Assembly: GCA_020725525.1 (NCBI GenBank)
Contig: DYEX01000151.1
Location: 1 to 64,000 of the forward strand
Reading direction: 5' to 3'
Length of the DNA stretch: 64,000 bases
From: Desulfovirgula sp.
Lineage (GTDB): Bacteria; Bacillota; Desulfotomaculia; Desulfotomaculales; Desulfovirgulaceae
Shown: in pieces, positions 1-64,000 of the stretch
Layout: each line of letters opens with the position of its first letter
How positions within the stretch are numbered: the stretch's first letter is position 1
Made by a program: the position numbers and the translations under genes
The notes under the pieces: model-generated
What the model was told of the DNA's origin: nothing
The model's database searches: none
The model's input: only the letters and a program-made list of their open reading frames with translations

Positions 1-215
1 ATTTTGTTGAGCGTGGTCCCCAGGTGGATGTGGCCGTTGGCGTAGGGAGGCCCGTCGTGCAGGATGAACTTGGGCCGCCCGGCGTTTTTTTGCTGAACCA
101 AACGGTAGATATCTATATCATCCCAGAATTTTAAGATTTCGGGTTCGCGCTGCGGCAGGTTGGCCTTCATGGGAAAGTCGGTGCGGGGCAAGTTCAAGGT
201 TTTGCTGTAGTCCAC
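1..215 (-). CDS. ileS: Isoleucyl-tRNA synthetase, N-terminal part (cut by window edge)
   Basis: Charges tRNA-Ile with isoleucine in the cytoplasm. Only the first 71 codons are present; the gene runs off the left edge. The reading begins [20 protein letters not shown] and contains the class I synthetase signature region [18 protein letters not shown], whose HIHLGT is the HIGH-type ATP-binding motif. A GTG start at 215 is chosen because an AGAGGTG ribosome site lies a few bases upstream and bacterial IleS proteins begin with this DYSKTLNLP block. The gene diverges from the FmdB-like gene at 356. The N-terminus is diagnostic of IleS rather than ValS or LeuS. Confidence 0.93.
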
Positions 216-355
216 GGGCAGACACCTCTGACCTTCGGAAATAAAAAACTACTTGTTTTTGGCGAATTAACGTTTTATATTATATTAAAAAAAGACAGGC
301 AACGTCAACGTTGTTTTCGAGCGGCTTTATTCTCGCCAAGCAGGGAGGTAAGGAC

Positions 356-685
356 ATGCCTATTTACGAGTATCTTTGCGGGGACTGCGGCAGGCGGGTG
401 GAAATATTGATTTTGTCTCCGGAAAAGGAGATTAAATGCCCCCATTGCCAGGGGAGTTCGTTAAAGCGCCTGATGTCCGCCTTCGCCTACCACCAGAGCG
501 AGGCCGACCGCCTGGCCGGCATCGACACCAGCCGCCCGCAGGGCGAGGATTATTACCGGGACGACCGCAACATCGGCCTGTGGGCGAAAAAAAGGCTAAA
601 GGAGCTGGGCCACGACCCGGGCCCGGAGTTCGAGGGGATCGTGGAAAAAGCAAAGAAGAAAGTAGCGGAAGAGCTCAGCGGATAA
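356..685 (+). CDS. FmdB-family zinc-ribbon protein
   Basis: A 109-residue protein starting MPIYEYLCGDCGRRVE, the classic FmdB/CxxC_CxxC regulatory-domain opening. Two knuckles, CGDC and CPHC, spaced about 22 residues apart, should bind one zinc. The C-terminal half is charged and helical. The ATG at 356 follows GGGAGGTAAGGAC, so 15 upstream in-frame codons are excluded. FmdB proteins were named from formamidase operons, but the family's role is not settled; small nucleic-acid-binding or regulatory roles are proposed. The gene ends in a bidirectional terminator shared with the ferritin-like gene. The family call is firm; the function is unknown. Confidence 0.85.
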   Translation: MPIYEYLCGDCGRRVEILILSPEKEIKCPHCQGSSLKRLMSAFAYHQSEADRLAGIDTSRPQGEDYYRDDRNIGLWAKKRLKELGHDPGPEFEGIVEKAKKKVAEELSG

Positions 686-698
686 AAAAGATAAAAAA

Positions 699-746
699 GG
701 AGCAGCATCCGGGGAACCCGTAAAAAATAAAGCCGGATGCTGCTCC
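699..746. terminator. Bidirectional intrinsic terminator
   Basis: A perfect 14-bp inverted repeat (GGAGCAGCATCCGG at 699-712, CCGGATGCTGCTCC at 733-746) is flanked by A-rich sequence on the left and a TTCCTTATATTTTATTTT tract on the right. It sits between the convergent FmdB-like and ferritin-like genes and can end transcription from both. Confidence 0.85.
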
Positions 747-757
747 TTCCTTATATT

Positions 758-1192
758 TTATTTTCTGTATATTTTCTGTATCCCCAGCGCCTTCTCCAGG
801 TCGATGATGTGCTCCTGCTCCTCCAGCGCAATCTCCCTGATCACCTGCGCTACGTCGTAAAGCTTCATTGCCTCCAGCTGCTCGATCCGCTGCAGATACC
901 TGGCCAGGGCGGCGTACTCGGCCTCCAGGTCCTGCCGCAACATTTCTTTGTTATCCAGGGATGTTTTTATTTCGGCCACGACCACGGTGGGCACGCCGCC
1001 CAAGTACTGGATCTTATCGGAAATTCTGACCGCGTGCTCGTGTTCATTTTGTGCATGTTCAAGTTCTTCCTCGATGACGGCAAAGTATTCAGGACCCGTA
1101 AGCATGGCCGCGTGCTGGATATACTGGATCATCGCCGCGTATTCCCAGGAGAGGTCCAAATTTAAAAGGTTAATGATCTGCTCTTTAGTCAT
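758..1192 (-). CDS. Ferritin-like / bacterioferritin-type diiron protein
   Basis: A 144-residue four-helix-bundle protein. It has the E(x6)Y/E(x2)H pattern of ferritin-like diiron proteins: an early LSWEYAAMIQYIQHA helix, then EEELEHAQNEHEHA with the second-helix EExxH ligands, then EAEYAALARY and ALEEQEHIIDLEKAL in the last helices. Such proteins store iron or detoxify peroxide with ferrous iron, which fits an anaerobe facing oxygen. Length matches small bacterioferritin/rubrerythrin-like proteins without a rubredoxin tail. ATG at 1192 is preceded by a GGGGGAAT region. The exact subfamily cannot be fixed by eye. Confidence 0.85.
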   Translation of the reverse strand: MTKEQIINLLNLDLSWEYAAMIQYIQHAAMLTGPEYFAVIEEELEHAQNEHEHAVRISDKIQYLGGVPTVVVAEIKTSLDNKEMLRQDLEAEYAALARYLQRIEQLEAMKLYDVAQVIREIALEEQEHIIDLEKALGIQKIYRK

Positions 1193-1230
1193 GGAAATTC
1201 CCCCCAGAACACCTTAAATTCCCTAATTTA

Positions 1231-1290
1231 ACACATTAACACATTAACGCATTAATACATGACACATCAATACACCAATACAATATGTAG
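1231..1290. repeat. Short degenerate tandem repeat (about 10-bp period)
   Basis: An A/T-rich run of imperfect copies of ACACATTAAC-like units lies between the ferritin-like gene start and the GerPF-like gene end. No coding function is apparent. It may be slippage-derived spacer or part of an AT-rich upstream region for the ferritin-like gene. Confidence 0.5.
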
Positions 1291-1346
1291 TCGGCAGCGA
1301 AAAGGTGCCCTGGTTTATGTAAATTATTTAAAACGCTTTCGCCATC

Positions 1347-1589
1347 CTAGAGGACGCTTGCCTTTGCCTGCTGGGCGTCGGCAACGTCCGGGTCGGATAC
1401 CGCGGAGATGCCTTGCGGCGAGAAGGCAAAGTCCCCGATCTGTGTGCCGGAGCCGGCATTGGCCTTGGTAAAGGTGGTCAGGTCAAACTGGAAGGAAGGG
1501 CCCAAATTGATCACCGAAGAACTATCCAGAGAGTTTACTTTAAAGCCGAGCATATTCAAAAATGACGGGGAAAACAAAATCGCGGGCAT
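1347..1589 (-). CDS. GerPF/GerPA-type spore germination protein, copy 1
   Basis: An 80-residue protein with the layout of the GerPA/GerPF family: a short hydrophobic start (MPAILFSPSFLNMLGFKVNS), a central NLGPSFQFD segment, a glycine-rich AGSGTQIGDF turn, and a final acidic SDPDVAD motif. In Bacillus the gerP operon products help germinants cross the spore coat. It lies 36 bases downstream of a second, diverged copy on the same strand, so the two are probably one transcript made late in sporulation in the mother cell. Strong family match; which paralogue is unclear. Confidence 0.82.
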   Translation of the reverse strand: MPAILFSPSFLNMLGFKVNSLDSSSVINLGPSFQFDLTTFTKANAGSGTQIGDFAFSPQGISAVSDPDVADAQQAKASVL

Positions 1590-1625
1590 GTATTATCTCC
1601 TCCTCTGTAAAGTGTGGGGCGCGCT

Positions 1626-1865
1626 TTAAAGCGCCCTGTCCAAAAACGTTTCTTTTCGCGCCGGCATGTCCACCAGGTCGCAATCGTTGACAAAAACGTC
1701 GCCCCCATCGGTCGAGCTCTGGTCGCCGTACAGGGACCCCGTTCCCGCGCTGGCTTTGCTGAAACTGTTCCAGTCGGCCAGGTAATTTTGTCCGATATTT
1801 AGAGCGGAACCGTTTTGGATGGCATTTATTTTCAAAAAAAATATATTAATTACTACAGGGAGCAT
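1626..1865 (-). CDS. GerPF/GerPA-type spore germination protein, copy 2
   Basis: A 79-residue paralogue of the preceding gene with the same blocks: LPVVINIFFLKINAIQ start, NIGQNYLADW, AGTGSLYGDQ and a terminal VNDCDLVDMP. It is the first gene of the leftward pair and diverges from the Hsp20 gene at 1934 across a 68-bp gap. The ribosome site GAGGAGGTGACGCG precedes ATG 1865. The gap contains CATATACTG on the minus strand, which resembles a SigK-type -10 (CATAnnnTA) with one mismatch. GerP operons are SigK-dependent in Bacillus, but here the promoter is only suggestive. Confidence 0.78.
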   Translation of the reverse strand: MLPVVINIFFLKINAIQNGSALNIGQNYLADWNSFSKASAGTGSLYGDQSSTDGGDVFVNDCDLVDMPARKETFLDRAL

Positions 1866-1933
1866 CGCGTCACCTCCTCATGCCTTGTAACAGTATATGA
1901 TAGTCGGCGAGCTTTAAATAGTGAGGTAAAAAA

Positions 1934-2398
1934 ATGTTTGATCCGGAAAAATTTTTAAGGTGGAGCAAACTGGTGCAAAAAATGTATGGGCAGGACTTCT
2001 GGGCCAGCGTTTTTAACCACCCTTCGGGCGCCCGGCTTTTAGACCAGGTTTCCGAAATGGTGGCGCCCCAAAAAGCCTTTCCGTCTGCGGATATTTACCA
2101 GACGGAGCAGGAGATAATTGTCCTTATTGATCTGCCGGGTGTTAAAAAACAGGATGTCCAGATCCAGGTGACCGACGACCGCTTGGTGGTCAAGGGTTTT
2201 GTGCCGGAGTCCGGCAAGGGGTGCCGCCTGGTGAGCAGCGAGCGTTTTACCGGCAGCTTTGAACGGTCCCTCAGCCTGCCCGAGGCAGTCGGCAAAACGG
2301 GCTGCCGGGCCAGTTTGCGCGACGGCCTGCTGGAGATCCGCCTGCCGCGGGGGTACGAGGCCGCTTTCCGGACTATTCCTATAGACGAGGAAGGGTAA
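1934..2398 (+). CDS. Hsp20/alpha-crystallin family protein
   Basis: A 154-residue small heat-shock protein. After a 55-residue N-terminal arm comes the alpha-crystallin beta-sandwich: ADIYQTEQEIIVLIDLPGV, KKQDVQIQVTDDRLVVKG, then the SERFTGSFERSLSLPEAV strand pair and an ending GLLEIRLPRG, where family members have the (G)xLxIxxPK block. It sits between divergent GerP-like genes and a GerPC-like gene, reached by a TAAATG overlap. It may therefore be a spore-layer protein (compare CotM/CotP-type Hsp20 of Bacillus) rather than a general chaperone; that is inference from context. Confidence 0.88.
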   Translation: MFDPEKFLRWSKLVQKMYGQDFWASVFNHPSGARLLDQVSEMVAPQKAFPSADIYQTEQEIIVLIDLPGVKKQDVQIQVTDDRLVVKGFVPESGKGCRLVSSERFTGSFERSLSLPEAVGKTGCRASLRDGLLEIRLPRGYEAAFRTIPIDEEG

Positions 2399-2887
2399 AT
2401 GAAAATAACTCTTCCCTGTTTTTTAGCTGGACCGAAGATTGCCCATTTAAAAAAGCGGGTCGGCGAACTGGAGAGAAAAGTCCAGGAGTTGGCGCAGCAA
2501 TGTACCCAGATCGAGCAAAAGCTCGGCCAGACCCCGACCATCGAGTATGTGTACGTGGAACGCATTAACGTGGACAGGCTGGAGCTGAGCAATAACTTTG
2601 GGGCCATGGGGGTCAGGGAGCTAAGCGGGGCCTTGAACGTCGGCGTGAATTGTTTGGGAAGCGGTAGCTTATGTAAACAAAAAGCAGTGTCGCCGGGCGA
2701 GAAGCAGGAGGCGGGAAAAACTCAGCAGCAACGGCAGACTGCGGATAAGCGCCGGCATCAGGAGACAGTAGAAAAGGAAGATTTATTTAAAAAAGTGCAA
2801 AAAGGCCGGAGTTGCCGGGGCGCGGCGGGGGATTGCCGAAACGGGCCGGTTTTAAATATACGGTACGGGTCTTTAAATGATGGGTAG
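2399..2887 (+). CDS. GerPC-like spore protein with coiled coil and charged tail
   Basis: A 162-residue protein whose ATG overlaps the Hsp20 stop (TAAATG), so the two are translationally coupled. Residues 14-45 form a heptad coiled coil (KIAHLKKRVGELERKV onward). They are followed by IEYVYVERINVDRLEL and LSGALNVGV. This order, a coiled coil then an IEYkvdkL..leGtLniG-like block, resembles GerPC of Bacillus. The last 70 residues are Lys/Arg/Gln-rich, low complexity and unlike the family, so they may be spurious extension or a disordered tail. The GerPC-like call is moderate. Confidence 0.6.
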   Translation: MKITLPCFLAGPKIAHLKKRVGELERKVQELAQQCTQIEQKLGQTPTIEYVYVERINVDRLELSNNFGAMGVRELSGALNVGVNCLGSGSLCKQKAVSPGEKQEAGKTQQQRQTADKRRHQETVEKEDLFKKVQKGRSCRGAAGDCRNGPVLNIRYGSLNDG

Positions 2888-2896
2888 CCTGTTCAG

Positions 2897-2975
2897 GTGA
2901 TGGATAACGTGAGAAAAGGTATTTTTGCTTCAAGTGATGGATAACTGGTGAAAAGTAGAGTATTTTTGCTAAAAC
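2897..2975 (+). repeat. Imperfect tandem direct repeat, about 37 bp unit
   Basis: Two adjacent copies start GTGATGGATAAC and end TATTTTTGCT, at about 2897-2930 and 2934-2973. The second copy has a few inserted bases. It lies in the 112-bp gap before the hydrolase gene and may carry duplicated upstream sequence for it. Confidence 0.6.
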
Positions 2976-2999
2976 AAGCGATAAACGGAGGTCTTTTGC

Positions 3000-3791
3000 A
3001 TGGGGTGCATTCTTTTTGTCCACGGCATGGGCTACGATCCGCGAGAGGATTATTGGCGGGACTGGGCCGGGCCGCTGCGCGAAGCCCTGCACCGAGAAGG
3101 GGTGCAGGTTGAGGACGGTATTTTTGGAGGCATTTACTATTACGATCTGGTGCCCGGCCCGGCAGCGCTAGGCTGTTCCGCCGAATTTTTGCGGGCGCGG
3201 GAGCACTTTCTTGATGACTTAAGGGAGTTTGCCTTCCAAAACTTGACCGCCCGGGGCGAAAAATTTTCCTGGCAGCCAAGGGGTCTCGTCAAAAATTTAA
3301 TCAATTATCTCGTGGACAACTTTGGGGATATATTTTTTTACCTCTATATAGATTTTGTTTTTCAGGCCGTCAACTGGCGGCTTTACGAAAAATTGCTGGC
3401 CGCTGGTGAACCCGTGCACCTGCTCGGTTACAGCTTGGGGTCGCTGGTCGGCTACTGCGCCTTGCAGGCCAGCCCTCCCCTGGCCGGCCGGGTAGCCCAT
3501 TTTGTCATGCTGGGCAGCCCTCTTTTCTGGTTTGCGCGCGGGGTGGCGCGCCGGGCGGATCTGAACGTCCGCCCGGCGGTAGGCCGCTTTACAAACGCGG
3601 CCGGGATCGTGGACATCGCCTGGCCCCACCTCGTTCCCCGGGTGGTGCAGGGGCTGGACGAAAACGTGGAATTTATCGTTGACCGCTTCAATCCCATCCG
3701 GGGCCACCATGCTTACTTTCGCCACCCGGAGAGCTTGCGGGTTATTGCTCAGCTCATCGCCAAAACGTGGGGGGACCCACAGAAAGCGTAA
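3000..3791 (+). CDS. Alpha/beta-hydrolase-fold protein
   Basis: A 263-residue cytoplasmic hydrolase. It begins with the strand ILFVHGMGYDP, the HGxG oxyanion region. Around residue 144 it has the nucleophile elbow GYSLGS (GxSxG with Ser as likely catalytic residue), followed by a short helix and HFVMLGSPLFW. A late His occurs in GHHAYFRH. The start ATG at 3000 follows CGGAGGTCTTTTGC. Substrate is unknown; the HGMGYDPR start and GYSLGS elbow recall lipase-like proteins acting on acyl esters. It stands alone upstream of tadA. Confidence 0.72.
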   Translation: MGCILFVHGMGYDPREDYWRDWAGPLREALHREGVQVEDGIFGGIYYYDLVPGPAALGCSAEFLRAREHFLDDLREFAFQNLTARGEKFSWQPRGLVKNLINYLVDNFGDIFFYLYIDFVFQAVNWRLYEKLLAAGEPVHLLGYSLGSLVGYCALQASPPLAGRVAHFVMLGSPLFWFARGVARRADLNVRPAVGRFTNAAGIVDIAWPHLVPRVVQGLDENVEFIVDRFNPIRGHHAYFRHPESLRVIAQLIAKTWGDPQKA

Positions 3792-3902
3792 AGGCGAGGC
3801 TCGGCTGCTTTCGCCTCTTGCGGCGCCAATTCCAGCTTGTCAAAGGCCGTTTTCTGTGCTAAAATGAAGGCTGCGCGGGGAATTTAAGGCGGGGGATCTT
3901 TT

Positions 3903-4376
3903 TTGTCGGCGGAACATGAGCATATTCCTTATATGCGGGAGGCTTTGGCGGAGGCTCGCAAGGCCTGCGCCCGAGGAGAGGTTCCCGTCGGCGCGGTGGT
4001 GGTGCGCGACGGGGAAATTATCGGGCGGGGGCACAATCTGCGGGAAACGCTTATGGACAGCTCGGCCCACGCCGAGATGCTTGCCCTGCGCGAAGCGGCG
4101 CAAAAAACGGGCGACTGGCGCCTGACAGGCTGCACCGTTTACGTGACCATCGAGCCGTGCCCTATGTGCGCCGGGGCGCTGGTCCAGTTCCGGGTGAGCA
4201 GGCTGGTGTACGGGGCTAAAGATCCCAAGGCGGGGGCGGTTGACTCCGTCGTTGACCTGGTCAGGAACCCGAGGTTCAACCACCAGGTGGAGGTTGTTTC
4301 CGGCGTACTGGAAGAAGAGTGCCGGTCGATCATCCAGCGGTTTTTTAAAGATCTACGGGAAAAAAGAGACGTTTAG
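3903..4376 (+). CDS. tadA: tRNA adenosine(34) deaminase
   Basis: Converts adenosine 34 to inosine in the wobble position of tRNA-Arg(ACG). The 157-residue protein has the full cytidine-deaminase-fold zinc site: His56 and catalytic Glu58 in AHAEML, and Cys86/Cys89 in PCPMCAGA. The start is TTG at 3903 after GGCGGGGGAT; the next in-frame ATG (3933) would remove the first ten residues, which match the usual TadA N-terminus. In Bacillus the equivalent gene (yaaJ) lies just before the SRP RNA and dnaX, the same neighbourhood as here. Confidence 0.95.
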   Translation: MSAEHEHIPYMREALAEARKACARGEVPVGAVVVRDGEIIGRGHNLRETLMDSSAHAEMLALREAAQKTGDWRLTGCTVYVTIEPCPMCAGALVQFRVSRLVYGAKDPKAGAVDSVVDLVRNPRFNHQVEVVSGVLEEECRSIIQRFFKDLREKRDV

Positions 4377-4387
4377 CCAGCAGGCGT

Positions 4388-4481
4388 GGAGAGATGGCCG
4401 AGTGGTTGAAGGCGCTCGACTCGAAATCGAGTAGGCGGGCCAAAACCCGCCTCGTGGGTTCGAATCCCACTCTCTCCGCCA
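4388..4481 (+). tRNA. tRNA-Ser (anticodon CGA)
   Basis: A class II tRNA with a 7-bp acceptor stem (GGAGAGA/TCTCTCC), discriminator G and encoded CCA. The anticodon stem CTCGA/TCGAG encloses the loop CTCGAAA, giving anticodon CGA, which reads UCG. A long variable arm pairs GGCGGG with CCCGCC, and the T arm is GTGGGTTCGAATCCCAC. It follows tadA by 11 bp. Confidence 0.95.
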
Positions 4482-4610
4482 GGTTTCTTGATCCATAAGG
4501 GATGTCAAGCGTCAGTGAAAATGTCAGGTGAAATTCACCAGTGAATTTGTCAGGGATGTGGCATAATAAGGCCTGCGAGGTAAAAATGGCTTACGCTATG
4601 GATGGTTTTC

Positions 4611-4650
4611 GGCGGGTTTACGGGAATGATTAGCGCCCGCCTTTTTTTCA
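4611..4650 (+). terminator. Intrinsic terminator
   Basis: GGCGGG at 4611-4616 pairs with CCCGCC at 4636-4641, followed by CTTTTTTTC. It lies 130 bp after tRNA-Ser(CGA) and before the T-box promoter, so it likely ends the tadA/tRNA transcript. Confidence 0.75.
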
Positions 4651-4728
4651 CACTTACGCGGGCGGGTGCGGTGGGCTTTTGGGGGCCGGTGCTTTTTTCA
4701 GACGAATCACAAACCGGCAAAAATGCTC

Positions 4729-4758
4729 TTGCTTATGCTTTACCCGGTATGCTATAAT
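4729..4758 (+). promoter_or_regulatory. SigA-type promoter of the T-box/symporter transcript
   Basis: TTGCTT (4729-4734), an 18-bp spacer, and TATAAT (4753-4758) preceded by TGC, an extended -10. The start point would be near 4765, at the beginning of the T-box leader. Confidence 0.7.
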
Positions 4759-4765
4759 GCCGTTT

Positions 4766-5077
4766 AAGGCAGTGCCAGACAGATAAAGGAAATGGCGATG
4801 AACGGGAGAGTAGGCCGGGGGTGGCCTGGCAGAGAGGAGGGGCCGCTGGCTGCAAGCCCCTCCAGGCGCATCCGGCTGAAGTTCACCCCGGAGCTGCGCC
4901 GCTGAAAGCCACTGGCGGCAAAAGTAGGCGGCGCCGGTTGCCCCCGTGAACGGGCAGGAGTTGCTTTACGGTTAAATGAGGGGGCTGCCCTCATAAAAAC
5001 AGCGGGGGCGGCCAAGAAGGGTGGTACCGCGGAAAGCACAGGCTTTTCGTCCCTTGGGCGAAAAGCTTTAATTTTTT
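4766..5077 (+). promoter_or_regulatory. T-box leader, probable phenylalanine specifier (UUC)
   Basis: A tRNA-sensing leader that permits readthrough when the cognate tRNA is uncharged. The stem I landmarks are visible: AGTA (4809-4812) in a GAGTAG context, an AGAGAGG distal motif, and the 3' specifier strand GAAGTTCACCCC. The T-box sequence is AAGGGTGGTACCGCGG around 5017-5032. Aligning the specifier strand with the methionine leader of this window (GAACATGGCCCC) puts the specifier at TTC, 4882-4884, hence Phe. Stem I pairings GCCGG/CCGGC and GGAGGGGC/GCCCCTCC support the register. It controls the small ORF and SSS symporter downstream. Confidence 0.9.
5040..5077 (+). terminator. T-box regulated terminator
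   Basis: AGGCTTTTCG pairs with CGAAAAGCTT around a TCCCTTGGG loop and is followed by TTAATTTTTT. The antiterminator formed with the T-box sequence would use part of the same strand. Confidence 0.85.
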
Positions 5078-5093
5078 AGCGGGAGGTGGTATT

Positions 5094-5201
5094 TTGCTGG
5101 GGCTTGAAGGGGTAGGGGTTTTTCTGGCCTACATCCTCTGCATCGCTTCCTCCCTTCTCTGCGTCGTTTACGGAGCGGTGCGCTGGAATGCCGGGGATTA
5201 A
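5094..5201 (+). CDS. 35-residue single-TM symporter small accessory protein
   Basis: A tiny ORF missed by length cut-offs. TTG start at 5094 lies 7-8 bases after GGGAGGTGG, directly behind the T-box terminator. The product has one hydrophobic helix (VGVFLAYILCIASSLLCVVYGA) followed by the polar end VRWNAGD. Small membrane proteins of this kind are encoded immediately upstream of SSS-family symporters in many Firmicutes and are presumed partners of the transporter. The gap to the symporter is 48 bp. Good ribosome site, conserved position and the TM-YGxxxW layout make it a convincing gene; its action is unproven. Confidence 0.75.
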   Translation: MLGLEGVGVFLAYILCIASSLLCVVYGAVRWNAGD

Positions 5202-5249
5202 TTATTTTTTAAATTACCAGGACGGCAGGATGGAAGGAGGAGATTTGCT

Positions 5250-6878
5250 TTGAGCGACCCGCTCTTTTACCTTGTGGTGATGGTTTACCTTGCGGCGACC
5301 TTTTTCCTGGGCTACCTGGGGTGGCGTCAGACGCGCACCTCATCCGATTACATGCTGGCGGGCGGGCAGGTTAACGGCTTTCTGGTTGCTCTGTCCTACG
5401 GTTCAACCTTCATTAGCACCTCGGCCATCGTGGGCTTTGGCGGTGCGGCGGCTGCCTACGGGATGAGCCTTTTGTGGCTGGCAGCCTTGAACATCCTGGT
5501 GGGCATCTTTATTGCCTTTGCCTTCCTGGGCAGGCGCATCCGGGTCATGGGAGCCAATTTGGGAGTGCAGACTTTCCCGGAACTTTTAGCCAGGCGTTTT
5601 AACTCGCGCTTCATCCACGCCTATGCTGCGCTGCTGATTGCCCTGGTAATGCCCCTTTATGCGGCAGCGGTTATGATCGGCGGTGCCCGCTTTCTGGAAC
5701 AGGTGCTTTCCCTGGATTATTCGCTGGCCCTGATCATCTTTGCCCTTCTGGTGGCCGCTTACGTTTTTTACGGCGGCCTGCGGGGCGTTATTTACACCGA
5801 CGCCCTGCAGGGCGGGATCATGTTTGCGGGCATGGTGCTGCTGCTCATTTTGACCTACGCCAGGATGGGTGGCGTCGTCCCGGCTCACGAAGCGCTGACC
5901 GCTTTAAAGGGCCTGGTGCCGCCCTCGCTGGCCGCCAAGGGCCATGCGGGCTGGACGGCCATGCCCCTGGTGGGTTCGGAGCTGTGGTGGTACGTGCTCA
6001 CCACCCTGGTGCTCGGCGTGGGCATCGGGGTGCTGGCCCAGCCGCAGTTGGCCGTGCGCTTCATGACCCTGCGCAGTACCCGTGAGCTAAACCGCGGCAT
6101 GGTCACCGGCGGGATTTTTATTCTGGCCATGACCGGCACCGCTTTTGTGATGGGTGCCCTTTCCAACGTCTACTTCTACCGCACCAGCGGCAAGATTGCC
6201 CTGGCCATGGTTACCGATCCGGTCACGGGCATGCCGAACATTGACCGCATCATACCCCTGTACATTAACCAGGCCATGCCCCCGTGGTTTGTCTACATTT
6301 TCATGCTCACCCTGCTGGCGGCGGCCATGTCCACTTTGAGCAGCCAGTTCCACGTTATCGGCACCTCGGTGCGCGACCTCTACTTCATAGGGAAGCCGGA
6401 GGCTTCCCCGCAGGCCGGCATGGTTGTTGCCCGCTGCGGGGTGCTGGTGGGGCTGGCCATAACCCTTTACCTGGGCTTCAAGCTGCCACCCAGCATAATT
6501 GCGCTGACCACCTCCATCTTCTTTGGCCTCTGCGCGGCCAGCTTTCTGCCGGCGCTCCTGGCGGCCCTCTACTGGCCCCGGGCCACGGGTAGCGGGGTCA
6601 CCGCCGGCATGCTGGCGGGTTCTGCGGTTTACGCCTTTATGGTCCTCTTCGTGCACCAGAAAGAAGCCGTGATCTTCGGAGTAGCCAAGGCCCTGACGGG
6701 GAAGCCCTACCTGGCCACTTTCCCCTGGAATATCATTGACCCTCTGGTGGTGGCCCTGCCGGCTTCCGCAGCTACCCTTGTGCTGGTGAGCCTGGCCTCG
6801 CGGGCGCTCCCGCGGGAGCACCTGCGCGCGTGCTACAGGGGCATACACGGCCCCGGTGCGCCAGCACTAAACAAGTAA
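5250..6878 (+). CDS. Sodium:solute symporter (SSS family), likely aromatic amino acid uptake
   Basis: A 542-residue, very hydrophobic protein with about 13 membrane helices, of the SSS (PutP/PanF-like) family. It starts DPLFYLVVMVYLAATFFLGY with the early SDYMLAGGQVNGFLVALSYG segment typical of the family's TM2 sodium site. GGLRGVIYTDALQGGIM is the usual TM6 signature. TTG start at 5250 follows GGAAGGAGGAG. It is transcribed behind a T-box whose specifier reads as UUC, which suggests import of phenylalanine or a precursor. The substrate is inferred only from the leader; the family also moves proline, pantothenate and short organic acids. Confidence 0.88.
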   Translation: MSDPLFYLVVMVYLAATFFLGYLGWRQTRTSSDYMLAGGQVNGFLVALSYGSTFISTSAIVGFGGAAAAYGMSLLWLAALNILVGIFIAFAFLGRRIRVMGANLGVQTFPELLARRFNSRFIHAYAALLIALVMPLYAAAVMIGGARFLEQVLSLDYSLALIIFALLVAAYVFYGGLRGVIYTDALQGGIMFAGMVLLLILTYARMGGVVPAHEALTALKGLVPPSLAAKGHAGWTAMPLVGSELWWYVLTTLVLGVGIGVLAQPQLAVRFMTLRSTRELNRGMVTGGIFILAMTGTAFVMGALSNVYFYRTSGKIALAMVTDPVTGMPNIDRIIPLYINQAMPPWFVYIFMLTLLAAAMSTLSSQFHVIGTSVRDLYFIGKPEASPQAGMVVARCGVLVGLAITLYLGFKLPPSIIALTTSIFFGLCAASFLPALLAALYWPRATGSGVTAGMLAGSAVYAFMVLFVHQKEAVIFGVAKALTGKPYLATFPWNIIDPLVVALPASAATLVLVSLASRALPREHLRACYRGIHGPGAPALNK

Positions 6879-7349
6879 GTGGGGCGGCAGGGGTAGAAAG
6901 AGCGCGCCGGGCGGGAAGTCCTAGGCACGAGCGACCCATATGCTCTGGCGGAATTGGCTAAAGGTTCATTGCGCTCCAAGATTAGGAGAGCTGGAACTTT
7001 AACCATAAGCAAAGCGGCAAAAAAAACGGGCTGACCCGTTTTCAACAGGAATCGTTATACTTAATCTGGCACGACTTGAGGCAGCTCGCTTTATTGAGTA
7101 GGTGACCCCGTTTAGCCGGTGTCGGACAAACCGGTAGGCCGTATCTAACAGATCGCGGGAAGCGTTCGGCACTCAAGAAACTTGAGTGTTGGACCGCTTC
7201 ACCCAACACTCAGAGATTCACAATTAAATTTGTCGCGAGGATATGAACTCATGATTTTGGACCTTTTCCAATAGGAATTCAACTTATCTGAGTGCTGGGT
7301 CTTATGTCCGTGTCCAGCGTCCGTGAAACGCCGTTCTCCCGTCCGGGTG
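6879..7349. other. Non-coding spacer with degenerate repeat arms
   Basis: No credible gene. At 7024-7041 an AAACGGG/CCCGTTT hairpin followed by TTTTC could end the symporter transcript. CACTCAAG/CTTGAGTG (7170-7188), CCAACACTCAG (7213-7223) and GAGTGCTGGG (7290-7299) are arms related to the repeat family whose full copies lie at 7350-7532, so older decayed copies are likely here. Confidence 0.6.
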
Positions 7350-7419
7350 CCCAGCACTTAACACCCATCGCAACACTCAGCTTCTAAGTATTAACTTAAC
7401 GTGGGTGTTGAGTGCTGGG
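7350..7419. repeat. Palindromic repeat unit, copy A1 (CCCAGCACT family)
   Basis: An 18-bp inverted repeat: CCCAGCACTTAACACCCA at 7350-7367 against TGGGTGTTGAGTGCTGGG at 7402-7419, with one T-G mismatch. The 34-bp centre contains CTTCTAAGTATT. The unit is repeated almost unchanged at 7466-7532. Confidence 0.85.
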
Positions 7420-7465
7420 CGGGGTCGAGGTCTCCCTGTCGCTACAGCCTGCTCCCAGGGCCGTG

Positions 7466-7532
7466 CCCAGCACTTAACACCCATCGCAACACCCAGCTTC
7501 TAAGTATTCTTAACCTGGGTGTTGAGTGCTGG
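7466..7532. repeat. Palindromic repeat unit, copy A2 (CCCAGCACT family)
   Basis: Second copy of the 70-bp unit: left arm CCCAGCACTTAACACCCA (7466-7483), right arm TGGGTGTTGAGTGCTGG (7516-7532), same centre with CAGCTTCTAAGTATT. The two copies are separated by 46 bp of unrelated G+C-rich sequence. Confidence 0.85.
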
Positions 7533-7641
7533 CCCAGGGGTAGGCAAATCCAATCCAGAAAGGAGCGAAAACCTGGTCATGGGGAGGCCGGGCTCACAAA
7601 AATACCAATTGTTAGGTATTGTGAGCTTTTTAGAACCAGGT

Positions 7642-8022
7642 ATGAAAATGGATGTTGTAGCGGTCATCGCTGAGAACAAGATCCGGGAAGCCATGGAAAG
7701 AGGCGAGTTTGACAACCTGCCCGGCAAGGGCAAGCCCCTGCAACTGGAGGATCTTTCCGGCGTTCCCGAGGAACTCCGGGCCTCCTACCTGATCCTGAAA
7801 AACGCCGGGGTACTGCCCCCGGAGCTCGAGCTGCACAAGGAGATAATGTCCCTGAAAAAGCTGATTAATTTTTGTTACCGGGAAGAAGAAAGGGAAGACC
7901 TGACCAGAAAACTGAACGAGAAGATATTAAGGTTTAATCTGCTGATGGAAAAAAGGGGCATGAATGCCGCCGTTAGCTATTATAAGGAAAAAATATACAG
8001 AAAACTGGGGAGATGGCTTTGA
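7642..8022 (+). CDS. DUF1992 (DnaJ-C28-like) protein
   Basis: A 126-residue protein that is essentially one DUF1992 domain: IAENKIREAMERGEFDNLPGKGKPL near the start is the family hallmark, then the ELRASYLILKNAGVLPPELEL helix and a charged coiled C-terminus. In eukaryotes the domain occurs in DNAJC28; the bacterial role is unknown. ATG 7642 is preferred over a further in-frame start at 7519 because the earlier codons overlap the palindromic repeat and have no homology; ATG 7648 is an equally possible start with CCAGG upstream. It converges on the MBL-fold gene with a 20-bp gap. Confidence 0.82.
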   Translation: MKMDVVAVIAENKIREAMERGEFDNLPGKGKPLQLEDLSGVPEELRASYLILKNAGVLPPELELHKEIMSLKKLINFCYREEEREDLTRKLNEKILRFNLLMEKRGMNAAVSYYKEKIYRKLGRWL

Positions 8023-8042
8023 CCCGGGAAAATCGGTTCATT

Positions 8043-8726
8043 TCACTTGCAATGATAATCGAGGTAATATTGTATATACTCCCTGACCTTATCCGCCGGG
8101 CTGTAAATGCCGAAATGCCCTTCGCAGAGGATGTCGGCCTCCAGTTCAAGTAGCTTGTGCATTGAGTCTCGCCATTTTTCCATGTCCGAGCCCCAGGACG
8201 GGTCAAAAGGCCCGTGGATATCCTGGCCGAACAAAACCCTGGTATCATTTATATCTACGTACGGGCTGATTCCGCCGGGAGTATGCCCGGGGGTGTGGAG
8301 GCAGCGCAGCACTAGATTTCCCACCGGGATATCCTGCATTTCGCCCTTCAACAGCAGGTCGGCGGAAACGGGGCGGTATTTCACCCCGTAGTACCATTCC
8401 GCCGTCAGGCGTGCTTCGCCCTTTACTACGGCACCATACTCCATTTCGTGGCATATCACTGTCAGCCCCAGGTCTTTGAAATAGCGCAGTCCTCCAATAT
8501 GGTCAATATGGCCGTGCGTGGCTATAACGTATTTCAGCAAAATAGTATCCAGCCCGAGCATTTTAATGTTTTCCAGCACGGCGTGGCACGAAAAGCCGAG
8601 GCCGGCATCTATGAGAGCCAGCTCGCTTCCGCCGTCGACCAGGTAAATGCAGCAGTCCCTGTCATCCGTTAATTGCGGGCCGCCCACCAGGTAAATACCA
8701 TCCCACACTTTGCGGGGTTTTAACAT
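8043..8726 (-). CDS. Metallo-beta-lactamase-fold hydrolase
   Basis: A 227-residue MBL-fold enzyme. The metal site is complete: THGHIDHIGG (HxHxDH, about residue 75), a later His in TPGHTPGG, Asp in FGQDIHG and a final His in CEGHFG. The family covers glyoxalase II, lactonases and flavodiiron proteins; this one has no flavodoxin or rhodanese extension, so the substrate is unknown. ATG at 8726 follows GGAGGGGGTCAC. Its start overlaps the stop of the upstream HD-domain gene by 7 bp, so the two are co-translated. Confidence 0.85.
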   Translation of the reverse strand: MLKPRKVWDGIYLVGGPQLTDDRDCCIYLVDGGSELALIDAGLGFSCHAVLENIKMLGLDTILLKYVIATHGHIDHIGGLRYFKDLGLTVICHEMEYGAVVKGEARLTAEWYYGVKYRPVSADLLLKGEMQDIPVGNLVLRCLHTPGHTPGGISPYVDINDTRVLFGQDIHGPFDPSWGSDMEKWRDSMHKLLELEADILCEGHFGIYSPADKVREYIQYYLDYHCK

Positions 8727-9517
8727 GTGACCCCCTCCTTTTCCAAACTGTACATATAAGCCTGCAAATGGCCGTAAACTTTCTGGATCTCTCCGGTCTT
8801 TGGCAGGCAAGCGATAATCTTTTCCACGTAGCCGTTCCTGGCAATCTCCGAGAGCGAGCAGGGAAAGTTGATGTCGTAAATCCAGGAAAGCATGAGCAGT
8901 TTGCGGTCGTTAAAATTTTTCATGTCATCATAGTGGCAGAGTTGTTCTTGAAGTAAGTTTCGGACCAGGACCGGCGAATATCCCGGTGTATCGGGGAGGC
9001 CGGAAATCTGCTGCGCGTTTGGTTGATCGTTCCTACGGTCCAGGGAAGCGGTGAACATCTCCAGGATGTCCAGTTTATCTGCATCCCGGATCAGGCGGGC
9101 AAATAAAGAAAGGCGGCCCGGTAAATCCGGGGGCAACGTACACAGGTTATGATACTCGATGGCCTTCGTGATCAGGTTCCTTTCTTCTGCTGTTAGTGCG
9201 ACAAGCACCCCGGTCCGTTCCAGTTCGCGTATGCCCAGGAGCGCATGGTTTTCCGAACGCCGGTCGTTAAAAGTATGGTAGAGGGCAAACTGTTTGAAAC
9301 GTCCAATATCGTGCAGCAGGGCGATGGTTTCGGCCAGGTAAAGGTCTTCAGCCCCCAGGCTTAAAGAGCTTCCGATACGCAATATTTTCTCGCAGACCCT
9401 TTTAGTGTGCTCCTCCTTAAGCCTGATTCCTGCCTGAACGTCGGGGTCATCGTGGTAAAAATGCTTAACGTACTGGTTAAACCAGCCCTTTAAAGCCTGA
9501 AGCTGCTCCGCTTTCAA
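8720..9517 (-). CDS. HD-domain phosphohydrolase-like protein
   Basis: An HD-superfamily protein of 265 residues. Motifs in order: an early His in EEHTKRVCEKIL, the ALLHDIGRF doublet (HD), a middle EYHN and a late RDADKLDILE. These four give the metal site of HD phosphohydrolases that act on nucleotides or phosphoesters. The start is probably TTG at 9517, nine bases after AAAGGGGACGGG; an in-frame ATG at 9583 is possible but has no ribosome site. It forms a two-gene operon with the MBL hydrolase. Substrate cannot be read from sequence. Confidence 0.82.
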   Translation of the reverse strand: MKAEQLQALKGWFNQYVKHFYHDDPDVQAGIRLKEEHTKRVCEKILRIGSSLSLGAEDLYLAETIALLHDIGRFKQFALYHTFNDRRSENHALLGIRELERTGVLVALTAEERNLITKAIEYHNLCTLPPDLPGRLSLFARLIRDADKLDILEMFTASLDRRNDQPNAQQISGLPDTPGYSPVLVRNLLQEQLCHYDDMKNFNDRKLLMLSWIYDINFPCSLSEIARNGYVEKIIACLPKTGEIQKVYGHLQAYMYSLEKEGVTC

Positions 9518-9855
9518 AATCCCGTCCCCTTTCAAATTTAAGTGACTTTCGCAGTTTACCGGCAGATTGACGCTATTCATCAATATATATGGTTATAGTA
9601 CCATAACGGGAAGACAACGGGAAAGTAACGCCTACCGGTTTTCTTCCCAGAGAATATACGCTCTGTTGTCCACTACGGGAAATGCTTGCAAAAACCCGGA
9701 GTTGGTTGTAAAATAAAAAAACGGAGTGAGCTGACGGCTGCTTCCTGAAACTTCTGGCCAGCCACCCCCCTCTTGAGTTTTTTGCAATACATCGTTATAA
9801 TATAAGCTGTAATAAAAAAATATAAACCAGTGGCAGTAGGCCATGGCCATAGCAT
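9518..9855. other. Spacer upstream of tRNA-Ser(GGA)
   Basis: About 340 bp, AT-rich on the right side. The upstream region of the HD gene lies here. Short open frames exist on the minus strand but they lack ribosome sites and run into the tRNA, so none is called. A promoter for the tRNA is expected near 9790-9830 but no clear -35/-10 pair is convincing. Confidence 0.5.
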
Positions 9856-9950
9856 GGAGAGATGGCTGAGTGGTTGAAGGCGCTCGCCTGGAGAGCGAGT
9901 AGACGGGTACAAAGCCTGTCTCGTGGGTTCGAATCCCACTCTCTCCGCCA
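9856..9950 (+). tRNA. tRNA-Ser (anticodon GGA)
   Basis: Class II tRNA with acceptor GGAGAGA/TCTCTCC and encoded CCA. The anticodon stem CTCGC/GCGAG encloses the loop CTGGAGA, giving GGA, which reads UCC/UCU. The variable arm is ACGGG...CCTGT and the T arm GTGGGTTCGAATCCCAC. It is a close relative of the CGA isoacceptor at 4388 and precedes the SRP RNA. Confidence 0.95.
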
Positions 9951-10005
9951 GAAAAAGATTTGGGTTGCAGGTTTGGTATGGCAGGCCTGCGGCCAACGAG
10001 AAGCC

Positions 10006-10278
10006 TTGGCCGTGCTAGATGGGGAGGTAGCGGTGCCCTGTACCCGCAAACCGCTGTAGCGGGGTCGAATTCCTGTCCGCGGGTGTGGCTTGTGGGGTCC
10101 GGCCGCTGTAAGGGGTGACGACGGTTGGGTCTTGCGCGACGGAGACTTCTGAACCGTGTCAGGTCCTGGCGGAAGCAGCACTAAGGAAGCACCTCCGGGT
10201 GCCGCAAGGGTGCCTGACCCGAGCTACCTGCAGGGGTAACGCCCGGAAGTCACTATTCAACGACAGGTGCACGGCCAA
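10006..10278 (+). ncRNA. ffs: Signal recognition particle RNA (large form with Alu domain)
   Basis: RNA scaffold of the SRP. The ends pair (TTGGCCGTGC at 10006 with GCACGGCCAA at 10269-10278). The 5' Alu-domain part GGTAGCGGTGCCCTGTACCC and the helix 8 tetraloop region GTCAGGTCCTGGCGGAAGC and AGCAGCACTAAGG are unmistakable. The length of about 270 bases is the Bacillus/Clostridia large type. It lies immediately upstream of dnaX, the classical Firmicute location. Confidence 0.95.
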
Positions 10279-10290
10279 TAAGATTGCACG

Positions 10291-10320
10291 AACTGCTTAA
10301 AAAAGCAGTTCTTTATTTTT
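10291..10320 (+). terminator. Intrinsic terminator of SRP RNA
   Basis: AACTGCTT (10291-10298) pairs with AAGCAGTT (10303-10310), followed by CTTTATTTTTT. It starts 13 bases after the mature RNA 3' end. Confidence 0.88.
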
Positions 10321-10406
10321 TCTAAAAGAGGAAACTATTAAATGGCGGCGAATTTGTTGTAAGGCTGAATGCTGAACGTGAGCAACAGTTACTGGAGTGA
10401 ATTATC

Positions 10407-12149
10407 ATGGCTTACCAGGCCCTTTACCGGACGTGGCGTCCCCGGCGTTTTCAAGAAATTGTGGGCCAGGAACACGTTACCCACACCTTACAAAATGCTT
10501 TGCTGGCCGGGCGCATAGCCCATGCCTACCTTTTTTGCGGTCCCCGGGGCACGGGTAAAACAACCACGGCCAAGGTCCTGGCCAGGGCATTGAATTGCCT
10601 TGCCCGCCAGGGGGCTGAGCCCTGCAATGAATGTGCCGTGTGCCGGGAGATTAATGCGGGTACGTCCATGGACGTGGTGGAAATAGATGCCGCCTCCCAC
10701 CGGGGCATTGACGAGATCAGGGAACTGCGGGAAAAAGTGAGATTTTCACCGGCGCTGGCTGGCTACCGGGTTTATATTATCGACGAAGTGCATATGCTGA
10801 CCAGTGAGGCTTTTAATGCCCTGCTGAAAACTTTAGAGGAACCGCCTGCCCATGTGATCTTTGTTCTGGCCACTACCGAGCCTCATAAGGTCCCCCTCAC
10901 CATCCTGTCCCGGTGCCAGCGTTTTGATTTTCATCCCATTGGCCTTGCGGATATGCTGACCCGGCTGCGGGAGGTGGCCGGCGGAGCCGGGTTTACAGTG
11001 GAAGAAGAAGCTCTCTATCTAATTGCCCGGGCTGCCGACGGTGGTTTGAGGGATGCACTTGGTATACTGGATCAGGCGGCGGCCTATGGTAATATGGTTG
11101 TTACTGCAGACCATGTGCACCGGATTATGGGCACCGTGCGGGACGACCTGCTGGATGGGGCGGCTCAAAACCTGGCGGCCGGCCGGGCGGACGGCTTGCT
11201 GCATTTGGTGGCCACCCTGGTGGAAGAAGGGAAAGACCTGCGCCTTTTCGTCCAGGGGCTGACCGGTTACTTACGCAACCTCATGCTGGTTAAAATTTCA
11301 CCCCACGAAGAACTGGTCCTGGCCCCCGGCGAAAAGGAACGCTTGTTAGCCCGGGCCGGTGAGTTCACCCGGGAACAATTACTGCACATTTTACATGTCC
11401 TCACCCGGGTGGAACAGGACATGAAATGGGCCAGTCAGCCCCGCATATTACTGGAAGTAGCCCTGGTGGAAGCCACCCGCCCAGAAAGCGGCAATTCCCT
11501 GGCCGCCCTTGCCCGGCGGGTGGAACAACTGGAGCTGCGCCTGGAGCAGTTGATGGCCGGCCGTGTGAATGGTTCCGTTGAGGAAAAAGATGTTGTCGAA
11601 AAAGATATCCAGCCTCCAGAGGAAAGACGAAAGGCCGGCAACACGGGCGACACAAGCACAAAACGGCCCCAGGCAAGTAAAAACACCGCTGCGGGAGGGT
11701 GGGGGAAAAAACGAGCCGCCACAAAAGAAGTTCAGCCGGATAGTTCCGTAAAAGCTCCCCCCGGAAACGGGGAAGTTTGCGCCAACGGCGACGTCACGCT
11801 GGATAAAATCAGGCAGCGCTGGCCGCAGGTGCTGGATCTGGTCCGGAGCAAGAGCCTTCCGGTGTACAATTATCTTGCCCACAGCTGGCCCCAGCAGGTG
11901 GTGGAAGGTTGCCTGACCATAGCCTTCGGTCCCGACCACGATATGTTCAAGGATCTGCTGGACACAGCGGCAAACCGCCGGGTGGTTGAAGAGGCCCTGG
12001 CCGTTTTATTCCCGGGAACCTGGCGGGTAAACATAGTGTACGGGAACGCTCCCCCGGAAGAAAGGAAGCCGGACGAGCCGAATGAGCACCTTGACGCCGC
12101 AACGGCCATCCAGCTGTTCGGGGGAGAAGAGATAGAAGAAAAAAATTAA
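10407..12149 (+). CDS. dnaX: DNA polymerase III subunit gamma/tau
   Basis: Clamp-loader ATPase of the replicase. The 580-residue protein starts YQALYRTWRPRRFQEIVGQEH. Walker A is GPRGTGKTT (about 45-53), a four-Cys zinc module (CLARQGAEPCNECAVC) follows, and Walker B is DEVHMLT with sensor 1 ATTEPHK. After residue 370 a variable charged linker leads to a tau-like C-terminal domain (KIRQRWPQVLDLVRSKSL). Length suits full tau; a shorter gamma form cannot be judged. It is first in dnaX-ybaB-recR. Confidence 0.97.
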   Translation: MAYQALYRTWRPRRFQEIVGQEHVTHTLQNALLAGRIAHAYLFCGPRGTGKTTTAKVLARALNCLARQGAEPCNECAVCREINAGTSMDVVEIDAASHRGIDEIRELREKVRFSPALAGYRVYIIDEVHMLTSEAFNALLKTLEEPPAHVIFVLATTEPHKVPLTILSRCQRFDFHPIGLADMLTRLREVAGGAGFTVEEEALYLIARAADGGLRDALGILDQAAAYGNMVVTADHVHRIMGTVRDDLLDGAAQNLAAGRADGLLHLVATLVEEGKDLRLFVQGLTGYLRNLMLVKISPHEELVLAPGEKERLLARAGEFTREQLLHILHVLTRVEQDMKWASQPRILLEVALVEATRPESGNSLAALARRVEQLELRLEQLMAGRVNGSVEEKDVVEKDIQPPEERRKAGNTGDTSTKRPQASKNTAAGGWGKKRAATKEVQPDSSVKAPPGNGEVCANGDVTLDKIRQRWPQVLDLVRSKSLPVYNYLAHSWPQQVVEGCLTIAFGPDHDMFKDLLDTAANRRVVEEALAVLFPGTWRVNIVYGNAPPEERKPDEPNEHLDAATAIQLFGGEEIEEKN

Positions 12150-12167
12150 TTAAAAGGGGAGATTATC

Positions 12168-12485
12168 ATGATGGGTCCCAATATGAATAAAATGCTGAAG
12201 CAGGTACAAAAAATGCAAGCGGAAATGATGCGCCTGCAGGAGGAACTGGGCAACCGGACGGTGGAAGCCACGGCCGGGGGAGGGGCCGTAAAGGCAGTGG
12301 TGAATGGCAAACAGGAACTGGTGGCCCTGGAAATCAGGCCCGAAGCGGTAGATCCGGAGGACGTGGAAATGCTGGTGGACCTGATTCTCACGGCGGTGAA
12401 CGGTGCCCTTAATCAGTCCCGGGAAATGGTCACCAGGGAAATGGGCAAGCTGACCGGTGGACTGAACCTGCCCGGCCTGTTTTAG
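12168..12485 (+). CDS. YbaB/EbfC nucleoid-associated protein
   Basis: A 105-residue DNA-binding dimer of the YbaB family: N-terminal helix MNKMLKQVQKMQAEMMRLQ, central GGGAVKAVVNGKQELVALEI strands, then a second helix VDLILTAVNGALNQS. The ATG pair at 12168/12171 follows AAAAGGGGAG. It sits 18 bp after dnaX and 13 bp before recR, the universal order. The protein bends DNA and is linked with recombination and replication genes by context. Confidence 0.95.
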   Translation: MMGPNMNKMLKQVQKMQAEMMRLQEELGNRTVEATAGGGAVKAVVNGKQELVALEIRPEAVDPEDVEMLVDLILTAVNGALNQSREMVTREMGKLTGGLNLPGLF

Positions 12486-12498
12486 GGGGTGAGAACCG

Positions 12499-13101
12499 GT
12501 GAAATATCTCTCCGGGCCGGCAAACCGCTTGATTGAGGAACTGTCCAAACTACCCGGTATCGGCCCAAAAACAGCCCAGCGGCTGGCCTTTTATCTTTTA
12601 AATGCACCGCCGGAAGTAACCCATAACCTGGCCCGGGCCATGGTTTTCGCCCGCGATAATGTCCGTTATTGTTCCGTTTGTGCCAATCTTACTGATCGGG
12701 AAGTCTGCCAGATTTGTTCCGACCCGGGGCGGGACCACTCCCTTTTGTGCGTGGTTCAGGAACCCAGGGATGTGGTGGCCATGGAAAAAACCCGGGGATA
12801 CCGGGGGCTCTACCACGTTTTGCAGGGGGCGATCTCACCCCTGGCCGGGGTTGGCCCTGAAGACCTGACCATCAAGCAATTGCTGGCCAGGCTGCGTGAA
12901 GGGAAGATCAAAGAAGTAATACTGGCTACCAACCCGGACGTTGAGGGTGATGCCACCGCCCTCTATCTGGCGCAGTTAATTAAACCTCTGGGTTTAAAAG
13001 TTACCCGCATTGCCCACGGCCTGCCCGTGGGCGCCCACCTGGAATATGCCGATGAAATGACCCTGGCCAGGGCCCTGGAAGGCCGCCGGGAGTTACCATA
13101 A
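12499..13101 (+). CDS. recR: Recombination mediator RecR
   Basis: Acts with RecF/RecO to load RecA on gapped DNA. The 200-residue protein shows the helix-hairpin-helix [17 protein letters not shown], a four-Cys zinc finger ([16 protein letters not shown]), then the TOPRIM domain with VVQEPRDV and the late [15 protein letters not shown] and [12 protein letters not shown] blocks. GTG start at 12499 follows GGGGGTGAGAACC. Full length and all motifs intact. Confidence 0.97.
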
Positions 13102-13194
13102 AGACATACAGTAGCAAAACCTTATAGCATATTTTCCCTTTCCACCCCATATACATGCCGTGGGACAAGATTGCCGGGTAAAGGGGTGGGATGG

Positions 13195-13458
13195 GTGGAG
13201 TTAAAACTGCTTTTGTTAATAGCCCTCGGTCTTTTGGGATTATTTCTCATGGGCAGTGTTTTGCTCAAGGTTTTTAAATTCACCTTGCGGTTGATCCTGC
13301 ATTTTTTGATGGGGGGAGTATTATTACTTTTGTTCAATATTTTCCTCGGACAGCTGGGGTTAAGGATTGCTGTCAACCCGGTTACTCTCCTCACCGCCGG
13401 ATTGCTTCAGGTACCCGGGGTGATACTCTTAATCCTGTTACACTACTTTTTTGCTTAG
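13195..13458 (+). CDS. bofA: Pro-sigma-K processing inhibitor BofA family
   Basis: An 87-residue membrane protein with two to three hydrophobic helices and the family's final LGLRIAVNPVTLLTAGLL segment. BofA holds the SpoIVFB protease inactive at the forespore outer membrane until engulfment is complete. GTG at 13195 after AAGGGGTGGG gives the family's usual length; an in-frame TTG at 13171 is less likely. The gene follows recR, as in Bacillus. Sequence similarity is carried mainly by the IAVNP..LL block. Confidence 0.87.
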   Translation: MELKLLLLIALGLLGLFLMGSVLLKVFKFTLRLILHFLMGGVLLLLFNIFLGQLGLRIAVNPVTLLTAGLLQVPGVILLILLHYFFA

Positions 13459-13483
13459 CCAATTTTTCAAATTTTGGCTTGTG

Positions 13484-13512
13484 TTGACGTGGAGTCCTTT
13501 TTGCAATATACT
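13484..13512 (+). promoter_or_regulatory. Strong SigA-type promoter
   Basis: TTGACG (13484-13489), exactly 17 bp, TATACT (13507-13512). It lies 26 bp after bofA and about 190 bp before the operon at 13701, with a hairpin at 13562-13584 in between. Confidence 0.7.
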
Positions 13513-13561
13513 AAATACGGATTGGATGGTTGTAATAAATAAATAAAAATTAATAAAATTA

Positions 13562-13584
13562 GGGACAGTAGCCCCAACTGTCCC
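13562..13584 (+). terminator. Leader hairpin, possible attenuator
   Basis: GGGACAGT pairs with ACTGTCCC around AGCCCCA, followed by GGTTTTCGTTCTC. It starts about 43 bases after the predicted transcription start of the upstream promoter. The T tract is weak, so it could be an attenuator, the end of a short RNA, or simply the bofA terminator. Confidence 0.45.
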
Positions 13585-13700
13585 GGTTTTCGTTCTCATG
13601 TTGTTGTACTTACTTTTTAGAAAATAAATATCGGGATTTTAAATTTTTTTTATCTTTTGCATAATCCCGGCGGAGGTGAGGATGTATTTCCTGCCGGATA

Positions 13701-14351
13701 GTGGAAGCCTATATTGGAGAGTATGCCAGTGGCAAGAGCGAAGTGGCGGTCAACCGGGCCATTTTTCTGGCCCGCAGTGGCCGGCGGGTTAACCTGGTTG
13801 ACCTGGATATCGTGGAACCCTGCTATACCCTGCGGCCGATAAAGAAAAAGTTAACTGAAATGGGGATAAACGTGGTGGCCTGGGAAACCAGGGAAATGAT
13901 GGGTTTGGGGGAAACGGGCTGTATCTTTCACCCGGCCAATCGCTGGGCCTTAAAGCTTTCCGGAGACGTCATCCTGGATATTGGCTACGGTGTAGAAGGG
14001 GCCAAAACATTAAACCTTGTCGAGGGTGCGGCCAGTGATCCTGATTTAAAAATTTTCGCGGTGGTAAACGTGGCCCGGCCCATGACCGGTTCCGTAGAAG
14101 AGATTGTCCAGTATGTCCGGACCCTGGGGAAGGTGGACGGGTTAATTAACAACAGTCATCTGGGTGATGAAACCACGATGGAATTTATTCAGGAAGGGGC
14201 AAGGATAGTGGGCGAGGCTGCCCGGCAGTTGGGCATTCCCGTGGTGGCCACCACCGCCCTGGAGGAACTGGCCCGGGTCATCGGTACTCATGACGCGGCC
14301 GGCCATCCGGTGTGGCCCATTAAACGTTACATGCCCCAAACTTTGTGGTAA
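13701..14351 (+). CDS. P-loop NTPase of the MinD/CobQ-like superfamily
   Basis: About 216 residues. It opens with the P-loop YIGEYASGKSEVAVNRA and has LVDLDIVEPCYTLRP as a switch/Walker A-prime-like region, then DVILDIGYGVEGA (Walker B position) and VNVARPMTGS. It is encoded directly upstream of the 2-oxoacid oxidoreductase genes. The start is unclear: the best ribosome site (CGGAGGTGAGG, 13672) sits before an ATG at 13682 in another frame, while the P-loop frame has only GTG 13701, 25 bases away. A one-base discrepancy near 13685-13700 is possible. It may help assemble or regulate the oxidoreductase; that is inference. Confidence 0.75.
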   Translation: MEAYIGEYASGKSEVAVNRAIFLARSGRRVNLVDLDIVEPCYTLRPIKKKLTEMGINVVAWETREMMGLGETGCIFHPANRWALKLSGDVILDIGYGVEGAKTLNLVEGAASDPDLKIFAVVNVARPMTGSVEEIVQYVRTLGKVDGLINNSHLGDETTMEFIQEGARIVGEAARQLGIPVVATTALEELARVIGTHDAAGHPVWPIKRYMPQTLW

Positions 14352-14411
14352 GTGGAAAACCGTTTTTCCGGTTTTCTCATAGGGATAAGATTTCAGGAGG
14401 TGTGCGTTTTT

Positions 14412-15500
14412 ATGCCAGACAAACCAATTGAGGGTGAAAAGCGGGTTTTTATGACCGGTAATGAGGTGGTTGCCTGGGCCGCGCTGGTGGCCGGCGCCGA
14501 CATCATGTACGGCTACCCCATTACCCCTCAGAATGAAATCATGCACTACTGGACCCGCCTGGCACCCAAATTTGGCCGCGAGTTCCTGCAAACGGAGGAC
14601 GAGCTTTCCGCCGGCTTCACCACCATCGGCGGCGTGCTGGCCGGACGCAAGGCCTTCACGGCCACGGCCGGACCGGGTAATACCCTGATGCAGGAACCCA
14701 TGTCCATGGCCGAAGCCATGCGTTTGCCCACAGTGGTGGTAATCCAGCAGCGGGGCGGCCCCTCCACGGCCACGGTAATTTATTCCCAGCAGGAAGTGAC
14801 CATGACTACTTTGGGCGGCAACGGCGAGGGGTTGCGTATTGTCTACTCCACCGCCAATCACCAGGAGCTTTTTGATTATACCATCAAGGCCTTCAATACG
14901 GCCTGGAAATATCGTTTCCCCACCTTTGTCCTGGGTGACGGCTACCAGGCGAAAATGAGGGAATCTTTGACCATCTATGATCCCGCCAGCCGGGGCATTG
15001 AGCTTGTAGAAGCCGAACCTTTCCTGGGCAAGCCGGGCGTTCCCGGGGTGGACAGGCCGCCCACGCAGCTGCGCAATACCTACAACGTGGAAGAAGAACT
15101 GTACGAGGTGCTGGAAGGCTACTTCAAGGACTACGAAAAAATCGCCCCGGAAGTAGCGGAACACGAGGCGTTTGGTCTTGAAGATGCCGACCTGGTGGTA
15201 GTATCCCACGGCGTGGTATCCCGGGCATGTAAGGCAGCCGTAAAGGAACTGCGGGAGGGTGGGATCAAGGTCGGCTACTTCCGTCCCATCACCCTGCGCC
15301 CCCTGCCGGTAGACGCCATCCGGGAAACGGCCAGCAAGGCCAGGCAATTCCTGGTAGTGGAATCGGCCAACGGACAACTGGCCAGGCTCTTAAAGGAAGT
15401 TGCCTACGGATGTCCGGTGGAAATGCTGTCCCTGTTTAAACCCGGAGTAGGCATAACTGCTGAAGATGTGGTCAGCCGCGTGAAAGAGATTGCCGGTTAG
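14412..15500 (+). CDS. 2-oxoacid:ferredoxin oxidoreductase, alpha subunit
   Basis: Pyrimidine-binding subunit of a TPP-dependent 2-oxoacid:ferredoxin oxidoreductase, which oxidatively decarboxylates a 2-oxoacid to acyl-CoA and reduces ferredoxin. The 362-residue product starts after AGGAGGTGTGCG and shows FMTGNEVVAWAALVAGADIMYGYPITPQNE, the family's N-terminal signature, plus TATAGPGNTLMQEPMSMAEA. The order alpha-beta-gamma-delta and sequence style fit the 2-oxoglutarate or branched-chain (Kor/Vor) types rather than fused pyruvate PFOR. The exact substrate cannot be assigned by eye. Confidence 0.93.
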   Translation: MPDKPIEGEKRVFMTGNEVVAWAALVAGADIMYGYPITPQNEIMHYWTRLAPKFGREFLQTEDELSAGFTTIGGVLAGRKAFTATAGPGNTLMQEPMSMAEAMRLPTVVVIQQRGGPSTATVIYSQQEVTMTTLGGNGEGLRIVYSTANHQELFDYTIKAFNTAWKYRFPTFVLGDGYQAKMRESLTIYDPASRGIELVEAEPFLGKPGVPGVDRPPTQLRNTYNVEEELYEVLEGYFKDYEKIAPEVAEHEAFGLEDADLVVVSHGVVSRACKAAVKELREGGIKVGYFRPITLRPLPVDAIRETASKARQFLVVESANGQLARLLKEVAYGCPVEMLSLFKPGVGITAEDVVSRVKEIAG

Positions 15501-15530
15501 TGGCGAAACATAGAAAGGAGGCCATTTTTG

Positions 15531-16295
15531 ATGTCAGTGCAACCTGCCATGCCCAAGAGCTGGCGTGTAGATACCAAGCCTCACAAGTTTTGTCCCGGGT
15601 GCGGTCACGGCCTGGTATTAAAGGCGTTGGGTCAGGCCATCGATGAATTGGGTATTCAGGACCGGGCCGTTTTTGGCTGTGATATTGGCTGTTCTCTGCT
15701 GGCCTGGGACTTCTTCAACGTGGATACCATTCAAACCCATCACGGCCGCACCACGCCCGTAATCACGGGTTTAAAGCGGGCCAATCCCAATCTCGTCGGC
15801 ATTGCCTACATGGGAGACGGCGGCGGCTATGCCATTGGCTCGCAGCACCTGGTAAATGCCGCGTCGAGAAATGAAAGGATCACCGTGATCCTGGTGAACA
15901 ATACCCAGTACGGTATGACCGGCGGTCAAATGGCGCCCACCACCCTGCCCGGCCAGAAGACCGAAACCACACCCTACGGCCGGGATCCGGAAAAAACCGG
16001 TTATCCCACCCAGGGTCCGGAAATGGTGGCCGCCATTACCCGGGAGGGAGCCTACGTGGCCCGGGGCACGGTGGCCAACCTGCGGCAGTTAAAGAATTAC
16101 CTCAAAAAGGCCCTGGAAAACCAGATGGCCGGCAACGGTTTTTCCTTTGTGGAGGTCCTCTCTACCTGCCCGACAAACTGGCGGACCAACGCCGAGGAGA
16201 CCTGGAAAATGGTGGAACAGGAACTGCCCAGGTACTTCAAGGTGGGCGAAATTAAAGTACCGGGCGGCCAGAAGGAGGGCGAGGCAAATGGCTAA
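15531..16295 (+). CDS. 2-oxoacid:ferredoxin oxidoreductase, beta subunit (TPP-binding)
   Basis: The 254-residue TPP-binding subunit. FCPGCGHG near residue 22 and CDIGCS near 50 carry cysteines for a [4Fe-4S] cluster. The TPP motif GDGGGYAIG...NNTQYGMTGGQ is complete. The start is ATG 15531 behind AAAGGAGGCC; the TTG just before it is an alternative. It follows the alpha gene by 30 bp and overlaps the gamma gene by 8 bp, so the operon is translationally coupled. Confidence 0.93.
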   Translation: MSVQPAMPKSWRVDTKPHKFCPGCGHGLVLKALGQAIDELGIQDRAVFGCDIGCSLLAWDFFNVDTIQTHHGRTTPVITGLKRANPNLVGIAYMGDGGGYAIGSQHLVNAASRNERITVILVNNTQYGMTGGQMAPTTLPGQKTETTPYGRDPEKTGYPTQGPEMVAAITREGAYVARGTVANLRQLKNYLKKALENQMAGNGFSFVEVLSTCPTNWRTNAEETWKMVEQELPRYFKVGEIKVPGGQKEGEANG

Positions 16296-16854
16296 GGCGG
16301 TAAAGATCCTTCTGGCCGGGGAAGGCGGTCAGGGGGTCCAATCGGTAGCGGAAATCATTGCCGAGGCGGCCAACGAGGAAGGCCGCGAGGCCCTGTACAT
16401 CCCCAACTTCGGCGTGGAGCAGCGCGGTGGTGTTTCCATTGCCTATTTGCAGATAGGTGATGAACCCATCGGGGCACCCAAATTCCAGATCGGAGACATC
16501 GTCATTGCCCTTAGTGATCGGGCGGTGCACCGTACCCGGCAGTATGTAGGCCCCCAAACGCTGTTTGTTTATGATTCCAGCATTGAAGGCATCGAAGATG
16601 CCCTGCCCACCCAGGCGAAAAGGATTTTACCCATTCCCGCCATCGAAGTGTCCAATAATGAACTGCATCCCCGGGTGTTCAACATTGTCATCATGGGAGC
16701 GGTGATCAAGGCCACCGGGGTAATTTCGGTAGAAGAAGCTAAGAGGGCCATTGAGAAAAAACTTGGCTACAAGTTTGAAAAGAACCCCAGGTTACGGGAA
16801 CTGAATTTCCGGGCCCTGGAGCGGGGCATGGAGCTTGTGGCTCAAGCCATCTAA
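16288..16854 (+). CDS. 2-oxoacid:ferredoxin oxidoreductase, gamma subunit
   Basis: A 188-residue subunit with the family start KILLAGEGGQGVQSVAEIIAEAA, PNFGVEQRGGVS and the IPAIEVSN strand. ATG 16288 lies within the end of the beta gene after GGAGGGCGAGGC. A longer in-frame ORF from 16147 overlaps beta by about 150 bp and is rejected. Together with the ferredoxin-like delta gene it completes the four-subunit enzyme. Confidence 0.93.
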   Translation: MAKAVKILLAGEGGQGVQSVAEIIAEAANEEGREALYIPNFGVEQRGGVSIAYLQIGDEPIGAPKFQIGDIVIALSDRAVHRTRQYVGPQTLFVYDSSIEGIEDALPTQAKRILPIPAIEVSNNELHPRVFNIVIMGAVIKATGVISVEEAKRAIEKKLGYKFEKNPRLRELNFRALERGMELVAQAI

Positions 16855-16866
16855 GGGGGGTAAGTG

Positions 16867-17127
16867 ATGACACAGTCCTTTAAGGCTCGGACGATAGAAA
16901 CAAAGAAAAGCTACTGGACCATCTTCCCCGGCCTGTGCAAAGGTTGCGGGTTGTGCATGCAAAAATGCCCCAAAAAGTGTCTTTCCTGGTCTGATGTGCT
17001 GGGGGTTTACGGCACTCCTACGGTAGAACCCAGCGATGAGTGCATCGGCTGCGGTATCTGCCAGATATTTTGCCCTGACTGCGCCATTAATGTCAGCAAG
17101 AAAAAAGAGGAGAAGAAAGCCGGTTGA
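16867..17127 (+). CDS. 2-oxoacid:ferredoxin oxidoreductase, delta subunit (2x[4Fe-4S])
   Basis: An 86-residue ferredoxin-like subunit with two CxxCxxCxxxC motifs: CKGCGLCMQKCPKKC and CIGCGICQIFCPDC. It relays electrons between the TPP-bound intermediate and soluble ferredoxin. Start ATG 16867 (GTG 16864 also possible) follows AGGGGGGTAA. Last gene of the operon, ended by the terminator at 17136. Confidence 0.92.
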   Translation: MTQSFKARTIETKKSYWTIFPGLCKGCGLCMQKCPKKCLSWSDVLGVYGTPTVEPSDECIGCGICQIFCPDCAINVSKKKEEKKAG

Positions 17128-17135
17128 TAGTCAAG

Positions 17136-17168
17136 GGCCCTTTCCCCATGGGGAAAGGGCCTTTATCT
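17136..17168 (+). terminator. Intrinsic terminator of the oxidoreductase operon
   Basis: GGCCCTTTCCCC pairs with GGGGAAAGGGCC around AT (17136-17161), followed by TTTATCTT. The stem is perfect over 12 bp. Confidence 0.9.
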
Positions 17169-17291
17169 TAACAGCGCCGCCATTCGGCGGAGCTGGTCCG
17201 AAAAGGAGTTTGGGATACCACGGAACATGTTAACAGCTGCCAGTTGCTATTACACTATGAAGGGATGCAGGCAATGGTTCAGTGAACGGTT

Positions 17292-17498
17292 TTACTGAAT
17301 ATTTACCCGGGCCAGGCGCAGGCGGCGGTGGGCCATTTCGATATCGCCCCGGATTCTATGCAGGGTGGCGGGGTCAATACCGGTGCTGGCGGCAATTTCC
17401 ATATCAGAAAGGCCCTTTTTCCAGGCCCGGATTAAGCGGGAGACATTGGTTTTATACTTGCGGGAAAGGTTTTTTTCGTCAATTTTGTCACCTCGCAC
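17292..17498 (-). CDS. Small helix-turn-helix DNA-binding protein
   Basis: A 68-residue protein with an HTH (WKKGLSDMEIAASTGIDPATLHRIR): a SDMEIA helix, a STGID turn and a recognition helix ATLHRIR, then a basic tail. The start is GTG 17498 behind GGAGGGGCAAGGC; the longer frame to 17552 is hydrophilic and unlikely. It is transcribed away from the YaaO-like gene across about 160 bp. It may be a local regulator; no family name can be given. Confidence 0.65.
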   Translation of the reverse strand: MRGDKIDEKNLSRKYKTNVSRLIRAWKKGLSDMEIAASTGIDPATLHRIRGDIEMAHRRLRLARVNIQ

Positions 17499-17658
17499 GC
17501 CTTGCCCCTCCTTTCTTTTTGTCTTTAAACTTATTTTGACCGCGGTCTGCACCGGATATAAGATTAAACTAATGGCAATGCTTTATGAAGAAGGGAACTC
17601 ATGTTAAAATAAAGCTGTTGAGCCAAAATTTTGACCTGTTTTTAGGTGAAAACAATTT

Positions 17659-19104
17659 ATGAACCAAAAGGAAGCACCCCTGGTGGCCGCATTGTACGCC
17701 CATTGTGCCCAAAGTTATGCCCACCTGCACGTGCCGGCACACCGCCAGGGAGAAGCTATTTTTACCGAGTGGCAGGGAAGCAAAGAAATCCTGCAGCTGG
17801 ACCTTACGGAGCTGCCCGGTTTGGATGACCTGCATCATCCGCAGGGGGCGATAGCCCGGGCCCAGGCCCTGGCGGCCGCGCTTTTTGGTGCCGGGCAGAC
17901 CTTTTTTCTGGTTAACGGGAGCACGGTGGGTATAGCGGCCCTGATCCTGGCCCTGTGCGGTCCGGGGGAGGAGATCCTGCTTCCCCGCAATGCCCACCGG
18001 GCCGTCCTGGGCGGGTTGATTTTTTCCGGCGCAAAACCCGTTTTCCTTGAACCTGTGGTTATAGAGGAGTTTGGTATGGCGGCCGGATTGACCCCCCGGG
18101 GGGTTGAGGAGGCCCTCAAACAGAGCCCGCAGGCCAGGGCGCTGCTGGTACTGCACCCCACCTACTACGGGGTGACGGGCGATCTTGCCCGTCTGGTCGA
18201 GCTGGCCCACGGGGTGAACAAGCCTGTGCTGGCCGATGAGGCCCACGGCGTGCACTTTGCCTTTCATGCCGTGCTGCCGCCGCCGGCATTGCAGTGCGGC
18301 GCGGATGCTACGGTGCAGAGTATGCATAAGATGGGTGGTTCCCTCACCCAATCCTCCCTTTTGCATCTCAACGGCCGCCGGGTGGATGCCCAAAAGACGG
18401 CTCAAGCCTTGCGCCTTCTGCAGAGCAGCAGCCCCTCCTATCTTTTGCTGGCCTCCCTTGATGGGGCCCGCAGGCAACTGGCCACAGAGGGCAGGGAAAT
18501 GCTGGACCGGGCGGTGGGCCTGGCCCGGGAGGTGAGGCAGGCCCTATCCTGTTTGCCCGGCATTGCCGTGCTGGGAGAAGAACATCTGGGCCAGCCGGGT
18601 GTGTGCCGGCAGGACCCCACCCGGCTGGTGGTTTCCGTACGCCGCCTGGGATTAACCGGATACCAGGTGGCGCATATCCTGGCCCGGGATTACCGGGTGC
18701 AGGTGGAAATGGCCGATTATTATAACCTGGTGGTGGTCATTGGCATCGGCACCACCCGCCGTGATTGTGATCTCCTTATCCACGGGTTAAGAGAAGTGGT
18801 TTGCCGGCACGCAGGAGGACAACCTCTGATGGCCTGTCCCCAGCCGCCGCCGCTCCCGGTGGGGCGGCTAACACCCCGCGAGGCATGGCTGGCTCCCAGC
18901 CGCGCCCTGCCTTTGCCGGAATGCGCCGGCCACATTAGTGCCGAATGGGTGAACGTTTCGCCGCCGGGTATTCCCCTGCTCTATCCCGGGGAGGAGATTG
19001 GCCCGGAGATGGTCGAATATTTACAATGGATCAGGAATCTGTCCCTGCCTGTGCAGGGTCCTGAAGATCCAGGGCTGGCAAGCCTGCGGGTGGTGGTCTG
19101 GTGA
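17659..19104 (+). CDS. Orn/Lys/Arg decarboxylase-type PLP enzyme (YaaO-like)
   Basis: A 481-residue fold-type I PLP enzyme of the group III decarboxylase family. Features: LDLTELPGLDDLHHPQGAI near the start, FFLVNGSTVGI (phosphate and ring contacts), HPTYYGVTGD, the ADEAHGVHFAFH Asp, and SMHKMGGSLTQSS with the PLP-binding Lys near residue 222. The family acts on lysine, arginine or ornithine. In Bacillus the equivalent gene yaaO lies immediately before tmk, as here; the ends overlap by 4 bp. The exact amino acid is unknown. Confidence 0.9.
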   Translation: MNQKEAPLVAALYAHCAQSYAHLHVPAHRQGEAIFTEWQGSKEILQLDLTELPGLDDLHHPQGAIARAQALAAALFGAGQTFFLVNGSTVGIAALILALCGPGEEILLPRNAHRAVLGGLIFSGAKPVFLEPVVIEEFGMAAGLTPRGVEEALKQSPQARALLVLHPTYYGVTGDLARLVELAHGVNKPVLADEAHGVHFAFHAVLPPPALQCGADATVQSMHKMGGSLTQSSLLHLNGRRVDAQKTAQALRLLQSSSPSYLLLASLDGARRQLATEGREMLDRAVGLAREVRQALSCLPGIAVLGEEHLGQPGVCRQDPTRLVVSVRRLGLTGYQVAHILARDYRVQVEMADYYNLVVVIGIGTTRRDCDLLIHGLREVVCRHAGGQPLMACPQPPPLPVGRLTPREAWLAPSRALPLPECAGHISAEWVNVSPPGIPLLYPGEEIGPEMVEYLQWIRNLSLPVQGPEDPGLASLRVVVW

Positions 19105-19715
19105 AAGGTTTGTTTATTGTTTTTGAAGGTATCGATGGGACCGGCAAAACCACTCAGGCAAGACTTCTGGCCAAAGCCCTGGTGCGGCGGGGGTACCCGG
19201 TGGTGCTTACCCGTGAACCCGGGGGAACTCCGGTGGGAGAAAAAATCCGCGGCCTTTTGCTCAACCCGGAACTGGCCGGTTTAGACCCCCTGGCCGAGGC
19301 CTTTTTTTACGCCGGTGTCCGGGCGGAGCACGTGGCCCGCATCGTTCGCCCCGCCCTGGCAGATGGCCGGGTGGTGATTTGTGATCGCTTTGTGGATTCC
19401 AGCCTGGCCTATCAGGGTTACGGGCGGCAGCTGGACCTGGGGCAGTTGGAGCAAATTAACGCATTGGCTGCGGGGAGGCTGACCCCCGACCTGACAGTGT
19501 TGCTGGATATGCCGGCCGCCGAGGCCCTGGCCCGGTTGACCGGCAGGGCAGACCGTATGGAGCAGGAAAAGCTGGATTTTTTTGATAGGGTGCGTTGGGG
19601 CTACCGTCAACTGGTCAACCGGGAACCCCGGCGTTATCTTGTGCTGGATGGGCGCCTGGATTTCCAGGAGCTCCACCGGCAAATATTAAAGGCCGTGGAG
19701 GAGAGATTGGGGTGA
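19101..19715 (+). CDS. tmk: Thymidylate kinase
   Basis: Phosphorylates dTMP to dTDP. The 204-residue protein has the P-loop FEGIDGTGKTTQ (about 7-18), the DR(Y/F) motif CDRFVDSSLAYQGYGR and a short LID region RLTGRADRM. GTG start at 19101 overlaps the YaaO-like gene stop, and its own stop overlaps holB by 4 bp. Full length with intact motifs. Confidence 0.96.
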   Translation: MKGLFIVFEGIDGTGKTTQARLLAKALVRRGYPVVLTREPGGTPVGEKIRGLLLNPELAGLDPLAEAFFYAGVRAEHVARIVRPALADGRVVICDRFVDSSLAYQGYGRQLDLGQLEQINALAAGRLTPDLTVLLDMPAAEALARLTGRADRMEQEKLDFFDRVRWGYRQLVNREPRRYLVLDGRLDFQELHRQILKAVEERLG

Positions 19716-20701
19716 AACTGGCGAACATTATTGGACACGGGGAAATTATCCGCGCCCTGTGCCGGGCGGTGGAACAAAACAGGGTCAATCATGCCTATTT
19801 GTTTGCCGGGCCGGCCGGTGTGGGTAAGACCACTACGGCCCTGGCCTTTGGGGCCTCCCTGCTCTGCCGGCAACCCCAGAAGGGGGATGCCTGCGGTCAA
19901 TGCCAGGATTGCCGGCAGGTGGACGGGCAAAATCACCCGGACATGCACCGGATTGCTCCCGAAGGTGCTTCCATCAAGATCGGGCAGATGCGGGAGATGT
20001 TGCGCCGGATCACCCTTTCTCCCTATCAGGGGAAGCGACAGGTTTTTCTCGTGGAACAGGCGGACCTGATGACTCATGAGGCAGCCAACTGCCTTTTAAA
20101 GACCCTGGAAGAACCTCCGGCCGGTACGGTGCTTATTTTAATTTCCAGCCGCCCCCAGTCGCTTTTGCCCACGATTCTTTCCCGCTGCCAGATCTTCACC
20201 TTTCACCCGCTACCCGCAGAACAGGTGGTCAGAATTCTGGAGAGGGAAACAGCCGTTTCCCGTGAGGAAGTGGCAGTACTGGCCCGGCTCACCGGAGGGT
20301 GCCCCGGACGGGCCGTGCGGCTGGCCGGTGTGGCCGGCGGTTATTTTGCCGTCCGGCAAAGGGCGGTGGATCTGGCCACAGGGCTGGGACGGGCTTCCGT
20401 TATGGAAGCCTGCCGACAGGCTGCGCTTCTGGCTGAAGATAAGGAGCTGGCTCTGATTTATCTGGAATTGCTCCAGCTGTGGTACCGGGATTTGCTGGTA
20501 TGGATGGAAACTGCGACTCCCGGGTTGCTTTTCAACCGGGATTATCTCTCCCTGGTGGACCGGGAAGCCCGTTTTCACAGCCGCATCCGGCTGATTGCCG
20601 CAATCAAAGAAATTGAAGGAACCAGGGATTCTCTTTTAGCAAACGTTAATACCAGACTGGCGCTGGAAATGCTGTTTATGGGCCTGGCCGGCGCCGCCTG
20701 A
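19712..20701 (+). CDS. holB: DNA polymerase III delta-prime subunit
   Basis: Clamp-loader subunit, 329 residues. It starts LANIIGHGEIIRALCRAVEQNRVNHAYLF; the P-loop AGPAGVGKTTTA and the four-Cys zinc module (CRQPQKGDACGQCQDC) follow, then VEQADLMTHEAANCLLKTLEEPP with SRPQSLLPTILSRCQ as sensor/SRC motif. GTG 19712 overlaps the tmk stop; a longer frame from 19595 lies inside tmk and is rejected. The tmk-holB-ricT order is the conserved one. Confidence 0.95.
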   Translation: MKLANIIGHGEIIRALCRAVEQNRVNHAYLFAGPAGVGKTTTALAFGASLLCRQPQKGDACGQCQDCRQVDGQNHPDMHRIAPEGASIKIGQMREMLRRITLSPYQGKRQVFLVEQADLMTHEAANCLLKTLEEPPAGTVLILISSRPQSLLPTILSRCQIFTFHPLPAEQVVRILERETAVSREEVAVLARLTGGCPGRAVRLAGVAGGYFAVRQRAVDLATGLGRASVMEACRQAALLAEDKELALIYLELLQLWYRDLLVWMETATPGLLFNRDYLSLVDREARFHSRIRLIAAIKEIEGTRDSLLANVNTRLALEMLFMGLAGAA

Positions 20702-20747
20702 TTGACGGGGCTTTTCAGGCCAGGAGAGGTTGAATGGAGGGAATGAC

Positions 20748-21674
20748 ATGCCCTACCGGGTTGTAGGGGTCAGGTTCAGGCGGGCGGGTAAAATATATTA
20801 CTTTGACCCCGGGGAATATCAGCTCAGCCCCGGTGATCTGGTTATTGTGGAAACTGCCCGCGGTATAGAAAACGGGCAGGTGGTGATCGGGCCCACCGAA
20901 GTAGCGGACGAAGAGGTGGTTGCGCCTTTAAAAAAGGTCATTCGCCCGGCGACCGGGGAAGACCGGGAAAAGATAGCCGCCAACAAGAAAAAGGAAAAGC
21001 GGGCTTTTCAGATCTGCCTGGAGAAAATAGCCGCCCACGGCTTGCCGATGAAACTGGTAGACGTGGAACAGACCTTTGACGGCAACAAGATCATTTTTTA
21101 CTTTACCGCCGAGGGACGGGTGGATTTCCGGGAACTGGTAAGGGATCTGGCTGCGGTGTTTCGCACCCGCATTGAACTGCGGCAAATAGGAGTCCGGGAT
21201 GAAGCCAAGATGATGGGCGGCCTGGGATGCTGCGGGCGGGAATTATGCTGCAGTACCTGGTTGTGTGACTTTGCCTCCGTTTCCATCCGCATGGCCAAGG
21301 ACCAGAATCTTTCCCTGAACCCGACCAAAATTTCCGGTATTTGCGGACGCTTGATGTGTTGCTTGAAGTATGAAAATGAAATTTACGAACAGGCCAGGGA
21401 GGAACATCCCGAGATTGGTGCCCGGGTAATAACCCCCCATGGAGAGGGGAGGGTTACGGCCGTAAACATTTTTCGCAAGACCGTTACCGTAGAATTAAAG
21501 GAAAGCAGGCTTAATAAGGAGTATTCTTTTACCGAGGTAATCACCAGGACGAGAGGTGAACGCTGTGCAAACTCTGACCGCAATGATCAGGGAAATGGAG
21601 ACCAGGATTCAGACGCTGGCGAGCGATATGCAGAAAATAAAAAAACAGATTCGCCTTTTGATGGAGGAGAATGA
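20748..21674 (+). CDS. ricT: PSP1-domain protein RicT (YaaT)
   Basis: Member of the RicA/RicF/RicT complex that binds Fe-S clusters and, in Bacillus, affects RNA processing and sporulation. The 308-residue protein has the PSP1 domain core: [20 protein letters not shown], then the cysteine-rich [16 protein letters not shown] and [13 protein letters not shown] motifs that hold clusters. ATG 20748 follows TGGAGGGAATGAC. Its last about 110 bp overlap the yabA gene in another frame, an unusually long overlap, so the C-terminal charged tail (after [10 protein letters not shown]) may be partly incidental. Confidence 0.92.
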
Positions 21675-21870
21675 CAAGTTGCGGGAGGAGTTGGCCAGAG
21701 CCTACGGGCAGGCTGGCGAGAACAGCCCTGCCAGGGGAGGGCTGAAAAATCTGTGGGATCTCTACCAGCAGGGTTTTCATATTTGCAACGTGCACTTTGG
21801 TCGCATCCGGAACACAGAATGCCTGTTTTGTGAGGCATTCTGGGACAGGGAGCGGGAGGGCGGAAAGTGA
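21565..21870 (+). CDS. yabA: Replication initiation control protein YabA
   Basis: A negative regulator of initiation that bridges DnaA and DnaN in Bacillus. About 101 residues: N-terminal coiled coil ([19 protein letters not shown]), a short linker, and the C-terminal zinc module with [11 protein letters not shown] and CLFCEAF. GTG 21565 is placed by the GAGAGGTG site; GTG 21556 is an alternative. It starts inside ricT and overlaps rsmI by 4 bp. Confidence 0.9.
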
Positions 21871-22727
21871 AACAGGGAGTGCTCTTTCTTTGCCCCACCC
21901 CCATCGGAAATCTGGAGGACATTACCTTACGGGTATTGCGTATATTGCGGGAAGTGGATCTGATTGCGGCCGAAGACACCCGGCATACCAGAAAGCTCCT
22001 GGCCCATTATGATATTCACACCTCGATGGTCAGCTACCGCGAACATAACCGCCATCAAATGGGCCGGCATCTTTTAAACCTGCTTTCAGCCGGCCAGAAG
22101 ATCGCCCTGGTTTCGGATGCCGGCATGCCCGGAATATCCGATCCCGGTGAAGAACTGGTTTCCCTGGCCGTAGCCCACGGTATTCCAGTGGTGCCTCTAC
22201 CCGGGCCCAATGCAGCCCTGGCTGCCCTGGTAGCTTCCGGTCTGCCCACCTCTTCCTTTTGTTTTGAGGGTTTCCTTCCTGCGGCTGCCGGCACCCGGCG
22301 CCGCAAGCTGGAGGACTTAAAAGGAGAGAGGCGGACCATTATTTTTTACGAGGCCCCCCACCGCCTCCTGGAAAGTCTAACTGATATGCTGAACATCTTC
22401 GGGGAGCGCCAGGTGGCCATTGCCCGGGAGCTAACCAAAAAATATGAAGAAATCTGGCGGGGAACGCTGTCACAGGCACTGGAACACTTTCGCCTAAACC
22501 CTCCCCGGGGTGAGTTTACCCTGGTCGTTGCCGGTGCCCGGGAAGGGGATGTGCCGGGTGCGCGGGATGAGTTCTGGCAGGGGCTTTCACCGAAAGAACA
22601 TGTTGTCCTGCTTCAGGCCCGGGGCATGGATAGAAAGGAAGCCATCAGGGAGGTGGCCAGGCAGCGGGGAATGCCCCGGCGGGATGTTTATAACCAGGTG
22701 GTTCGGGACAGGGATGATGAAGATTAA
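21867..22727 (+). CDS. rsmI: 16S rRNA (cytidine(1402)-2'-O)-methyltransferase
   Basis: Tetrapyrrole-methylase-fold enzyme, 286 residues, that 2'-O-methylates C1402 in the ribosomal P-site. Signatures: [64 protein letters not shown] and [19 protein letters not shown] start overlaps yabA. It is followed by a terminator, as expected for the end of the tmk-rsmI operon. Confidence 0.96.
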
Positions 22728-22744
22728 ATGATGGATAAACTCTT

Positions 22745-22790
22745 AAGGGCCGGGTGGTGTTAAAATCCCTTCCCTCCCGGCCCTTTGGCA
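22745..22790. terminator. Intrinsic terminator after rsmI
   Basis: AAGGGCCGGG (22745-22754) pairs with CCCGGCCCTT (22776-22785), followed by TGG; the T run is short. The location between convergent rsmI and the AbrB-like gene suggests two-way use. Confidence 0.7.
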
Positions 22791-22812
22791 ATTGAGGTAA
22801 GATTATGAGTCC

Positions 22813-23067
22813 TTACATGGCCTTGGCGTTTTCAAACATCTCCACGGCACAGTTCCGGCACACCAGTTTGCCGCGGTAGAGCTGTACGTCCGCCGCGTTG
22901 CCGCAGAAGACACAGCCGGGCTCATATTTTTTAAGGATGATCTTTTCGTTGTCTACGTAGATCTCCAGGGCGTCCTTCTCGTCAATCCCCAGAGTCCGCC
23001 GCAGCTCGATGGGAATAACCACCCTCCCCAGCTCGTCCACCTTTCTCACAACACCTGTCGATTTCAA
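22813..23067 (-). CDS. abrB: AbrB-family transition-state regulator
   Basis: An 84-residue DNA-binding protein. Residues 1-50 are the swapped-hairpin AbrB domain: STGVVRKVDELGRVVIPIEL followed by RRTLGIDEKDALEI. The C-terminus adds CVFCGNAADV and LVCRNCAVE, two CxxC knuckles that may bind zinc; the SpoVT and AbrB C-termini differ in this respect. In Bacillus abrB lies between rsmI and metS, the same slot, so the locus is orthologous. AGGGGAGGGAAAG precedes the start. Confidence 0.92.
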   Translation of the reverse strand: MKSTGVVRKVDELGRVVIPIELRRTLGIDEKDALEIYVDNEKIILKKYEPGCVFCGNAADVQLYRGKLVCRNCAVEMFENAKAM

Positions 23068-23205
23068 AGTCTTTCCCTCCCCTTTAATTTTACATAGTTC
23101 GACAAGAAACTATTTTATCATACAAGTAAATGGTACCAAGTGACCCAGTAAAAGTCAATAGGTTTATGGATTATTTTGTATAAAATTCTCGCGGTAAGGG
23201 AAAAC

Positions 23206-23235
23206 TTGACAAGTCAAGGCACTTTTAAATAAAAT
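23206..23235 (+). promoter_or_regulatory. SigA-type promoter of metG
   Basis: TTGACA (23206-23211), an 18-bp spacer, TAAAAT (23230-23235). It stands directly in front of the T-box leader of metG. Confidence 0.7.
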
Positions 23236-23241
23236 CTAGGT

Positions 23242-23570
23242 GTTGGAGAAAAGCAATGAAGGGGAAGAGTAGAGCTGCCGGTACCCGTACAGAGAGCGGG
23301 GTCAGGTGAAAGCCCGCCGGGGAAGACAGTTTGAACATGGCCCCGGAGCTGCCCGCTGAACGCCCTCAAGGCCCAAAAGGGCACACTTTTTCAGTGAAGG
23401 GTCAGTAGGTGGGGCCGGGTTGAGCACCCGTTATCCATGCTTGCAGTATCGCCGCAGGGGTTTTAGCCTTTGTGGCCGTACTGGCCGAGGCCCCGGACCG
23501 TGAGGCCGGGGTGAATCTGGGTGGTACCACGGAAAGATCTCCGTCCCGGTAAACCGGGCGGAGTTTTTTT
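23242..23570 (+). promoter_or_regulatory. Methionine T-box leader with terminator
   Basis: Leader responding to uncharged tRNA-Met. Landmarks: GAAGAGTAGAGC (S-turn/AGTA), ACAGAGAGCGG distal motif, specifier strand TTTGAACATGGCC with ATG at 23337-23339, and T-box sequence GGGTGGTACCACGG at 23520-23532. The terminator CTCCGTCCCGGT/ACCGGGCGGAG followed by seven T residues covers 23539-23570. It matches the downstream methionyl-tRNA synthetase. Confidence 0.95.
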
Positions 23571-23592
23571 ATGGCAGCAAAGGAGGGATCTG

Positions 23593-25149
23593 TTGTTGCG
23601 CAAAACGTTTTATATCACCACACCCATTTACTACCCCAGCGACAACCTGCATATCGGCCATGCCTACACCACCGTGGCCGCCGATGCCATGGCCCGGTTC
23701 AAACGCCTCACCGGGTATGACGTCTGGTTTTTAACCGGTTCCGATGAACACGGGCAGAAAATTGAGCGCACCGCCCGGGCTAAAGGCACGACCCCCCAGG
23801 AATATGTGGACAGGATTGTGGCCGGCTTCAAGCACCTGTGGAAAAAACTGGACATCAGCTATGACGACTTTATCCGCACCACCGAAGAGAGGCACAAGCG
23901 GGTGGTCCAGGCCATTTTCCAGAAACTTTACGACCAGGGGGACATTTATAAGGCCAGCTACGAGGGCTGGTACTGCACTCCCTGCGAAACCTTCTGGACG
24001 GAAAGCCGGCTGGAGGAGGGTAACTGCCCGGACTGCGGCCGGCCGGTGGAGCTGGTGCGGGAGGAGAGTTACTTCTTCCGCCTGTCCAGGTATGCCGACC
24101 GGCTGCTGCAGTACATCGAGGAAAATCCCCATTTCATCCAGCCCGTCTCCCGGCGCAATGAAATGATTAGCTTTATAAAAAGCGGCCTGGAGGATTTGTG
24201 CGTTTCCCGCACCACCTTCGACTGGGGCATCCCGGTGCCCTTCGATCCCAAACATGTGATCTACGTCTGGGTGGACGCCCTGACCAACTACATTTCGGCC
24301 CTGGGTTACGGCAGCGAGGACGATGCCCTTTTCCGCAAGTTCTGGCCGGCTGACGTTCATCTGGTAGGTAAGGATATCGTACGCTTCCACAGCATCATCT
24401 GGCCCATTATCCTTATGGCCGCCGGCATTGAGCTGCCCCGGCAGGTGGTGGGCCACGGGTGGCTCCTGCTGGAGAGCGGCAAGATGAGCAAATCCAGGGG
24501 CAACGTGGTGGACCCCCTGATCCTGATTGACAAATACGGTGTGGATGCCATCCGCTACTACCTGCTCCGGGAGATGCCCTTTGGGGCCGACGCCTATTAC
24601 TCAGAGGAATCCCTGGTGCAGCGCATTAACATCGACCTGGCCAACGACCTGGGGAACCTGGTCAGCCGGACCCTGGGTATGATTGAAAAGTATTCCGGCG
24701 GCGTGCTGCCGCAACCCGGGCCGGCGGAAAGCGTGGACCGGGAACTAATTGAACTGGCCCAACAAACCCCCGCGGCGGTGGAGGAGTTGATTGACCGCCG
24801 GGAGCTCTCCAACGCCCTGGGCGCCGTCTGGAAGCTGGTCAACCGGGCCAATAAGTACGTCGACGAAACGGAGCCCTGGGTTTTGAACCGGGATCCCGCC
24901 CGGCGGGAGCGCCTGAATACCGTGCTCTATAACCTGGCGGAAAGTGTGCGTTTTATCGGCGTGTTGATCACTGCTTTCATGCCCAACACACCCGGCCGGA
25001 TCTGGTCCCAGCTGGGCATTGCCGGCCAACCCGGGCTCCATACCTGGGAGTCCTTAACCTGGGGGCGCCTGCCGGCGGGATTAAAGGTGCGGCGGGGCGA
25101 AGCCCTCTTCCCGCGCATTGATCTGAAGACCCTGGAAAAGGAAAATTAG
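23593..25149 (+). CDS. metG: Methionyl-tRNA synthetase
   Basis: Class I synthetase of about 518 residues, MetG1-like without the C-terminal tRNA-binding extension. Motifs: FYITTPIYYPSDNLHIGHAYT (HIGH), WFLTGSDEHGQKIERTA, a four-Cys zinc knuckle (CTPCETFW and CPDCGRPVE), the KMSKSRGNVVDP KMSKS loop. TTG start at 23593 follows AGGAGGGATC; TTG 23596 is equivalent. Sited after abrB and controlled by the Met T-box, as in many Firmicutes. Confidence 0.96.
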   Translation: MLRKTFYITTPIYYPSDNLHIGHAYTTVAADAMARFKRLTGYDVWFLTGSDEHGQKIERTARAKGTTPQEYVDRIVAGFKHLWKKLDISYDDFIRTTEERHKRVVQAIFQKLYDQGDIYKASYEGWYCTPCETFWTESRLEEGNCPDCGRPVELVREESYFFRLSRYADRLLQYIEENPHFIQPVSRRNEMISFIKSGLEDLCVSRTTFDWGIPVPFDPKHVIYVWVDALTNYISALGYGSEDDALFRKFWPADVHLVGKDIVRFHSIIWPIILMAAGIELPRQVVGHGWLLLESGKMSKSRGNVVDPLILIDKYGVDAIRYYLLREMPFGADAYYSEESLVQRINIDLANDLGNLVSRTLGMIEKYSGGVLPQPGPAESVDRELIELAQQTPAAVEELIDRRELSNALGAVWKLVNRANKYVDETEPWVLNRDPARRERLNTVLYNLAESVRFIGVLITAFMPNTPGRIWSQLGIAGQPGLHTWESLTWGRLPAGLKVRRGEALFPRIDLKTLEKEN

Positions 25150-25273
25150 GCACCCATGACGCATTCAGCTCCACAACTAGAGGATGAAAATGGCCGCCGT
25201 TTTGCACGAAGCGAGCGACTTTGAGCCGAGCAGGCGCCAAACTTAGCGAGACCGAGGGCGGAGGCGGGGCCGA

Positions 25274-25314
25274 GGGCATGGATGCCCGAGGCCAGCCCCT
25301 GAGGCATGGATGCC
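25274..25314. repeat. Two short GGCATGGATGCC palindromic hairpins
   Basis: GGGCATGGATGCCC at 25274-25287 and GGCATGGATGCC at 25303-25314 are near-perfect palindromes 15 bp apart, in a GAGGCATGG-type context. They lie downstream of metG, next to the CCCAGCACTCAC element. They could be a tail hairpin of the metG transcript or intergenic repeats. Confidence 0.55.
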
Positions 25315-25361
25315 GAATGGGCTGGGAACCCCGCCGGAGCCCGAGGTCGAGCGCTAGTTTG

Positions 25362-25458
25362 CCCAGCACTCACTGAAACCGGAGTTCTCTGATGGTATGA
25401 TGCTAATTAGATACTGTTTAAAAACCTGGGAAGGTACCTACACCCGGTGAGTGCTGGG
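25362..25458. repeat. Inverted-repeat element (97 bp), CCCAGCACTCAC ends
   Basis: Perfect 12-bp terminal inverted repeats (CCCAGCACTCAC at 25362, GTGAGTGCTGGG at 25447-25458) enclose 73 bp of AT-richer sequence without an ORF. A 96-bp element with identical ends but unrelated centre is at 58071. It sits 213 bp after metG and 59 bp before tatD. Confidence 0.85.
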
Positions 25459-25517
25459 GAACGGAGCGAGCGCGTGCAAACGGCAGGCAAGTAATATTTT
25501 CAGGACAGGGGGTTAGC

Positions 25518-26303
25518 ATGATTCACTTAATTGACAGCCACGCCCACCTGGACGACCGGAAGTTTGAGGGCGACCGGGAAGAAATGCTGGACCGGGCACA
25601 AAAGGCCGGCGTGGTGCAGATAATCAATGCCGGTTACGATCTGCCTTCCTCCGCCCGGTCCATATCCCTGGCTGCAAAATATCCCTTTGTATTTGCCGCC
25701 GTAGGCATCCATCCCCACGATGCCGGGGGGGTCCCGGAGGATTACCTGGCCCGGCTGCGGGAAATGAGCCGCCGGCGGGGCGTGGTGGCCATCGGGGAAA
25801 TCGGACTGGACTATTACCGGGATTTAAGCCCGCGGGACGTGCAGCAACGGGTTTTCCGGGAGCAGCTGGCCCTGGCCCGGGAACTGGGCCTGCCGGTGAT
25901 CATCCACGACCGGGACGCCCACGGGGACATTATGGACATACTGCGCAAAGATGGTGTTGGTCCGGCCGGGGGAGTGATGCATTGCTTTGCCGGCAGCTGG
26001 GAAATGGCCAGGGAATGTATGGCCATGGGCTTCTACATTTCCTTTGCCGGGCCGGTGACCTATCCCAATGCCCGCCGGCCCAAAGAAGTGGCCGCCCGGG
26101 TACCCCTGGAACGCCTGCTGGTGGAAACCGACGCCCCCTACCTCACCCCCCAGGTTTACCGGGGAAAACGCAACGAACCGGCCTACGTGCGTTACGTAGC
26201 AGAGGAAATTGCGGCATTAAAGGGTGTTACTCTGGAGGAGCTGGCCCGGGCGACCACGGCGAATGCCCGGCGCCTGTTTGGACTGCCCGGAGCCGGCGCT
26301 TGA
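25518..26303 (+). CDS. tatD: TatD-family metal-dependent DNase
   Basis: A 261-residue TIM-barrel hydrolase. Metal ligands are all visible: IDSHAHLDD (HxH) at the start, AIGEIGLDYY (Glu), VIIHDRDAH, VMHCFAG, and VETDAPYLTP (Asp). TatD enzymes cut 3' DNA ends and are linked to DNA repair. ATG 25518 follows AGGGGGTTAGC. In Bacillus the equivalent yabD follows metS and precedes yabE; here a 28-kb accessory region intervenes before the yabE-like gene. Confidence 0.93.
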   Translation: MIHLIDSHAHLDDRKFEGDREEMLDRAQKAGVVQIINAGYDLPSSARSISLAAKYPFVFAAVGIHPHDAGGVPEDYLARLREMSRRRGVVAIGEIGLDYYRDLSPRDVQQRVFREQLALARELGLPVIIHDRDAHGDIMDILRKDGVGPAGGVMHCFAGSWEMARECMAMGFYISFAGPVTYPNARRPKEVAARVPLERLLVETDAPYLTPQVYRGKRNEPAYVRYVAEEIAALKGVTLEELARATTANARRLFGLPGAGA

Positions 26304-26454
26304 GCCGGCGGCGCCTGAAAGCCGCCAGCCTGTGACATTCCGCCTTCACAGCTCCGGGAAGATCCGGTCCGGTGGGAGTGCAGGTGGATATCTTTCGGGG
26401 ATCCCGGGGAGTGTACGAAAACAACGCCGTTGATTAAAGCGAAAATAGAGGATG

Positions 26455-26484
26455 TTGACAGTTTGTTTCGAAATTGAATGTAAA
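26455..26484 (+). promoter_or_regulatory. Possible SigA-type promoter for the adenosyltransferase
   Basis: TTGACA (26455-26460), about 18 bp, then TGTAAA (26479-26484). The -35 is ideal but the -10 is poor. It lies 52 bp before the start codon at 26536. Confidence 0.4.
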
Positions 26485-26535
26485 GAGGGGATATACATTG
26501 CGGTTGTGGACTTTACCTGGAGGGAGAGGAAAAAA

Positions 26536-27069
26536 ATGAGTGAAACAAAGGGGCTGATCCTGGTTTTCACCGGCAACGGCAAGGGCAAAACCACCGCCGC
26601 CCTGGGCATGGGCCTGCGGGCCTGGGGCCAGGGCATGAAGGTGCTGGTGCTGCAGTTTATTAAAGGCGGGTGGAAGTACGGTGAACTGAAAGCTCCCGCC
26701 CGGCTGGGTCCCGGCTTCGAAATCAGCCAGATGGGGGAAGGATTTACCCGGGTGGGTAACGACAAAACCCTGGATGAGCACCGGGTCGCAGCCCGGGCTG
26801 CCCTTAATGAGGCAAATAAGGAAGTAGCGGCGGGGAACTTTGACCTGATTATCCTGGATGAAATCCTGTACGCCTTGAAGTTCGGGCTGATTACCCTGGA
26901 TGAAGTGCTGGCCCTGCTGGACAAAAAGCCACCCCGGCTGCATATAGTGCTTACCGGCCGGGACGCTCCCCCGGAAATTATCGACCGGGCGGATCTGGTT
27001 ACGGAAATGAAGGAAATCAAGCACCATTACCAAAAGGGGATCAAAGCCCAGCGGGGAATCGAGTTTTAA
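26536..27069 (+). CDS. cobO: Cob(I)yrinic acid a,c-diamide adenosyltransferase
   Basis: CobO/BtuR-type enzyme that adds the adenosyl group to corrinoids. The 177-residue product has the P-loop FTGNGKGKTTAALGM, LVLQFIKGGWKYGE, and the LIILDEILYALKFGLI block. ATG 26536 is after GGAGAGGAAAAA; the in-frame extension back to 26452 is rejected. It leads the corrinoid-rich island, so it may supply or salvage cobamides for the methyltransferases, though adenosyl-B12 is not itself the methyl carrier. Confidence 0.93.
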   Translation: MSETKGLILVFTGNGKGKTTAALGMGLRAWGQGMKVLVLQFIKGGWKYGELKAPARLGPGFEISQMGEGFTRVGNDKTLDEHRVAARAALNEANKEVAAGNFDLIILDEILYALKFGLITLDEVLALLDKKPPRLHIVLTGRDAPPEIIDRADLVTEMKEIKHHYQKGIKAQRGIEF

Positions 27070-27326
27070 GAAGAGGAAGTGGGCCCGCTAAGACTCAATT
27101 CCCCGTCACTTAACCTTCTGGCGGGATGGAGTGGTTGTTTAAAGAAAATGGCTTTACAGGTGGGAGGAATTTGAAGTAAAATAGATAGCAACACTTGTGT
27201 TAACTGGAACAGGATATGGTTGGGGATAGAGAGATTGTCCTGCTTTTTCAACCCCGTTTAGCATTGTGCCGTTAAATTATTTTCCTGGCTTTCATGGCCA
27301 GAGCAGTCGGGCAAGGTGCTGTCATT

Positions 27327-28412
27327 ATGATCGTGAATATTGTAACAGGTTATCTGGGGAGTGGGAAAACCACCCTTATCCAGTATCTGGTAAGGCAACT
27401 GGCCCCCGGGGAACGGGTGGCTGTTTTAGTAGGCGAGTTTGGAGAGATAGGTATTGACGGTGCCCTTTTGGCCCAGGATGCACCTGATGTGCTGGAATTG
27501 GGCTGTGAATGCATTTACTGCACCTTAAGCGCCGACCTGGCCAGGCAGATTCCCTATGTGGCAGGTTCCCTCTCGCCGGACAGGTTGATCATAGAATACC
27601 CCGGTGTGGCGGCCGTTCAGGGGTTGCTGGCGGCGGCAAAGGTAATGGGCCTGCATTTAATGGATCACCGCTTCAGCATCATTCACGTTATTGACGCCTG
27701 TTCCTTTGACGAACTCTACGCCCGGTCCCCGCTTTTTGCCGAATCCCAAATTTGCCGGGCCAATGTGCTGGTGCTGAACAAGTGTGACCTGGTCCCGGAG
27801 AAAAAGGTGCAATCGTTGACGAAAAAAATCAAGGAGCTTAATCCCCGGGCACGCTTCGTTTCTACGCATCATGGGCAGGTAAGCCCGGCGGATTTGCAAG
27901 TGGCCTCTCAAACCGGGTTTTCCTCTCCCAGGGAGAGGAAGGTTTGCCGGAGGCCCCAGAGTGCCGTGGATATCCCCAGTTATTACAGCTTTTCACGCAA
28001 GTTTCAGGGCACCTTTTCCAGAACACGGCTTGCCAGGTTGTTTGAAAACCTATCCGGGTCAAGTATCGGCGAAGTGGTACGGGCCAAGGGCATCTTTTGC
28101 TGCGAAGAAGGGTGGGTACGCCTGGATTTTCTCCCTTCCGGCGTTTCCCTTGAGCCTGTAACGGGCCGCTTTCACGAGAGCAAGGTGCTGGTTATTGGTT
28201 CTACCCTGGCCGCCGGTAAGCTTACCGCCTCCCTTTTGGATTGTCTTCACAAAGAGCCGCAGGGTTTCTATGAAGATGGTGGTGACCGGCAACGCAGGGT
28301 TTCCCGTCCGGCTGGCTTAAACCGCCGGCGATCCCCGGCTTGCACTGCATCCGGCGATTATGCCGGCCCCACCTTTAGATTGGGCCATGACAAAAAGGAA
28401 TTGAGCTCGTAA
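27327..28412 (+). CDS. CobW-family (G3E) GTPase, first copy
   Basis: A 361-residue CobW/COG0523-like GTPase. G1 P-loop is TGYLGSGKTTLIQYL; LVGEFGEIGIDG is the second signature; a GCECIYCT (CxxC-type) metal site replaces the usual GCxCC; VLNKCDLV is the G4 motif. These proteins move metals or help insert cofactors into target enzymes. ATG 27327 is chosen over ATG 27294 for its P-loop distance, with AAGGTG upstream. The C-terminal 50 residues are basic and low in similarity. Probably serves the corrinoid or zinc methyltransferases around it. Confidence 0.85.
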   Translation: MIVNIVTGYLGSGKTTLIQYLVRQLAPGERVAVLVGEFGEIGIDGALLAQDAPDVLELGCECIYCTLSADLARQIPYVAGSLSPDRLIIEYPGVAAVQGLLAAAKVMGLHLMDHRFSIIHVIDACSFDELYARSPLFAESQICRANVLVLNKCDLVPEKKVQSLTKKIKELNPRARFVSTHHGQVSPADLQVASQTGFSSPRERKVCRRPQSAVDIPSYYSFSRKFQGTFSRTRLARLFENLSGSSIGEVVRAKGIFCCEEGWVRLDFLPSGVSLEPVTGRFHESKVLVIGSTLAAGKLTASLLDCLHKEPQGFYEDGGDRQRRVSRPAGLNRRRSPACTASGDYAGPTFRLGHDKKELSS

Positions 28413-28440
28413 AAAATCCCCCGCGGGGGATTTTATTTCT
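28413..28440 (+). terminator. Intrinsic terminator
   Basis: A perfect 22-bp palindrome AAAATCCCCCG/CGGGGGATTTT (28413-28434) followed by ATTTCT, immediately after the CobW GTPase stop codon. Confidence 0.9.
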
Positions 28441-28546
28441 CCAGTTATGAAAGTCTGCTTGAATCTCCAGGCGGCCTGTGCTATGATTTCGATCAAAGTC
28501 ACCGGTGGGAAGTCGTAGATTTTAACGGGATGAAAGGGTGGACGGT

Positions 28547-29314
28547 ATGAGTTTAGGGCAAAAAATCAGGGACTTTCGCAAGGAAAGGGGCATTACGCTG
28601 ACCGAACTGGCCAACCAGTTAAAAATATCCCCTTCTTACCTCAGTGCGGTGGAAAGGGAAATCCGCAAGCCGTCCATCCCCATGTTAAAGAGGATCAGCG
28701 AAGCTCTCAATGTTTCAGTAAGTTACCTGGTAGGTAGTACCGATGATGCGGTCACGGGGGAAAAACTGCGCTTTATGCGGGAAAGCCGCGGCCTTTCCAT
28801 CGAAGACCTGGCCGAAATCAGCGAACTGCCTGCATCCATGCTGGAAAAGTTTGAAAGCGGGCAGGCTACACCGGATTTAGAGGATTTAAAGAAACTTTCC
28901 GAGGCCCTGAATGTAACCCTTCGCTATTTTCTTGATCAGACGGATCGCCCCGATAGCCTGGGCTACCGCTTGCGCAAGTTGCGGCAAAAGCAGGGATTGA
29001 CAGTGGCCGCCCTGGCCGAGAAGGCGGGAGTTTCCCCGGGCCTGTTAAGCCAGATTGAAAACGGACAAACCACCCCTCTGCTGGATACCCTTGAAAAGAT
29101 TGCCAGGGTGCTCAATACCTCGGTTAGTTACTTTCTGATGAAACAGGAGGATGTGGAGGATCTCCTGGCCACATTGAATCCCGATATTTTGGAAACCCTC
29201 GGAGATCCTAACGTTCAGGCAGTTTTGCGGGCGGTGCGGGATTTTGACGCCAGTGAGATCAAATATATTCTTAATTTCATCCAGTTTTTTAAACAAAACC
29301 GTCACCTGCTCTGA
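28547..29314 (+). CDS. XRE-type regulator with three HTH domains
   Basis: A 255-residue protein with three successive Cro/CI helix-turn-helix domains: LGQKIRDFRKERGITLTELA...PSYLSAVEREIRKPS (about 2-65), EKLRFMRESRGLSIEDLAE...SGQATPDLEDL (about 72-135) and YRLRKLRQKQGLTVAALAE...LSQIENGQTTP (about 142-205). The C-terminal tail DFDASEIKYILNFIQFFKQN is an amphipathic helix. It lacks a ligand-binding cupin. Likely a repressor of the adjacent corrinoid genes. ATG 28547 is preferred; GTG 28538 possible. Confidence 0.88.
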   Translation: MSLGQKIRDFRKERGITLTELANQLKISPSYLSAVEREIRKPSIPMLKRISEALNVSVSYLVGSTDDAVTGEKLRFMRESRGLSIEDLAEISELPASMLEKFESGQATPDLEDLKKLSEALNVTLRYFLDQTDRPDSLGYRLRKLRQKQGLTVAALAEKAGVSPGLLSQIENGQTTPLLDTLEKIARVLNTSVSYFLMKQEDVEDLLATLNPDILETLGDPNVQAVLRAVRDFDASEIKYILNFIQFFKQNRHLL

Positions 29315-29429
29315 TGTTGCTCGCCGGGAAACCTTTCAAGGGCAAAATAGGACGGTTCATGGATTAGCTGTTGTCAGTTCCAGGTTTCCCCTTTAGGATA
29401 AGAATTAAAAGGTCCGGAGGTGGGGGTGG

Positions 29430-30119
29430 GTGCTGGAGTCGGAACGAGAATTGCAGGAACTGGAATTGCATTTATTGACCAGGCTGAAAAAAGCGGTGGT
29501 GGAACATAACGAAGAAGAACTGCTTGCCGCCATTGAAGATGCCTTTCGTGAAGGTCTGGATGCCCGCAAGGCCATCTTTGAGGGACTGGTTCCCGGCATG
29601 GAGGAGGTCAGCCGGCTCTACGAGGAAGGGGTTTACTATATACCCGAGTTGCTCCTTTGCGCCGAGGTATTATACCGGGGACTGGCCGTATTTAAGGAAC
29701 ACGTCGAAAAGAAGGACCTGGGCATTAAAGGTACGGTAATTATCGGGGTGGTGGAAGGAGATATCCATGACATTGGCAAAAACCTGGTAAAAATGATGCT
29801 GGAGGGGGCCGGTTTTGAGGTAATTGACCTGGGGCGGGACGTGCCCCTGCACCGGTTTCTGTCCGAACACCGCAAGGTGCGTCCGGACATAGTTTGCCTT
29901 TCCACCATGATGACCACAACGCTATCCGAAATGAAGAAAGTAGTGAAGGAGTTGCGGGAGCGGAACCCCCGGGTAAAAATCATGGTCGGGGGCGCCCCTT
30001 TGAGCGATTGTATAGCCAGGCGCTGGGGAGCCAGCGGCTATGCCCCCAACGCCCACCAGGCTTTAAAAAAGGCAGTGGAAATTATGCTTTCGGTGAAAAA
30101 CAGCTGTCATGAGTCATAG
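29430..30119 (+). CDS. Corrinoid protein (MtaC/MtbC-like), copy 1
   Basis: Methyl carrier for corrinoid-dependent methyl transfer. The 229-residue protein has an N-terminal helical cap (LLTRLKKAVVEHNEEELLAA, GLVPGMEEVSRLYEEGVYYIPELLL) and a B12-binding Rossmann domain with VVEGDIHDIGKNLVKM, whose His of DxHxxG ligates cobalt from below. LSTMMTTT and MVGGAPLSD complete the domain. GTG 29430 follows GGAGGTGGG. Copy 2 begins 111 bp downstream; copy 3 is at 40164. Confidence 0.93.
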   Translation: MLESERELQELELHLLTRLKKAVVEHNEEELLAAIEDAFREGLDARKAIFEGLVPGMEEVSRLYEEGVYYIPELLLCAEVLYRGLAVFKEHVEKKDLGIKGTVIIGVVEGDIHDIGKNLVKMMLEGAGFEVIDLGRDVPLHRFLSEHRKVRPDIVCLSTMMTTTLSEMKKVVKELRERNPRVKIMVGGAPLSDCIARRWGASGYAPNAHQALKKAVEIMLSVKNSCHES

Positions 30120-30229
30120 CGGCGCCGGGGAATAACCCCGATGGATTGCCAATGATTTCAAAATATTCTGGTTAAACCGGTTCCTTACAGCCCTGGTGTT
30201 GAAAATCTTCCGATGGGGGTAGATGGCGC

Positions 30230-30913
30230 GTGCTTTGCTCGCAAAAGGAGAAAGAACTTCTCAGTCGCCTGCGGGAAGCGGTAATCAACTTTGATGAGGA
30301 AGCTGTGGTGGAGACGGCTAAGGAATGCATAGAAGTGGGAATGGACGCCACCAGGGCTATTTTTGAAGGCCTGGTTCCCGGAATTGAAGAGGTGGGCCGT
30401 CTTTATGAAGAAGAGATATATTTCATCCCCGAAATGCTTTTATGTGCCGACGCCCTCTACCGGGGCCTGGAGTTGCTCCGGGAGCACGTGGTAAAAAAAG
30501 ACGTGGGCGTCAGAGGAAGGGTGCTCATCGGGGTGGTGGAAGGGGATATCCATGACATCGGTAAGAACATCGTGAAGATGATGTTTGAAGTTTCCTCTTT
30601 CGAGGTTTATGATCTGGGGAGGGATGTACCCCTGGAAACTTTTATCCGGGAGTACAGAAGGCTAAAACCCGACCTGGTTTGTCTTTCGGCCATGATGACT
30701 ACCACCATGCTCAGAATGAAGCCGCTGATTGCCAGGCTGAAAGAGGAAAATCCGCAGGTGCGGATTATGGTGGGCGGGGCGCCGGTAACCGAACACGTGG
30801 CTGCCCGCTGGGGAGCCCACGGTTACGCTCCCAATGCCCCCCGGGCTTTAAAAGCGGCCATCGACCTGCTGGTGGCGGTGAGAAATCACCTCGCCGGCCG
30901 TACCGCAGGATGA
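30230..30913 (+). CDS. Corrinoid protein (MtaC/MtbC-like), copy 2
   Basis: A 227-residue homologue of copy 1: cap helices GLVPGIEEVGRLYEEEIYFIPEMLL, then VVEGDIHDIGKNIVKMMF with the cobalt-ligand His, LSAMMTTTM and MVGGAPVTEH. The GTG start at 30230 lies after a GATGGGGGTAGATGGCGC stretch. Tandem duplicates in methyltransferase regions usually serve different methyl donors. The next methyltransferase gene begins 377 bp on. Confidence 0.92.
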   Translation: MLCSQKEKELLSRLREAVINFDEEAVVETAKECIEVGMDATRAIFEGLVPGIEEVGRLYEEEIYFIPEMLLCADALYRGLELLREHVVKKDVGVRGRVLIGVVEGDIHDIGKNIVKMMFEVSSFEVYDLGRDVPLETFIREYRRLKPDLVCLSAMMTTTMLRMKPLIARLKEENPQVRIMVGGAPVTEHVAARWGAHGYAPNAPRALKAAIDLLVAVRNHLAGRTAG

Positions 30914-31290
30914 TCCTGGGGGCTGCAAAAGCATCTTCGCTCCACAAGCGGCTGGACGTTCGAAAAAGAAATGCCTGGCAACTGTTGGGGGCTGAAAATC
31001 GACCTTTAGCCGGGCAATAATTGCAATTGATGGCAGGAAGATTTACATCCAGCGCCGGACCTGGTAAAATGGTGCAAACATTTTCTTTTGTCTTTTGTTT
31101 AGTCAAAGAGCATTTTATTTAAACATCCTTAAACTCCCGTTTTTGCTGGCTAGCCGTCCAAAAGAAGGGGGTGACGATGCCTTTCTGCGGCAGGCATTAA
31201 AACTTTAAGGAGGTGGACAATTTATAAAATTCGTGATTAACTAAAAACCTTCGCAGGACCTAATGGAAATTATGCTTGGGGGGGTAAAAT
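30914..31290 (+). other. 377-bp non-coding leader before the UroD-type selenoprotein
   Basis: No gene is supported. A micro-ORF of seven codons (ATG 31176) follows GGGGGTGACG, and an AAGGAGGTGGAC site at 31207 precedes no proper frame. No cobalamin riboswitch core (AGYCAGGAGACCTGCC-like B12 box) can be recognised. A promoter for the cluster at 31291 is expected here; TTGTCTTTTGTTTAG near 31088 is not convincing. Confidence 0.45.
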
Positions 31291-32325
31291 GTGGCGAAGC
31301 AAATGTTAATTGATGCCATCCGGGGGAAGAGAACCCCGAGGGCACCGTGGGTTCCTTATGCCGGTGTCCACTGTGCCTTTGTGATTGGCGAACCGGCGGA
31401 CAAATTTCTAAAGGACCCGCAACTGCTTGCCAAAGGCGTGGTGGAAACGGCCAGGAAGTATAAGGCCGACGGGATTCCCCTGGTTTTCGATCTTTCCGTG
31501 GAGTCCGAATCCATGGGATTAGAAATCAAGTACTGGAAAGACAACGTCCCATCGGTCCAGTCTCACCCCTTATCCGACAAGACCGTGGAGGAGGCCGGCC
31601 TGAAAGTTCCGGGTCCCAACGACGGCCGCTGGCCGGTGCTTTTCGAGGCCGCCAGGATTGCCAAGCCCCAGCTGGACGAACTGGATTGTGCCTTAATGGG
31701 CCTTGCCTGCGGGCCGCTCACCCTGGCCAGCCACTTAGCTGGTGTGCGCATCTTCACTGATGTGGTCAAGAATAAGGAAAAGGCACATCATGTATTAAAG
31801 TTCTGTGCTCAAGTTGTCAAGAAGTCGGTGGAAATGTATTGCGACATGGACTGTGATATTATCGCCATCGTAGACCCGGTAGCCTCACAGATCCGGAACG
31901 AAACTTTCAAGGAGTTTGTTCACCCCTATTGCCAGGATGCCATCGCCGTCATTCATGAAAGAGGAAAGACATCCAGCTTCTTTATCTGCGGCGACGCCAC
32001 AAAGGTGTTGGAGTCCGTTTGTCAGATTGGCACCCACGGATTTGCTATTGACGAGCAGTTAAACCTGACTTTTGTGCGGGACCTGGCCAGGAAATACGGA
32101 GTTGGTTTTGGCGGCAACCTGAAGCTGACCCTGGCCATGTCTCTGGGGATTATTTCACCGCGGGAGGATGCCATTGTCAGCCTGGCTGCCGGTGGTACGC
32201 ACGGTTATGTGTTCGCCCCTGGGTGAGATATGCCCTATGATGTTCCGTTGGAACACATGGAGCAGATTCTGGAAGCCAGGGAATGGTTTGAAAAGTACTA
32301 TGCCAAGTATCCCGAGTCCTGGTAA
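31291..32325 (+). CDS. UroD-type (MtaA/CmuA family) methyltransferase, predicted selenoprotein
   Basis: A TIM-barrel methyltransferase of 344 residues if TGA at 32224-32226 is read as selenocysteine (residue 312). Without readthrough it ends at 311. The frame continues open past TGA for 33 codons, giving APG-U-DMPYDVPLEHMEQ and a TAA at 32323. The paralogue at 44202 has PSCDIWPTAPLENL at the same place, so Sec replaces the third zinc-ligand Cys of the HxCxnC metal site. The first ligand pair reads FFICGD, with Cys kept and His replaced by Phe. A hairpin (TGTTCC-GTT-GGAACA) starts 15 bases after TGA. GTG start follows GGGGGGGTAAAAT. Confidence 0.82.
32224..32255 (+). promoter_or_regulatory. 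Predicted SECIS element in the UroD-type gene
   Basis: TGA at 32224-32226, then a six-bp stem TGTTCC (32241-32246)/GGAACA (32250-32255) with loop GTT. The loop begins 21 bases after TGA and opens with G then U, as known bacterial SECIS loops do. Confidence 0.7.
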
Positions 32326-32339
32326 AGGGGGGGTAAAAT

Positions 32340-32744
32340 ATGTCCGAGCGGAAAATCAAGATAGATGTGCTTACCCTGGACAGCGTGCAGTGTGCCGCCT
32401 GTGGCTACATGATGGAATCCATTGCGGCCATGCCCCCCGATGTGCAGGAGATGATTGAATACAAGGAATGGTCCATTAAAAACCAGGCCGGCATTCAGAA
32501 GTTCCTGGAGCTCAATGGCCGGGTACTGCCTACAATCTGCATTGAAGGCGATCTGGTTTTCGAGAGCGTTATTCCCCAGTATGAAGAGCTGATTGATGAA
32601 CTGGCGAAAAGGGCCCCGACTCCCGAGATGCGCGAGCGGATACTGTCTTTACGTGATAAAGGCTTTGATTTCGATCGGATTAAAGAGAACCTGGAAAAAG
32701 CGGGCGCCGGTCTGCATACCAGAAGGGATTCTGCAGTTGAATGA
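32340..32744 (+). CDS. Thioredoxin-fold protein with CAAC motif
   Basis: A 134-residue thioredoxin-like protein. KIDVLTLDSVQCAACGYM holds the redox motif CAAC near residue 18, followed by the thioredoxin cis-Pro region (RVLPTICIEGDLVFESVIPQ). It is the Cys homologue of the two TGA-containing proteins at 36005 and 36310, sharing the EWSIKN..GIQKFLELN block with them, and adds a 45-residue C-terminal helical tail (TPEMRERILSLRDKG). ATG 32340 follows GGGGGGGTAAAAT, 14 bp after the UroD gene TAA, which supports reading that gene through its TGA. Confidence 0.85.
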   Translation: MSERKIKIDVLTLDSVQCAACGYMMESIAAMPPDVQEMIEYKEWSIKNQAGIQKFLELNGRVLPTICIEGDLVFESVIPQYEELIDELAKRAPTPEMRERILSLRDKGFDFDRIKENLEKAGAGLHTRRDSAVE

Positions 32745-33070
32745 AGTCGTTGCGTCTGGAACTAATCTACGCGGGGGATCACAACCTTTCATGCTACTAT
32801 GCCGCAAAGGTGGTAGAGGCTGTGGTCCCCCTTTTCCCCAACTTGCTTGACTGGAAAAAGGTATATATCAGGCAAAAAGAAGGCGCCCGGCGGTTTTATG
32901 AGCTTTCCGTTTCCCTGTACGGGGAGGAGGATGTGAGAAAACTACACTGTCACGCACCCATCCCGTCGATTTTTATTAACGGTGAGATGGTATTTGATCG
33001 CATACCGTCGGTGGAGGAACTGGCGCAGAGCATCGAAGATTTCATTTGCCGCGGGGGGAACGGAAAATGA
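32741..33070 (+). CDS. Thioredoxin-like protein, degenerate redox site
   Basis: A 109-residue thioredoxin-fold protein whose start overlaps the previous stop (ATGA). The region LELIYAGDHNLSCYYAAKVVEA keeps only one Cys where homologue 34807 has GDHCIPC, so it is not a normal dithiol oxidoreductase. HAPIPSIFINGEMVF is the cis-Pro loop. It overlaps the aquaporin gene by 4 bp. Monothiol or structural partner role is inferred. Confidence 0.75.
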   Translation: MKSLRLELIYAGDHNLSCYYAAKVVEAVVPLFPNLLDWKKVYIRQKEGARRFYELSVSLYGEEDVRKLHCHAPIPSIFINGEMVFDRIPSVEELAQSIEDFICRGGNGK

Positions 33071-33906
33071 GGGGGGATTACGGGCACAGTTTCGCCGGTG
33101 AATTGCTGGGCACCTTTATGCTGGTGTTTTTCGGGTGCAGCACGGTGGCTGTAACAGTGCTTTTTTCGGCCCATACAGGACTTTTTCAAGTGGCCGTGGT
33201 CTGGGGGATTAGTGTGACTCTGGCCATATATGCCACCCGGCATCTTTCCTGCGCCCATTTAAATCCGGCCGTCAGTCTGGCCATGGTCATTGCCGGCCGT
33301 ATGGACATGAGAAAACTGCCCGTATACTGGGTGGCCCAGTTAACTGGTGGTTTTCTGGCCGGTGCTGCCGTTTACGCCATTTTTTCCCCTTCCATGGCCG
33401 TTGTGGAAGCTGCCCGGCATATTGTGCGCGGTGCTCCCGAATCCGTGCTAACCGCCATGCTTTTCGGCGAATATTATCCCAATCCGTCTTCCCCCGTGAT
33501 CTGTTCTGTTTCTCCAGCGGGTGCTTTTGCGGTGGAAGCTCTGGGTACCTTCTGGCTGGTGTTAATTATTTTCGCTCTGACGGAAGGATGCAATGTGGGT
33601 CGGCCTTCCAGCGACGTAGCGCCCATTTTAATCGGACTGACCGTAACTGTTCTGATCAGCATTTTTGCTCCCCTGACCATGGCTGGATTCAACCCTGCCC
33701 GGGATTTCGGCCCCAGGTTGTTTGCCTTTCTGGCCGGTTGGGGGAAGGTGGCCATTCCCGGTCCCCGGGGTGGTTTTTTCACCATATATATACTTGCCCC
33801 TTTGGTAGGCGGTTCTTTGGCATCCCTGTTGTTCCACAAGCTGCTGGAGCCCTTGATGCGCGGTAAGCACGGCGCTTGCAGTTGCAAGGATCATTTTTCC
33901 CTGTAG
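33067..33906 (+). CDS. MIP-family channel (aquaporin/glycerol facilitator-like)
   Basis: A 279-residue membrane channel with six helices and two half-helices. The two signature loops are AHLNPAVSL and AGFNPARDFGPR (NPA boxes). TM1 is FAGELLGTFMLVFFGCSTVAV. The Asp in the second loop (NPARDFGPR) is the position used to separate glycerol facilitators from water channels. The C-terminus has GACSC. It is co-translated with the preceding thioredoxin-like gene, so it may carry a small neutral solute used or made by this cluster; identity unknown. Confidence 0.88.
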   Translation: MRGDYGHSFAGELLGTFMLVFFGCSTVAVTVLFSAHTGLFQVAVVWGISVTLAIYATRHLSCAHLNPAVSLAMVIAGRMDMRKLPVYWVAQLTGGFLAGAAVYAIFSPSMAVVEAARHIVRGAPESVLTAMLFGEYYPNPSSPVICSVSPAGAFAVEALGTFWLVLIIFALTEGCNVGRPSSDVAPILIGLTVTVLISIFAPLTMAGFNPARDFGPRLFAFLAGWGKVAIPGPRGGFFTIYILAPLVGGSLASLLFHKLLEPLMRGKHGACSCKDHFSL

Positions 33907-33965
33907 CATGGTACGGGTGTAATCCGGGTGATATTAAGAAAGCAACGCCGGAAAGGAAGATGAAA

Positions 33966-34235
33966 ATGGGAAACAGGGTGAGCATACTGGTCTTTGGCAC
34001 CTCACCTCCATGCCAGAAATGCCTGCAGGCCGAAAGGGAGGCCCGGCAGGCGGCGGCCCAATTTCCTCCGGGAGAGGTGACGGTGGAAAAACAGGACGCC
34101 CTTTCGGAAACAGGACAAAAATACGGGGTCATGATCACTCCCGCCGTGGTGATAAACGGCAGGATGGTGGCTGCCGGCAGGTTGCTTACGGAAACGGAAC
34201 TGGTGGAGCTGATCAAGAAAGAGAGGGGGGATTGA
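33966..34235 (+). CDS. Thioredoxin-like protein with CQKC motif
   Basis: An 89-residue minimal thioredoxin fold: SILVFGTSPPCQKCLQAE with redox motif CQKC, then GVMITPAVVINGRMV with cis-Pro before a valine. ATG 33966 lies six bases after AAAGGAAG; ATG 33960 is also possible. It follows the MIP channel and is one bp before the next thioredoxin-like start. Such 80-90 residue redoxins reduce disulfides or selenenylsulfides in partner proteins. Confidence 0.82.
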   Translation: MGNRVSILVFGTSPPCQKCLQAEREARQAAAQFPPGEVTVEKQDALSETGQKYGVMITPAVVINGRMVAAGRLLTETELVELIKKERGD

Positions 34236-34236
34236 C

Positions 34237-34509
34237 GTGCTCGTTAAAATGGAGGTCTTCAGCGGTAATCCTCCCTGTCCCGGGTGCCTGGAGATGATCA
34301 AACTTTGTGAGGCAGTGGCCGGCGAATACGGAGGGGAAATAGATTTTAAAAAGTATGTGGGTGAAGAGGGGCTGGAGAAGTTTAACGAATACAACATGTT
34401 CTGCGTCCCGGCGGTGGTGATCAACGGTTATATCAAAATCGAAGGGGTTGTACCCACCCGTTTTACCCTTTTGAACGCATTGAGGGAGGGTGGATTATGT
34501 CTAAAGTAA
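34237..34509 (+). CDS. Thioredoxin-like protein with CPGC motif
   Basis: A 90-residue redoxin, KMEVFSGNPPCPGCLEMIKL, with CPGC near residue 14 and YNMFCVPAVVINGYIK as cis-Pro loop; an extra Cys precedes the loop. GTG 34237 follows GAGAGGGGGGATT. It overlaps the next redoxin by 13 bp in another frame. The cluster contains several of these domains as separate genes, which suggests a relay. Confidence 0.82.
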   Translation: MLVKMEVFSGNPPCPGCLEMIKLCEAVAGEYGGEIDFKKYVGEEGLEKFNEYNMFCVPAVVINGYIKIEGVVPTRFTLLNALREGGLCLK

Positions 34510-34760
34510 GCATTGAGGCCTTTTTGTCCGTCCCACCCTGTTCCGGTGGCATTGCCCTGTCCCGGTTGCTGGAGGGTATCCAGAGGGAATTTGGCGAAAA
34601 GGTGGCCATAACTATTCACAGGGGGCCGACCCCTCGCCTGGAGGAACTGAAAATATCCGCCACCCCAGCTATAATTGTGGGCGACCTGGTCAGAATCATG
34701 GGCGTATGTCCCGACAGGGAAACGGTTGTGGCCGCCCTGCGGGAATGCGGGATTATGTAA
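34497..34760 (+). CDS. Thioredoxin-like protein with CSGG motif
   Basis: An 87-residue homologue with VSIEAFLSVPPCSGGIALSR: the second Cys is replaced by Gly, giving a single reactive Cys. The position corresponds to the TGA of the protein at 36310 (UASG). KISATPAIIVGDLVRI is the cis-Pro loop. Start ATG 34497 after GAGGGAGGGTGG overlaps the previous gene. Confidence 0.78.
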   Translation: MSKVSIEAFLSVPPCSGGIALSRLLEGIQREFGEKVAITIHRGPTPRLEELKISATPAIIVGDLVRIMGVCPDRETVVAALRECGIM

Positions 34761-34806
34761 AAGCCTGCTGCCGGCACTGTAAAGGCAGGCCCGGGGAGTG
34801 GAAAGG

Positions 34807-35100
34807 GTGAGGCCTATCCTTATCGAAATCATCTATGAAGGCGACCACTGTATCCCTTGCGTTTATATGCTTGAAACCGTGGAAGAGGCCATAGGCGATA
34901 TGACGGACAGGGTTAAGCTGGAACTGGTCTACCTACGGCAGGAAGCGGGCGGCCGTCGTTACAAGGAGCTGTCGGAAGGGCTGGGCGGGCCGGCTCCCAT
35001 CCCGTCCATTTTCATCAACGGAAGGTTGTATTTCGGCACCACACCGCCGGTGGAAGAGCTAAAACAGACCCTGCAGGGGCTCTTACAGGCGGGTGAATAG
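34807..35100 (+). CDS. Thioredoxin-like protein with CIPC motif
   Basis: A 97-residue redoxin: ILIEIIYEGDHCIPCVYMLE with CIPC near residue 17, and APIPSIFINGRLYFG as cis-Pro loop, in the same subfamily as the degenerate one at 32741. GTG 34807 is placed by GGGGAGTGG; GTG 34798 also fits. It ends four bases before the TSCPD-phosphoesterase start. Confidence 0.82.
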   Translation: MRPILIEIIYEGDHCIPCVYMLETVEEAIGDMTDRVKLELVYLRQEAGGRRYKELSEGLGGPAPIPSIFINGRLYFGTTPPVEELKQTLQGLLQAGE

Positions 35101-35103
35101 TTC

Positions 35104-35988
35104 ATGTATATATACAAGACCAGGGGGATTTGTCCGCCCGAAATCCACTTTCAACTGGCGGGGAATATCCTGACCGGCGTGAGGTTTGTGGGCGGGGGCT
35201 GCCGGGGCAACGCCCAGCTCATCAGCCGCCTGCTGGAGGGCCGGGAGCTAAGTGAAGTGCTCCCCCTTCTGAAAGGAATTCAATGCCGGAATGACACATC
35301 CTGCCCCGACCAGCTGTTCCAGGCCATCCAGTTGGCCCGGGAGGGGAAGCTCAGGGAAGAGGAGCCGATCACCGTTTATGAAGCTCCAGCGTACTATCAA
35401 AGGGTAGCGGTAATTGCCGAGGTAAACGGAAATGTTGAGGCATTGCGGGTAGCGTTGCGCCAGCCTGTTGAAGCCGTTTTCTGCCTGGGCAACCTTACCG
35501 GTCCGGCAGGGGACAACGACGGGGTGGTTGAAATGGTGCAAAGGGAGAAGTTGGTTTTTGTACAGGGTCCATTTGACCGTACTCTCCCCTGTACCAAACC
35601 GGAGAATCGAGAATTTCTCCGGCGGGCACCCCTCTATCTGCGGTTTCAACTGGGGCGGTGCCGTGTCCTGGGGTTTTACAGCGGTTTTATCCAGGAATTA
35701 AGCGGCTTTTCGGATTATGCCCCCTATTCCCTGGAGTTGCTCATGGTGAGCAATCTATCCGACTACTTGCGCAATGAGAGCGTCTTTTCCGCCCTGGAAG
35801 CCATGACCGAACAGTTTTCCGTCGATTTGGTTCTCTTTGCTTCTACCAATGAGTGGAAACATGTACGCCTGGGTAAAGTGGACTTCATTAACGTGGGTCC
35901 TCTAAAAGAGGACGGCCAGTTTAAATACGCCTTGCTGGAGTGGGCGGGGGAAGAATTACAGGTTTCCTTTGAAACGGTGAAGGAATAG
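35104..35988 (+). CDS. TSCPD domain fused to a metallophosphoesterase-like domain
   Basis: A 294-residue two-part protein. Residues 1-85 match the small TSCPD/TIGR03905 family: YKTRGICPPEIHF, FVGGGCRGNAQLISRLLEG, and the signature DTSCPDQLFQAIQ with LKGIQCRN before it. From about residue 97 (RVAVIAEVNGNVEALRVAL, CLGNLTGPAGDN) a YfcE/calcineurin-like fold follows, but the DxH and GDxxD metal motifs are degraded (VIAEVNGN, LGNLTG), so phosphatase activity is doubtful. The TSCPD domain occurs in some ribonucleotide reductases and alone. Combined role unknown. Confidence 0.68.
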   Translation: MYIYKTRGICPPEIHFQLAGNILTGVRFVGGGCRGNAQLISRLLEGRELSEVLPLLKGIQCRNDTSCPDQLFQAIQLAREGKLREEEPITVYEAPAYYQRVAVIAEVNGNVEALRVALRQPVEAVFCLGNLTGPAGDNDGVVEMVQREKLVFVQGPFDRTLPCTKPENREFLRRAPLYLRFQLGRCRVLGFYSGFIQELSGFSDYAPYSLELLMVSNLSDYLRNESVFSALEAMTEQFSVDLVLFASTNEWKHVRLGKVDFINVGPLKEDGQFKYALLEWAGEELQVSFETVKE

Positions 35989-36004
35989 CGGGGAGGGAAG
36001 GGAC

Positions 36005-36283
36005 GTGCGCCGGGTACTGGTGGATGTATTGCTGACCGATTTCCGGCAATGAGCGGCCTGCGTCTACATGGCGGAAGCGGTAAAGGCTTTACCGCAGGAA
36101 ATTAAGGACATGATCGAGGTCCACGAGTGGGACATGAGGACGCGGGAAGGAATAAAACGTTTCCTGGAGTTAAAGGCAAAATCACTGCCCAGCATTGCCC
36201 TGGACAACGAACTGGTTTTTGAAGCCGTTATTCCGCCGCAGGAGGATTTGATCGCGGCCATTAAAGCAAGATATGCCGGTTAG
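36005..36283 (+). CDS. Thioredoxin-like predicted selenoprotein (UAAC)
   Basis: A 92-residue redoxin if TGA at 36050-36052 is Sec: VLVDVLLTDFRQ-U-AACVYMAEAV. The frame is open from GTG 36005, which follows GGGGAGGGAAGGGAC, to TAG 36283, with strong alignment on both sides of TGA to the CAAC protein at 32340 (DVLTLDSVQ-C-AACGYM; FLELKAKSLPSIALDNELVFEAVIPPQ against FLELNGRVLPTICIEGDLVFESVIP). Sec is the N-terminal, nucleophilic residue of the redox motif. A hairpin GCGGTAA...TTACCGC follows. Gene callers would report only the ATG 36068 fragment. Confidence 0.83.
36050..36095 (+). promoter_or_regulatory. Predicted SECIS element, first thioredoxin selenoprotein
   Basis: TGA (36050-36052), then stem GCGGTAA (36077-36083)/TTACCGC (36089-36095) with loop AGGCT, extendable by A84-T88. 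The apical loop starts about 32 bases after TGA and carries GG, within the spacing of bacterial SECIS elements. A matching hairpin with a base-pair change is at 36376. Confidence 0.7.
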
Positions 36284-36309
36284 TTCTGGCGCAGGGGTGT
36301 GGGAAAATT

Positions 36310-36585
36310 ATGTCAAAGGTTATTGTGGAGGTATTGCTCACCGACCAGTGAGCGTCCGGGCCGTATATGGCCGAAGCGGTAAGGGCCTTACCGCAGGAAA
36401 TACAGGACGGCATTGAAGTGTTTATCTGGAATGTGAAGACCCTGGAAGGAATCAACCGCAAACTGGAACTGGGGGCCAGGGTCATACCTGCCATTGCCCT
36501 GAACAACGAGGTGGTTTATGAGTCCACCATTCCTCCCCAGGATGAGTTGATTGCCGCCATTTTAAAATGCAAAGATAATTTTTAA
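36310..36585 (+). CDS. Thioredoxin-like predicted selenoprotein (UASG)
   Basis: A 91-residue paralogue of the previous gene: KVIVEVLLTDQ-U-ASGPYMAEAV with TGA at 36349-36351, ATG 36310, TAA end at 36585. After TGA the frame aligns residue by residue with the protein at 36005 (AEAVRALPQEIQDGIEV; IPPQDELIAAI). The second active-site Cys is replaced by Gly (UASG), so this would be a mono-Sec redoxin. The cis-Pro region RVIPAIALNNEVVYEST is intact. Confidence 0.8.
36349..36394 (+). promoter_or_regulatory. Predicted SECIS element, second thioredoxin selenoprotein
   Basis: TGA (36349-36351), then stem GCGGTAAG (36376-36383)/CTTACCGC (36387-36394) with loop GGC. Loop start is 33 bases after TGA, essentially the same spacing as in the paralogue. 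A G-C pair replaces the A-T pair at the stem top, a compensatory change that argues for RNA selection beyond protein conservation. Confidence 0.72.
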
Positions 36586-36609
36586 TGGGGAGATGCAGGG
36601 GGGAGCCCG

Positions 36610-37581
36610 GTGTATTTGCAGGAAGTTACCTTAACCGGTTTTAAATCCTACGCCACGGAAACGGTGGTTAATTTTAAGTCCGGCATTGGAGTAATCATCG
36701 GTAATAATGGCGTGGGCAAAACAAATGTACTGGATGCCATTGCCTGGGCCGTGGGCGAGAGCGATCTGCAGCGGTTGCGCTGCCAGCAATACGGGGACCT
36801 GTTTTTCAGCGGGTCGCAGGAATACCCTCCGGCGGAAACGGCCAGGGTGGCCCTGACCATTAAGCTAGGTGAGGATAAAAAAGCCCCGCAGGTTAAGTTG
36901 ACCCGGCAGGCCCGCCGCCAGGGAACGGAAGAATTCTTCTGTGACGGGGCTGAGCTGACGGCCGCAGGTTATTACCAGAAATTAACCGAACTGGGACTGG
37001 AAAATGTTACAAAAACAGTGATCCGGCAAGGGCAGGTGGAAAACTTTCTGCAGCTGGGACCCGCGGATCGGTTTAGATATGTGAAAGCACTGTTCAATGA
37101 AAAGGTGGATGGAGGTCTAATCGGCAGGATTAACGCCCATTTCAAGAATTTCTTGAGCATACTTGTCCCGGAGGGAGGGGGCGAGCTGTTCCTGGTTGAT
37201 ACCAGTGGTGAACCCGGCCTGGCCGTTGAAGTCGTTTTTCCTGGAAAAGGAAGAAAGAACCCGCTCCTTCTTTCCGGCGGTGAGAAAACCATCTGTTCGC
37301 TGGCCGCCAATCTGGCCCTTTTTGAGGAATTGCAGAGCCCCTTTTACCTGTTGGACGAAGTGGAGCCCGCCCTGGATTGGATTTATCACCACCATATGCA
37401 GCAGCTATTCAAGAAGCTGGCCCGGAACAGGCAGCTGATCATGATCACCCACTTGCGAAGCACCATTGAACTGGCTGATACCCTGCACGGGATTCGCGCC
37501 CGCAGGGACGGCACCTCCTACGCGAAGTTCTACTTTGACATGGACGAACGTATCCTAAGGGCTTACCAATGTTGTTGTTAA
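36610..37581 (+). CDS. SMC-type ATPase head without coiled coil
   Basis: A 323-residue protein with both halves of an SMC/Rad50-like ABC head joined directly. N-half: YLQEVTLTGFKSYATETVV, Walker A GNNGVGKTN (31-39), IRQGQVENFLQLGPADRF (Q-loop region). C-half: LLLSGGEKTICSLAANLALF (signature), PFYLLDEVEPALD (Walker B) and MITHLRSTIEL (D/H loop). Between the halves, where SMC proteins carry hundreds of coiled-coil residues, there are only about 60. It is not a fragment: both motif sets are intact and in frame. GTG 36610. The C-terminal YQCCC is odd. It ends within the next gene's leader. Confidence 0.8.
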   Translation: MYLQEVTLTGFKSYATETVVNFKSGIGVIIGNNGVGKTNVLDAIAWAVGESDLQRLRCQQYGDLFFSGSQEYPPAETARVALTIKLGEDKKAPQVKLTRQARRQGTEEFFCDGAELTAAGYYQKLTELGLENVTKTVIRQGQVENFLQLGPADRFRYVKALFNEKVDGGLIGRINAHFKNFLSILVPEGGGELFLVDTSGEPGLAVEVVFPGKGRKNPLLLSGGEKTICSLAANLALFEELQSPFYLLDEVEPALDWIYHHHMQQLFKKLARNRQLIMITHLRSTIELADTLHGIRARRDGTSYAKFYFDMDERILRAYQCCC

Positions 37582-37595
37582 GAGGGGCGAGTTAC

Positions 37596-37895
37596 ATGGA
37601 ACTGGAAACCATCGAACAATTCAGGAATTTGGTCCTTAAGTTGGGGCTTCCCAGGACGGACATGGTTTTGTTTGGGATTGTCTGCCCCTACTGCGGCAAG
37701 AACGACCGCATCAGGCCGCTGGAACCGCCGGAGGAACTGAACGAAGAAGATCTGGGTTGGACAGATATGGATCTCTACCGCAGGATATGGAGTGAATTGC
37801 AGCCTAAAGACGTCCTGGCCGTGTGTAAATTTTGCCATAACATTATGCAGTTGCAGGGCGAGGATAAAAAAACAATACCATTGTATGAATGGTAG
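37596..37895 (+). CDS. Small zinc-binding protein, unknown family
   Basis: A 99-residue cytosolic protein with a CPYCGKNDRIRPLEPP knuckle near residue 31 and CKFCHN near residue 80, which together could bind one zinc. Between them lies an acidic helical section. ATG 37596 follows AAGAGGGGCGAG and is 14 bp after the SMC-like stop. It is 18 bp before the second CobW GTPase, so it may be its client or partner. No family is recognised. Confidence 0.6.
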   Translation: MELETIEQFRNLVLKLGLPRTDMVLFGIVCPYCGKNDRIRPLEPPEELNEEDLGWTDMDLYRRIWSELQPKDVLAVCKFCHNIMQLQGEDKKTIPLYEW

Positions 37896-37913
37896 CCAGG
37901 GGGGGGGGAAACC

Positions 37914-38936
37914 ATGGCTGACTTCACAGACGTTTATCTCATTACCGGGTTTTTGGGCAGCGGCAAAACCACTTTTTTGAACCGTCTCATCCGCCAGTTT
38001 CCCAGAAACCGGAAATTGATGGTACTAATGAATGAGTTTGGTGAAATTGGCGTTGACGGTACGCTGGTGGCCGGTGAAGACCTGGATATCCTGGAAATCA
38101 GCAAGGGGTCCATCTTTTGCGCCTGTGTGAAAACGGATTTTATCAAGGGCCTTTACGAGATTGCCCAAAAAATCAAGCCGGACATTTTGTTGATTGAATC
38201 TACCGGTGTGGCCAATCCCGTTGACCTCAAAAAGGACCTGAACCTGCCCATATTTAAGGGCCGTTTTCAGTTTAAAGAGCAGTTTTGCATTATCGATGCG
38301 GCCAACTTCCTGGATGCCTTCCAGGTCTATGCTTCGGTGGAAAAGCAGATATCCTCCTCCACCAGATTTATTATCAACAAGATCGACCTGGCTTCCCGGG
38401 AGCAGGTTGAAGAAATAAAAAATCTCGTAAAAAAGTACCACCCCGATCCCCATTTTTACGAGGCAACATATGCCGATATAAACGTGGCCGAGCTTTTATC
38501 TTTGGAGCAGCCGCTTGAAAGCGCGAGGTATGAACCGGGGCGGCCAATGAGCGAAGAGGAACTGGAACGGTACGTGGAAGAGCTGTTGTCCGATATTCAT
38601 GAATCCCTTACGCCCCCCGACCTGCTAATGTCTGCAACCTTTTTCTGGAAGGGAGGCACGCCATCCGATCTGCGGGAAATGACGGCCCGGTTACCCCGGG
38701 AAGTGCTCCGGGCAAAGGGCTTTGTGCAAATAGAGGGCCGGCTTCACCTGTACAACTATGTGATGGGCCAGTGCAGCATTGAGATACAGGATGTGCCGGT
38801 GAAGGAGAACCAGATCAATGTGCTGGTCTTTATTGCCCCGCCGCAAATAATGCCGGCAGTGGAAAAGCTCATGGGCGATTTTAACTTTGTGAAAACGGGG
38901 GAAATCAACCGCCAGGAATTTTTTCAAAAGCGGTAG
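37914..38936 (+). CDS. CobW-family (G3E) GTPase, second copy
   Basis: A 340-residue CobW-type GTPase, more canonical than the one at 27327. ITGFLGSGKTTFLNRL is the P-loop, LMNEFGEIGVDG the second signature, GSIFCACVKTD gives the CxC metal motif, LLIESTGVANP the Walker B and FIINKIDLA the base-recognition motif. A C-terminal CobW_C-like domain (FFWKGGTPSDL..., FVQIEGRLHLY) follows. Role likely metal or cofactor delivery to nearby enzymes. ATG 37914 after GGGGGGGGAAACC. Confidence 0.87.
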   Translation: MADFTDVYLITGFLGSGKTTFLNRLIRQFPRNRKLMVLMNEFGEIGVDGTLVAGEDLDILEISKGSIFCACVKTDFIKGLYEIAQKIKPDILLIESTGVANPVDLKKDLNLPIFKGRFQFKEQFCIIDAANFLDAFQVYASVEKQISSSTRFIINKIDLASREQVEEIKNLVKKYHPDPHFYEATYADINVAELLSLEQPLESARYEPGRPMSEEELERYVEELLSDIHESLTPPDLLMSATFFWKGGTPSDLREMTARLPREVLRAKGFVQIEGRLHLYNYVMGQCSIEIQDVPVKENQINVLVFIAPPQIMPAVEKLMGDFNFVKTGEINRQEFFQKR

Positions 38937-38952
38937 TTTGCAGGAGGTAATC

Positions 38953-39777
38953 ATGCGAATTGTCTCGCTGGTACCCGGTCATACGGAAACCCTTTTCGCC
39001 CTGGGGCTTGGAGAGCAGGTGGTGGGGGTTACCGCCCATTGTGATTACCCACCACAGGCAACGGGTAAAGAACAGGTCGGTTTTTTTAACCGTCCGGACG
39101 TAGGCAGGATTATCTCCTTGCGGCCCGACCTGGTCCTGGCCGGGGGAGTTATACACCGGGGTTGCGTGGAGGAGCTGCGCCGGGCGGGAATAACGGTTTT
39201 TGACTTTGCGCCCCGCCGGGTTGCGGAACTGCTGGAGGGAATGGAAGAAATAGTGCGCATTGCACGGGCCGGTGAAGCGGGCCGTTCGGTGGTGGCCTCG
39301 TTCAGGGCCAGAGTAGCCGGACTCCGCGAAAAGGTGGCACGCCGTTCACGTATGAGGGTTCTTTTTGTCATGGGTGAGAAGACCCTGGTTGCACCCGGAC
39401 CGGCTTCCTGCCAGTATGACGCTCTGAGAGTGGCCGGGGCGGAACTTTTGCCCGCCCCCGCGCATGAACCCGCCATTTTGCTTTCCCGGGACGGGGTACG
39501 TCGCTTTAACCCGGAGGTAATTTTGGCCTGCGGTCGGGTTTCCGGTGAACCGCCAAAAAAGAGGTGCCCGGGCTGCGACCTGCCGGAACGCCCCTGCGTA
39601 CGGGATGTGGCAGACATGCTGAACCACCCCCTGTTGACGGGGGTTGACGCGGTAGAGAAGAAATGCGTCCATGCCGTTTCCTGCCACTGGTTGTGCCGGC
39701 CCGGGCCACGCCTAATCGACGGGATGGAGAGGGTGGCCCAACTGTTGCAAAAAATTTCTCATCCGCTAACCGGCTAA
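38953..39777 (+). CDS. Cytoplasmic BtuF-like protein with cysteine clusters
   Basis: A 274-residue class III periplasmic-binding-protein fold: RIVSLVPGHTETLFALGLG start, GVTAHCDYPPQA, IISLRPDLVLAGG, as in BtuF/FhuD proteins for vitamin B12. It has no signal peptide or lipobox, so it should stay inside the cell. The C-terminal third is unusually rich in Cys: KKRCPGCDLPERPC and KKCVHAVSCHWLC. These could hold a metal cluster. It overlaps the CobW GTPase neighbourhood with a 16-bp gap, so an intracellular corrinoid or metal carrier is a reasonable guess. Confidence 0.75.
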   Translation: MRIVSLVPGHTETLFALGLGEQVVGVTAHCDYPPQATGKEQVGFFNRPDVGRIISLRPDLVLAGGVIHRGCVEELRRAGITVFDFAPRRVAELLEGMEEIVRIARAGEAGRSVVASFRARVAGLREKVARRSRMRVLFVMGEKTLVAPGPASCQYDALRVAGAELLPAPAHEPAILLSRDGVRRFNPEVILACGRVSGEPPKKRCPGCDLPERPCVRDVADMLNHPLLTGVDAVEKKCVHAVSCHWLCRPGPRLIDGMERVAQLLQKISHPLTG

Positions 39778-40163
39778 AATAAACCATTCACGGGGCTGTT
39801 TTGACCGTTGAAGAAAAGAATCTTGCGTCGGGGTGGTAACCGTATTACAATTTTCAAGGGGTATTTTTAAAGGAAGTAAGGGTTCATTGTGGTTTAAAGT
39901 TTAGTAGCAGAGCAATAATTATCAACGCCATAATCACACAGGTGTAATTTAAATTTACTTAAAAAAGGGGGCAGAGCAACCGGACGAAAAGGAGGAGCAA
40001 ATTTTCCGTCGTGGCTTTTGGGCCTTAACGCGGGGAGATTACTAAAAAGTTTAACTTTTTAGAGACTTTAACAGTGGCTTGCTGCTGACGTTGCAGGTTG
40101 ACCGAACTGTAATTTTAACCGTTCGGTTGAGAAAACAATTGTTAAAAGAAAGGAGAATGGGAA
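39778..40163 (+). other. 386-bp non-coding leader before the demethylase operon
   Basis: No gene is supported. A perfect palindrome CTAAAAAGTT-T-AACTTTTTAG occupies 40042-40062, and ACCGAAC/GTTCGGT at 40101-40127 forms a second inverted repeat. Both could be operators or transcript hairpins for the operon at 40164. AGGAGGAGC at 39991 precedes no frame. No riboswitch class is recognised. Confidence 0.5.
40042..40062. promoter_or_regulatory. Perfect 21-bp palindrome, possible operator
   Basis: CTAAAAAGTT, a central T, then AACTTTTTAG. It lies 102 bp before the corrinoid-protein start codon. The length and AT content suit a dimeric repressor site or a weak hairpin. Confidence 0.45.
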
Positions 40164-40829
40164 ATGACACCTGAAAGGGAAAAGGACATTCTGGGGAGAC
40201 TGGCCGAGGGCGTGCTCAATTACGATGAGGAAATGGTGCGCCAGGCGGCCCAGGAGGCACTGGATGAAGGGATGGACGCAAATAAGGCGGTTTTTGATGG
40301 ATTGGTGGCCGGTATGAAGGAAGCAGGTGACTTGTATGAAAAACAGGAGTACTTTGTCCCCGAGCTTCTCATGTGCGCCGATGCTTTGTACGCCGGGCTG
40401 GAAATACTCCGTCCGCATATGAAATCAACGAAAGAAGACGGCGGGGTAAAAGGCCAGGTGGTCATGGGAGTAGTGCAGGGAGACGTGCACGATATCGGCA
40501 AAAACCTGGTGAAGATCATGTTCGAGGCAGCCGGTTTTGAGGTGCACGACCTGGGTAAAGACGTGCCTTTAGAAAAGTTTGTGGAGGAACAACTGAAAAC
40601 TGATTCGGAGATTGTGGCCCTCTCGGCCATGATGACCACCACCATGGTGGGCATGAAAGATGTTATTAAAGCTATTAAGGAGAAAAACCCCAAGGCCAAG
40701 ATCATGATTGGCGGCGCTCCGGTGACCGATGAGATTGCCGACCGTTTTGGCGCGGATGGTTATGCCAAAGATGCCAGCAACGCCCTGAAGGAAGCCATAA
40801 ACATGATCGCTTCTTTGAGAGAGTTGTAG
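40164..40829 (+). CDS. Corrinoid protein (MtaC/MtvC-like), copy 3
   Basis: A 221-residue methyl-carrier protein, first gene of a likely O-demethylase operon. Cap: ILGRLAEGVLNYDEEMVRQA, GLVAGMKEAGDLYEKQEYFVPELLM. B12 domain: VVQGDVHDIGKNLVKIMFEA with the cobalt-ligand His, LSAMMTTTMVGM, MIGGAPVTDE. ATG 40164 follows AAAGGAGAATGGGAA. It is the closest of the three copies to a reductive activator (40848), so this pair likely work together. Confidence 0.94.
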   Translation: MTPEREKDILGRLAEGVLNYDEEMVRQAAQEALDEGMDANKAVFDGLVAGMKEAGDLYEKQEYFVPELLMCADALYAGLEILRPHMKSTKEDGGVKGQVVMGVVQGDVHDIGKNLVKIMFEAAGFEVHDLGKDVPLEKFVEEQLKTDSEIVALSAMMTTTMVGMKDVIKAIKEKNPKAKIMIGGAPVTDEIADRFGADGYAKDASNALKEAINMIASLREL

Positions 40830-40847
40830 AGGGAGGATGAAGCAAAA

Positions 40848-42797
40848 GTGCAGCACCAGGTAATCTTTCAGCCTTCCGGCCGCCGGGGAATGGTGGAGCG
40901 AGGCATCACCCTGCTGGAAGCGGCCAGGGAACTGGGTGTGGACATTGAAAACCTCTGTGGCGGCGCCAAGGTCTGCGGCAAATGCAAGGTAAAAATCGAA
41001 GAGGGTTTTTTTGAAAAATTCGGCATCGACTCCAGCATGGATCATCTTTCTCCGCTTCAGGAGGAAGAAAGGGATTGCCTTACCGAAGCGGAACTGGCGG
41101 ACAATTACCGCCTGGCCTGCTGCTGCGAAGTGCTGGGGGATGTACTGGTCTTCGTGCCCGAAGAAAGCAGGGGAGCCAAGCAGGTGGTGCTGGAAACCGG
41201 CAAGGAACGGAAATTTAACCTGAACCCGGCCGTACGCAAGTATTATGTGGAAATGCCGGAAGCTACCCTGGAGGACCACCGGGGGGATTTCGAGCGCCTG
41301 CGGGAAGCCCTTCATGAGCAGCATGGCCTGCCGGCGGACCTGGAAATCGACTATTTTGTGCTGCGGGACCTGCCCAATGCGGTCCGGGAAGGCCAGTGGA
41401 AGGTCACGGCGACCGTTTGGAACAACCGGGAAATTATCCGGGTAGAGCCCGGAATGAAGGATACCCTGGTCGGCCTGGCCGTAGATATTGGTACCACCAC
41501 GGTGGCCGCTTACCTCTGCGATTTGCGCACCGGCCAGGTGCTGGTGGTGGACTCCATGATGAACCCCCAGGTGCGCTACGGCGAAGATGTGCTCTCCCGG
41601 ATTACCTACTCCATGATGAATGAGGACGGCCTGGAGAAAATGCACCAGGCCATTATCGAGGGGCTGAACACCCTGGCCCAGCGCATGACCGAAAAGGTCG
41701 GGCTTTTGCCCACCGATATCATGGACATGACCCTGGTCTTTAACACCGCCATGCAGCATATCGCCCTCTGTATTGATCCCAAATTCCTCGGCCGTTCTCC
41801 TTTTGCTCCGGGGACCAAGCAATCAAGGAACATCAAGGCCCGGGATCTGGGCGTTAACATCTGCCGCGCGGCCATCATCCATACCCTTCCCGTGGAATCG
41901 GGCTTTGTCGGTCCGGACAACGTGGCCGTGCTCATTGCCGAGGAACCTTACCGGGAACCGGAGAAAATCCGCCTCATCATTGACATCGGTACCAACGGTG
42001 AAATCGATCTGGGCAACGAAAAGCGCCTGCTCTGCACTTCCTGCGCCACCGGCCCGGCCCTGGAAGGGGCCCAGATCAAGTTCGGCATGCGTGCCGCGCC
42101 GGGAGCCATTGAAAAGATACGTATCAACCCCGAAACCCTGGAGGTTTCCTACAAGGTCATCGGGCAGGAGCAGTGGTACCCGGAAATTCAAAAAACTGAG
42201 GCCAAAGGCATTTGTGGTTCCGGGATTATCGATATGGTGGCGCAGCTGTTCCGTTCCGGCGTCATCGATCGCTCCGGCCGGTTCAACATGAAGATCAATC
42301 ACCCCCGGGTCCGCCGCGGTGCCGACGGTAAACCGGAGTTTGTGGTGGCCTGGGCCGAGGAAACGGCCATTGGCAAGGATATCACCTTTACCCAGGGGGA
42401 CGTGCGCGCAGTGCAGCTGGCCAAGGCGGCCCTTTATGTAGGTGCCAAATACCTGATGGAGAAGCTGGGCGTGGATAGGGTGGACAGCGTAACCCTGGCC
42501 GGTGCCTTTGGCAGTTACATCGACCGGGAAAGCGCCATGGTCATCGGCATGTTCCCGGACTGTGATCTGGAAAATGTGCAGGCTGTGGGTAACGCCGCCG
42601 GGGACGGCGCCAAGCTGGCCCTTTTGGATGTAGGCAAACGGGAAGAGGCGGCCTGGATTGCCCGGCAGGTGGAATTTGTGGAAACGGCCATTGAGCCGGA
42701 CTTCCAGACCCGTTTTGCCGCCGCCATGGCCCTGCCGCACTCAACGGATAAGTTCCCCCACATCCAGCATATTCTGGATGCCATTCCCAAACGCTAA
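40848..42797 (+). CDS. Reductive activator of corrinoid protein (RACo/RamA-like, ASKHA)
   Basis: A 649-residue ATP-dependent activator that re-reduces inactive Co(II) corrinoid to Co(I). N-terminal [2Fe-2S] domain: CGGAKVCGKCK with a further ACCCE at about residue 88-92. The linker is followed by the actin-like ASKHA ATPase: LAVDIGTTTVAAYL (phosphate 1), LIIDIGTNGEIDLGN, VTLAGAFGSYID (adenosine). Size and order match O-demethylase activating enzymes and RACo; RamA of methanogens has 4Fe-4S clusters instead. GTG 40848 after GGGAGGATGAAG. Confidence 0.92.
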   Translation: MQHQVIFQPSGRRGMVERGITLLEAARELGVDIENLCGGAKVCGKCKVKIEEGFFEKFGIDSSMDHLSPLQEEERDCLTEAELADNYRLACCCEVLGDVLVFVPEESRGAKQVVLETGKERKFNLNPAVRKYYVEMPEATLEDHRGDFERLREALHEQHGLPADLEIDYFVLRDLPNAVREGQWKVTATVWNNREIIRVEPGMKDTLVGLAVDIGTTTVAAYLCDLRTGQVLVVDSMMNPQVRYGEDVLSRITYSMMNEDGLEKMHQAIIEGLNTLAQRMTEKVGLLPTDIMDMTLVFNTAMQHIALCIDPKFLGRSPFAPGTKQSRNIKARDLGVNICRAAIIHTLPVESGFVGPDNVAVLIAEEPYREPEKIRLIIDIGTNGEIDLGNEKRLLCTSCATGPALEGAQIKFGMRAAPGAIEKIRINPETLEVSYKVIGQEQWYPEIQKTEAKGICGSGIIDMVAQLFRSGVIDRSGRFNMKINHPRVRRGADGKPEFVVAWAEETAIGKDITFTQGDVRAVQLAKAALYVGAKYLMEKLGVDRVDSVTLAGAFGSYIDRESAMVIGMFPDCDLENVQAVGNAAGDGAKLALLDVGKREEAAWIARQVEFVETAIEPDFQTRFAAAMALPHSTDKFPHIQHILDAIPKR

Positions 42798-42811
42798 AGG
42801 AGGAGTGTTTC

Positions 42812-43747
42812 GTGTTTAAACTGAACCGTCCCCAGCGGGTGTGCCGCATCGGCCGGTGGAACATTGGGGGACAGCCCGGGGAAAACCCGCCCCTGCTGAT
42901 TTCCTCCATGTTTCATAACGGCGATAAAATTCTGGAATCCCGCAAGGAGAGGAAATTTAACCGGGAAAAGGCCACGGAGTACGTAAAACGACAGGAAGAG
43001 CTTTCGGCCCAGACGGGCATGCCAGCCCTGGTGGCCATGGTGGCCACTTCTCTGGACGAGATGAAGACCTACATTGACTTTTTCCTGAGCATCAGCGACC
43101 AGCCCTTCGGGATCGACATGTGGGTGGAGAAAACGCGGCTGGAAGTGGCGGAATACATTGCGCAGTTGGGTATCCAGGACCGGGTGCTGTACAACAGCAT
43201 CACTCCCTGGGACAAGGACATCCCCGGCCAGGTGGCCCGCCTGAAGGAACTGGGCATCAAGCACGTGGTGGTCCAGGCCTTCAACCAGGAAGACCAGACC
43301 CCCAAGGGGCGGGTAACCGGTCTCAAAAAGATGCTGGACATCATTGGGGAAGATACCTTTGACACCATCCTGGTAGATACTGCGGTAATGAACCTGCCCT
43401 CCACCTCTTTCTCCTGTATTGCCAGCCGGATGGTTAAGGAGGAGTTTGGCTGGCCCGCCGGGGTAGCTTCCTCCAACGGCACCTACATGTGGAAGGCGGC
43501 CCGGGAAATGTGGGGTAGCGACGGCTTTAACGCCATGAATGCCGCCGGCCAGGCCATTGCCGCCCTGCTCTGGAGCGATCTGCTGTTCACCGGCCCCATC
43601 GTTAACATTCCGAAAATTATCCCTGCCGTCACCACCGCCAGTCTGATGCTGGCAACCCTGGTTTACGACGAGACGGGTAAATTGCCGTCCAACCAGGAGC
43701 ACCCCCTGTACAAATTCTTTGCAGACTTTGTGAAACAGCTGCAGTGA
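42812..43747 (+). CDS. MtrH-family methyltetrahydrofolate:corrinoid methyltransferase
   Basis: A 311-residue TIM-barrel methyltransferase of the MtrH family (N5-methyltetrahydromethanopterin:CoM methyltransferase subunit H in methanogens; methylTHF transferases in bacteria). It contains the RIGRWNIGGQPGENPPLLIS start, the MWVEKTRLEVAEYIAQ section and VDTAVMNLPSTSFSCIAS. In O-demethylase systems this is the MT II enzyme that passes the methyl from the corrinoid to tetrahydrofolate. GTG 42812 after AAAGGAGGAG; ends 46 bp before the PNPOx-like gene. Confidence 0.87.
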   Translation: MFKLNRPQRVCRIGRWNIGGQPGENPPLLISSMFHNGDKILESRKERKFNREKATEYVKRQEELSAQTGMPALVAMVATSLDEMKTYIDFFLSISDQPFGIDMWVEKTRLEVAEYIAQLGIQDRVLYNSITPWDKDIPGQVARLKELGIKHVVVQAFNQEDQTPKGRVTGLKKMLDIIGEDTFDTILVDTAVMNLPSTSFSCIASRMVKEEFGWPAGVASSNGTYMWKAAREMWGSDGFNAMNAAGQAIAALLWSDLLFTGPIVNIPKIIPAVTTASLMLATLVYDETGKLPSNQEHPLYKFFADFVKQLQ

Positions 43748-43793
43748 GCAGGTTGTGCCGGGTGCCGGTTGTCTTAAAATGGGGGGGTCGTTT

Positions 43794-44189
43794 ATGCCTG
43801 ATCTTACCGCAGAAATGAAGGATATGATTGAAAAGGAGCAGTGTTTTATTGTTACCGCCGATAAATCGGGGCAGCCATCCGCTGCCCCCAAGGGCTCCAT
43901 GCTGGTGGTTGACGGGCGTACGCTGGCATACGGGGAACTGGTAGGCAAACAGACCTACCGCAACCTGCTGGAAAATCCGAAGGTGGCGGTAGTGGTTGCC
44001 GACCGCCAGGCGCTGAAAGGCTACCGGTTCATGGGCCGGGCTGAGCTGCTCTCCGAAGGGCCAATTTATGACCGTTTTGCCGAAAAGTTTGCTCAAATGG
44101 GCCTGCCCAGGCCGAAGGCAGCGGTCAAAATTATCGTGGAAGAAATTTACGATCTGTCTGTGCGCAACCCGGGTGAAAAAATTTGTTAA
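43794..44189 (+). CDS. PNPOx-fold FMN-binding protein
   Basis: A 131-residue split-barrel flavoprotein: ADKSGQPSAAPKGSMLVVDG, GKQTYRNLLENPKVAVVVAD and GYRFMGRAELL are the pyridoxamine-5'-phosphate-oxidase-like strands. Members reduce flavins, F420 or unknown substrates. It sits inside the demethylase operon between the MT II-like and MT I-like genes, so it may take part in aryl substrate handling or electron supply; no direct evidence. ATG 43794 after GGGGGGGTCG. Confidence 0.8.
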   Translation: MPDLTAEMKDMIEKEQCFIVTADKSGQPSAAPKGSMLVVDGRTLAYGELVGKQTYRNLLENPKVAVVVADRQALKGYRFMGRAELLSEGPIYDRFAEKFAQMGLPRPKAAVKIIVEEIYDLSVRNPGEKIC

Positions 44190-44201
44190 GGAGGTTACCC
44201 C

Positions 44202-45254
44202 ATGTCCATGAAACCGCGGGATAGGGTTCTGGGTCTTTTTGAAGGAAAAGAAGTAGACCGCATGGCCTGCTACAGTGGTATGGGCAACGTGACCACGGCA
44301 GGCCTGGAGCAACTGGGTTACAAGTTTGCCGAAGTGCACACGGATCCGGTGAAAATGGCCAATTCGGCGGCCACTTCCTACAAGCTGTTTGGTTATGAGT
44401 GTGCCGTCGTTCCCTATGATATGTGCGTGGAAGCGGAGGCCCTGGGCTGCGTCATGAACGCCTATGAGGACGTGGCGCACCTGTTGTATCCGACCATCAA
44501 GGAGAAGCTGATCCACTCCCCCGACGAAATGACCAAGGTAACCATTCCGGACAATATAGCCGGGCGGGGCCGGTTTCCCCTGGTGATGGAGGCCATTTCC
44601 CTGCTCAAAAAAGACATTGGCGATGAAGTGGCCATCGGTTCCTGGTTTTTAGGTCCCTTTACCCTGGCCGGCCAGCTGATGGACTTGAACGACCTGTTCA
44701 AGCTGGTCTTTAAAAAGCCCAATGAAGTGAACATTTTACTGGACAGGCTGGCCGACCTGATCATCACCATGGCCGCCAGATACCGGGAGGCCGGGGCGGA
44801 CTACATCACCATCCGGGAAATGGGCGCCCCCACCGATGTGCTCAGCCCGCGGAGCTTCCGCCAGGTCATCAAACCGCATCTGGAGAAGATCTTTAAAAAC
44901 ATTCCGTCACCAAAAATCCTGCACATTTGCGGGGATACCAACCTGATTATCGGCCTCATGAACGAGTGCGGCGCCGACGCCATCAGCGTGGAGACGAAAA
45001 ACGACCTGGCCAAGAGCCGGGCCACCATCGGTTCTGAACCGCTGCTCTTCGGCCACATAGACGGATATAACGTCCTCTGCAACGGGACGCCGGAAGACGT
45101 AGAGAAAGCCGTCCTGGCCAGTATCGAAGGCGGCGTGGACGCCGTATGGCCGTCCTGCGACATCTGGCCGACCGCTCCTCTGGAGAACCTGCGAGCTATG
45201 GTGGATACGGTTAAGAAATACGGTGCGGAAAAATGGGCTCGCAAGAACAGGTAA
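44202..45254 (+). CDS. UroD-type (MtaA/MtvB-like) methyltransferase
   Basis: A 350-residue TIM-barrel zinc methyltransferase. KPRDRVLGLFEGKEVDRMACY is the usual start. The zinc site is complete: LHICGDT (His and Cys) and PSCDIWP (third Cys near residue 323). As the only UroD enzyme in the operon with corrinoid protein, activator and MtrH enzyme, it is the best candidate for MT I, which demethylates the methyl donor. Methoxylated aromatics are typical donors in this enzyme family but the real substrate is unknown. AAGGAGGTTACCCC precedes ATG 44202. Confidence 0.88.
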   Translation: MSMKPRDRVLGLFEGKEVDRMACYSGMGNVTTAGLEQLGYKFAEVHTDPVKMANSAATSYKLFGYECAVVPYDMCVEAEALGCVMNAYEDVAHLLYPTIKEKLIHSPDEMTKVTIPDNIAGRGRFPLVMEAISLLKKDIGDEVAIGSWFLGPFTLAGQLMDLNDLFKLVFKKPNEVNILLDRLADLIITMAARYREAGADYITIREMGAPTDVLSPRSFRQVIKPHLEKIFKNIPSPKILHICGDTNLIIGLMNECGADAISVETKNDLAKSRATIGSEPLLFGHIDGYNVLCNGTPEDVEKAVLASIEGGVDAVWPSCDIWPTAPLENLRAMVDTVKKYGAEKWARKNR

Positions 45255-45273
45255 ATGCGCACTTCTTATGCCC

Positions 45274-45307
45274 GGCGGGGGGAAAACACCGGTGTTTTTC
45301 CCCCGCC
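45274..45307 (+). terminator. Long perfect hairpin, probable terminator
   Basis: GGCGGGGGGAAAACACC pairs with GGTGTTTTTCCCCCGCC (17 bp, one wobble) without a loop of its own, 20 bp after the UroD gene. No T run follows (TCGCCTTG), so it might act by another mechanism or as an mRNA end stabiliser. Confidence 0.65.
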
Positions 45308-45360
45308 TCGCCTTGAAGGGTAGCGTGGGCTATGGGGGTTGTTAGAACGGGGGTTGCAGG

Positions 45361-46107
45361 ATGGCCATAGAAAGAGCACTTAAACATGCATTTACTTCCT
45401 TTGAAATAAGAAAATACCTGCTGGAACTGGGGGCCACCCTGGTGGGTTTTGGCGATGTCAGCGAGGGCCTGGCCGGGGAATTACGGCACCTGCCGGTAGC
45501 CATTTCCCTGGCCATCCGGCATCCCTCCCCCGGGCGAAACCTGATCCATACTACCCGGGGACCAATTTATTCTAACCGCTACCAGCAGATCGATTTAAAA
45601 CTGGAACAATTGCAGAAGCGCTTGGTGTCCTTGCTGAAGAGCCACGGATTTAAATGCCTGGCCATACCCCCCGATTCCCACCGGCATGATACCAGGTTTG
45701 TGGCCCGCCTGTACCCCCTCTTTCCCCACAAGACGGCGGCCACCTGCGCCGGCCTGGGCTGGATCGGCAAGAACGGCCTTCTGGTGAACGAAACCCACGG
45801 CCCCCGCTTGAGCTGGGCTACGGTGCTGACCAACGCTCCCCTTGAGGTCTGCGCTACCCCCTATGTTTCCGGCCGCTGCGGCAAATGCCGCCGCTGTGTG
45901 GAAGCCTGCCCTGCCGGAGCCATTGCCGACCGGGAGTGGGTGCGGGACGAAGGGTTGGTGCCCCATATTGATGTGGAGGCCTGCCGCCGCCAGCTGGCCA
46001 AAAACCGGCAAATGGTGGGGGAAGATATTTGCGGCCTTTGTATTCTGGCCTGCCCCCGGGGTAATATGCAGTTGAAAGAATTGAGGGATGGCCGGTGGCT
46101 AAGGTAG
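45361..46107 (+). CDS. QueG-like 4Fe-4S protein
   Basis: A 248-residue protein of the epoxyqueuosine-reductase-like/corrinoid-binding family. The N-half has FPHKTAATCAGLGWIGKNGLLVNETHGPRL, the QueG-type corrinoid-pocket block. The C-half has an [4Fe-4S] pair: CGKCRRCVEACPAGA and CGLCILACPRG. Shorter than true QueG (about 310-380 residues) and lacking its HEAT tail, so tRNA modification is unlikely; similar short proteins occur beside corrinoid methyltransferases and may reduce corrinoids. ATG 45361 after GGGGGTTGCAGG. Confidence 0.75.
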   Translation: MAIERALKHAFTSFEIRKYLLELGATLVGFGDVSEGLAGELRHLPVAISLAIRHPSPGRNLIHTTRGPIYSNRYQQIDLKLEQLQKRLVSLLKSHGFKCLAIPPDSHRHDTRFVARLYPLFPHKTAATCAGLGWIGKNGLLVNETHGPRLSWATVLTNAPLEVCATPYVSGRCGKCRRCVEACPAGAIADREWVRDEGLVPHIDVEACRRQLAKNRQMVGEDICGLCILACPRGNMQLKELRDGRWLR

Positions 46108-46315
46108 AAATCTTCGGCGGCATCTGTGGTTTTCACACCACCGTGCGGGCCACGGCGGAACGGGGGCGGACGGTGGAGCTGAAGGTGGAAAGCGAATGTC
46201 CCGACCCTTTATTCCCCATCCGGCCTGTTTGGTGCCTGCCGGGATTATGAAGGCCATCGAGGTGGCCGCCGGGCTGGCCCTCCCCCGGGATGGGTTCATC
46301 AGGGTAATCGGTTAA
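46095..46315 (+). pseudogene. Decayed copy of the small protein at 53568
   Basis: GTG 46095 overlaps the previous gene end. It encodes KVEIFGGICGFHTTVRAT and SECPDP, then reaches TGA at 46247. In another frame it resumes HPACLVPAGIMKAIEVAAGLAL...RVIG up to TAA 46315. The intact homologue at 53568 has about 40 residues between these parts (GKMIDSVIYQKASK region) that are missing here. So the copy carries an internal deletion plus frameshift. Two blocks, CGF near the start and HPxCxVP in the middle, identify the family. Confidence 0.72.
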
Positions 46316-46400
46316 TACTTATCGTTGTCGATGCCGCTGTAAAGCTGGCTTTTTAAGCAGTTTACGGTAAAATCTTTTGGACAAACCTTACCATACTGAG

Positions 46401-46429
46401 TTGACAATTCCCTTATTTGTTTCAATATT
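46401..46429 (+). promoter_or_regulatory. SigA-type promoter for the PadR gene
   Basis: TTGACA (46401-46406), 17-bp spacer, AATATT (46424-46429). It lies 50 bp before the TTG start at 46479. Confidence 0.6.
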
Positions 46430-46478
46430 TTTTTTCGCCAGCTATATGACTAAGTCTATTATTGGAGTGAGTCTTATA

Positions 46479-46853
46479 TTGGAAATTAAGAATTGTCCCT
46501 GTGAAGGCAAATACCTGGACAAAATGGTTCAGCCTGCCATCTTGATAATTCTCACTGAGGCAAATCTCCACGGTTATAAAATTGTTCAAAAGTTGGCCGA
46601 AACACCAATGTTCAACGGTGATGAGCCGGATCCCACCGGTGTTTACCGCTGCCTTAAGGCTATGGAAAAGCGTGGCTTAATCGGTTCTTGGTGGGATATC
46701 TCCCGGACAGGACCGGCCAAACGCTTTTACCGTATCACAGAAGGAGGTAAGGAATGCCTAAGGCGCTGGATTGAAACCCTGGAAGAATATCACCGTATAA
46801 TAGGTATGCTACTTTCGGAAGCAAAGAAAGTAACCACTAAAGACCGGTCATAA
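46479..46853 (+). CDS. PadR-family transcriptional regulator
   Basis: A 124-residue PadR-type winged-helix protein. The DNA-binding part is MVQPAILIILTEANLHGYKIVQKLAE...GVYRCLKAMEKRGLIGS and its wing GPAKRFYRITEGG, then a dimerising helix WIETLEEYHRII. A CPCEG motif precedes it (NCPCEGKYLDKMV), which is unusual for the family but recurs in PadR proteins near corrinoid clusters as far as I recall. TTG 46479 after GGAGTGAG; the longer frame from 46377 is hydrophobic and unlikely. Confidence 0.8.
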   Translation: MEIKNCPCEGKYLDKMVQPAILIILTEANLHGYKIVQKLAETPMFNGDEPDPTGVYRCLKAMEKRGLIGSWWDISRTGPAKRFYRITEGGKECLRRWIETLEEYHRIIGMLLSEAKKVTTKDRS

Positions 46854-46881
46854 AGCATGATTTATAACATCTATTTCTTTC

Positions 46882-46918
46882 GGTCAGGGAAAGAATTTCC
46901 CGGTTCTTTTCCCTGACC
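46882..46918 (+). terminator. Intrinsic terminator-like hairpin
   Basis: GGTCAGGGAAAGAA (46882-46895) pairs with TTCTTTTCCCTGACC (46904-46918), one unpaired T. It lies 28 bp after the PadR stop. No T run follows. Confidence 0.6.
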
Positions 46919-47237
46919 AGCGGGCAATCCGGAAAAGGGCACGGACCAGAAAAGCATGGGAAAGAAAGAATGTTCTTTGGAAGCGGTTCAAAGTAACCCG
47001 TGGATTAAGCATACAACAAAATTTCCGTGTGTTCAGGGGGTGAGGCAAAAAATTTTGAGGTTTTTACGAAAGGGTAGGCATGGGGGAAGACTGGTTTATT
47101 GGAGAATTACGGAGGTGGTACGAAATGAACTCTGCAGTCATTATGGAGTAGTGCCCGGAGAACCCATAGTATGAATGGCAAGAAAGAATGGTTGTTGCCT
47201 ATCATAAATGAGTAAAGCCCATAGGAGGTGTTAAAAA
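46919..47237. other. AT-rich spacer before the interrupted radical SAM gene
   Basis: No gene is supported. A 72-codon open frame (46956-47174) has no ribosome site and no recognisable content. GGAGGTGGTACGAA at 47111 precedes a nine-codon frame ending in TAG. CATAGGAGGTG is the ribosome site of the gene at 47238. Confidence 0.45.
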
Positions 47238-48510
47238 ATGAAACTGGACCCTAAGATTGAGAAAATCCTTGATAAGGCATTAGCAGGCGAGCAAATCACT
47301 CGTCAGGAAGCAGTCAAACTTCTGCAAGTAGATGAAAACTCCCCCGAGCTCTATGCTATTCATACTTGTTCGGTTTACCAAATAGTTCATTTAAAACCAT
47401 TTAACACCTGGGAATTAGCTCATAACCAGGTAAAGTATAACTTTTCTTTAGAGCCAGCAACTGCATGAGGTTAAGTCACCGGTAAGACAATGGTCATATA
47501 ACCACAAATAGGGATTTTAATTACCAGGGATAAAGTACCATCTTTGGTTGTCAATGGTATATTGCGGCTTAACCGAACACGTATGCTATGCTATTATGTC
47601 GGTAGCCAACACACTGACGAGGAGACACTTCGGGGATAAAGGCGAGGTATGGGCGCAAGTTGGTATAAACATTTGGCCTTGTCCTAAAAGCTGCGCATTC
47701 TGCACTTTCGGCGAGAAATGGGGCGTCTTTACCTCGCGTGTGGAACTGAGCCTTGAGGAGGTCGTCAGCAGGGCAAAGGCATTTGAGGATGCTGGAGCAA
47801 ACGCTATCTTCCTGATGACTACTGCGGATTATCCATTTGAGCGCTTCTTGGAAATCGCAAAAGCAGTGCGTGAAGTTCTTTCCCCAGATATGCCAATGGT
47901 AGCCAATATCGGGGATTTCGGTCCAGAAGAAGCGGAGAAATTACTGGAAGCGGGATTTCAAGGCGCCTACCATGTCTTCCGCCTGCGCGAAGGAAGGGAT
48001 ACTGAAATAGATCCTAAAGTCAGATTACGCACGCTCGAAACGATTAGGGATTTCGGACTTGCCCTTGCTTATTGCGTTGAGCCAATTGGTTCTGAGCACT
48101 CCCCAGAGGAATTAGTCGAGGAGATGTTCAGAGGAAAAGAGTATCTCGCTGCAAGTCTCGCAGCTATGTGGAGAGTTCCCGTTCCCCAAACTCCTCTCTA
48201 TAAATACGGTATGATATCCCAGTGGACTTTAGCCAAAACAGTTGCCGTCACAAGGATAGTTGCGAGAGATTCCATAAAGGCTATGGGCGTTCACGAAGCA
48301 AGGATATTACCTCTGCGAGCTGGAGCTAATCAGATATACGCGGAAACAGGACCTAATCCTCGGGATGTGCTCGAGGATACCTCAAAAGGTAGGGGTTTCA
48401 CCGTTGAAGATTGTAAGGAACTACTTGTAGAGGCAGGTTATGCACCTCTGGAAGGACCTTCCGAGGCATTTCCCGTTCGCCCCAAAGCTGTATCGCCCCT
48501 AACTGATTGA
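47238..48510 (+). pseudogene. BioB/PylB-like radical SAM gene split by an insertion
   Basis: Two frames join into one gene when the 225-bp element plus one duplicated target (47361-47595) is removed. The first part gives LDPKIEKILDKALAGEQITR, LLQVDENSPELYAI, then the second gives MSVANTLTRRHFGDKGEVWA. The second part has the cluster motif CPKSCAFC (CxxxCxxC) near its start and MVANIGDFG, MHEAR-like and GAN(Q)IYAE blocks of BioB/PylB-like enzymes. Intact length would be about 346 codons. The C-part (from 47548) may still be translated but would lack the first 43 residues. Its base use is more A+T-rich than neighbours. Confidence 0.8.
47361..47585. mobile_element. 225-bp inverted-repeat element (MITE-like) with 10-bp target duplication
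   Basis: Left end CATACTTGTTCGGTTTACC, right end GGCTTAACCGAACACGTATG; as inverted repeats CATACxTGTTCGGTT is shared. The sequence CTATGCTATT flanks both sides (47351-47360, 47586-47595). No transposase is encoded inside. It interrupts the radical SAM gene between codons for TAI and MSVAN. It is non-autonomous, so a full-length transposon with the same ends should exist elsewhere in the genome. Confidence 0.85.
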
Positions 48511-48805
48511 AGGAATTTTTAAAATTAGCGACCCCCTCGCCCAAGGTGGACCCCATTATCAAGACAGTTTTAATTAAAATTTAAGAGCCAAACACGTGTT
48601 TTATAGACCTTGTAATAGGTAGAATGGTTAGGGTTATTAAACCATTGGCACTACCAAATTTTTTCGTCAGCTGGCTCTATTCATGGGATATCGTCTTTGG
48701 AAAATGGCCTGCTTAGTTAAAAATGACGGGAGTAACAGCAGGTAGTAAATATTCAGTGAACCAGTTATTGGGGTAATAACCCGAGGAGAATGTCTCGAAA
48801 ATTTT
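48511..48805. other. AT-rich spacer with no supported gene
   Basis: About 295 bp between the split radical SAM gene and the decayed DUF4338 gene. The minus-strand open frame at 48667-48936 is a shadow of the decayed gene. Nothing else is seen. Confidence 0.5.
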
Positions 48806-49607
48806 TCACGAGGGGGTCTTAACCGGAAGCTTGTATTCGTTGAACCGGTCCAGCTTGCCCCGGCCCTGCGTGCTGCCGACAAATATCCAGTTGGCCGCCC
48901 TGTAGCAGGTTCCGGCAAACCGGTCATTTCCCACAAAAATTTCCAGGAGCACCGGCCGGTAGCTGTAGGTTTTTTCCCAATCTTCCGCTAGCTTTTGACG
49001 GCCAGGGAAAGGATTTTAGAGGCCAGGGTTTTTACCTGCACCCAGGGCAAGATCAAAAAGCGGGAATTGTTCACAATCAGGTGGAGGTTTTTCTCCCGCT
49101 GAATACCGGACCAGCCGATCCAGGTATCTCTCGGTTTAACCTTCCAGACCGCGGTAGAAAAACCCAGAGCGCCTAAACAGCCTGAGGGGGAGTAAACCAA
49201 GTAACGGATTTGCGCTCCGGGAAGAGGGGTGTAACTCAGGTAGTGGTAGCGGTCAATCAGTTCGTTCCAGAAAAGCGAAACTCGTTTGGAGGTGACCCGG
49301 TGAAGCTCCAAAGGCAGAATTCCTTAAGGGCACTAACGATTAACGGTTGGGTTTCCCCTAAAGGAGTTCTCCTTTTCACCCGGTGGCCGTTGTAGTGAGG
49401 GCCGCAGGGGGGCTGGATTATTCCGGCCCGGTGCAGCCCCAAAAGGGCCACCCGGCAGCTCATTTCTTTTAAGCCCCCGTTAGGCTTTACCCAGGACAAA
49501 GCAGCACAGACCACCCGGGAAATCTGGACCCGGGTGGCTTGCGGGTCAGAGGAGATGATTTTCCAGATGAGGTCTAGATTTAGTTGAGGTGGTACAATTT
49601 GCATCAT
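48806..49607 (-). pseudogene. DUF4338 (DruA-like) gene with two frameshifts
   Basis: Minus-strand remains of a DUF4338-family gene. Part 1 (from 49607) MMQIVPPQLNLDLIWKIIS..., part 2 VTSKRVSLFWNELIDRYHYL, PGAQIRYLVYSPSGCLGALGF and VNNSRFLILPWVQVKTLASKIL end at 48988 with LAVKS*. Another frame resumes LAEDWEKTYSYRPVLLEIFV, RAANWIFVGSTQGRGKLDRF, and ends TGA at 48806. The shifts are near 49300 and 49000. DUF4338 proteins occur with mobile elements and as DruA in Druantia defence; here it is inactive. It overlaps the start of the next gene. Confidence 0.75.
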
Positions 49608-50579
49608 TCAGAATTGATTGAACAAGCCCGGGAAAGTGCGCTGCAGGGAAAAGTTTTAGACCGGAAAAGCATTATTGCACTGCTTGATATTGATCCCGAT
49701 TCTAAAGAGGCCGATAAGCTAGGCAAGGTTGCCCGGGAAGTGGCAGCGGAAATTACGCAAAACCGGGCGGGCGTCTGGGCCTCTATAGGGGTGGACTTTA
49801 AAAAATGTCCCATGAACTGCCGCTTTTGCGCTTTTGGCGATAAATGGGATATTATTAAAGAGGAAAGCGAGTGGAATGCGAACAACGTGGTGGATTTTTC
49901 CCGCAAGTTAGTATCAAGCGGAGCAAAGTGGATCACCTTGCGTACTACTCAATTTTACGATATTGAAAAACTGGCTGCACTAGCCAAAAAGATCCGTGCC
50001 GCTGTACCCGGGAATTACAAGCTGGTGGCAAATACCGGTGAACTTGACAATGTAAGGGCGGGTGTTTTGCTAGAAGCAGGATTTCAGGTTGTCTACCATT
50101 CCCTCAGGCTCCGGGAGGGTATCGACACCAAATTTGCACCGGAAGAAAGGATGGCTACCCTGCAAATCGTAAAAAATTCGCCGTTAGAGCTAGCCTTTCT
50201 GGTGGAGCCCGTTGGAATCGAACATTCTAACGAAGAATTGGCGGACGTGTTTCTAACCGCTATGAAGTACGGCGCTGTCATTACCGGGGCCATGGCGAGG
50301 GTGCCTGTCCCCGGTACTCCCCTTGGAAAATTTCCGGCCATTTCCGAGCGCAGGCATGCCCAGATTGTGGCCGTAACTCGCTTAGCCGCAGGTTATAAAG
50401 CGCCGGACATATGTGTACACCCCCCATCCCAGTTGGCCATGGAATGGGGAGCAAACGTTATCGTGGTGGAGGTCGGGGCAGTTCCACGGGATACCGGGAA
50501 CTATCGCAGGGAATGGAAGGACTTTGACATGGACACTGCAAAGAAGTGGTTTAACAGAGCGGGTTATAACTTCTATTAA
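49599..50579 (+). CDS. BioB/PylB-like radical SAM protein
   Basis: A 326-residue intact relative of the split gene. The cluster motif is KCPMNCRFCAFG (CxxxCxxC, about residue 70), followed by TLRTTQFYDIEKLA, YKLVANTGELDNV and VYHSLRLREGIDTKFAPEER. N-terminal helices LIEQARESALQGK and LLDIDPDSKEADKL match the BioB/PylB cap. The start TTG 49599 follows GTTGAGGTGG. It precedes an ABC transporter and likely works on a small molecule or cofactor; no gene for a known partner is in view. Sequence does not fit true biotin synthase. Confidence 0.82.
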   Translation: MHHSELIEQARESALQGKVLDRKSIIALLDIDPDSKEADKLGKVAREVAAEITQNRAGVWASIGVDFKKCPMNCRFCAFGDKWDIIKEESEWNANNVVDFSRKLVSSGAKWITLRTTQFYDIEKLAALAKKIRAAVPGNYKLVANTGELDNVRAGVLLEAGFQVVYHSLRLREGIDTKFAPEERMATLQIVKNSPLELAFLVEPVGIEHSNEELADVFLTAMKYGAVITGAMARVPVPGTPLGKFPAISERRHAQIVAVTRLAAGYKAPDICVHPPSQLAMEWGANVIVVEVGAVPRDTGNYRREWKDFDMDTAKKWFNRAGYNFY

Positions 50580-50681
50580 TGGAGGCTGGCACTACCTTAT
50601 GCTGAATATGGCTTAGGGTTCGAGCCATAGAGAAGGAATAGCGCCGGGCATTAAAAATTTTAAGGATGGAGGTTAAAAAGA

Positions 50682-51644
50682 ATGAAAAAAATACTGATTT
50701 TTTTAGTTTTGACTTTTTCCTTAGTTGTCCTGTCCGGCTGTAACGGGAAAACCCCGGCGCCGGGGACAAAAGCCAGGGTAGGCACTTGGAAAACCGCTCA
50801 AACCATTCAACCTTTTTTATATGAAAAGTATCTTGCGGATCAATATCAGGTAGAGGTTTTACCTTTTACAAACCCGGGTGACCAAAAGGCTGCCTTGCTG
50901 GCAGGGAGTCTTGACATGTGTGGTTCAACCGTGGCCCTTGCCCTTACCGCGGCTTCCAAGGGTGAGCCGGTGGTAGCCGTCTGCGGTCTTTGTAACAAAT
51001 GTTCAGCGCTGGTGGTGCGAAAAGATTCAGAAATTCATAAGCCTTCGGATTTAAAAGGGAAGAAAATCGCTTATGTACCGGGTACCATGCACCATGTCCT
51101 GCTACTGGAAGTATTAAGGCGGGCGGGGCTCGATCCAGAGAAAGACGTACATCTCACGCGGGTTGACTTTTTCGATATGGGGCAGGCCCTTTCCCAAGGA
51201 GCTGTAGACGCTTTCTTAAGTGGAGAGCCGTACCCATCCCTGGCCGTTGTTAACGGCTACGGGCGTATACTTGCCTATCCTTATTACGGAGAAGATATCG
51301 GGACCATTAACGCGGTTATGATTACCACCCGCGACAAAATTAAAAACAACCGCCGGCTTATCCAGCAACTGGTAAATGCCCACGCCATGGCTACGGAGCA
51401 ACTGAAAAGTCGCCCGGAGGAATGGCTCAATCTGGCTTCCCGATTTGGAACGGACCGGAAAGTTTTGGATGTAGCTGTCGGAAACATGGAGCTTGCCTGG
51501 GATCTGGATAAAGAGTATGTCCAGCGCGCAAAAAACCTTGCCAAGCGCATGAAGGAACTGGGAATGATTTCTCAAATGCCGGATGTGGACGCGCTGTTCG
51601 ATCTAAGTTTTGTCGAGGAGGCACGGAAAAATATGGGGAAATGA
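50682..51644 (+). CDS. NMT1/TauA-like ABC transporter lipoprotein
   Basis: A 320-residue solute-binding lipoprotein. Signal peptide with lipobox VLSGCNG (Cys about 23). KKYLADQYQ..., LAGSLDMCGSTVALALTAAS, KGKKIAYVPGTMHHVLLLEVLRRAGL and AFLSGEPYPSLAV are NMT1/SsuA-like features. Substrates of the family include sulfonates, nitrate and thiamine precursors. ATG 50682 follows GGATGGAGGTTAAAAAG. Forms an operon with permease and ATPase; stop overlaps the permease start. Confidence 0.88.
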   Translation: MKKILIFLVLTFSLVVLSGCNGKTPAPGTKARVGTWKTAQTIQPFLYEKYLADQYQVEVLPFTNPGDQKAALLAGSLDMCGSTVALALTAASKGEPVVAVCGLCNKCSALVVRKDSEIHKPSDLKGKKIAYVPGTMHHVLLLEVLRRAGLDPEKDVHLTRVDFFDMGQALSQGAVDAFLSGEPYPSLAVVNGYGRILAYPYYGEDIGTINAVMITTRDKIKNNRRLIQQLVNAHAMATEQLKSRPEEWLNLASRFGTDRKVLDVAVGNMELAWDLDKEYVQRAKNLAKRMKELGMISQMPDVDALFDLSFVEEARKNMGK

Positions 51645-52474
51645 GGTTATATAAAGAATCGGGGACTAAAATTTTATGTTGGTCAGATATCGACGGCAGG
51701 CTTAACCCGTTAGGGTTAGCCCTGCCCGCCCTGTTATTAATTGTTTGGCACCTGGTAACGGTCGATGGTAATATCCCCGGCTACTTGTTGCCCAGACCAA
51801 TGGAGATTGGTAAAGTTGCCCTTGATTTTGCCTTGGGAAACTTGCAACTAACACCCTATTCAGGCACCATGTTGGATCACTCCCTGGCTAGCATTTCCAG
51901 AGTTTTTTCCGGGTTTGGCTTAGCGGCGGTCATAGGGCTGCCCCTGGGTTTTTTAACTGGGCGTATTACTGCGGTAAAGAGAACCATTGATCCCACGATA
52001 CATCTTTTCCGGACCATTCCGGGAATTGGCTGGCTTCCAGTGGCAATGGTCTGGTTTGGGGTGGGAGAGAGAACAACTCTGTTTCTTATAGCCCTGGCTG
52101 CTTTTTTCCCCATTTATGTCAACTCAGCCCAGGGTGCGGCCTCGGTGCCCCCACAGCTAATATGGGCAGGAAGAATGTTGGGGGCCAATAAGATATCCCT
52201 ATTCACCACGATAATAATACCGGCCTCAGCCCCTGCCGTAGTAGCTGGACTGAGACTGGGTATGGGGCTGTCCTGGGCTTACCTGGTACTGGGTGAACTC
52301 ACCGGTGTTGCCCAGGGTCTGGGAGCCGTAATGATGGATGCCCGCATGCTGGGTCATGTTGATATGATTATAGTTGCCATGGTTTGTATAGCGATATTGG
52401 GACGGGTGACTGATTTGGTTCTTACTACCATGTTTAAATTATACCAACCGCGGGCGGGTGGTGCGGTATCATGA
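51641..52474 (+). CDS. ABC transporter permease (TauC/SsuC-like)
   Basis: A 277-residue inner-membrane protein with about six helices. SLASISRVFSGFGLAAVIGLPLGFLTG and the ATP-coupling EAA-like region GAASVPPQLIWAGRMLGANKISLFTTII define the SsuC/TauC group. ATG 51641 overlaps the lipoprotein stop by 4 bp, and its stop overlaps the ATPase start. Confidence 0.9.
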   Translation: MRLYKESGTKILCWSDIDGRLNPLGLALPALLLIVWHLVTVDGNIPGYLLPRPMEIGKVALDFALGNLQLTPYSGTMLDHSLASISRVFSGFGLAAVIGLPLGFLTGRITAVKRTIDPTIHLFRTIPGIGWLPVAMVWFGVGERTTLFLIALAAFFPIYVNSAQGAASVPPQLIWAGRMLGANKISLFTTIIIPASAPAVVAGLRLGMGLSWAYLVLGELTGVAQGLGAVMMDARMLGHVDMIIVAMVCIAILGRVTDLVLTTMFKLYQPRAGGAVS

Positions 52475-53247
52475 AGAACGGAACAGGGCATTACCTGCTT
52501 ATAGACGGGGTAAACAAGACCTTTCCCGGCCAAAATGGCCGGGAAAGGCTAAAAGTTTTGGATGAAATCAACCTTTATGCGGATGAAGGAGAAATCATAG
52601 GCATTGTGGGTCCCAGCGGCTGCGGAAAATCCACATTGCTTAACATAATTGCCGGGTTTGTACCGCCGGACCGGGGTCGGGTTGTCTTTTGCGGTAAACA
52701 CGTCCAAAAACCTTCTCCGGAAAGGGCGGTGGTTTTTCAAACAGTCGTTCTTTTTCCTTGGCTCACCGTATGGGATAACATTTCTTACGGTCTCAAGCGC
52801 AGGGGGGAGAAGAATATTGCCAGGTTGGTGAAGAGGTATATACAGATAGTTGGATTGGATTCGTTTGAATATTATTACCCCGACCAGCTTTCCGGCGGTA
52901 TGCAGCAACGGGTAGCGTTGGCTCGAGTGCTTGTACTGAACCCCCGACTGTTACTGATGGACGAACCTTTTGCTTCTCTTGATGCCCTGTCCCGTTTAAC
53001 CATGCAGCAGCTTTTACTTGACATCTGGCAGAAGCTAAGGATAACCGTTTTATTTGTCACTCATGATGTCGAAGAAGCATTGCTTTTAACACATCGAATC
53101 TACATTATGAGCCGGCGTCCGGGAAGGATAATTCGGGAAATACAGGTTCCTTTTGGCTTTCCTCGTTCTTTTTCGTTAACCGGTACTCCTTGTTTTGCCC
53201 AACTGAAAAGCGAGATACTAAACACATTAATATTAGGACTTAAGTAA
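52471..53247 (+). CDS. ABC transporter ATPase (TauB/SsuB-like)
   Basis: A 258-residue nucleotide-binding protein. Walker A GPSGCGKSTLLNI (about 49-60), Q-loop VVFQTVVLFPWLTVWDN, signature LSGGMQQRVALARVL, Walker B LLLMDEPFASLDA, H-loop THDVEEA. Last gene of the three-gene transporter. Substrate not assigned; the radical SAM gene before it may process the same compound. Confidence 0.92.
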   Translation: MKNGTGHYLLIDGVNKTFPGQNGRERLKVLDEINLYADEGEIIGIVGPSGCGKSTLLNIIAGFVPPDRGRVVFCGKHVQKPSPERAVVFQTVVLFPWLTVWDNISYGLKRRGEKNIARLVKRYIQIVGLDSFEYYYPDQLSGGMQQRVALARVLVLNPRLLLMDEPFASLDALSRLTMQQLLLDIWQKLRITVLFVTHDVEEALLLTHRIYIMSRRPGRIIREIQVPFGFPRSFSLTGTPCFAQLKSEILNTLILGLK

Positions 53248-53308
53248 AAATCCCTAAAAATAATGATTAAATTCTTTTTTTGCCGGTAGGGTTATTGGAA
53301 TCCCGCTG

Positions 53309-53413
53309 ATGACCAAAGGGAGCATACTAGTAGTTGCCCACCACCTTATGATCGTCTGGCAAGCTACCCAAGAAGTGGGCGTCAAGGCCGCCGCTGTGAA
53401 GCTTATGTTTTAA
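53309..53413 (+). pseudogene. Remnant of an IS110-type transposase C-terminus
   Basis: A 34-codon fragment ILVVAHHLMIVWQATQEVG that resembles the last segment of IS110-family transposases (VAHKLLVIIWH-like). No other part of such an element is seen around it. Low weight: the match is short. Confidence 0.35.
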
Positions 53414-53567
53414 GCGGTGAGGTTTCATTACGGTAAATTTTTTTTGTAGAGATACCAGCTGAATCTTGACACGGACTAGTCTTCTCACCCCGTTGCCATA
53501 CCAGGGTATTTATTTTATAATGAATTAGTTAAAGTTTACGTTTTTTCCGGGAAGAGGGGTAGGCGAC

Positions 53568-53888
53568 ATGGCCAAAGCCAAAGTAATGGCTGGCGCCTGT
53601 GGGTTTACCAGTGTGATAAAAGTCACTAAAATAGGCAAGATGAAAGTGCGGGTGCAGATTATCAGTGCGTGCCAGGACCTGCGCAGTTTGAACGAGGATC
53701 TGGCCGAGGTGGATTGCAGCCGTAATGTTTTCGGAAAAATGATCGATTCCGTGATTTATCAAAAAGCCAGCAAAAGGCTGAAGCATCCCGACTGTCCCGT
53801 GCCCTGCGCCATCATCAAGACCATTCAGGTGGAACTGGGCGGAGCCGTTCCCAAGGACGTGATCATTAAAATTGACGCCCATGGTTAG
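53568..53888 (+). CDS. Small cysteine-containing protein (CGF...CPVP family), intact copy
   Basis: A 106-residue protein: KVMAGACGFTSVIKVTKIGK, a Cys-containing middle, then HPDCPVPCAIIKTIQVELG. Homologues, including the decayed copy at 46095, keep the CGF and HPxCPVP cysteines. Function unknown; the recurrent presence near corrinoid methyltransferase genes suggests a link to methyl or corrinoid metabolism. ATG 53568 follows GAGGGGTAGGCGAC. Standing alone just before the yabE-like gene, it marks the right end of the accessory island. Confidence 0.75.
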   Translation: MAKAKVMAGACGFTSVIKVTKIGKMKVRVQIISACQDLRSLNEDLAEVDCSRNVFGKMIDSVIYQKASKRLKHPDCPVPCAIIKTIQVELGGAVPKDVIIKIDAHG

Positions 53889-54033
53889 AGGGGATCAAAC
53901 ATCAGGCGTAGCCGGCCCCCCGTTTATGGAGCAGTAAGTGGGGGTGCCGTGGTTGAAAATTCCCGGTTACAACCTGGTCCCGTAAAAAACGGGACCATAA
54001 TTTTTCGTACTCCGGTTCATTTTGCCATCCGCC

Positions 54034-54125
54034 CGGCATAGGATATAAGGCAAAGGTCTCCAGCAACCCTCAGGAGGTCTAAGGGATGCCGACAACCTGG
54101 TTTCGGTAGTCGATATAACTTTTTC
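54034..54125 (+). ncRNA. Candidate structured leader RNA upstream of the 3D-domain gene
   Basis: In the 327-bp gap: outer stem CGGCAT (54034)/ATGCCG (54087-54092), inner stem GGTCTCC (54055-54061)/GGAGGTC with two G-U pairs, and loop AGCAACCCTCA whose CCCT can pair with AGGG just after the inner stem. Then comes AACCTGGTTTCGG. The yabE/RpfB-type genes in many Firmicutes have c-di-AMP (ydaO) leaders; this one does not show that consensus. Class unknown; the folding is by eye only. Confidence 0.4.
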
Positions 54126-54215
54126 TTCTTAGCGGCAGGAAAATAGTTCATCCACCGCGAATAGTACCTGACAACCCGGCGAAACGGGCAGCGGCAAATG
54201 TAAAGGAGGGATAAT

Positions 54216-55235
54216 GTGGAATGGTCTACCCTCGGTCGCCCGCGAAACCCATTACCCGGTGGTATCCATCCCCGTAATGCCCGCCTCTCTTTTCTGTCGC
54301 TGTGCTTGTTTTGCGTGGTAGTGGTAGGCTGCCTGGCCTTTGCCGGGCATGCCTGGGCGAAAAAGAACATCACCCTGGTGGTTGACGGGCGGGAAATTGT
54401 TTTAGAAACCCGCGTCCGGACGGTGGAGGAGCTGTTGCAGACACAAAATATCCGGTTAGGTTCCCGGGACCTGGTGGTGCCGGACCCATCGGCCCCGGTT
54501 ACCGGGGGAATGCGCGTGGAAATTAAACGGGCGGTGCCGGTTACCGTAACTGCTGACGGGAAAACGGTAAAACTGCTTACACCGGCATTTACTGTCCGGG
54601 AAGCACTTCAAGAAGCAAAGGTTGTACCGGGCGAAGAAGATATAGTTAAGCCCGGTCTGGAAGAGGAAATCCGTCCCGGTATGGCCATCCGCGTGATCAG
54701 GGTCCGGCAGGTGGCCAGGGAGATTATGGTACCCGTGCCCTTTTCAATCCGGCGGGAACCCGATCCCAACCTGATGCGCGGGCAGGTCAGAGTGGTGCAG
54801 GCCGGTCAGCAGGGAAAGGAAAAGCAGCGCTGGGTGCTGATCTACCATGACGGGCAGGAAGTCAAACGGGTCATGGAAGACAGCCAGGTGATTGCTCCGC
54901 CCGTGGACCGGGTTGTCCGGGTGGGCACGCTGCAGCAGGTTTCCCGGGGTGGCCGGGACATCCGGTTCAGCCGGGTGATTGATATGGTGGCTACAGCCTA
55001 TACTTATTCGGGTAACAACACTGCCTCCGGGGTACCCCCTAGTTATGGCGTGGTGGCAGTGGATCCCCGGGTAATTCCCCTGGGTACCCGCCTTTATGTG
55101 GATGGTTATGGCTATGCCACGGCTCTGGATGTGGGTTCCAGTATCCGGGGAAACCGCATCGACTTGTTCTTCGAAAGTGCGGCCCAGGCCAGGCGCTGGG
55201 GAATACGCCGGGTGAATGTTTACGTTTTGGATTGA
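54216..55235 (+). CDS. YabE/RpfB-like secreted cell-wall protein with 3D domain
   Basis: A 339-residue exported protein. The N-terminal TM/signal is SLCLFCVVVVGCLAFAGHAWA. Two DUF348 repeats follow (ITLVVDGREIVLETRVRTVEELL and VTVTADGKTVKLLTPAFTVREAL). A G5-like section (about 165-225) leads to the C-terminal 3D domain: MVATAYTYSG, VVAVDPRVIPLGTRLYVDGYGYA and ALDVGSSIRGNRIDLFF, with the three Asp. It is a probable peptidoglycan-lytic enzyme of resuscitation type. GTG 54216 after AAAGGAGGGATAAT. In Bacillus this gene follows tatD directly. Confidence 0.92.
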   Translation: MEWSTLGRPRNPLPGGIHPRNARLSFLSLCLFCVVVVGCLAFAGHAWAKKNITLVVDGREIVLETRVRTVEELLQTQNIRLGSRDLVVPDPSAPVTGGMRVEIKRAVPVTVTADGKTVKLLTPAFTVREALQEAKVVPGEEDIVKPGLEEEIRPGMAIRVIRVRQVAREIMVPVPFSIRREPDPNLMRGQVRVVQAGQQGKEKQRWVLIYHDGQEVKRVMEDSQVIAPPVDRVVRVGTLQQVSRGGRDIRFSRVIDMVATAYTYSGNNTASGVPPSYGVVAVDPRVIPLGTRLYVDGYGYATALDVGSSIRGNRIDLFFESAAQARRWGIRRVNVYVLD

Positions 55236-55297
55236 GGTATTGTTGCAAGCAGGTAAACTGCACGGTTTAGATTTGTTAACAGTATTAAAACCTGGTT

Positions 55298-55325
55298 AAA
55301 AAAGGGGTAAATGCCCCTTTTTTAA
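55298..55325 (+). terminator. Intrinsic terminator after the 3D-domain gene
   Basis: AAAAAAGGGG (55298-55307) pairs with CCCCTTTTTT (55314-55323), then TTAATTT. The next gene has a -10 TATAAT at 55349-55354. Confidence 0.87.
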
Positions 55326-55386
55326 TTTATCAGGGAAAACAAATGGGGTATAATATAGTGTGTTAATAACTGGCGAATGAGGGTGC

Positions 55387-56283
55387 TTGGGCGTGTGCGA
55401 GCTGGTTCCTTTCGCCCGCGTGCGGGCCATTCTGGAAAAACATAACATTAGATTGCGCAAATCACTGGGACAGAATTTTCTCATGGATGGCAATATCGTG
55501 CGTAAAATTATGGCGGCCGGCCGGCTTTTGCCAGAAGATGTGGTGGTGGAAATTGGGCCGGGGGCCGGCACCCTTACTGCGGCTCTGGCCGGTGTCTGCG
55601 CCCATGTGGTGGCCGTAGAACTGGACAAAAGGTTGTTACCCGTGCTGGAAGAGGTTCTGGACGGGCTGAAAAATATCACCGTGGTGCCCGGGGATGCTCT
55701 GAAGGTGGATTTTGACCGGCTGGTGGCAGGAATCACGGGGGCCAAAACCTATAAGGTAGTGGCCAATCTGCCCTACTATATCACCACCCCTCTGGTGATG
55801 CGCCTTTTGCGGGGAGGATCTGGTGTTACCCAGCTGGTGCTCATGGTCCAGCTGGAGGTTGCTGCCAGGATGGTGGCCGGACCAGGAAGCAGGGATTACG
55901 GGGCGTTTACAGTTGTGGTGCAATATTACAGCCGGCCGGAGGTGCTCTTTCGTGTTCCCCGGACGGTTTTTTTCCCTCAACCGGAAGTGGATTCGGCGGT
56001 GGTCCGGTTGACTAAACGTCGGAAACCGGAAGTGGTGGTCGACAACGAGGACCTTTTTTTTGCTTTGGTCCGGGGGGCCTTCGGCCAGAGGCGCAAAACC
56101 GTGGCCAACGCCCTGGCCGGGGCAAAAATAGTCCCCGGTTGGACCCGGGCCACATGGGAGGAAATCTTAGGGAGGGCCGGGATTGATCCCCGTTGCCGGG
56201 GCGAAACCTTAAGCCTACTGGAATTTGCCTCCCTGGCCCGGGTAATTCAACAACGTCTTATGGAAAGCGGTATTTCCGGATAA
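55387..56283 (+). CDS. rsmA: 16S rRNA (adenine(1518)-N6/adenine(1519)-N6)-dimethyltransferase
   Basis: KsgA/RsmA, 298 residues, dimethylating two adenines in 16S helix 45. SLGQNFLMDGNIVRKI, VVEIGPGAGTLTAALAG (AdoMet motif I), VVAVELDKRLLPVL, and VANLPYYITTPL (NLPY catalytic motif) are complete. TTG 55387 is the likely start; GTG 55393 is an alternative. A TATAAT lies at 55349. In Bacillus rnmV stands between yabE and ksgA; here that gene is absent. Confidence 0.95.
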   Translation: MGVCELVPFARVRAILEKHNIRLRKSLGQNFLMDGNIVRKIMAAGRLLPEDVVVEIGPGAGTLTAALAGVCAHVVAVELDKRLLPVLEEVLDGLKNITVVPGDALKVDFDRLVAGITGAKTYKVVANLPYYITTPLVMRLLRGGSGVTQLVLMVQLEVAARMVAGPGSRDYGAFTVVVQYYSRPEVLFRVPRTVFFPQPEVDSAVVRLTKRRKPEVVVDNEDLFFALVRGAFGQRRKTVANALAGAKIVPGWTRATWEEILGRAGIDPRCRGETLSLLEFASLARVIQQRLMESGISG

Positions 56284-56359
56284 AAGACTGGTACTGTCTT
56301 CTGGCCGGTAGTGCTCATGTAAGCATTGCCCGGTTTCCTGGCGGCATGGGGAGGTTGTC

Positions 56360-56830
56360 ATGTACTTCGTCAGTCCGACCAAAGGAAAGTTGACTTTTGA
56401 ACAAATGATGGCCGATATCATGGCCTATATTACCGGCCTGCCCAGTTCGGCTTACAAGATTATCATTGGCTCCGATTCCCAGGTGAAACAGGAAACCTGT
56501 TTCATTACAGCCGTTATTGTCCACCGGCTGGGCAAGGGCGCCCGCTATTACTACCGCAAAAAGATCCAGCGCAAAATAAAAAGCTTGAGGCAGAAAATCT
56601 TTTACGAGACTGCCCTGAGCCTGGAATTGGGCGGCTTAATTGCCAGGCATTTTGCCGAGTGCGGCCTGGATGACCTGCAGGTGGAAATCCACATCGATGT
56701 GGGCGCCCAGGGTGAAACCCGGGATCTGATCCGGGAGGTGGTGGGTATGGTCACCGGCAGCGGTTTCCAGGCCAGGATTAAGCCCGAAGCTTATGGTGCT
56801 TCCAGCGTGGCCGACAAGCATACAAAATAG
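56360..56830 (+). CDS. YkuK-like RNase H-fold protein
   Basis: A 156-residue protein of the DUF458/YkuK family: YFVSPTKGKLTFEQMMADI, IIIGSDSQVKQETCFITAVIVHR, EIHIDVGAQGETRDLIREVV and MVTGSGFQARIKPEAYGAS. The Asp pattern (GSDS, HIDVG) resembles RNase H active sites. Function not established; in Bacillus ykuK is stress-related. ATG 56360 after GGGGAGGTTGTC, 76 bp after rsmA. Confidence 0.85.
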   Translation: MYFVSPTKGKLTFEQMMADIMAYITGLPSSAYKIIIGSDSQVKQETCFITAVIVHRLGKGARYYYRKKIQRKIKSLRQKIFYETALSLELGGLIARHFAECGLDDLQVEIHIDVGAQGETRDLIREVVGMVTGSGFQARIKPEAYGASSVADKHTK

Positions 56831-57002
56831 TTTTCACATAGCGGCTGTTTTAGGCCCATTATTATTAAATTATGCTTAAAATTTTTTTGGAGAAAAGGTA
56901 ATTTTGGGTTGATAGTAAAGATAACTATTTTTATAATATATATGTGGCAGTCTAACAACTGTTTTTTTATAACATACATAAAAATGGGGAGGGTGAAAGA
57001 TA

Positions 57003-57335
57003 ATGAAATGGCGTTGTGGCGTTTGTGGTTACATCCATGATGGAGAACAGCCCCCGGAAAAGTGCCCTAAATGTGGTGCCCCGCGGGAGAAGTTCATCCA
57101 GCTTACCGAAGAGGAGGCCAGGCTAATAGATCGCTCCCGTTATACCAACAATCTCCATGCCAAACTGATTGTTCTTGCGCAAGAGTTGGAGTCCCTGGCC
57201 GACGAAGGTATTAAGGATAATCTGGATCCCGGCTGCCTCACCGTGTTCCAGGCGGCCAAAAAGCAGGCCCACATTTTGGCCCAGATGGCCAGGGCCGAAA
57301 TCCAGACCCATATTTCCAGGGGTAAGTGGGGCTAA
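57003..57335 (+). CDS. Rubredoxin-domain protein with helical tail
   Basis: A 110-residue protein. Residues 1-35 form a rubredoxin knuckle pair (KWRCGVCGYIHDGEQPP, KCPKCGAPREKF) that binds one iron. The rest is alpha-helical (LHAKLIVLAQELESLADEG, AKKQAHILAQMARAEIQTH). It resembles rubrerythrin C-terminal domains turned into a separate protein. It is 59 bp upstream of rubrerythrin and likely part of the same oxidative-stress transcript. ATG 57003 after GGGGAGGGTGAAAGATA. Confidence 0.8.
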   Translation: MKWRCGVCGYIHDGEQPPEKCPKCGAPREKFIQLTEEEARLIDRSRYTNNLHAKLIVLAQELESLADEGIKDNLDPGCLTVFQAAKKQAHILAQMARAEIQTHISRGKWG

Positions 57336-57394
57336 AAATCCCCTGCCGTTGACATTGAGGTTAAAACTTTAAAATTTAAGGAGGTTGTTTTCTC

Positions 57395-57931
57395 ATGAAA
57401 CCACTTGCCGGTTCCCGTACGGAAGCCAATTTAAAGGCTGCTTTTGCGGGGGAATCCCAGGCCCGCAACAAGTATACTTATTTTGCTTCCGAGGCCAAAA
57501 AGGCCGGCTATGAGCAGATCGCTGCTATTTTCCAGGAAACGGCCGATAATGAAAAGGAACACGCCAAGCGCATCCTGAAATTCCTGGGGGGCATTGGCGA
57601 TACGGCGGCCAACCTGGAGGCTGCCGCTCAAGGAGAGAACTATGAATGGACCACCATGTACAGGGAATTTGCCGCCGTGGCCAGGGAAGAGGGCTTTACC
57701 GAAATTGCGGCCTTTTTTGAAGGTGTGGCCCGGGTGGAAGAAGAGCATGAAAGGCGTTTCCGGGCCCTGTTGCAGAACTTGAGGGAAGGAAAAGTATTCA
57801 AGAAAGAAGGGGCGGTACGCTGGAAATGCCGCAACTGCGGACACATCCATGAGGGTGCCGAGGCGCCGAAGGTATGCCCGGTATGTAACCATCCTCAGGC
57901 CTTTTTCGAGCTGCTTTGTGAGAATTATTAA
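57395..57931 (+). CDS. Rubrerythrin
   Basis: A 178-residue peroxidase of anaerobes that reduces hydrogen peroxide with NADH-derived electrons. Diiron helices: [62 protein letters not shown] (Glu and His ligands). The C-terminal rubredoxin domain has [10 protein letters not shown] and [26 protein letters not shown] precedes ATG 57395. Complete. Confidence 0.95.
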
Positions 57932-57998
57932 ATTGAAAAGGTGCGGCGTCGGCAAGGATATGTTTGAAAAAGAGGCATAGATAATACTTAAGGATGGT

Positions 57999-58037
57999 GG
58001 CCTTCCGGGGCGGTTGTCGTCCGGAAGGCCTCATTTT
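57999..58037 (+). terminator. Intrinsic terminator after rubrerythrin
   Basis: GGCCTTCCGG (57999-58008) pairs with CCGGAAGGCC (58021-58030), then TCATTTTTC. Confidence 0.87.
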
Positions 58038-58070
58038 TCGTAAATGTTCATCGAACCCGCTATGGTGCCG

Positions 58071-58166
58071 CCCAGCACTCACCCAAATATGACTCTGCTC
58101 CTGATATTTCAGGTTTAATTGACACTTCTGCTTTTATGTAGAGCTAGTATGTCAGTGAGTGCTGGG
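58071..58166. repeat. Inverted-repeat element (96 bp), CCCAGCACTCAC ends
   Basis: CCCAGCACTCAC (58071-58082) and GTGAGTGCTGGG (58155-58166) are perfect 12-bp inverted repeats around 72 bp with no ORF. Same ends and nearly same length as 25362-25458, with unrelated interior. A further CGGCACTCACG at 58189 may be a decayed arm. Confidence 0.85.
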
Positions 58167-58205
58167 TCCACGCTCACCTGCTCCGCGCCCGGCACTCACG
58201 TTGTG

Positions 58206-59003
58206 TCAACCTTCCAGCAAGCTGAAAGCCTCCAGCAAATCAAATCTTCTCTCAGTATGATAGCCCAGGTAGGTGACACCGTTGAGGCTGCGTTCCCGGG
58301 GCAGGCCGCGGGTCAAATTAAGGGCCTCCAGGCAATCGCCGATGATGGTTTCGGCAATACGCCGGGCATGCACGGGGCTGCGGAAGGGGGAACCCAGGTG
58401 CCGGTGGGCAATGGTGGCCTCCACCCCGATTTTCAGGCCTTTTTGTGCGGTCAGAACCAGGGCAACCGGGGGCACGGCCAGCTCCCGCAACGGTATCCGG
58501 GTGAGGAACTTACGGGAAACGGCGTGGGGGCCATGGGAAGGGGAGGCCGGTCCAATCAGTTGGGCCAGACCCAGTTCCCGGTTTAAAGTAAGGCGCATTT
58601 CCAGTAGATAGCTGGCCAGGTCGGAAAGCCGGACCAGTTCCCCTGCGGGGTAACAATTTGTTAAGGTCAGATCCACCCCTTTTGTGGTTACTGCTGCGGC
58701 CAGTTCCCGCAACACTTTCACGATATCCCCGTCCATATCCCCATCCACAAAAAGAACGGTTTGGGCACCCAGTGTTCGTGCCCGGATTGCTCCCACTGCC
58801 CGTGGGATATCGATGCCCAGGGCTTCCGCGAAAACCAGCGGTTGCACCAGCCGGGCGGGAAAACCCCGCACAATTTGTTCGGACCGGTCATTACAGCCGT
58901 TAAGTACCGGGATGACCAGGTCTACCGGTACTGTCAGCAGGTTCTGAATAACCCTTTTTATGGAGGAGGCCTCGTTTTTTACGGGAACAACAGCTACCAG
59001 CAT
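58206..59003 (-). CDS. Family 2-like glycosyltransferase
   Basis: A 265-residue GT-A-fold protein: LVAVVPVKNEASSIKRVI start (nucleotide-binding strand), VLFVDGDMDG (DxD metal motif), then LASYLLEMRLTLNRELG and MSHGPHAVSRKFL. The C-terminal part is shorter than in processive enzymes. ATG 59003 is set by GAAAGGAGATTTCA; the ORF continuing to 59297 lies in the divergent yabG leader. Divergent position next to yabG suggests a spore-coat role, but that is inference. Confidence 0.75.
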   Translation of the reverse strand: MLVAVVPVKNEASSIKRVIQNLLTVPVDLVIPVLNGCNDRSEQIVRGFPARLVQPLVFAEALGIDIPRAVGAIRARTLGAQTVLFVDGDMDGDIVKVLRELAAAVTTKGVDLTLTNCYPAGELVRLSDLASYLLEMRLTLNRELGLAQLIGPASPSHGPHAVSRKFLTRIPLRELAVPPVALVLTAQKGLKIGVEATIAHRHLGSPFRSPVHARRIAETIIGDCLEALNLTRGLPRERSLNGVTYLGYHTERRFDLLEAFSLLEG

Positions 59004-59130
59004 TGAAATCTCCTTTCTCAAATGACTGATGATTAATTTATGTATCTGCACTGGCGTTCGTTCCCAGATGCCCTCACCCTTTTTGAAGATCCAAACATAA
59101 AATGGAAAAAAAGGTGAGGAGGAAGCCGCC

Positions 59131-60003
59131 GTGGAAAGAATCAGGGTTGGGGACATTGTGGGACGGATTTCATATGGCTGTGATATTTTTTTTAAAGTAG
59201 TCGAGTTATTTATAGAAGACAATGGTAAAGAAAATGCCCGGTTAAAGGGCCTGGACGCGCGCCTTTTTGCCACCGCGCCGGTGGAGGACCTGCGCAAGTT
59301 TGAACCAGCTGAAGTGGCTGCCTTCTGGCATACTTTTATGATCCAAAATCGTGAGCACTTGAAACGCGTTTTTCAGCGGCGGGAACAGGACCGGCAGCGA
59401 ATTTTAATCCGGGGCGACGACCTGGTTTCTGAGCTGGGCAGTTTTGATGTTCCGGGTTCGGTTCTGCATATAGATGGCGATGGTGACTACCTGGATCTCT
59501 GTCTGACTACCTACCGCCAGTTGAGCATACCTGCCTTTGGTTATCAAATAGTTGAGGAAAAGCAGCCCGGGATGGTTATGGAATTGTTGCAAAAGCACCG
59601 CCCCGATATACTGGTGCTCACCGGTCACGACGGTATTGAAAAGGGTACCAGGGATTTTTCGGACCTGAACAATTACCATAATTCCCGCTATTTCGTAGAA
59701 GCAGTAAAGAAAGCCCGCGTATATGAGAAAAGCCGGGATGATCTGGTTATTTTTGCCGGGGCCTGCCAGTCCCATTATGAAGCTCTTCTGGAGGCTGGAG
59801 CAAACTTTGCCAGTTCACCCCGCCGGGTACACATCCATACTTTTGACCCGGTCTTTGTGGTGGAAAAAATTGCGTATACCTCAATATATGATCAAATCTC
59901 TTTAAAGGACATAATAGCTGGAACTATTACCGGCTTTCCCGGCATCGGCGGAGTGGAGACCAGGGGAAAATACCGCCTTGGGTTACCTAAATCCCCTTAT
60001 TAA
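59131..60003 (+). CDS. yabG: Sporulation-specific protease YabG
   Basis: A 290-residue cysteine-type protease processing spore-coat proteins in Bacillus. RVGDIVGRISYGCDIFFKVV, LHIDGDGDYLDLCLTTYRQL, DILVLTGHDGIEKGT and DDLVIFAGACQSHYEALLEAGA follow the family order; the TGHDG His and GACQSH Cys are candidates for the catalytic pair. GTG 59131 after AAGGTGAGGAGG. It follows rsmA in Bacillus; here five genes intervene. Confidence 0.93.
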   Translation: MERIRVGDIVGRISYGCDIFFKVVELFIEDNGKENARLKGLDARLFATAPVEDLRKFEPAEVAAFWHTFMIQNREHLKRVFQRREQDRQRILIRGDDLVSELGSFDVPGSVLHIDGDGDYLDLCLTTYRQLSIPAFGYQIVEEKQPGMVMELLQKHRPDILVLTGHDGIEKGTRDFSDLNNYHNSRYFVEAVKKARVYEKSRDDLVIFAGACQSHYEALLEAGANFASSPRRVHIHTFDPVFVVEKIAYTSIYDQISLKDIIAGTITGFPGIGGVETRGKYRLGLPKSPY

Positions 60004-60070
60004 CAGGTTACGTCACCCCTTCCAGTCCTTCTGCATATGATGGCACAGGGACCTTGAGGAGGGGTTTTTT

Positions 60071-61075
60071 ATGGAAAAGTACTTTCGTGTCCTGAAAAAA
60101 ACCCGGGAAAGGCTTTTGCAGTTGCCCAATGTAACCGGGGTAGGAGTTGGCCTGAAACAGGTGTCCGGGGAAACGACCAACCGCCCCGCTCTCATTATCT
60201 TTGTGAAGGAAAAAGTACCGTCCGGCAGTTTGGTCCGGTCAGAACTGGTGCCGGCCCAGATTGACGGGCTCCCTACTGATGTCATTGAAATTGGGGAGGT
60301 CAGGTTACTTGCCCAGCGTACGGGACGGGAGCGGCCGGCCCGGCCGGGGATGAGCATCGGTCACTATAAGGTTAGTGCCGGCACTTTGGGTGCGGTCGTA
60401 AAGGATCGGGTTACCAGGGAATTGCTGATTTTAAGCAACAATCACATTCTGGCCAATGCCACCGATGGGAGGGATGGGCGGGCGGCCATAGGGGACCCCA
60501 TCCTGCAACCGGGCCCTTATGATGGCGGTCAATCTAAGGACCGCATTGCCACGTTGTTGCGTTTTGCGCCCCTGATGCGCAGCGTGCAGGAGACCGATTG
60601 TGCGGTGGCGGAAGCTCTGGTAAGGGCAGGCAATCTGCTGATCCGCCTGGTGAGGCCCCGTTATGAATTAAAAATGCTCGAGCACTACCGGGGTGGGAAT
60701 GTTATCGATGCCGCTGTGGCCCGGCCCGATTCTCCCAGCTTAATTGACGAGGAAATTCTCGAAATTGGGAGGGTAGAAGGTCTGGCCCAGGTAGCCCCGG
60801 GTCAGGAGGTGCAGAAAAGCGGTCGCACCAGCGGGCTTTCCACCGGTGCTGTAACCGCCGTGGGGGTAACCCTTGAGGTAGAGATTGGAGACAATGATAA
60901 GGGCTGGTTTGTGGACCAGGTGGTCACCAGTATGATTTCCCGGCCGGGGGACAGCGGGTCCTTAGTGCTGGACAACCAGAAGCGAGCCGTAGGGCTTTTA
61001 TTTGCCGGCTCTGATAAATACACGGTTTTTAACCGCATTGAGCAGGTACTCTCCCGTTTGGAGGTAGAGCTTTAA
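60071..61075 (+). CDS. Chymotrypsin-fold serine peptidase-like protein
   Basis: A 334-residue trypsin-like protein without signal peptide. The triad is visible: His in LSNNHILANA, Asp in QETDCAVAEA, and Ser in SRPGDSGSLVLD (GDSG), with the usual spacing. The N-terminal VTGVGVGLKQVSGE and LIIFVKEKVP look like a short domain seen in Nal1-like bacterial peptidases. ATG 60071 after TTGAGGAGGGG. Context next to yabG and a CAP protein hints at spore or surface processing; not shown. Confidence 0.8.
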   Translation: MEKYFRVLKKTRERLLQLPNVTGVGVGLKQVSGETTNRPALIIFVKEKVPSGSLVRSELVPAQIDGLPTDVIEIGEVRLLAQRTGRERPARPGMSIGHYKVSAGTLGAVVKDRVTRELLILSNNHILANATDGRDGRAAIGDPILQPGPYDGGQSKDRIATLLRFAPLMRSVQETDCAVAEALVRAGNLLIRLVRPRYELKMLEHYRGGNVIDAAVARPDSPSLIDEEILEIGRVEGLAQVAPGQEVQKSGRTSGLSTGAVTAVGVTLEVEIGDNDKGWFVDQVVTSMISRPGDSGSLVLDNQKRAVGLLFAGSDKYTVFNRIEQVLSRLEVEL

Positions 61076-61101
61076 ACAGGTTGCCGGCCTGAGCAAAGGA
61101 C

Positions 61102-61515
61102 GTGGCTAGAGGTGAAGCGGTGGTGATTGATCATTTTCTTCCGGGTGGTACGGGGGTTGCCCTGGTAATGCTGGGGGGAAAAATCCCGGCCATTGGACCG
61201 TTAATTGACAGGCGTCATGAAGCCCTGAGGATAGCCCGTTGTTTTATGGAAAAAATTGATTCCCTCACCGGGCAGTCCCGGTCCTTTCAAATATTAACCC
61301 TGCGCCAGTCCGACGGCCGCTATGCCCTGCTTCTCCAGGGTGAAGGTGCCGCCATGGAGGTTTTGCAGAATATGGATGAATTATTGCTCTGGCGTTTTCG
61401 CAAGGCCTTTCGGCGGGGTTTGTTTATCCTGACGGTCTTTTTTCAAGGGGAAGCGGGAGTGGAATGCCTGGCCGTTACCGAGGGGCTGGGAGCGGTTATT
61501 TATACCCCGGAGTAA
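61102..61515 (+). CDS. Hypothetical protein
   Basis: A 137-residue soluble protein of unknown family. It begins with a strand VVIDHFLPGGTGVALVML, then GRYALLLQGEGAAMEVL and ends GVECLAVTEGLGAVIY. No motif is recognised. GTG start at 61102 in a weak ribosome context (AAAGGAC). It lies 26 bp after the peptidase gene and may be cotranscribed with it. Confidence 0.5.
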   Translation: MARGEAVVIDHFLPGGTGVALVMLGGKIPAIGPLIDRRHEALRIARCFMEKIDSLTGQSRSFQILTLRQSDGRYALLLQGEGAAMEVLQNMDELLLWRFRKAFRRGLFILTVFFQGEAGVECLAVTEGLGAVIYTPE

Positions 61516-61707
61516 ATTTTACAAAAATCACCAGGAGACACAGAAGATGTATTATCAGCCAATCAAGAAGGCTATCAGGTTCTCCTGCTAATTTTTTGCC
61601 AGATTACGTCGAGATACCGCTTTTGCCGTATAGTGGCTTCTTTGATAGATTTATAACAAAACGCCCCGGTTTAAATCCAGGCGTGAAAAAAGAAAAGGAG
61701 TGTGATC

Positions 61708-62733
61708 ATGAGCAGAACTGCGAAGTCACTGGTTAGTGTGGTTTTAGGTGTATTGTTTTTATGGGGGCTTTTTCTTTCTCCGGCCCCGGCCCAGGCTGCC
61801 GTTTGTTCCGGTTCCAGTTATTTAGACGGGACGGGAGAGCAAAAAGTTCCCGCTCTGGAGAGTAAAATGCAGCCAGAACCTCCCCTGGCCGCCGGGGGGC
61901 AGATGCTGGCCCTGGTGAACCAGGAGGGGAGCAAAAAGGGCCTGCCCGCGTTGGAAGCCGGTTCCCTGCTGGTGAGGCTGAACAGGCAACAGGCTCAGGA
62001 GATGGTGGACAAGGGTTCGGGGGGATTCTCTGGCCTGTTACCTGAGTTATTGAAAGCTAATTATGGTTATGCCAGGGCGACTCTGGTCCGGGCTCCGTTG
62101 GTGGACAGCGCTTACCGGGTTCTGATCAGGCCCGCCAGCTACCGGCAGGATATATCCGGCACCGGACATGATCGCGTGGGAGTGGGCATCGCCCGGCAGG
62201 GCTACCATTTGTATATAGTGCAGCTCTTTACCGGCGGGCAAAAAGGGATGTCGCGGCCACAACCTGAACCCGCACCCCGGCCACAACCGGCTCCGGAGCC
62301 ACAACCACAACCTGAACCACAGCCAGACCCCCAGACCGGGCCGGGGAACGGTCTTACGGTGGACGAGCAGCAGATGATCAATCTGGTCAACCAGGAGCGG
62401 GCCCGCCGCGGTCTGGCCCCGTTGAAGGTTAACCTGGACGTGGTGAAGGTGGCCCGGCTTAAGGCCCGGGATATGGTGGAAAACAACTATTTCAGCCATA
62501 CATCTCCCACCTACGGCAGTCCCTTTGACATGCTGCGCCAGCTTGGTATTTCCTACCGTTATGCCGGGGAAAATCTGGCGGGTGCTCCCACGGTGGAAAT
62601 AGCCCATCAAAATTTGATGAATTCCCCGGGGCACCGGGCCAATATCCTGAACCCCAATTTTAAGGAGATCGGCATCGGAGTAGTTTCCAGTTCCCGCTAC
62701 GGGAAGATTTTCGTGCAGATGTTCACTGGTTGA
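61708..62733 (+). CDS. Secreted protein with two CAP-type domains
   Basis: A 341-residue exported protein. The signal peptide is SLVSVVLGVLFLWGLFLSP...AQA. The C-terminal CAP (SCP/PR1) domain is clear: LVNQERARRGLAPLKV, YFSHTSPTYGSPFDML, YAGENLAGA, SPGHRANILN, IGIGVVSS with the metal-binding His pair. A first domain (about 45-165) resembles a degenerate CAP unit (LVNQEGSKKGLPALEA). A PEPQPQP-rich linker separates them. ATG 61708 after AAAAGGAG. CAP proteins of this type (YkwD-like) occur in spores. Confidence 0.88.
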   Translation: MSRTAKSLVSVVLGVLFLWGLFLSPAPAQAAVCSGSSYLDGTGEQKVPALESKMQPEPPLAAGGQMLALVNQEGSKKGLPALEAGSLLVRLNRQQAQEMVDKGSGGFSGLLPELLKANYGYARATLVRAPLVDSAYRVLIRPASYRQDISGTGHDRVGVGIARQGYHLYIVQLFTGGQKGMSRPQPEPAPRPQPAPEPQPQPEPQPDPQTGPGNGLTVDEQQMINLVNQERARRGLAPLKVNLDVVKVARLKARDMVENNYFSHTSPTYGSPFDMLRQLGISYRYAGENLAGAPTVEIAHQNLMNSPGHRANILNPNFKEIGIGVVSSSRYGKIFVQMFTG

Positions 62734-62749
62734 CTGGATTTAACCAGCA

Positions 62750-62788
62750 AATCTCCCGGTTTGCATTTAACCGGGAGATTTTTTCTTT
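62750..62788 (+). terminator. Intrinsic terminator after the CAP gene
   Basis: AATCTCCCGGTT (62750-62761) pairs with AACCGGGAGATT (62769-62780), then TTTTCTTTTT. Perfect 12-bp stem. Confidence 0.93.
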
Positions 62789-62874
62789 TTCTGGGGGATT
62801 GCCAAAATTCCGCACATTAATTGGCACGGCTCATATATATATTATAGACCACTTTGAAAGGAGGAGTATGCCCC

Positions 62875-64000
62875 ATGGTTGGAACCGCCGCAACGGTCAC
62901 GGAACGGTTGCGGGTCAACCAGGTGGTTAGCGAAGACACGCAACAGGTCGTGGTTCGCGGCAAAATCACCGTACCCGACCCAAAACCTGACGTGCAAAAA
63001 ATCCTTTCCACAGATAAATCAGCAAGGATCAAGAAAATTGAACTGGTTCCGGACAAGGCAATTGTGGAGGGGACCCTGACCCTGCAAATTGTTTACGTGG
63101 CTTTTGAACCTTCCCAGTCGGTACACCACATGCACCAGCAGCTCTCCTTCACCACTTTTGTGGAACTTCCGGGGGCCAGACCGGGCATGGATGTCACGGC
63201 CAGGGTTACGGTGGAAGATGTCAGCATCATCCGCAGTCCCGGCGACCCCCGGCAGTTTGATGTGACCGCCATTCTCAGTGTTTTTGTTAAAGTGACCCAG
63301 ATGCAGGATGTGGACGTGGTTACCATGTGTCCCTCCGGGGCCACCTGCGAGATGGAAACCATCAAGGTAGCCCATGTGGTGGGCAGCGGGACCAGACAGG
63401 TTATCGTCAGCGAAGAGTTTCATGTACCGGACGAAAAGCCGCCGGTAGAAAAAATCCTGGAAGTGGATGCCACCGCCGGGATCACCGACAAAAAGATCAT
63501 TAAAGATAAGGTCATCATTGACGGTACGGTGACCGTCCAGGTGCTGTACGTGGCTGCCGAGCCCGACCAGCCCGTTCACCAGCTCCACCGGACCTTCCGC
63601 TTCAGCGATTTCGTGGAAATACCCGGGGCGAAACCCGATATGGATGTACGGGTGGATGTCAAGGTGGAAAGTGCCGACGTGGACATCCTGGATGGCGACC
63701 GGCTGCGGGCCGACGTGGTCTTGATGCTGACGGCCTTTGTTACCGAGCCCAGGCAGATCAACGTCATTACGAAGATCACCGGCGTCCAGGCCAACATGAC
63801 CAGGCTCAAGATTGATCATGTGGTGGGAGAGGACAGCACCCAGGTGGTGCTCCGGGATACGTTTGAGACTCCGGACCCCAAGCCCGATGTAGAGAAAATT
63901 ATTGACGTTACCGTACAGGAAGTTAAAGTAACCGAAACTAAGATTATTAATGATAAAGTAATCGTCCGCGGTTTTGTGGACGTACACCTGGTTTATGTGG
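62875..64000 (+). CDS. SPOCS-domain (DUF3794/SipL-like) protein, cut by window edge
   Basis: The first 375 codons, still open at the right edge. It consists of tandem SPOCS repeats: QVVVRGKITVPDPKPDVQKIL, IVEGTLTLQIVYVAFEPSQSVHH, then second and third repeats with VIVSEEFHVPDEKPPVEKIL and VVLRDTFETPDPKPDVEKI. In Clostridioides difficile SipL has such domains and helps the spore coat assemble; many Peptococcaceae have several copies. ATG 62875 follows AAAGGAGGAG by about 11 bases; a closer ATG at 62868 leads to a short frame. Confidence 0.87.
   Translation, partial: MVGTAATVTERLRVNQVVSEDTQQVVVRGKITVPDPKPDVQKILSTDKSARIKKIELVPDKAIVEGTLTLQIVYVAFEPSQSVHHMHQQLSFTTFVELPGARPGMDVTARVTVEDVSIIRSPGDPRQFDVTAILSVFVKVTQMQDVDVVTMCPSGATCEMETIKVAHVVGSGTRQVIVSEEFHVPDEKPPVEKILEVDATAGITDKKIIKDKVIIDGTVTVQVLYVAAEPDQPVHQLHRTFRFSDFVEIPGAKPDMDVRVDVKVESADVDILDGDRLRADVVLMLTAFVTEPRQINVITKITGVQANMTRLKIDHVVGEDSTQVVLRDTFETPDPKPDVEKIIDVTVQEVKVTETKIINDKVIVRGFVDVHLVYV

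Follow-up and report, generated by a model that had tools for sequence, protein, structure and literature searches.

Small thioredoxin-like (Trx-like) selenoproteins carrying selenocysteine (Sec) at the first active-site position are represented by the published HUIPC family, taken here as defined by NCBIfam model NF047660 and a review (PMC13188914). The SAO system also includes a Trx-like selenoprotein, SaoT, and several selenoproteins are encoded in each of the SAO and Tso operons (PMC13188914). UroD-family methyltransferases are found together with a corrinoid protein and a reductive activase in the Type 1 mlp gene clusters of selenium-using anaerobes (PMC10418091).

Here, we describe an analysis of a 64,000-nucleotide stretch of DNA from the sulfate-reducing bacterium Desulfovirgula sp. 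(contig DYEX01000151.1; hereafter the window), in which a cluster that looks like a corrinoid methyl-transfer operon contains two adjacent genes, trxU1 and trxU2, with a single in-frame TGA in each (Table 1). We show, by comparison of related loci, that these TGAs are conserved, that they are followed by predicted SECIS hairpins, and that the genes co-occur with those for a methyltransferase, a corrinoid protein, RACo, MtrH and CobW. On this evidence trxU1 and trxU2 almost certainly encode Sec at their TGAs, and it is highly probable that they do so in the setting of a corrinoid methyl-transfer operon.

Table 1. Features of the trxU1/trxU2 cluster, in window coordinates
Feature	Position	Strand	Basis or remark
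MtaA-like (UroD/MtaA) corrinoid methyltransferase, putative selenoprotein, 344 aa	31291..32325	+	alignment, predicted structure; ordinary calling ends at 32226
Predicted Sec codon UGA of methyltransferase (APG-U-DMPYD)	32224..32226	+	aligned with Cys of MtaA 4ay7; Cys in seven homologues
Predicted SECIS hairpin of methyltransferase, TGTTCC-GTT-GGAACA	32241..32255	+	retained with Sec, lost with Cys
trxA, Cys paralogue (QCAAC)	32340..32744	+	locus comparison; regularly beside methyltransferase
trxB, Trx-like, HUIPC-related, Cys	32741..33070	+	NF047660 88.3 bits (cut-off 105)
MIP/aquaporin channel	33067..33906	+	PF00230
trxC, Trx-like, CQKC	33960..34235	+	Thioredoxin_3
trxD, Trx-like, CPGC	34237..34509	+	Thioredoxin_3
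trxE, Trx-like, CSGG	34497..34760	+	weak Thioredoxin_3
trxF, HUIPC family member, Cys form (HCIPC)	34798..35100	+	NF047660 118 bits (cut-off 105)
TSCPD-domain protein	35104..35988	+	TIGR03905/PF12637
trxU1, predicted Trx-like selenoprotein, QUAAC, 92 aa	36005..36283	+	TGA kept in relatives; AlphaFold Trx fold
Predicted Sec codon UGA of trxU1	36050..36052	+	aligned with Cys of QCAAC in trxA
Predicted SECIS hairpin of trxU1, 8 bp, loop GGC	36077..36095	+	folding and covariation
trxU2, predicted Trx-like selenoprotein, QUASG, 91 aa, without resolving Cys	36310..36585	+	conserved in Desulfotomaculia; monophyletic
Predicted Sec codon UGA of trxU2	36349..36351	+	aligned with Cys of trxA
Predicted SECIS hairpin of trxU2, 8 bp, loop GGC	36376..36394	+	folding and covariation
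Short SMC-like ATPase	36610..37581	+	PF02463
CobW-type GTPase	37914..38936	+	PF02492; near-universal methyltransferase neighbour (73/80 loci)
Corrinoid protein	40164..40829	+	TIGR02370-like
RACo-type corrinoid reductive activase	40848..42797	+	PF14574
MtrH-type methyltransferase	42812..43747	+	PF02007

Results

With TGA translated as Sec, trxU1 reads VRRVLVDVLLTDFRQ-U-AACVYMAEAVKALP... (core FRQ-U-AACVYM) and trxU2 reads MSKVIVEVLLTDQ-U-ASGPYMAEAVRALP... (core TDQ-U-ASGPYM). A first-pass annotation of this DNA had placed both TGAs at the first redox Cys of the CAAC homologue at 32340, the paralogue trxA (DSVQ-C-AACGYMMES), and alignment agrees, setting QUAAC and QUASG against QCAAC. The similarity that it had claimed on both sides of the TGA is likewise found, since the proteins are colinear with trxA on either side, with 45% identity for trxU1 and 41% for trxU2. 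The predicted trxU2 protein is not a classical dithiol thioredoxin, because its UxxG motif is missing the resolving Cys. An AlphaFold model of trxU1 (pLDDT 93.4) has thioredoxin topology. The active site lies where helix 1 begins, with residue 16 immediately ahead of helix 17-27; a conserved Pro precedes the third strand, and Pro62 is invariant.

Each TGA is followed by the stem that had been described as GCGGTAA/TTACCGC; it is present in both genes, but at 8 bp it is one pair longer than described (GCGGTAAA-GGC-TTTACCGC in trxU1 and GCGGTAAG-GGC-CTTACCGC in trxU2, at -8.5 and -10.2 kcal/mol). Its distance from the TGA, previously called nearly equal between the copies, is identical, with the stem beginning after 24 nt and the loop lying at 32 nt, and the loop-closing pair does change from A-U to G-C. 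Both hairpins satisfy the published bacterial SECIS constraints (8 bp, GGC loop, 32 nt). Taken singly they are only moderately unusual: synonymous-codon shuffles were as good as the real hairpin in 56 of 2000 cases for trxU1 and 22 of 2000 for trxU2, and 4% and 2% of random window positions, respectively, were equally stable, so that a single hairpin of this kind is not rare. The covariation proposed from the two copies extends over 37 aligned sequences, in which 93.6% of pair cells are paired, two-sided changes occur in 30 cells at four pairs, and the covariation score is matched by none of 500 shuffles. When the partners are slid by 1-3 columns, pairing falls to 27-49% and no slid version reaches that score. 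Six to eight of the 8 pairs are kept in the Sec genes versus one to five in the Cys paralogue trxA; a few trxU1 hairpins are weak (L059, L070 and L081). It is this comparative signal, not the single hairpins, that is decisive for the candidate SECIS elements.

A search of 60 genomes for trxU1 recovered the gene with the same TGA in seven genomes, the window's own counted, all of one order. With a wider collection of loci, the TGA is present in about 29 distinct trxU1 loci from two phyla, in Desulfotomaculia and Desulfobacterota, with no case of Cys in place of Sec and no normal stop followed by an unrelated ORF. The Cys homologues that the first-pass annotation had suggested looking for are represented by the paralogue trxA but not by any sequence inside the trxU1/trxU2 clade of our tree; the Cys/Sec pairing for these genes rests on paralogues, since the clade contains no Cys orthologue. 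The relatives belong to Desulfofundulus and Desulfotomaculum. In the wider collection trxU1 also occurs in Desulfovirgula and many Desulfobacterota, and Pelotomaculum contributes trxU2 alone; all trxU2 (QUASG) sequences seen were from Desulfotomaculia. In two genomes of the same genus (G001 and G002) trxU1 has no match, and the gene is therefore variable within the genus. A detached extra copy of trxU2 (L051, 9977-10168) is C-terminally shortened and reads NUAPG, with its TGA retained and all 8 bp of the hairpin intact.

The selenium machinery, which the first-pass annotation had named among the things to look for, is encoded in the same genome: selA adjoins selB (C102:38586-41887), a tRNA-Sec(UCA) gene lies at C59:13719, and selD has an in-frame TGA of its own (AAG-U-AAK). 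Among 23 cluster-bearing genomes tested, 22 have selA; the sole exception is a Spirochaetaceae MAG, which has a Cys-type methyltransferase.

Alignment and hairpin conservation indicate that the MtaA-like methyltransferase is the third selenoprotein of the cluster, one that the first-pass annotation of the pair had not listed, in which Sec would take the place of a presumed metal ligand. Its reading frame runs 32 residues past the TGA, and 74 homologous rows, from 73 distinct loci, share the predicted Sec. Seven homologues have Cys: L090 is 65% identical, and those from Desulfosporosinus, Lachnospiraceae and Spirochaetaceae are about 34% identical. Of the 7 pairs of the hairpin, 20 nt downstream, Sec forms retain 5-7 and Cys forms 1-4. 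Two further genomes have both forms. One (L138) carries Sec (APGUDMPYDVP) and Cys (APGCNMPYHVP) copies, at 9034 and 15571, in a single cluster that also contains two Trx-like selenoproteins with motifs UMPC and UIPC; in the other the two forms lie on separate contigs (L141 4423 and L142 8279).

The predicted structure of the methyltransferase has the UroD/MtaA fold (TM 0.85 and 25% identity to MtaA 4ay8). In the alignment with MtaA 4ay7 its Sec falls on the Cys of LAPGC, a residue that together with the HxC motif binds zinc in MtaA. Instead of HxC...C the window protein has Phe-x-Cys...Sec, and the His is replaced by Phe (Leu in two) in every family member in which the motif was found. The protein falls short of the MtaA and MtbA equivalog cut-offs (104.7 of 400 bits and 83.9 of 600 bits), and its score stays below the cut-off of every NCBIfam model. 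A second UroD/MtaA-like methyltransferase in the window, at 44202-45254, retains ordinary HxC...C ligands (HICG, WPSC). In a general scan for in-frame TGAs that close relatives share, hits in antisense and shadow frames overwhelmed the signal; under a stricter filter 32224 was the only plus-strand site left, minus-strand hits also remained, and the TGAs at 36050 and 36349 were missed, probably because of their short left flanks.

By family assignment, the neighbouring genes supply the components expected of a corrinoid route for methyl transfer to tetrahydrofolate. Across 80 loci, many of them truncated, the methyltransferase family was counted in 79, trxA in 74, the CobW GTPase in 73, the corrinoid protein in 46, RACo in 45 and MtrH in 27; trxU1 was counted in 34 by family match, a few Cys relatives included. 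Eight small Trx-like genes are packed into about 4.2 kb at 32340-36585, with the aquaporin gene inside the array, and their motifs are CAAC, LSCYY, CQKC, CPGC, CSGG, CIPC, UAAC and UASG. The SMC-like ATPase is very short (323 aa), matches mainly the ends of SMC proteins, and adjoins the selenoprotein pair in the examined relatives of the order. A plasmid search gave one distant match only.

Discussion

UGA in trxU1 and trxU2 is almost certainly decoded as Sec through SelB, tRNA-Sec and a SECIS hairpin with its loop 32 nt downstream. Sec would thereby take the attacking position of a Trx-like active site, UxxC in trxU1 and the monoselenol UxxG in trxU2. The pair sits in what looks like a conserved corrinoid methyl-transfer operon, the central methyltransferase of which is also predicted to contain Sec, and in which a methyl group may pass from a methylated substrate via the corrinoid to tetrahydrofolate. 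The Trx-like selenoproteins could be dedicated partners of this route, for example keeping a Cys233/Sec312 site of the methyltransferase reduced, or could alternatively carry an intermediate that is thiol-reactive or bound to a metal. On the simplest account, the Trx-like (seleno)proteins would serve the methyl-transfer machinery as reductants of its thiol/selenol site or as selenol carriers, and the chances that the Trx-like selenoproteins are its redox or selenol partners seem about even. We regard as tentative, and rather unlikely, a more specific proposal of a selenium-based methyl-transfer machine, in which the zinc-ligand His has been lost, the methyltransferase has a Cys233/Sec312 pair, and dedicated Trx-like selenoproteins service it; Cys233/Sec312 would then form a redox-active selenenylsulfide or an unusual metal-selenolate site.

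It is doubtful that the Trx-like selenoproteins function instead in the chemistry of organometals or metalloids, where in the manner of SAO they would bind methylated Hg, As or Se or remove the methyl groups, rather than giving redox support to methyl transfer. The monoselenol of trxU2 is ill-suited to dithiol exchange, which would fit such a role, as would the presence of SaoT in SAO (PMC13188914) and a weak SaoT match to trxD; yet no SaoB, SaoC or SaoL-type gene occurs among the window proteins scanned, and the conserved partners are corrinoid methyl-transfer proteins.

We consider it improbable that trxU1 and trxU2 are plain members of the HUIPC family. They resemble HUIPC proteins as small Trx-like (seleno)proteins with Sec at the first active-site position in the same operons, and among NCBIfam models NF047660 fits them best, with hits to all 27 aligned members. 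However, their scores (46 bits for trxU1 and 29.3 bits for trxU2) are below the cut-off of 105, their motifs are of the types QUxAC and QUASG rather than H-[UC]-I-P-C, and genuine HUIPC proteins share the operons, as trxF in the window and as a Sec form in L104 (127 bits). In a tree built on few columns, the CAAC/UAAC/UASG clade is set apart from the HUIPC rows at 100/99 and trxU2 is monophyletic at 100/98, the other forks being less certain. Membership was rejected on score and tree; because of the scores, the separate clade and the co-occurrence of true HUIPC proteins, the pair is placed by these comparisons as a sister group of HUIPC.

It is very hard to credit that the TGAs are real stops, each ending a short leader peptide ahead of an unrelated or N-truncated ORF from ATG 36068 or ATG 36367. 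A mechanical ORF list does begin at exactly these two ATGs, 3' of the TGAs, as the first-pass annotation had foreseen for ordinary gene calling. The likeness to the Cys paralogue nevertheless runs through the TGA, which is fixed over the trxU1 loci, and truncation would remove strand 1 and the active site from the predicted fold. Moreover, the purine run GGGAGGGAAGGGAC lies upstream of GTG 36005, the trxU1 start, and inspection of the sequence before the internal ATGs found no Shine-Dalgarno-like run. Genome-wide reassignment of UGA to Trp or Cys, to which the existence of in-frame TGAs would lend itself, was rejected as next to impossible, being contradicted by UGA as the terminator of 22 of the 60 long ORFs in the window, where it is otherwise an ordinary stop, by the presence of tRNA-Sec, SelA and SelB, and by SECIS hairpins that follow the recoded UGAs and are lost in Cys forms.

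Ordinary ORF calling shortens all three proteins, with loss of their catalytic residues, and in public sulfate-reducer genomes the cluster is therefore likely misread. Neither of the two Trx-like clades is covered by the curated NCBI family models. Novelty was checked against a 2026 catalogue, NCBIfam and a collection of open-access papers. The catalogue, with its 119 prokaryotic selenoprotein families, lists neither a UroD/MtaA family nor a corrinoid methyltransferase whose Sec replaces a presumed metal ligand (PMC13188914), and no Sec-containing UroD or MtaA family was found in that collection of papers. The putative Sec methyltransferase poses a testable question, namely the part played by selenium in methyl transfer.

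Among solved structures, those nearest to the pair by sequence are the MJ0307-type thioredoxins (1fo5, 1nho; weak E-values of 9e-5 and 8e-4), which, unlike the pair, carry Cys and not Sec. The methyltransferase shares its fold with the methylcobalamin:CoM methyltransferase MtaA (4ay7/4ay8), and its Sec sits at the third zinc-ligand Cys of MtaA, from which it differs in having Sec for that Cys and Phe or Leu for the HxC His. The cluster as a whole resembles the Type 1 mlp gene clusters (PMC10418091) in that selenium-using anaerobes combine a UroD-family methyltransferase with a corrinoid protein and a reductive activase but, by gene content, differs in having MtrH, CobW, many Trx-like proteins and a predicted Sec in the methyltransferase. 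With the SAO and Tso operons (PMC13188914) it has in common several selenoproteins per operon, although these belong to different protein families.
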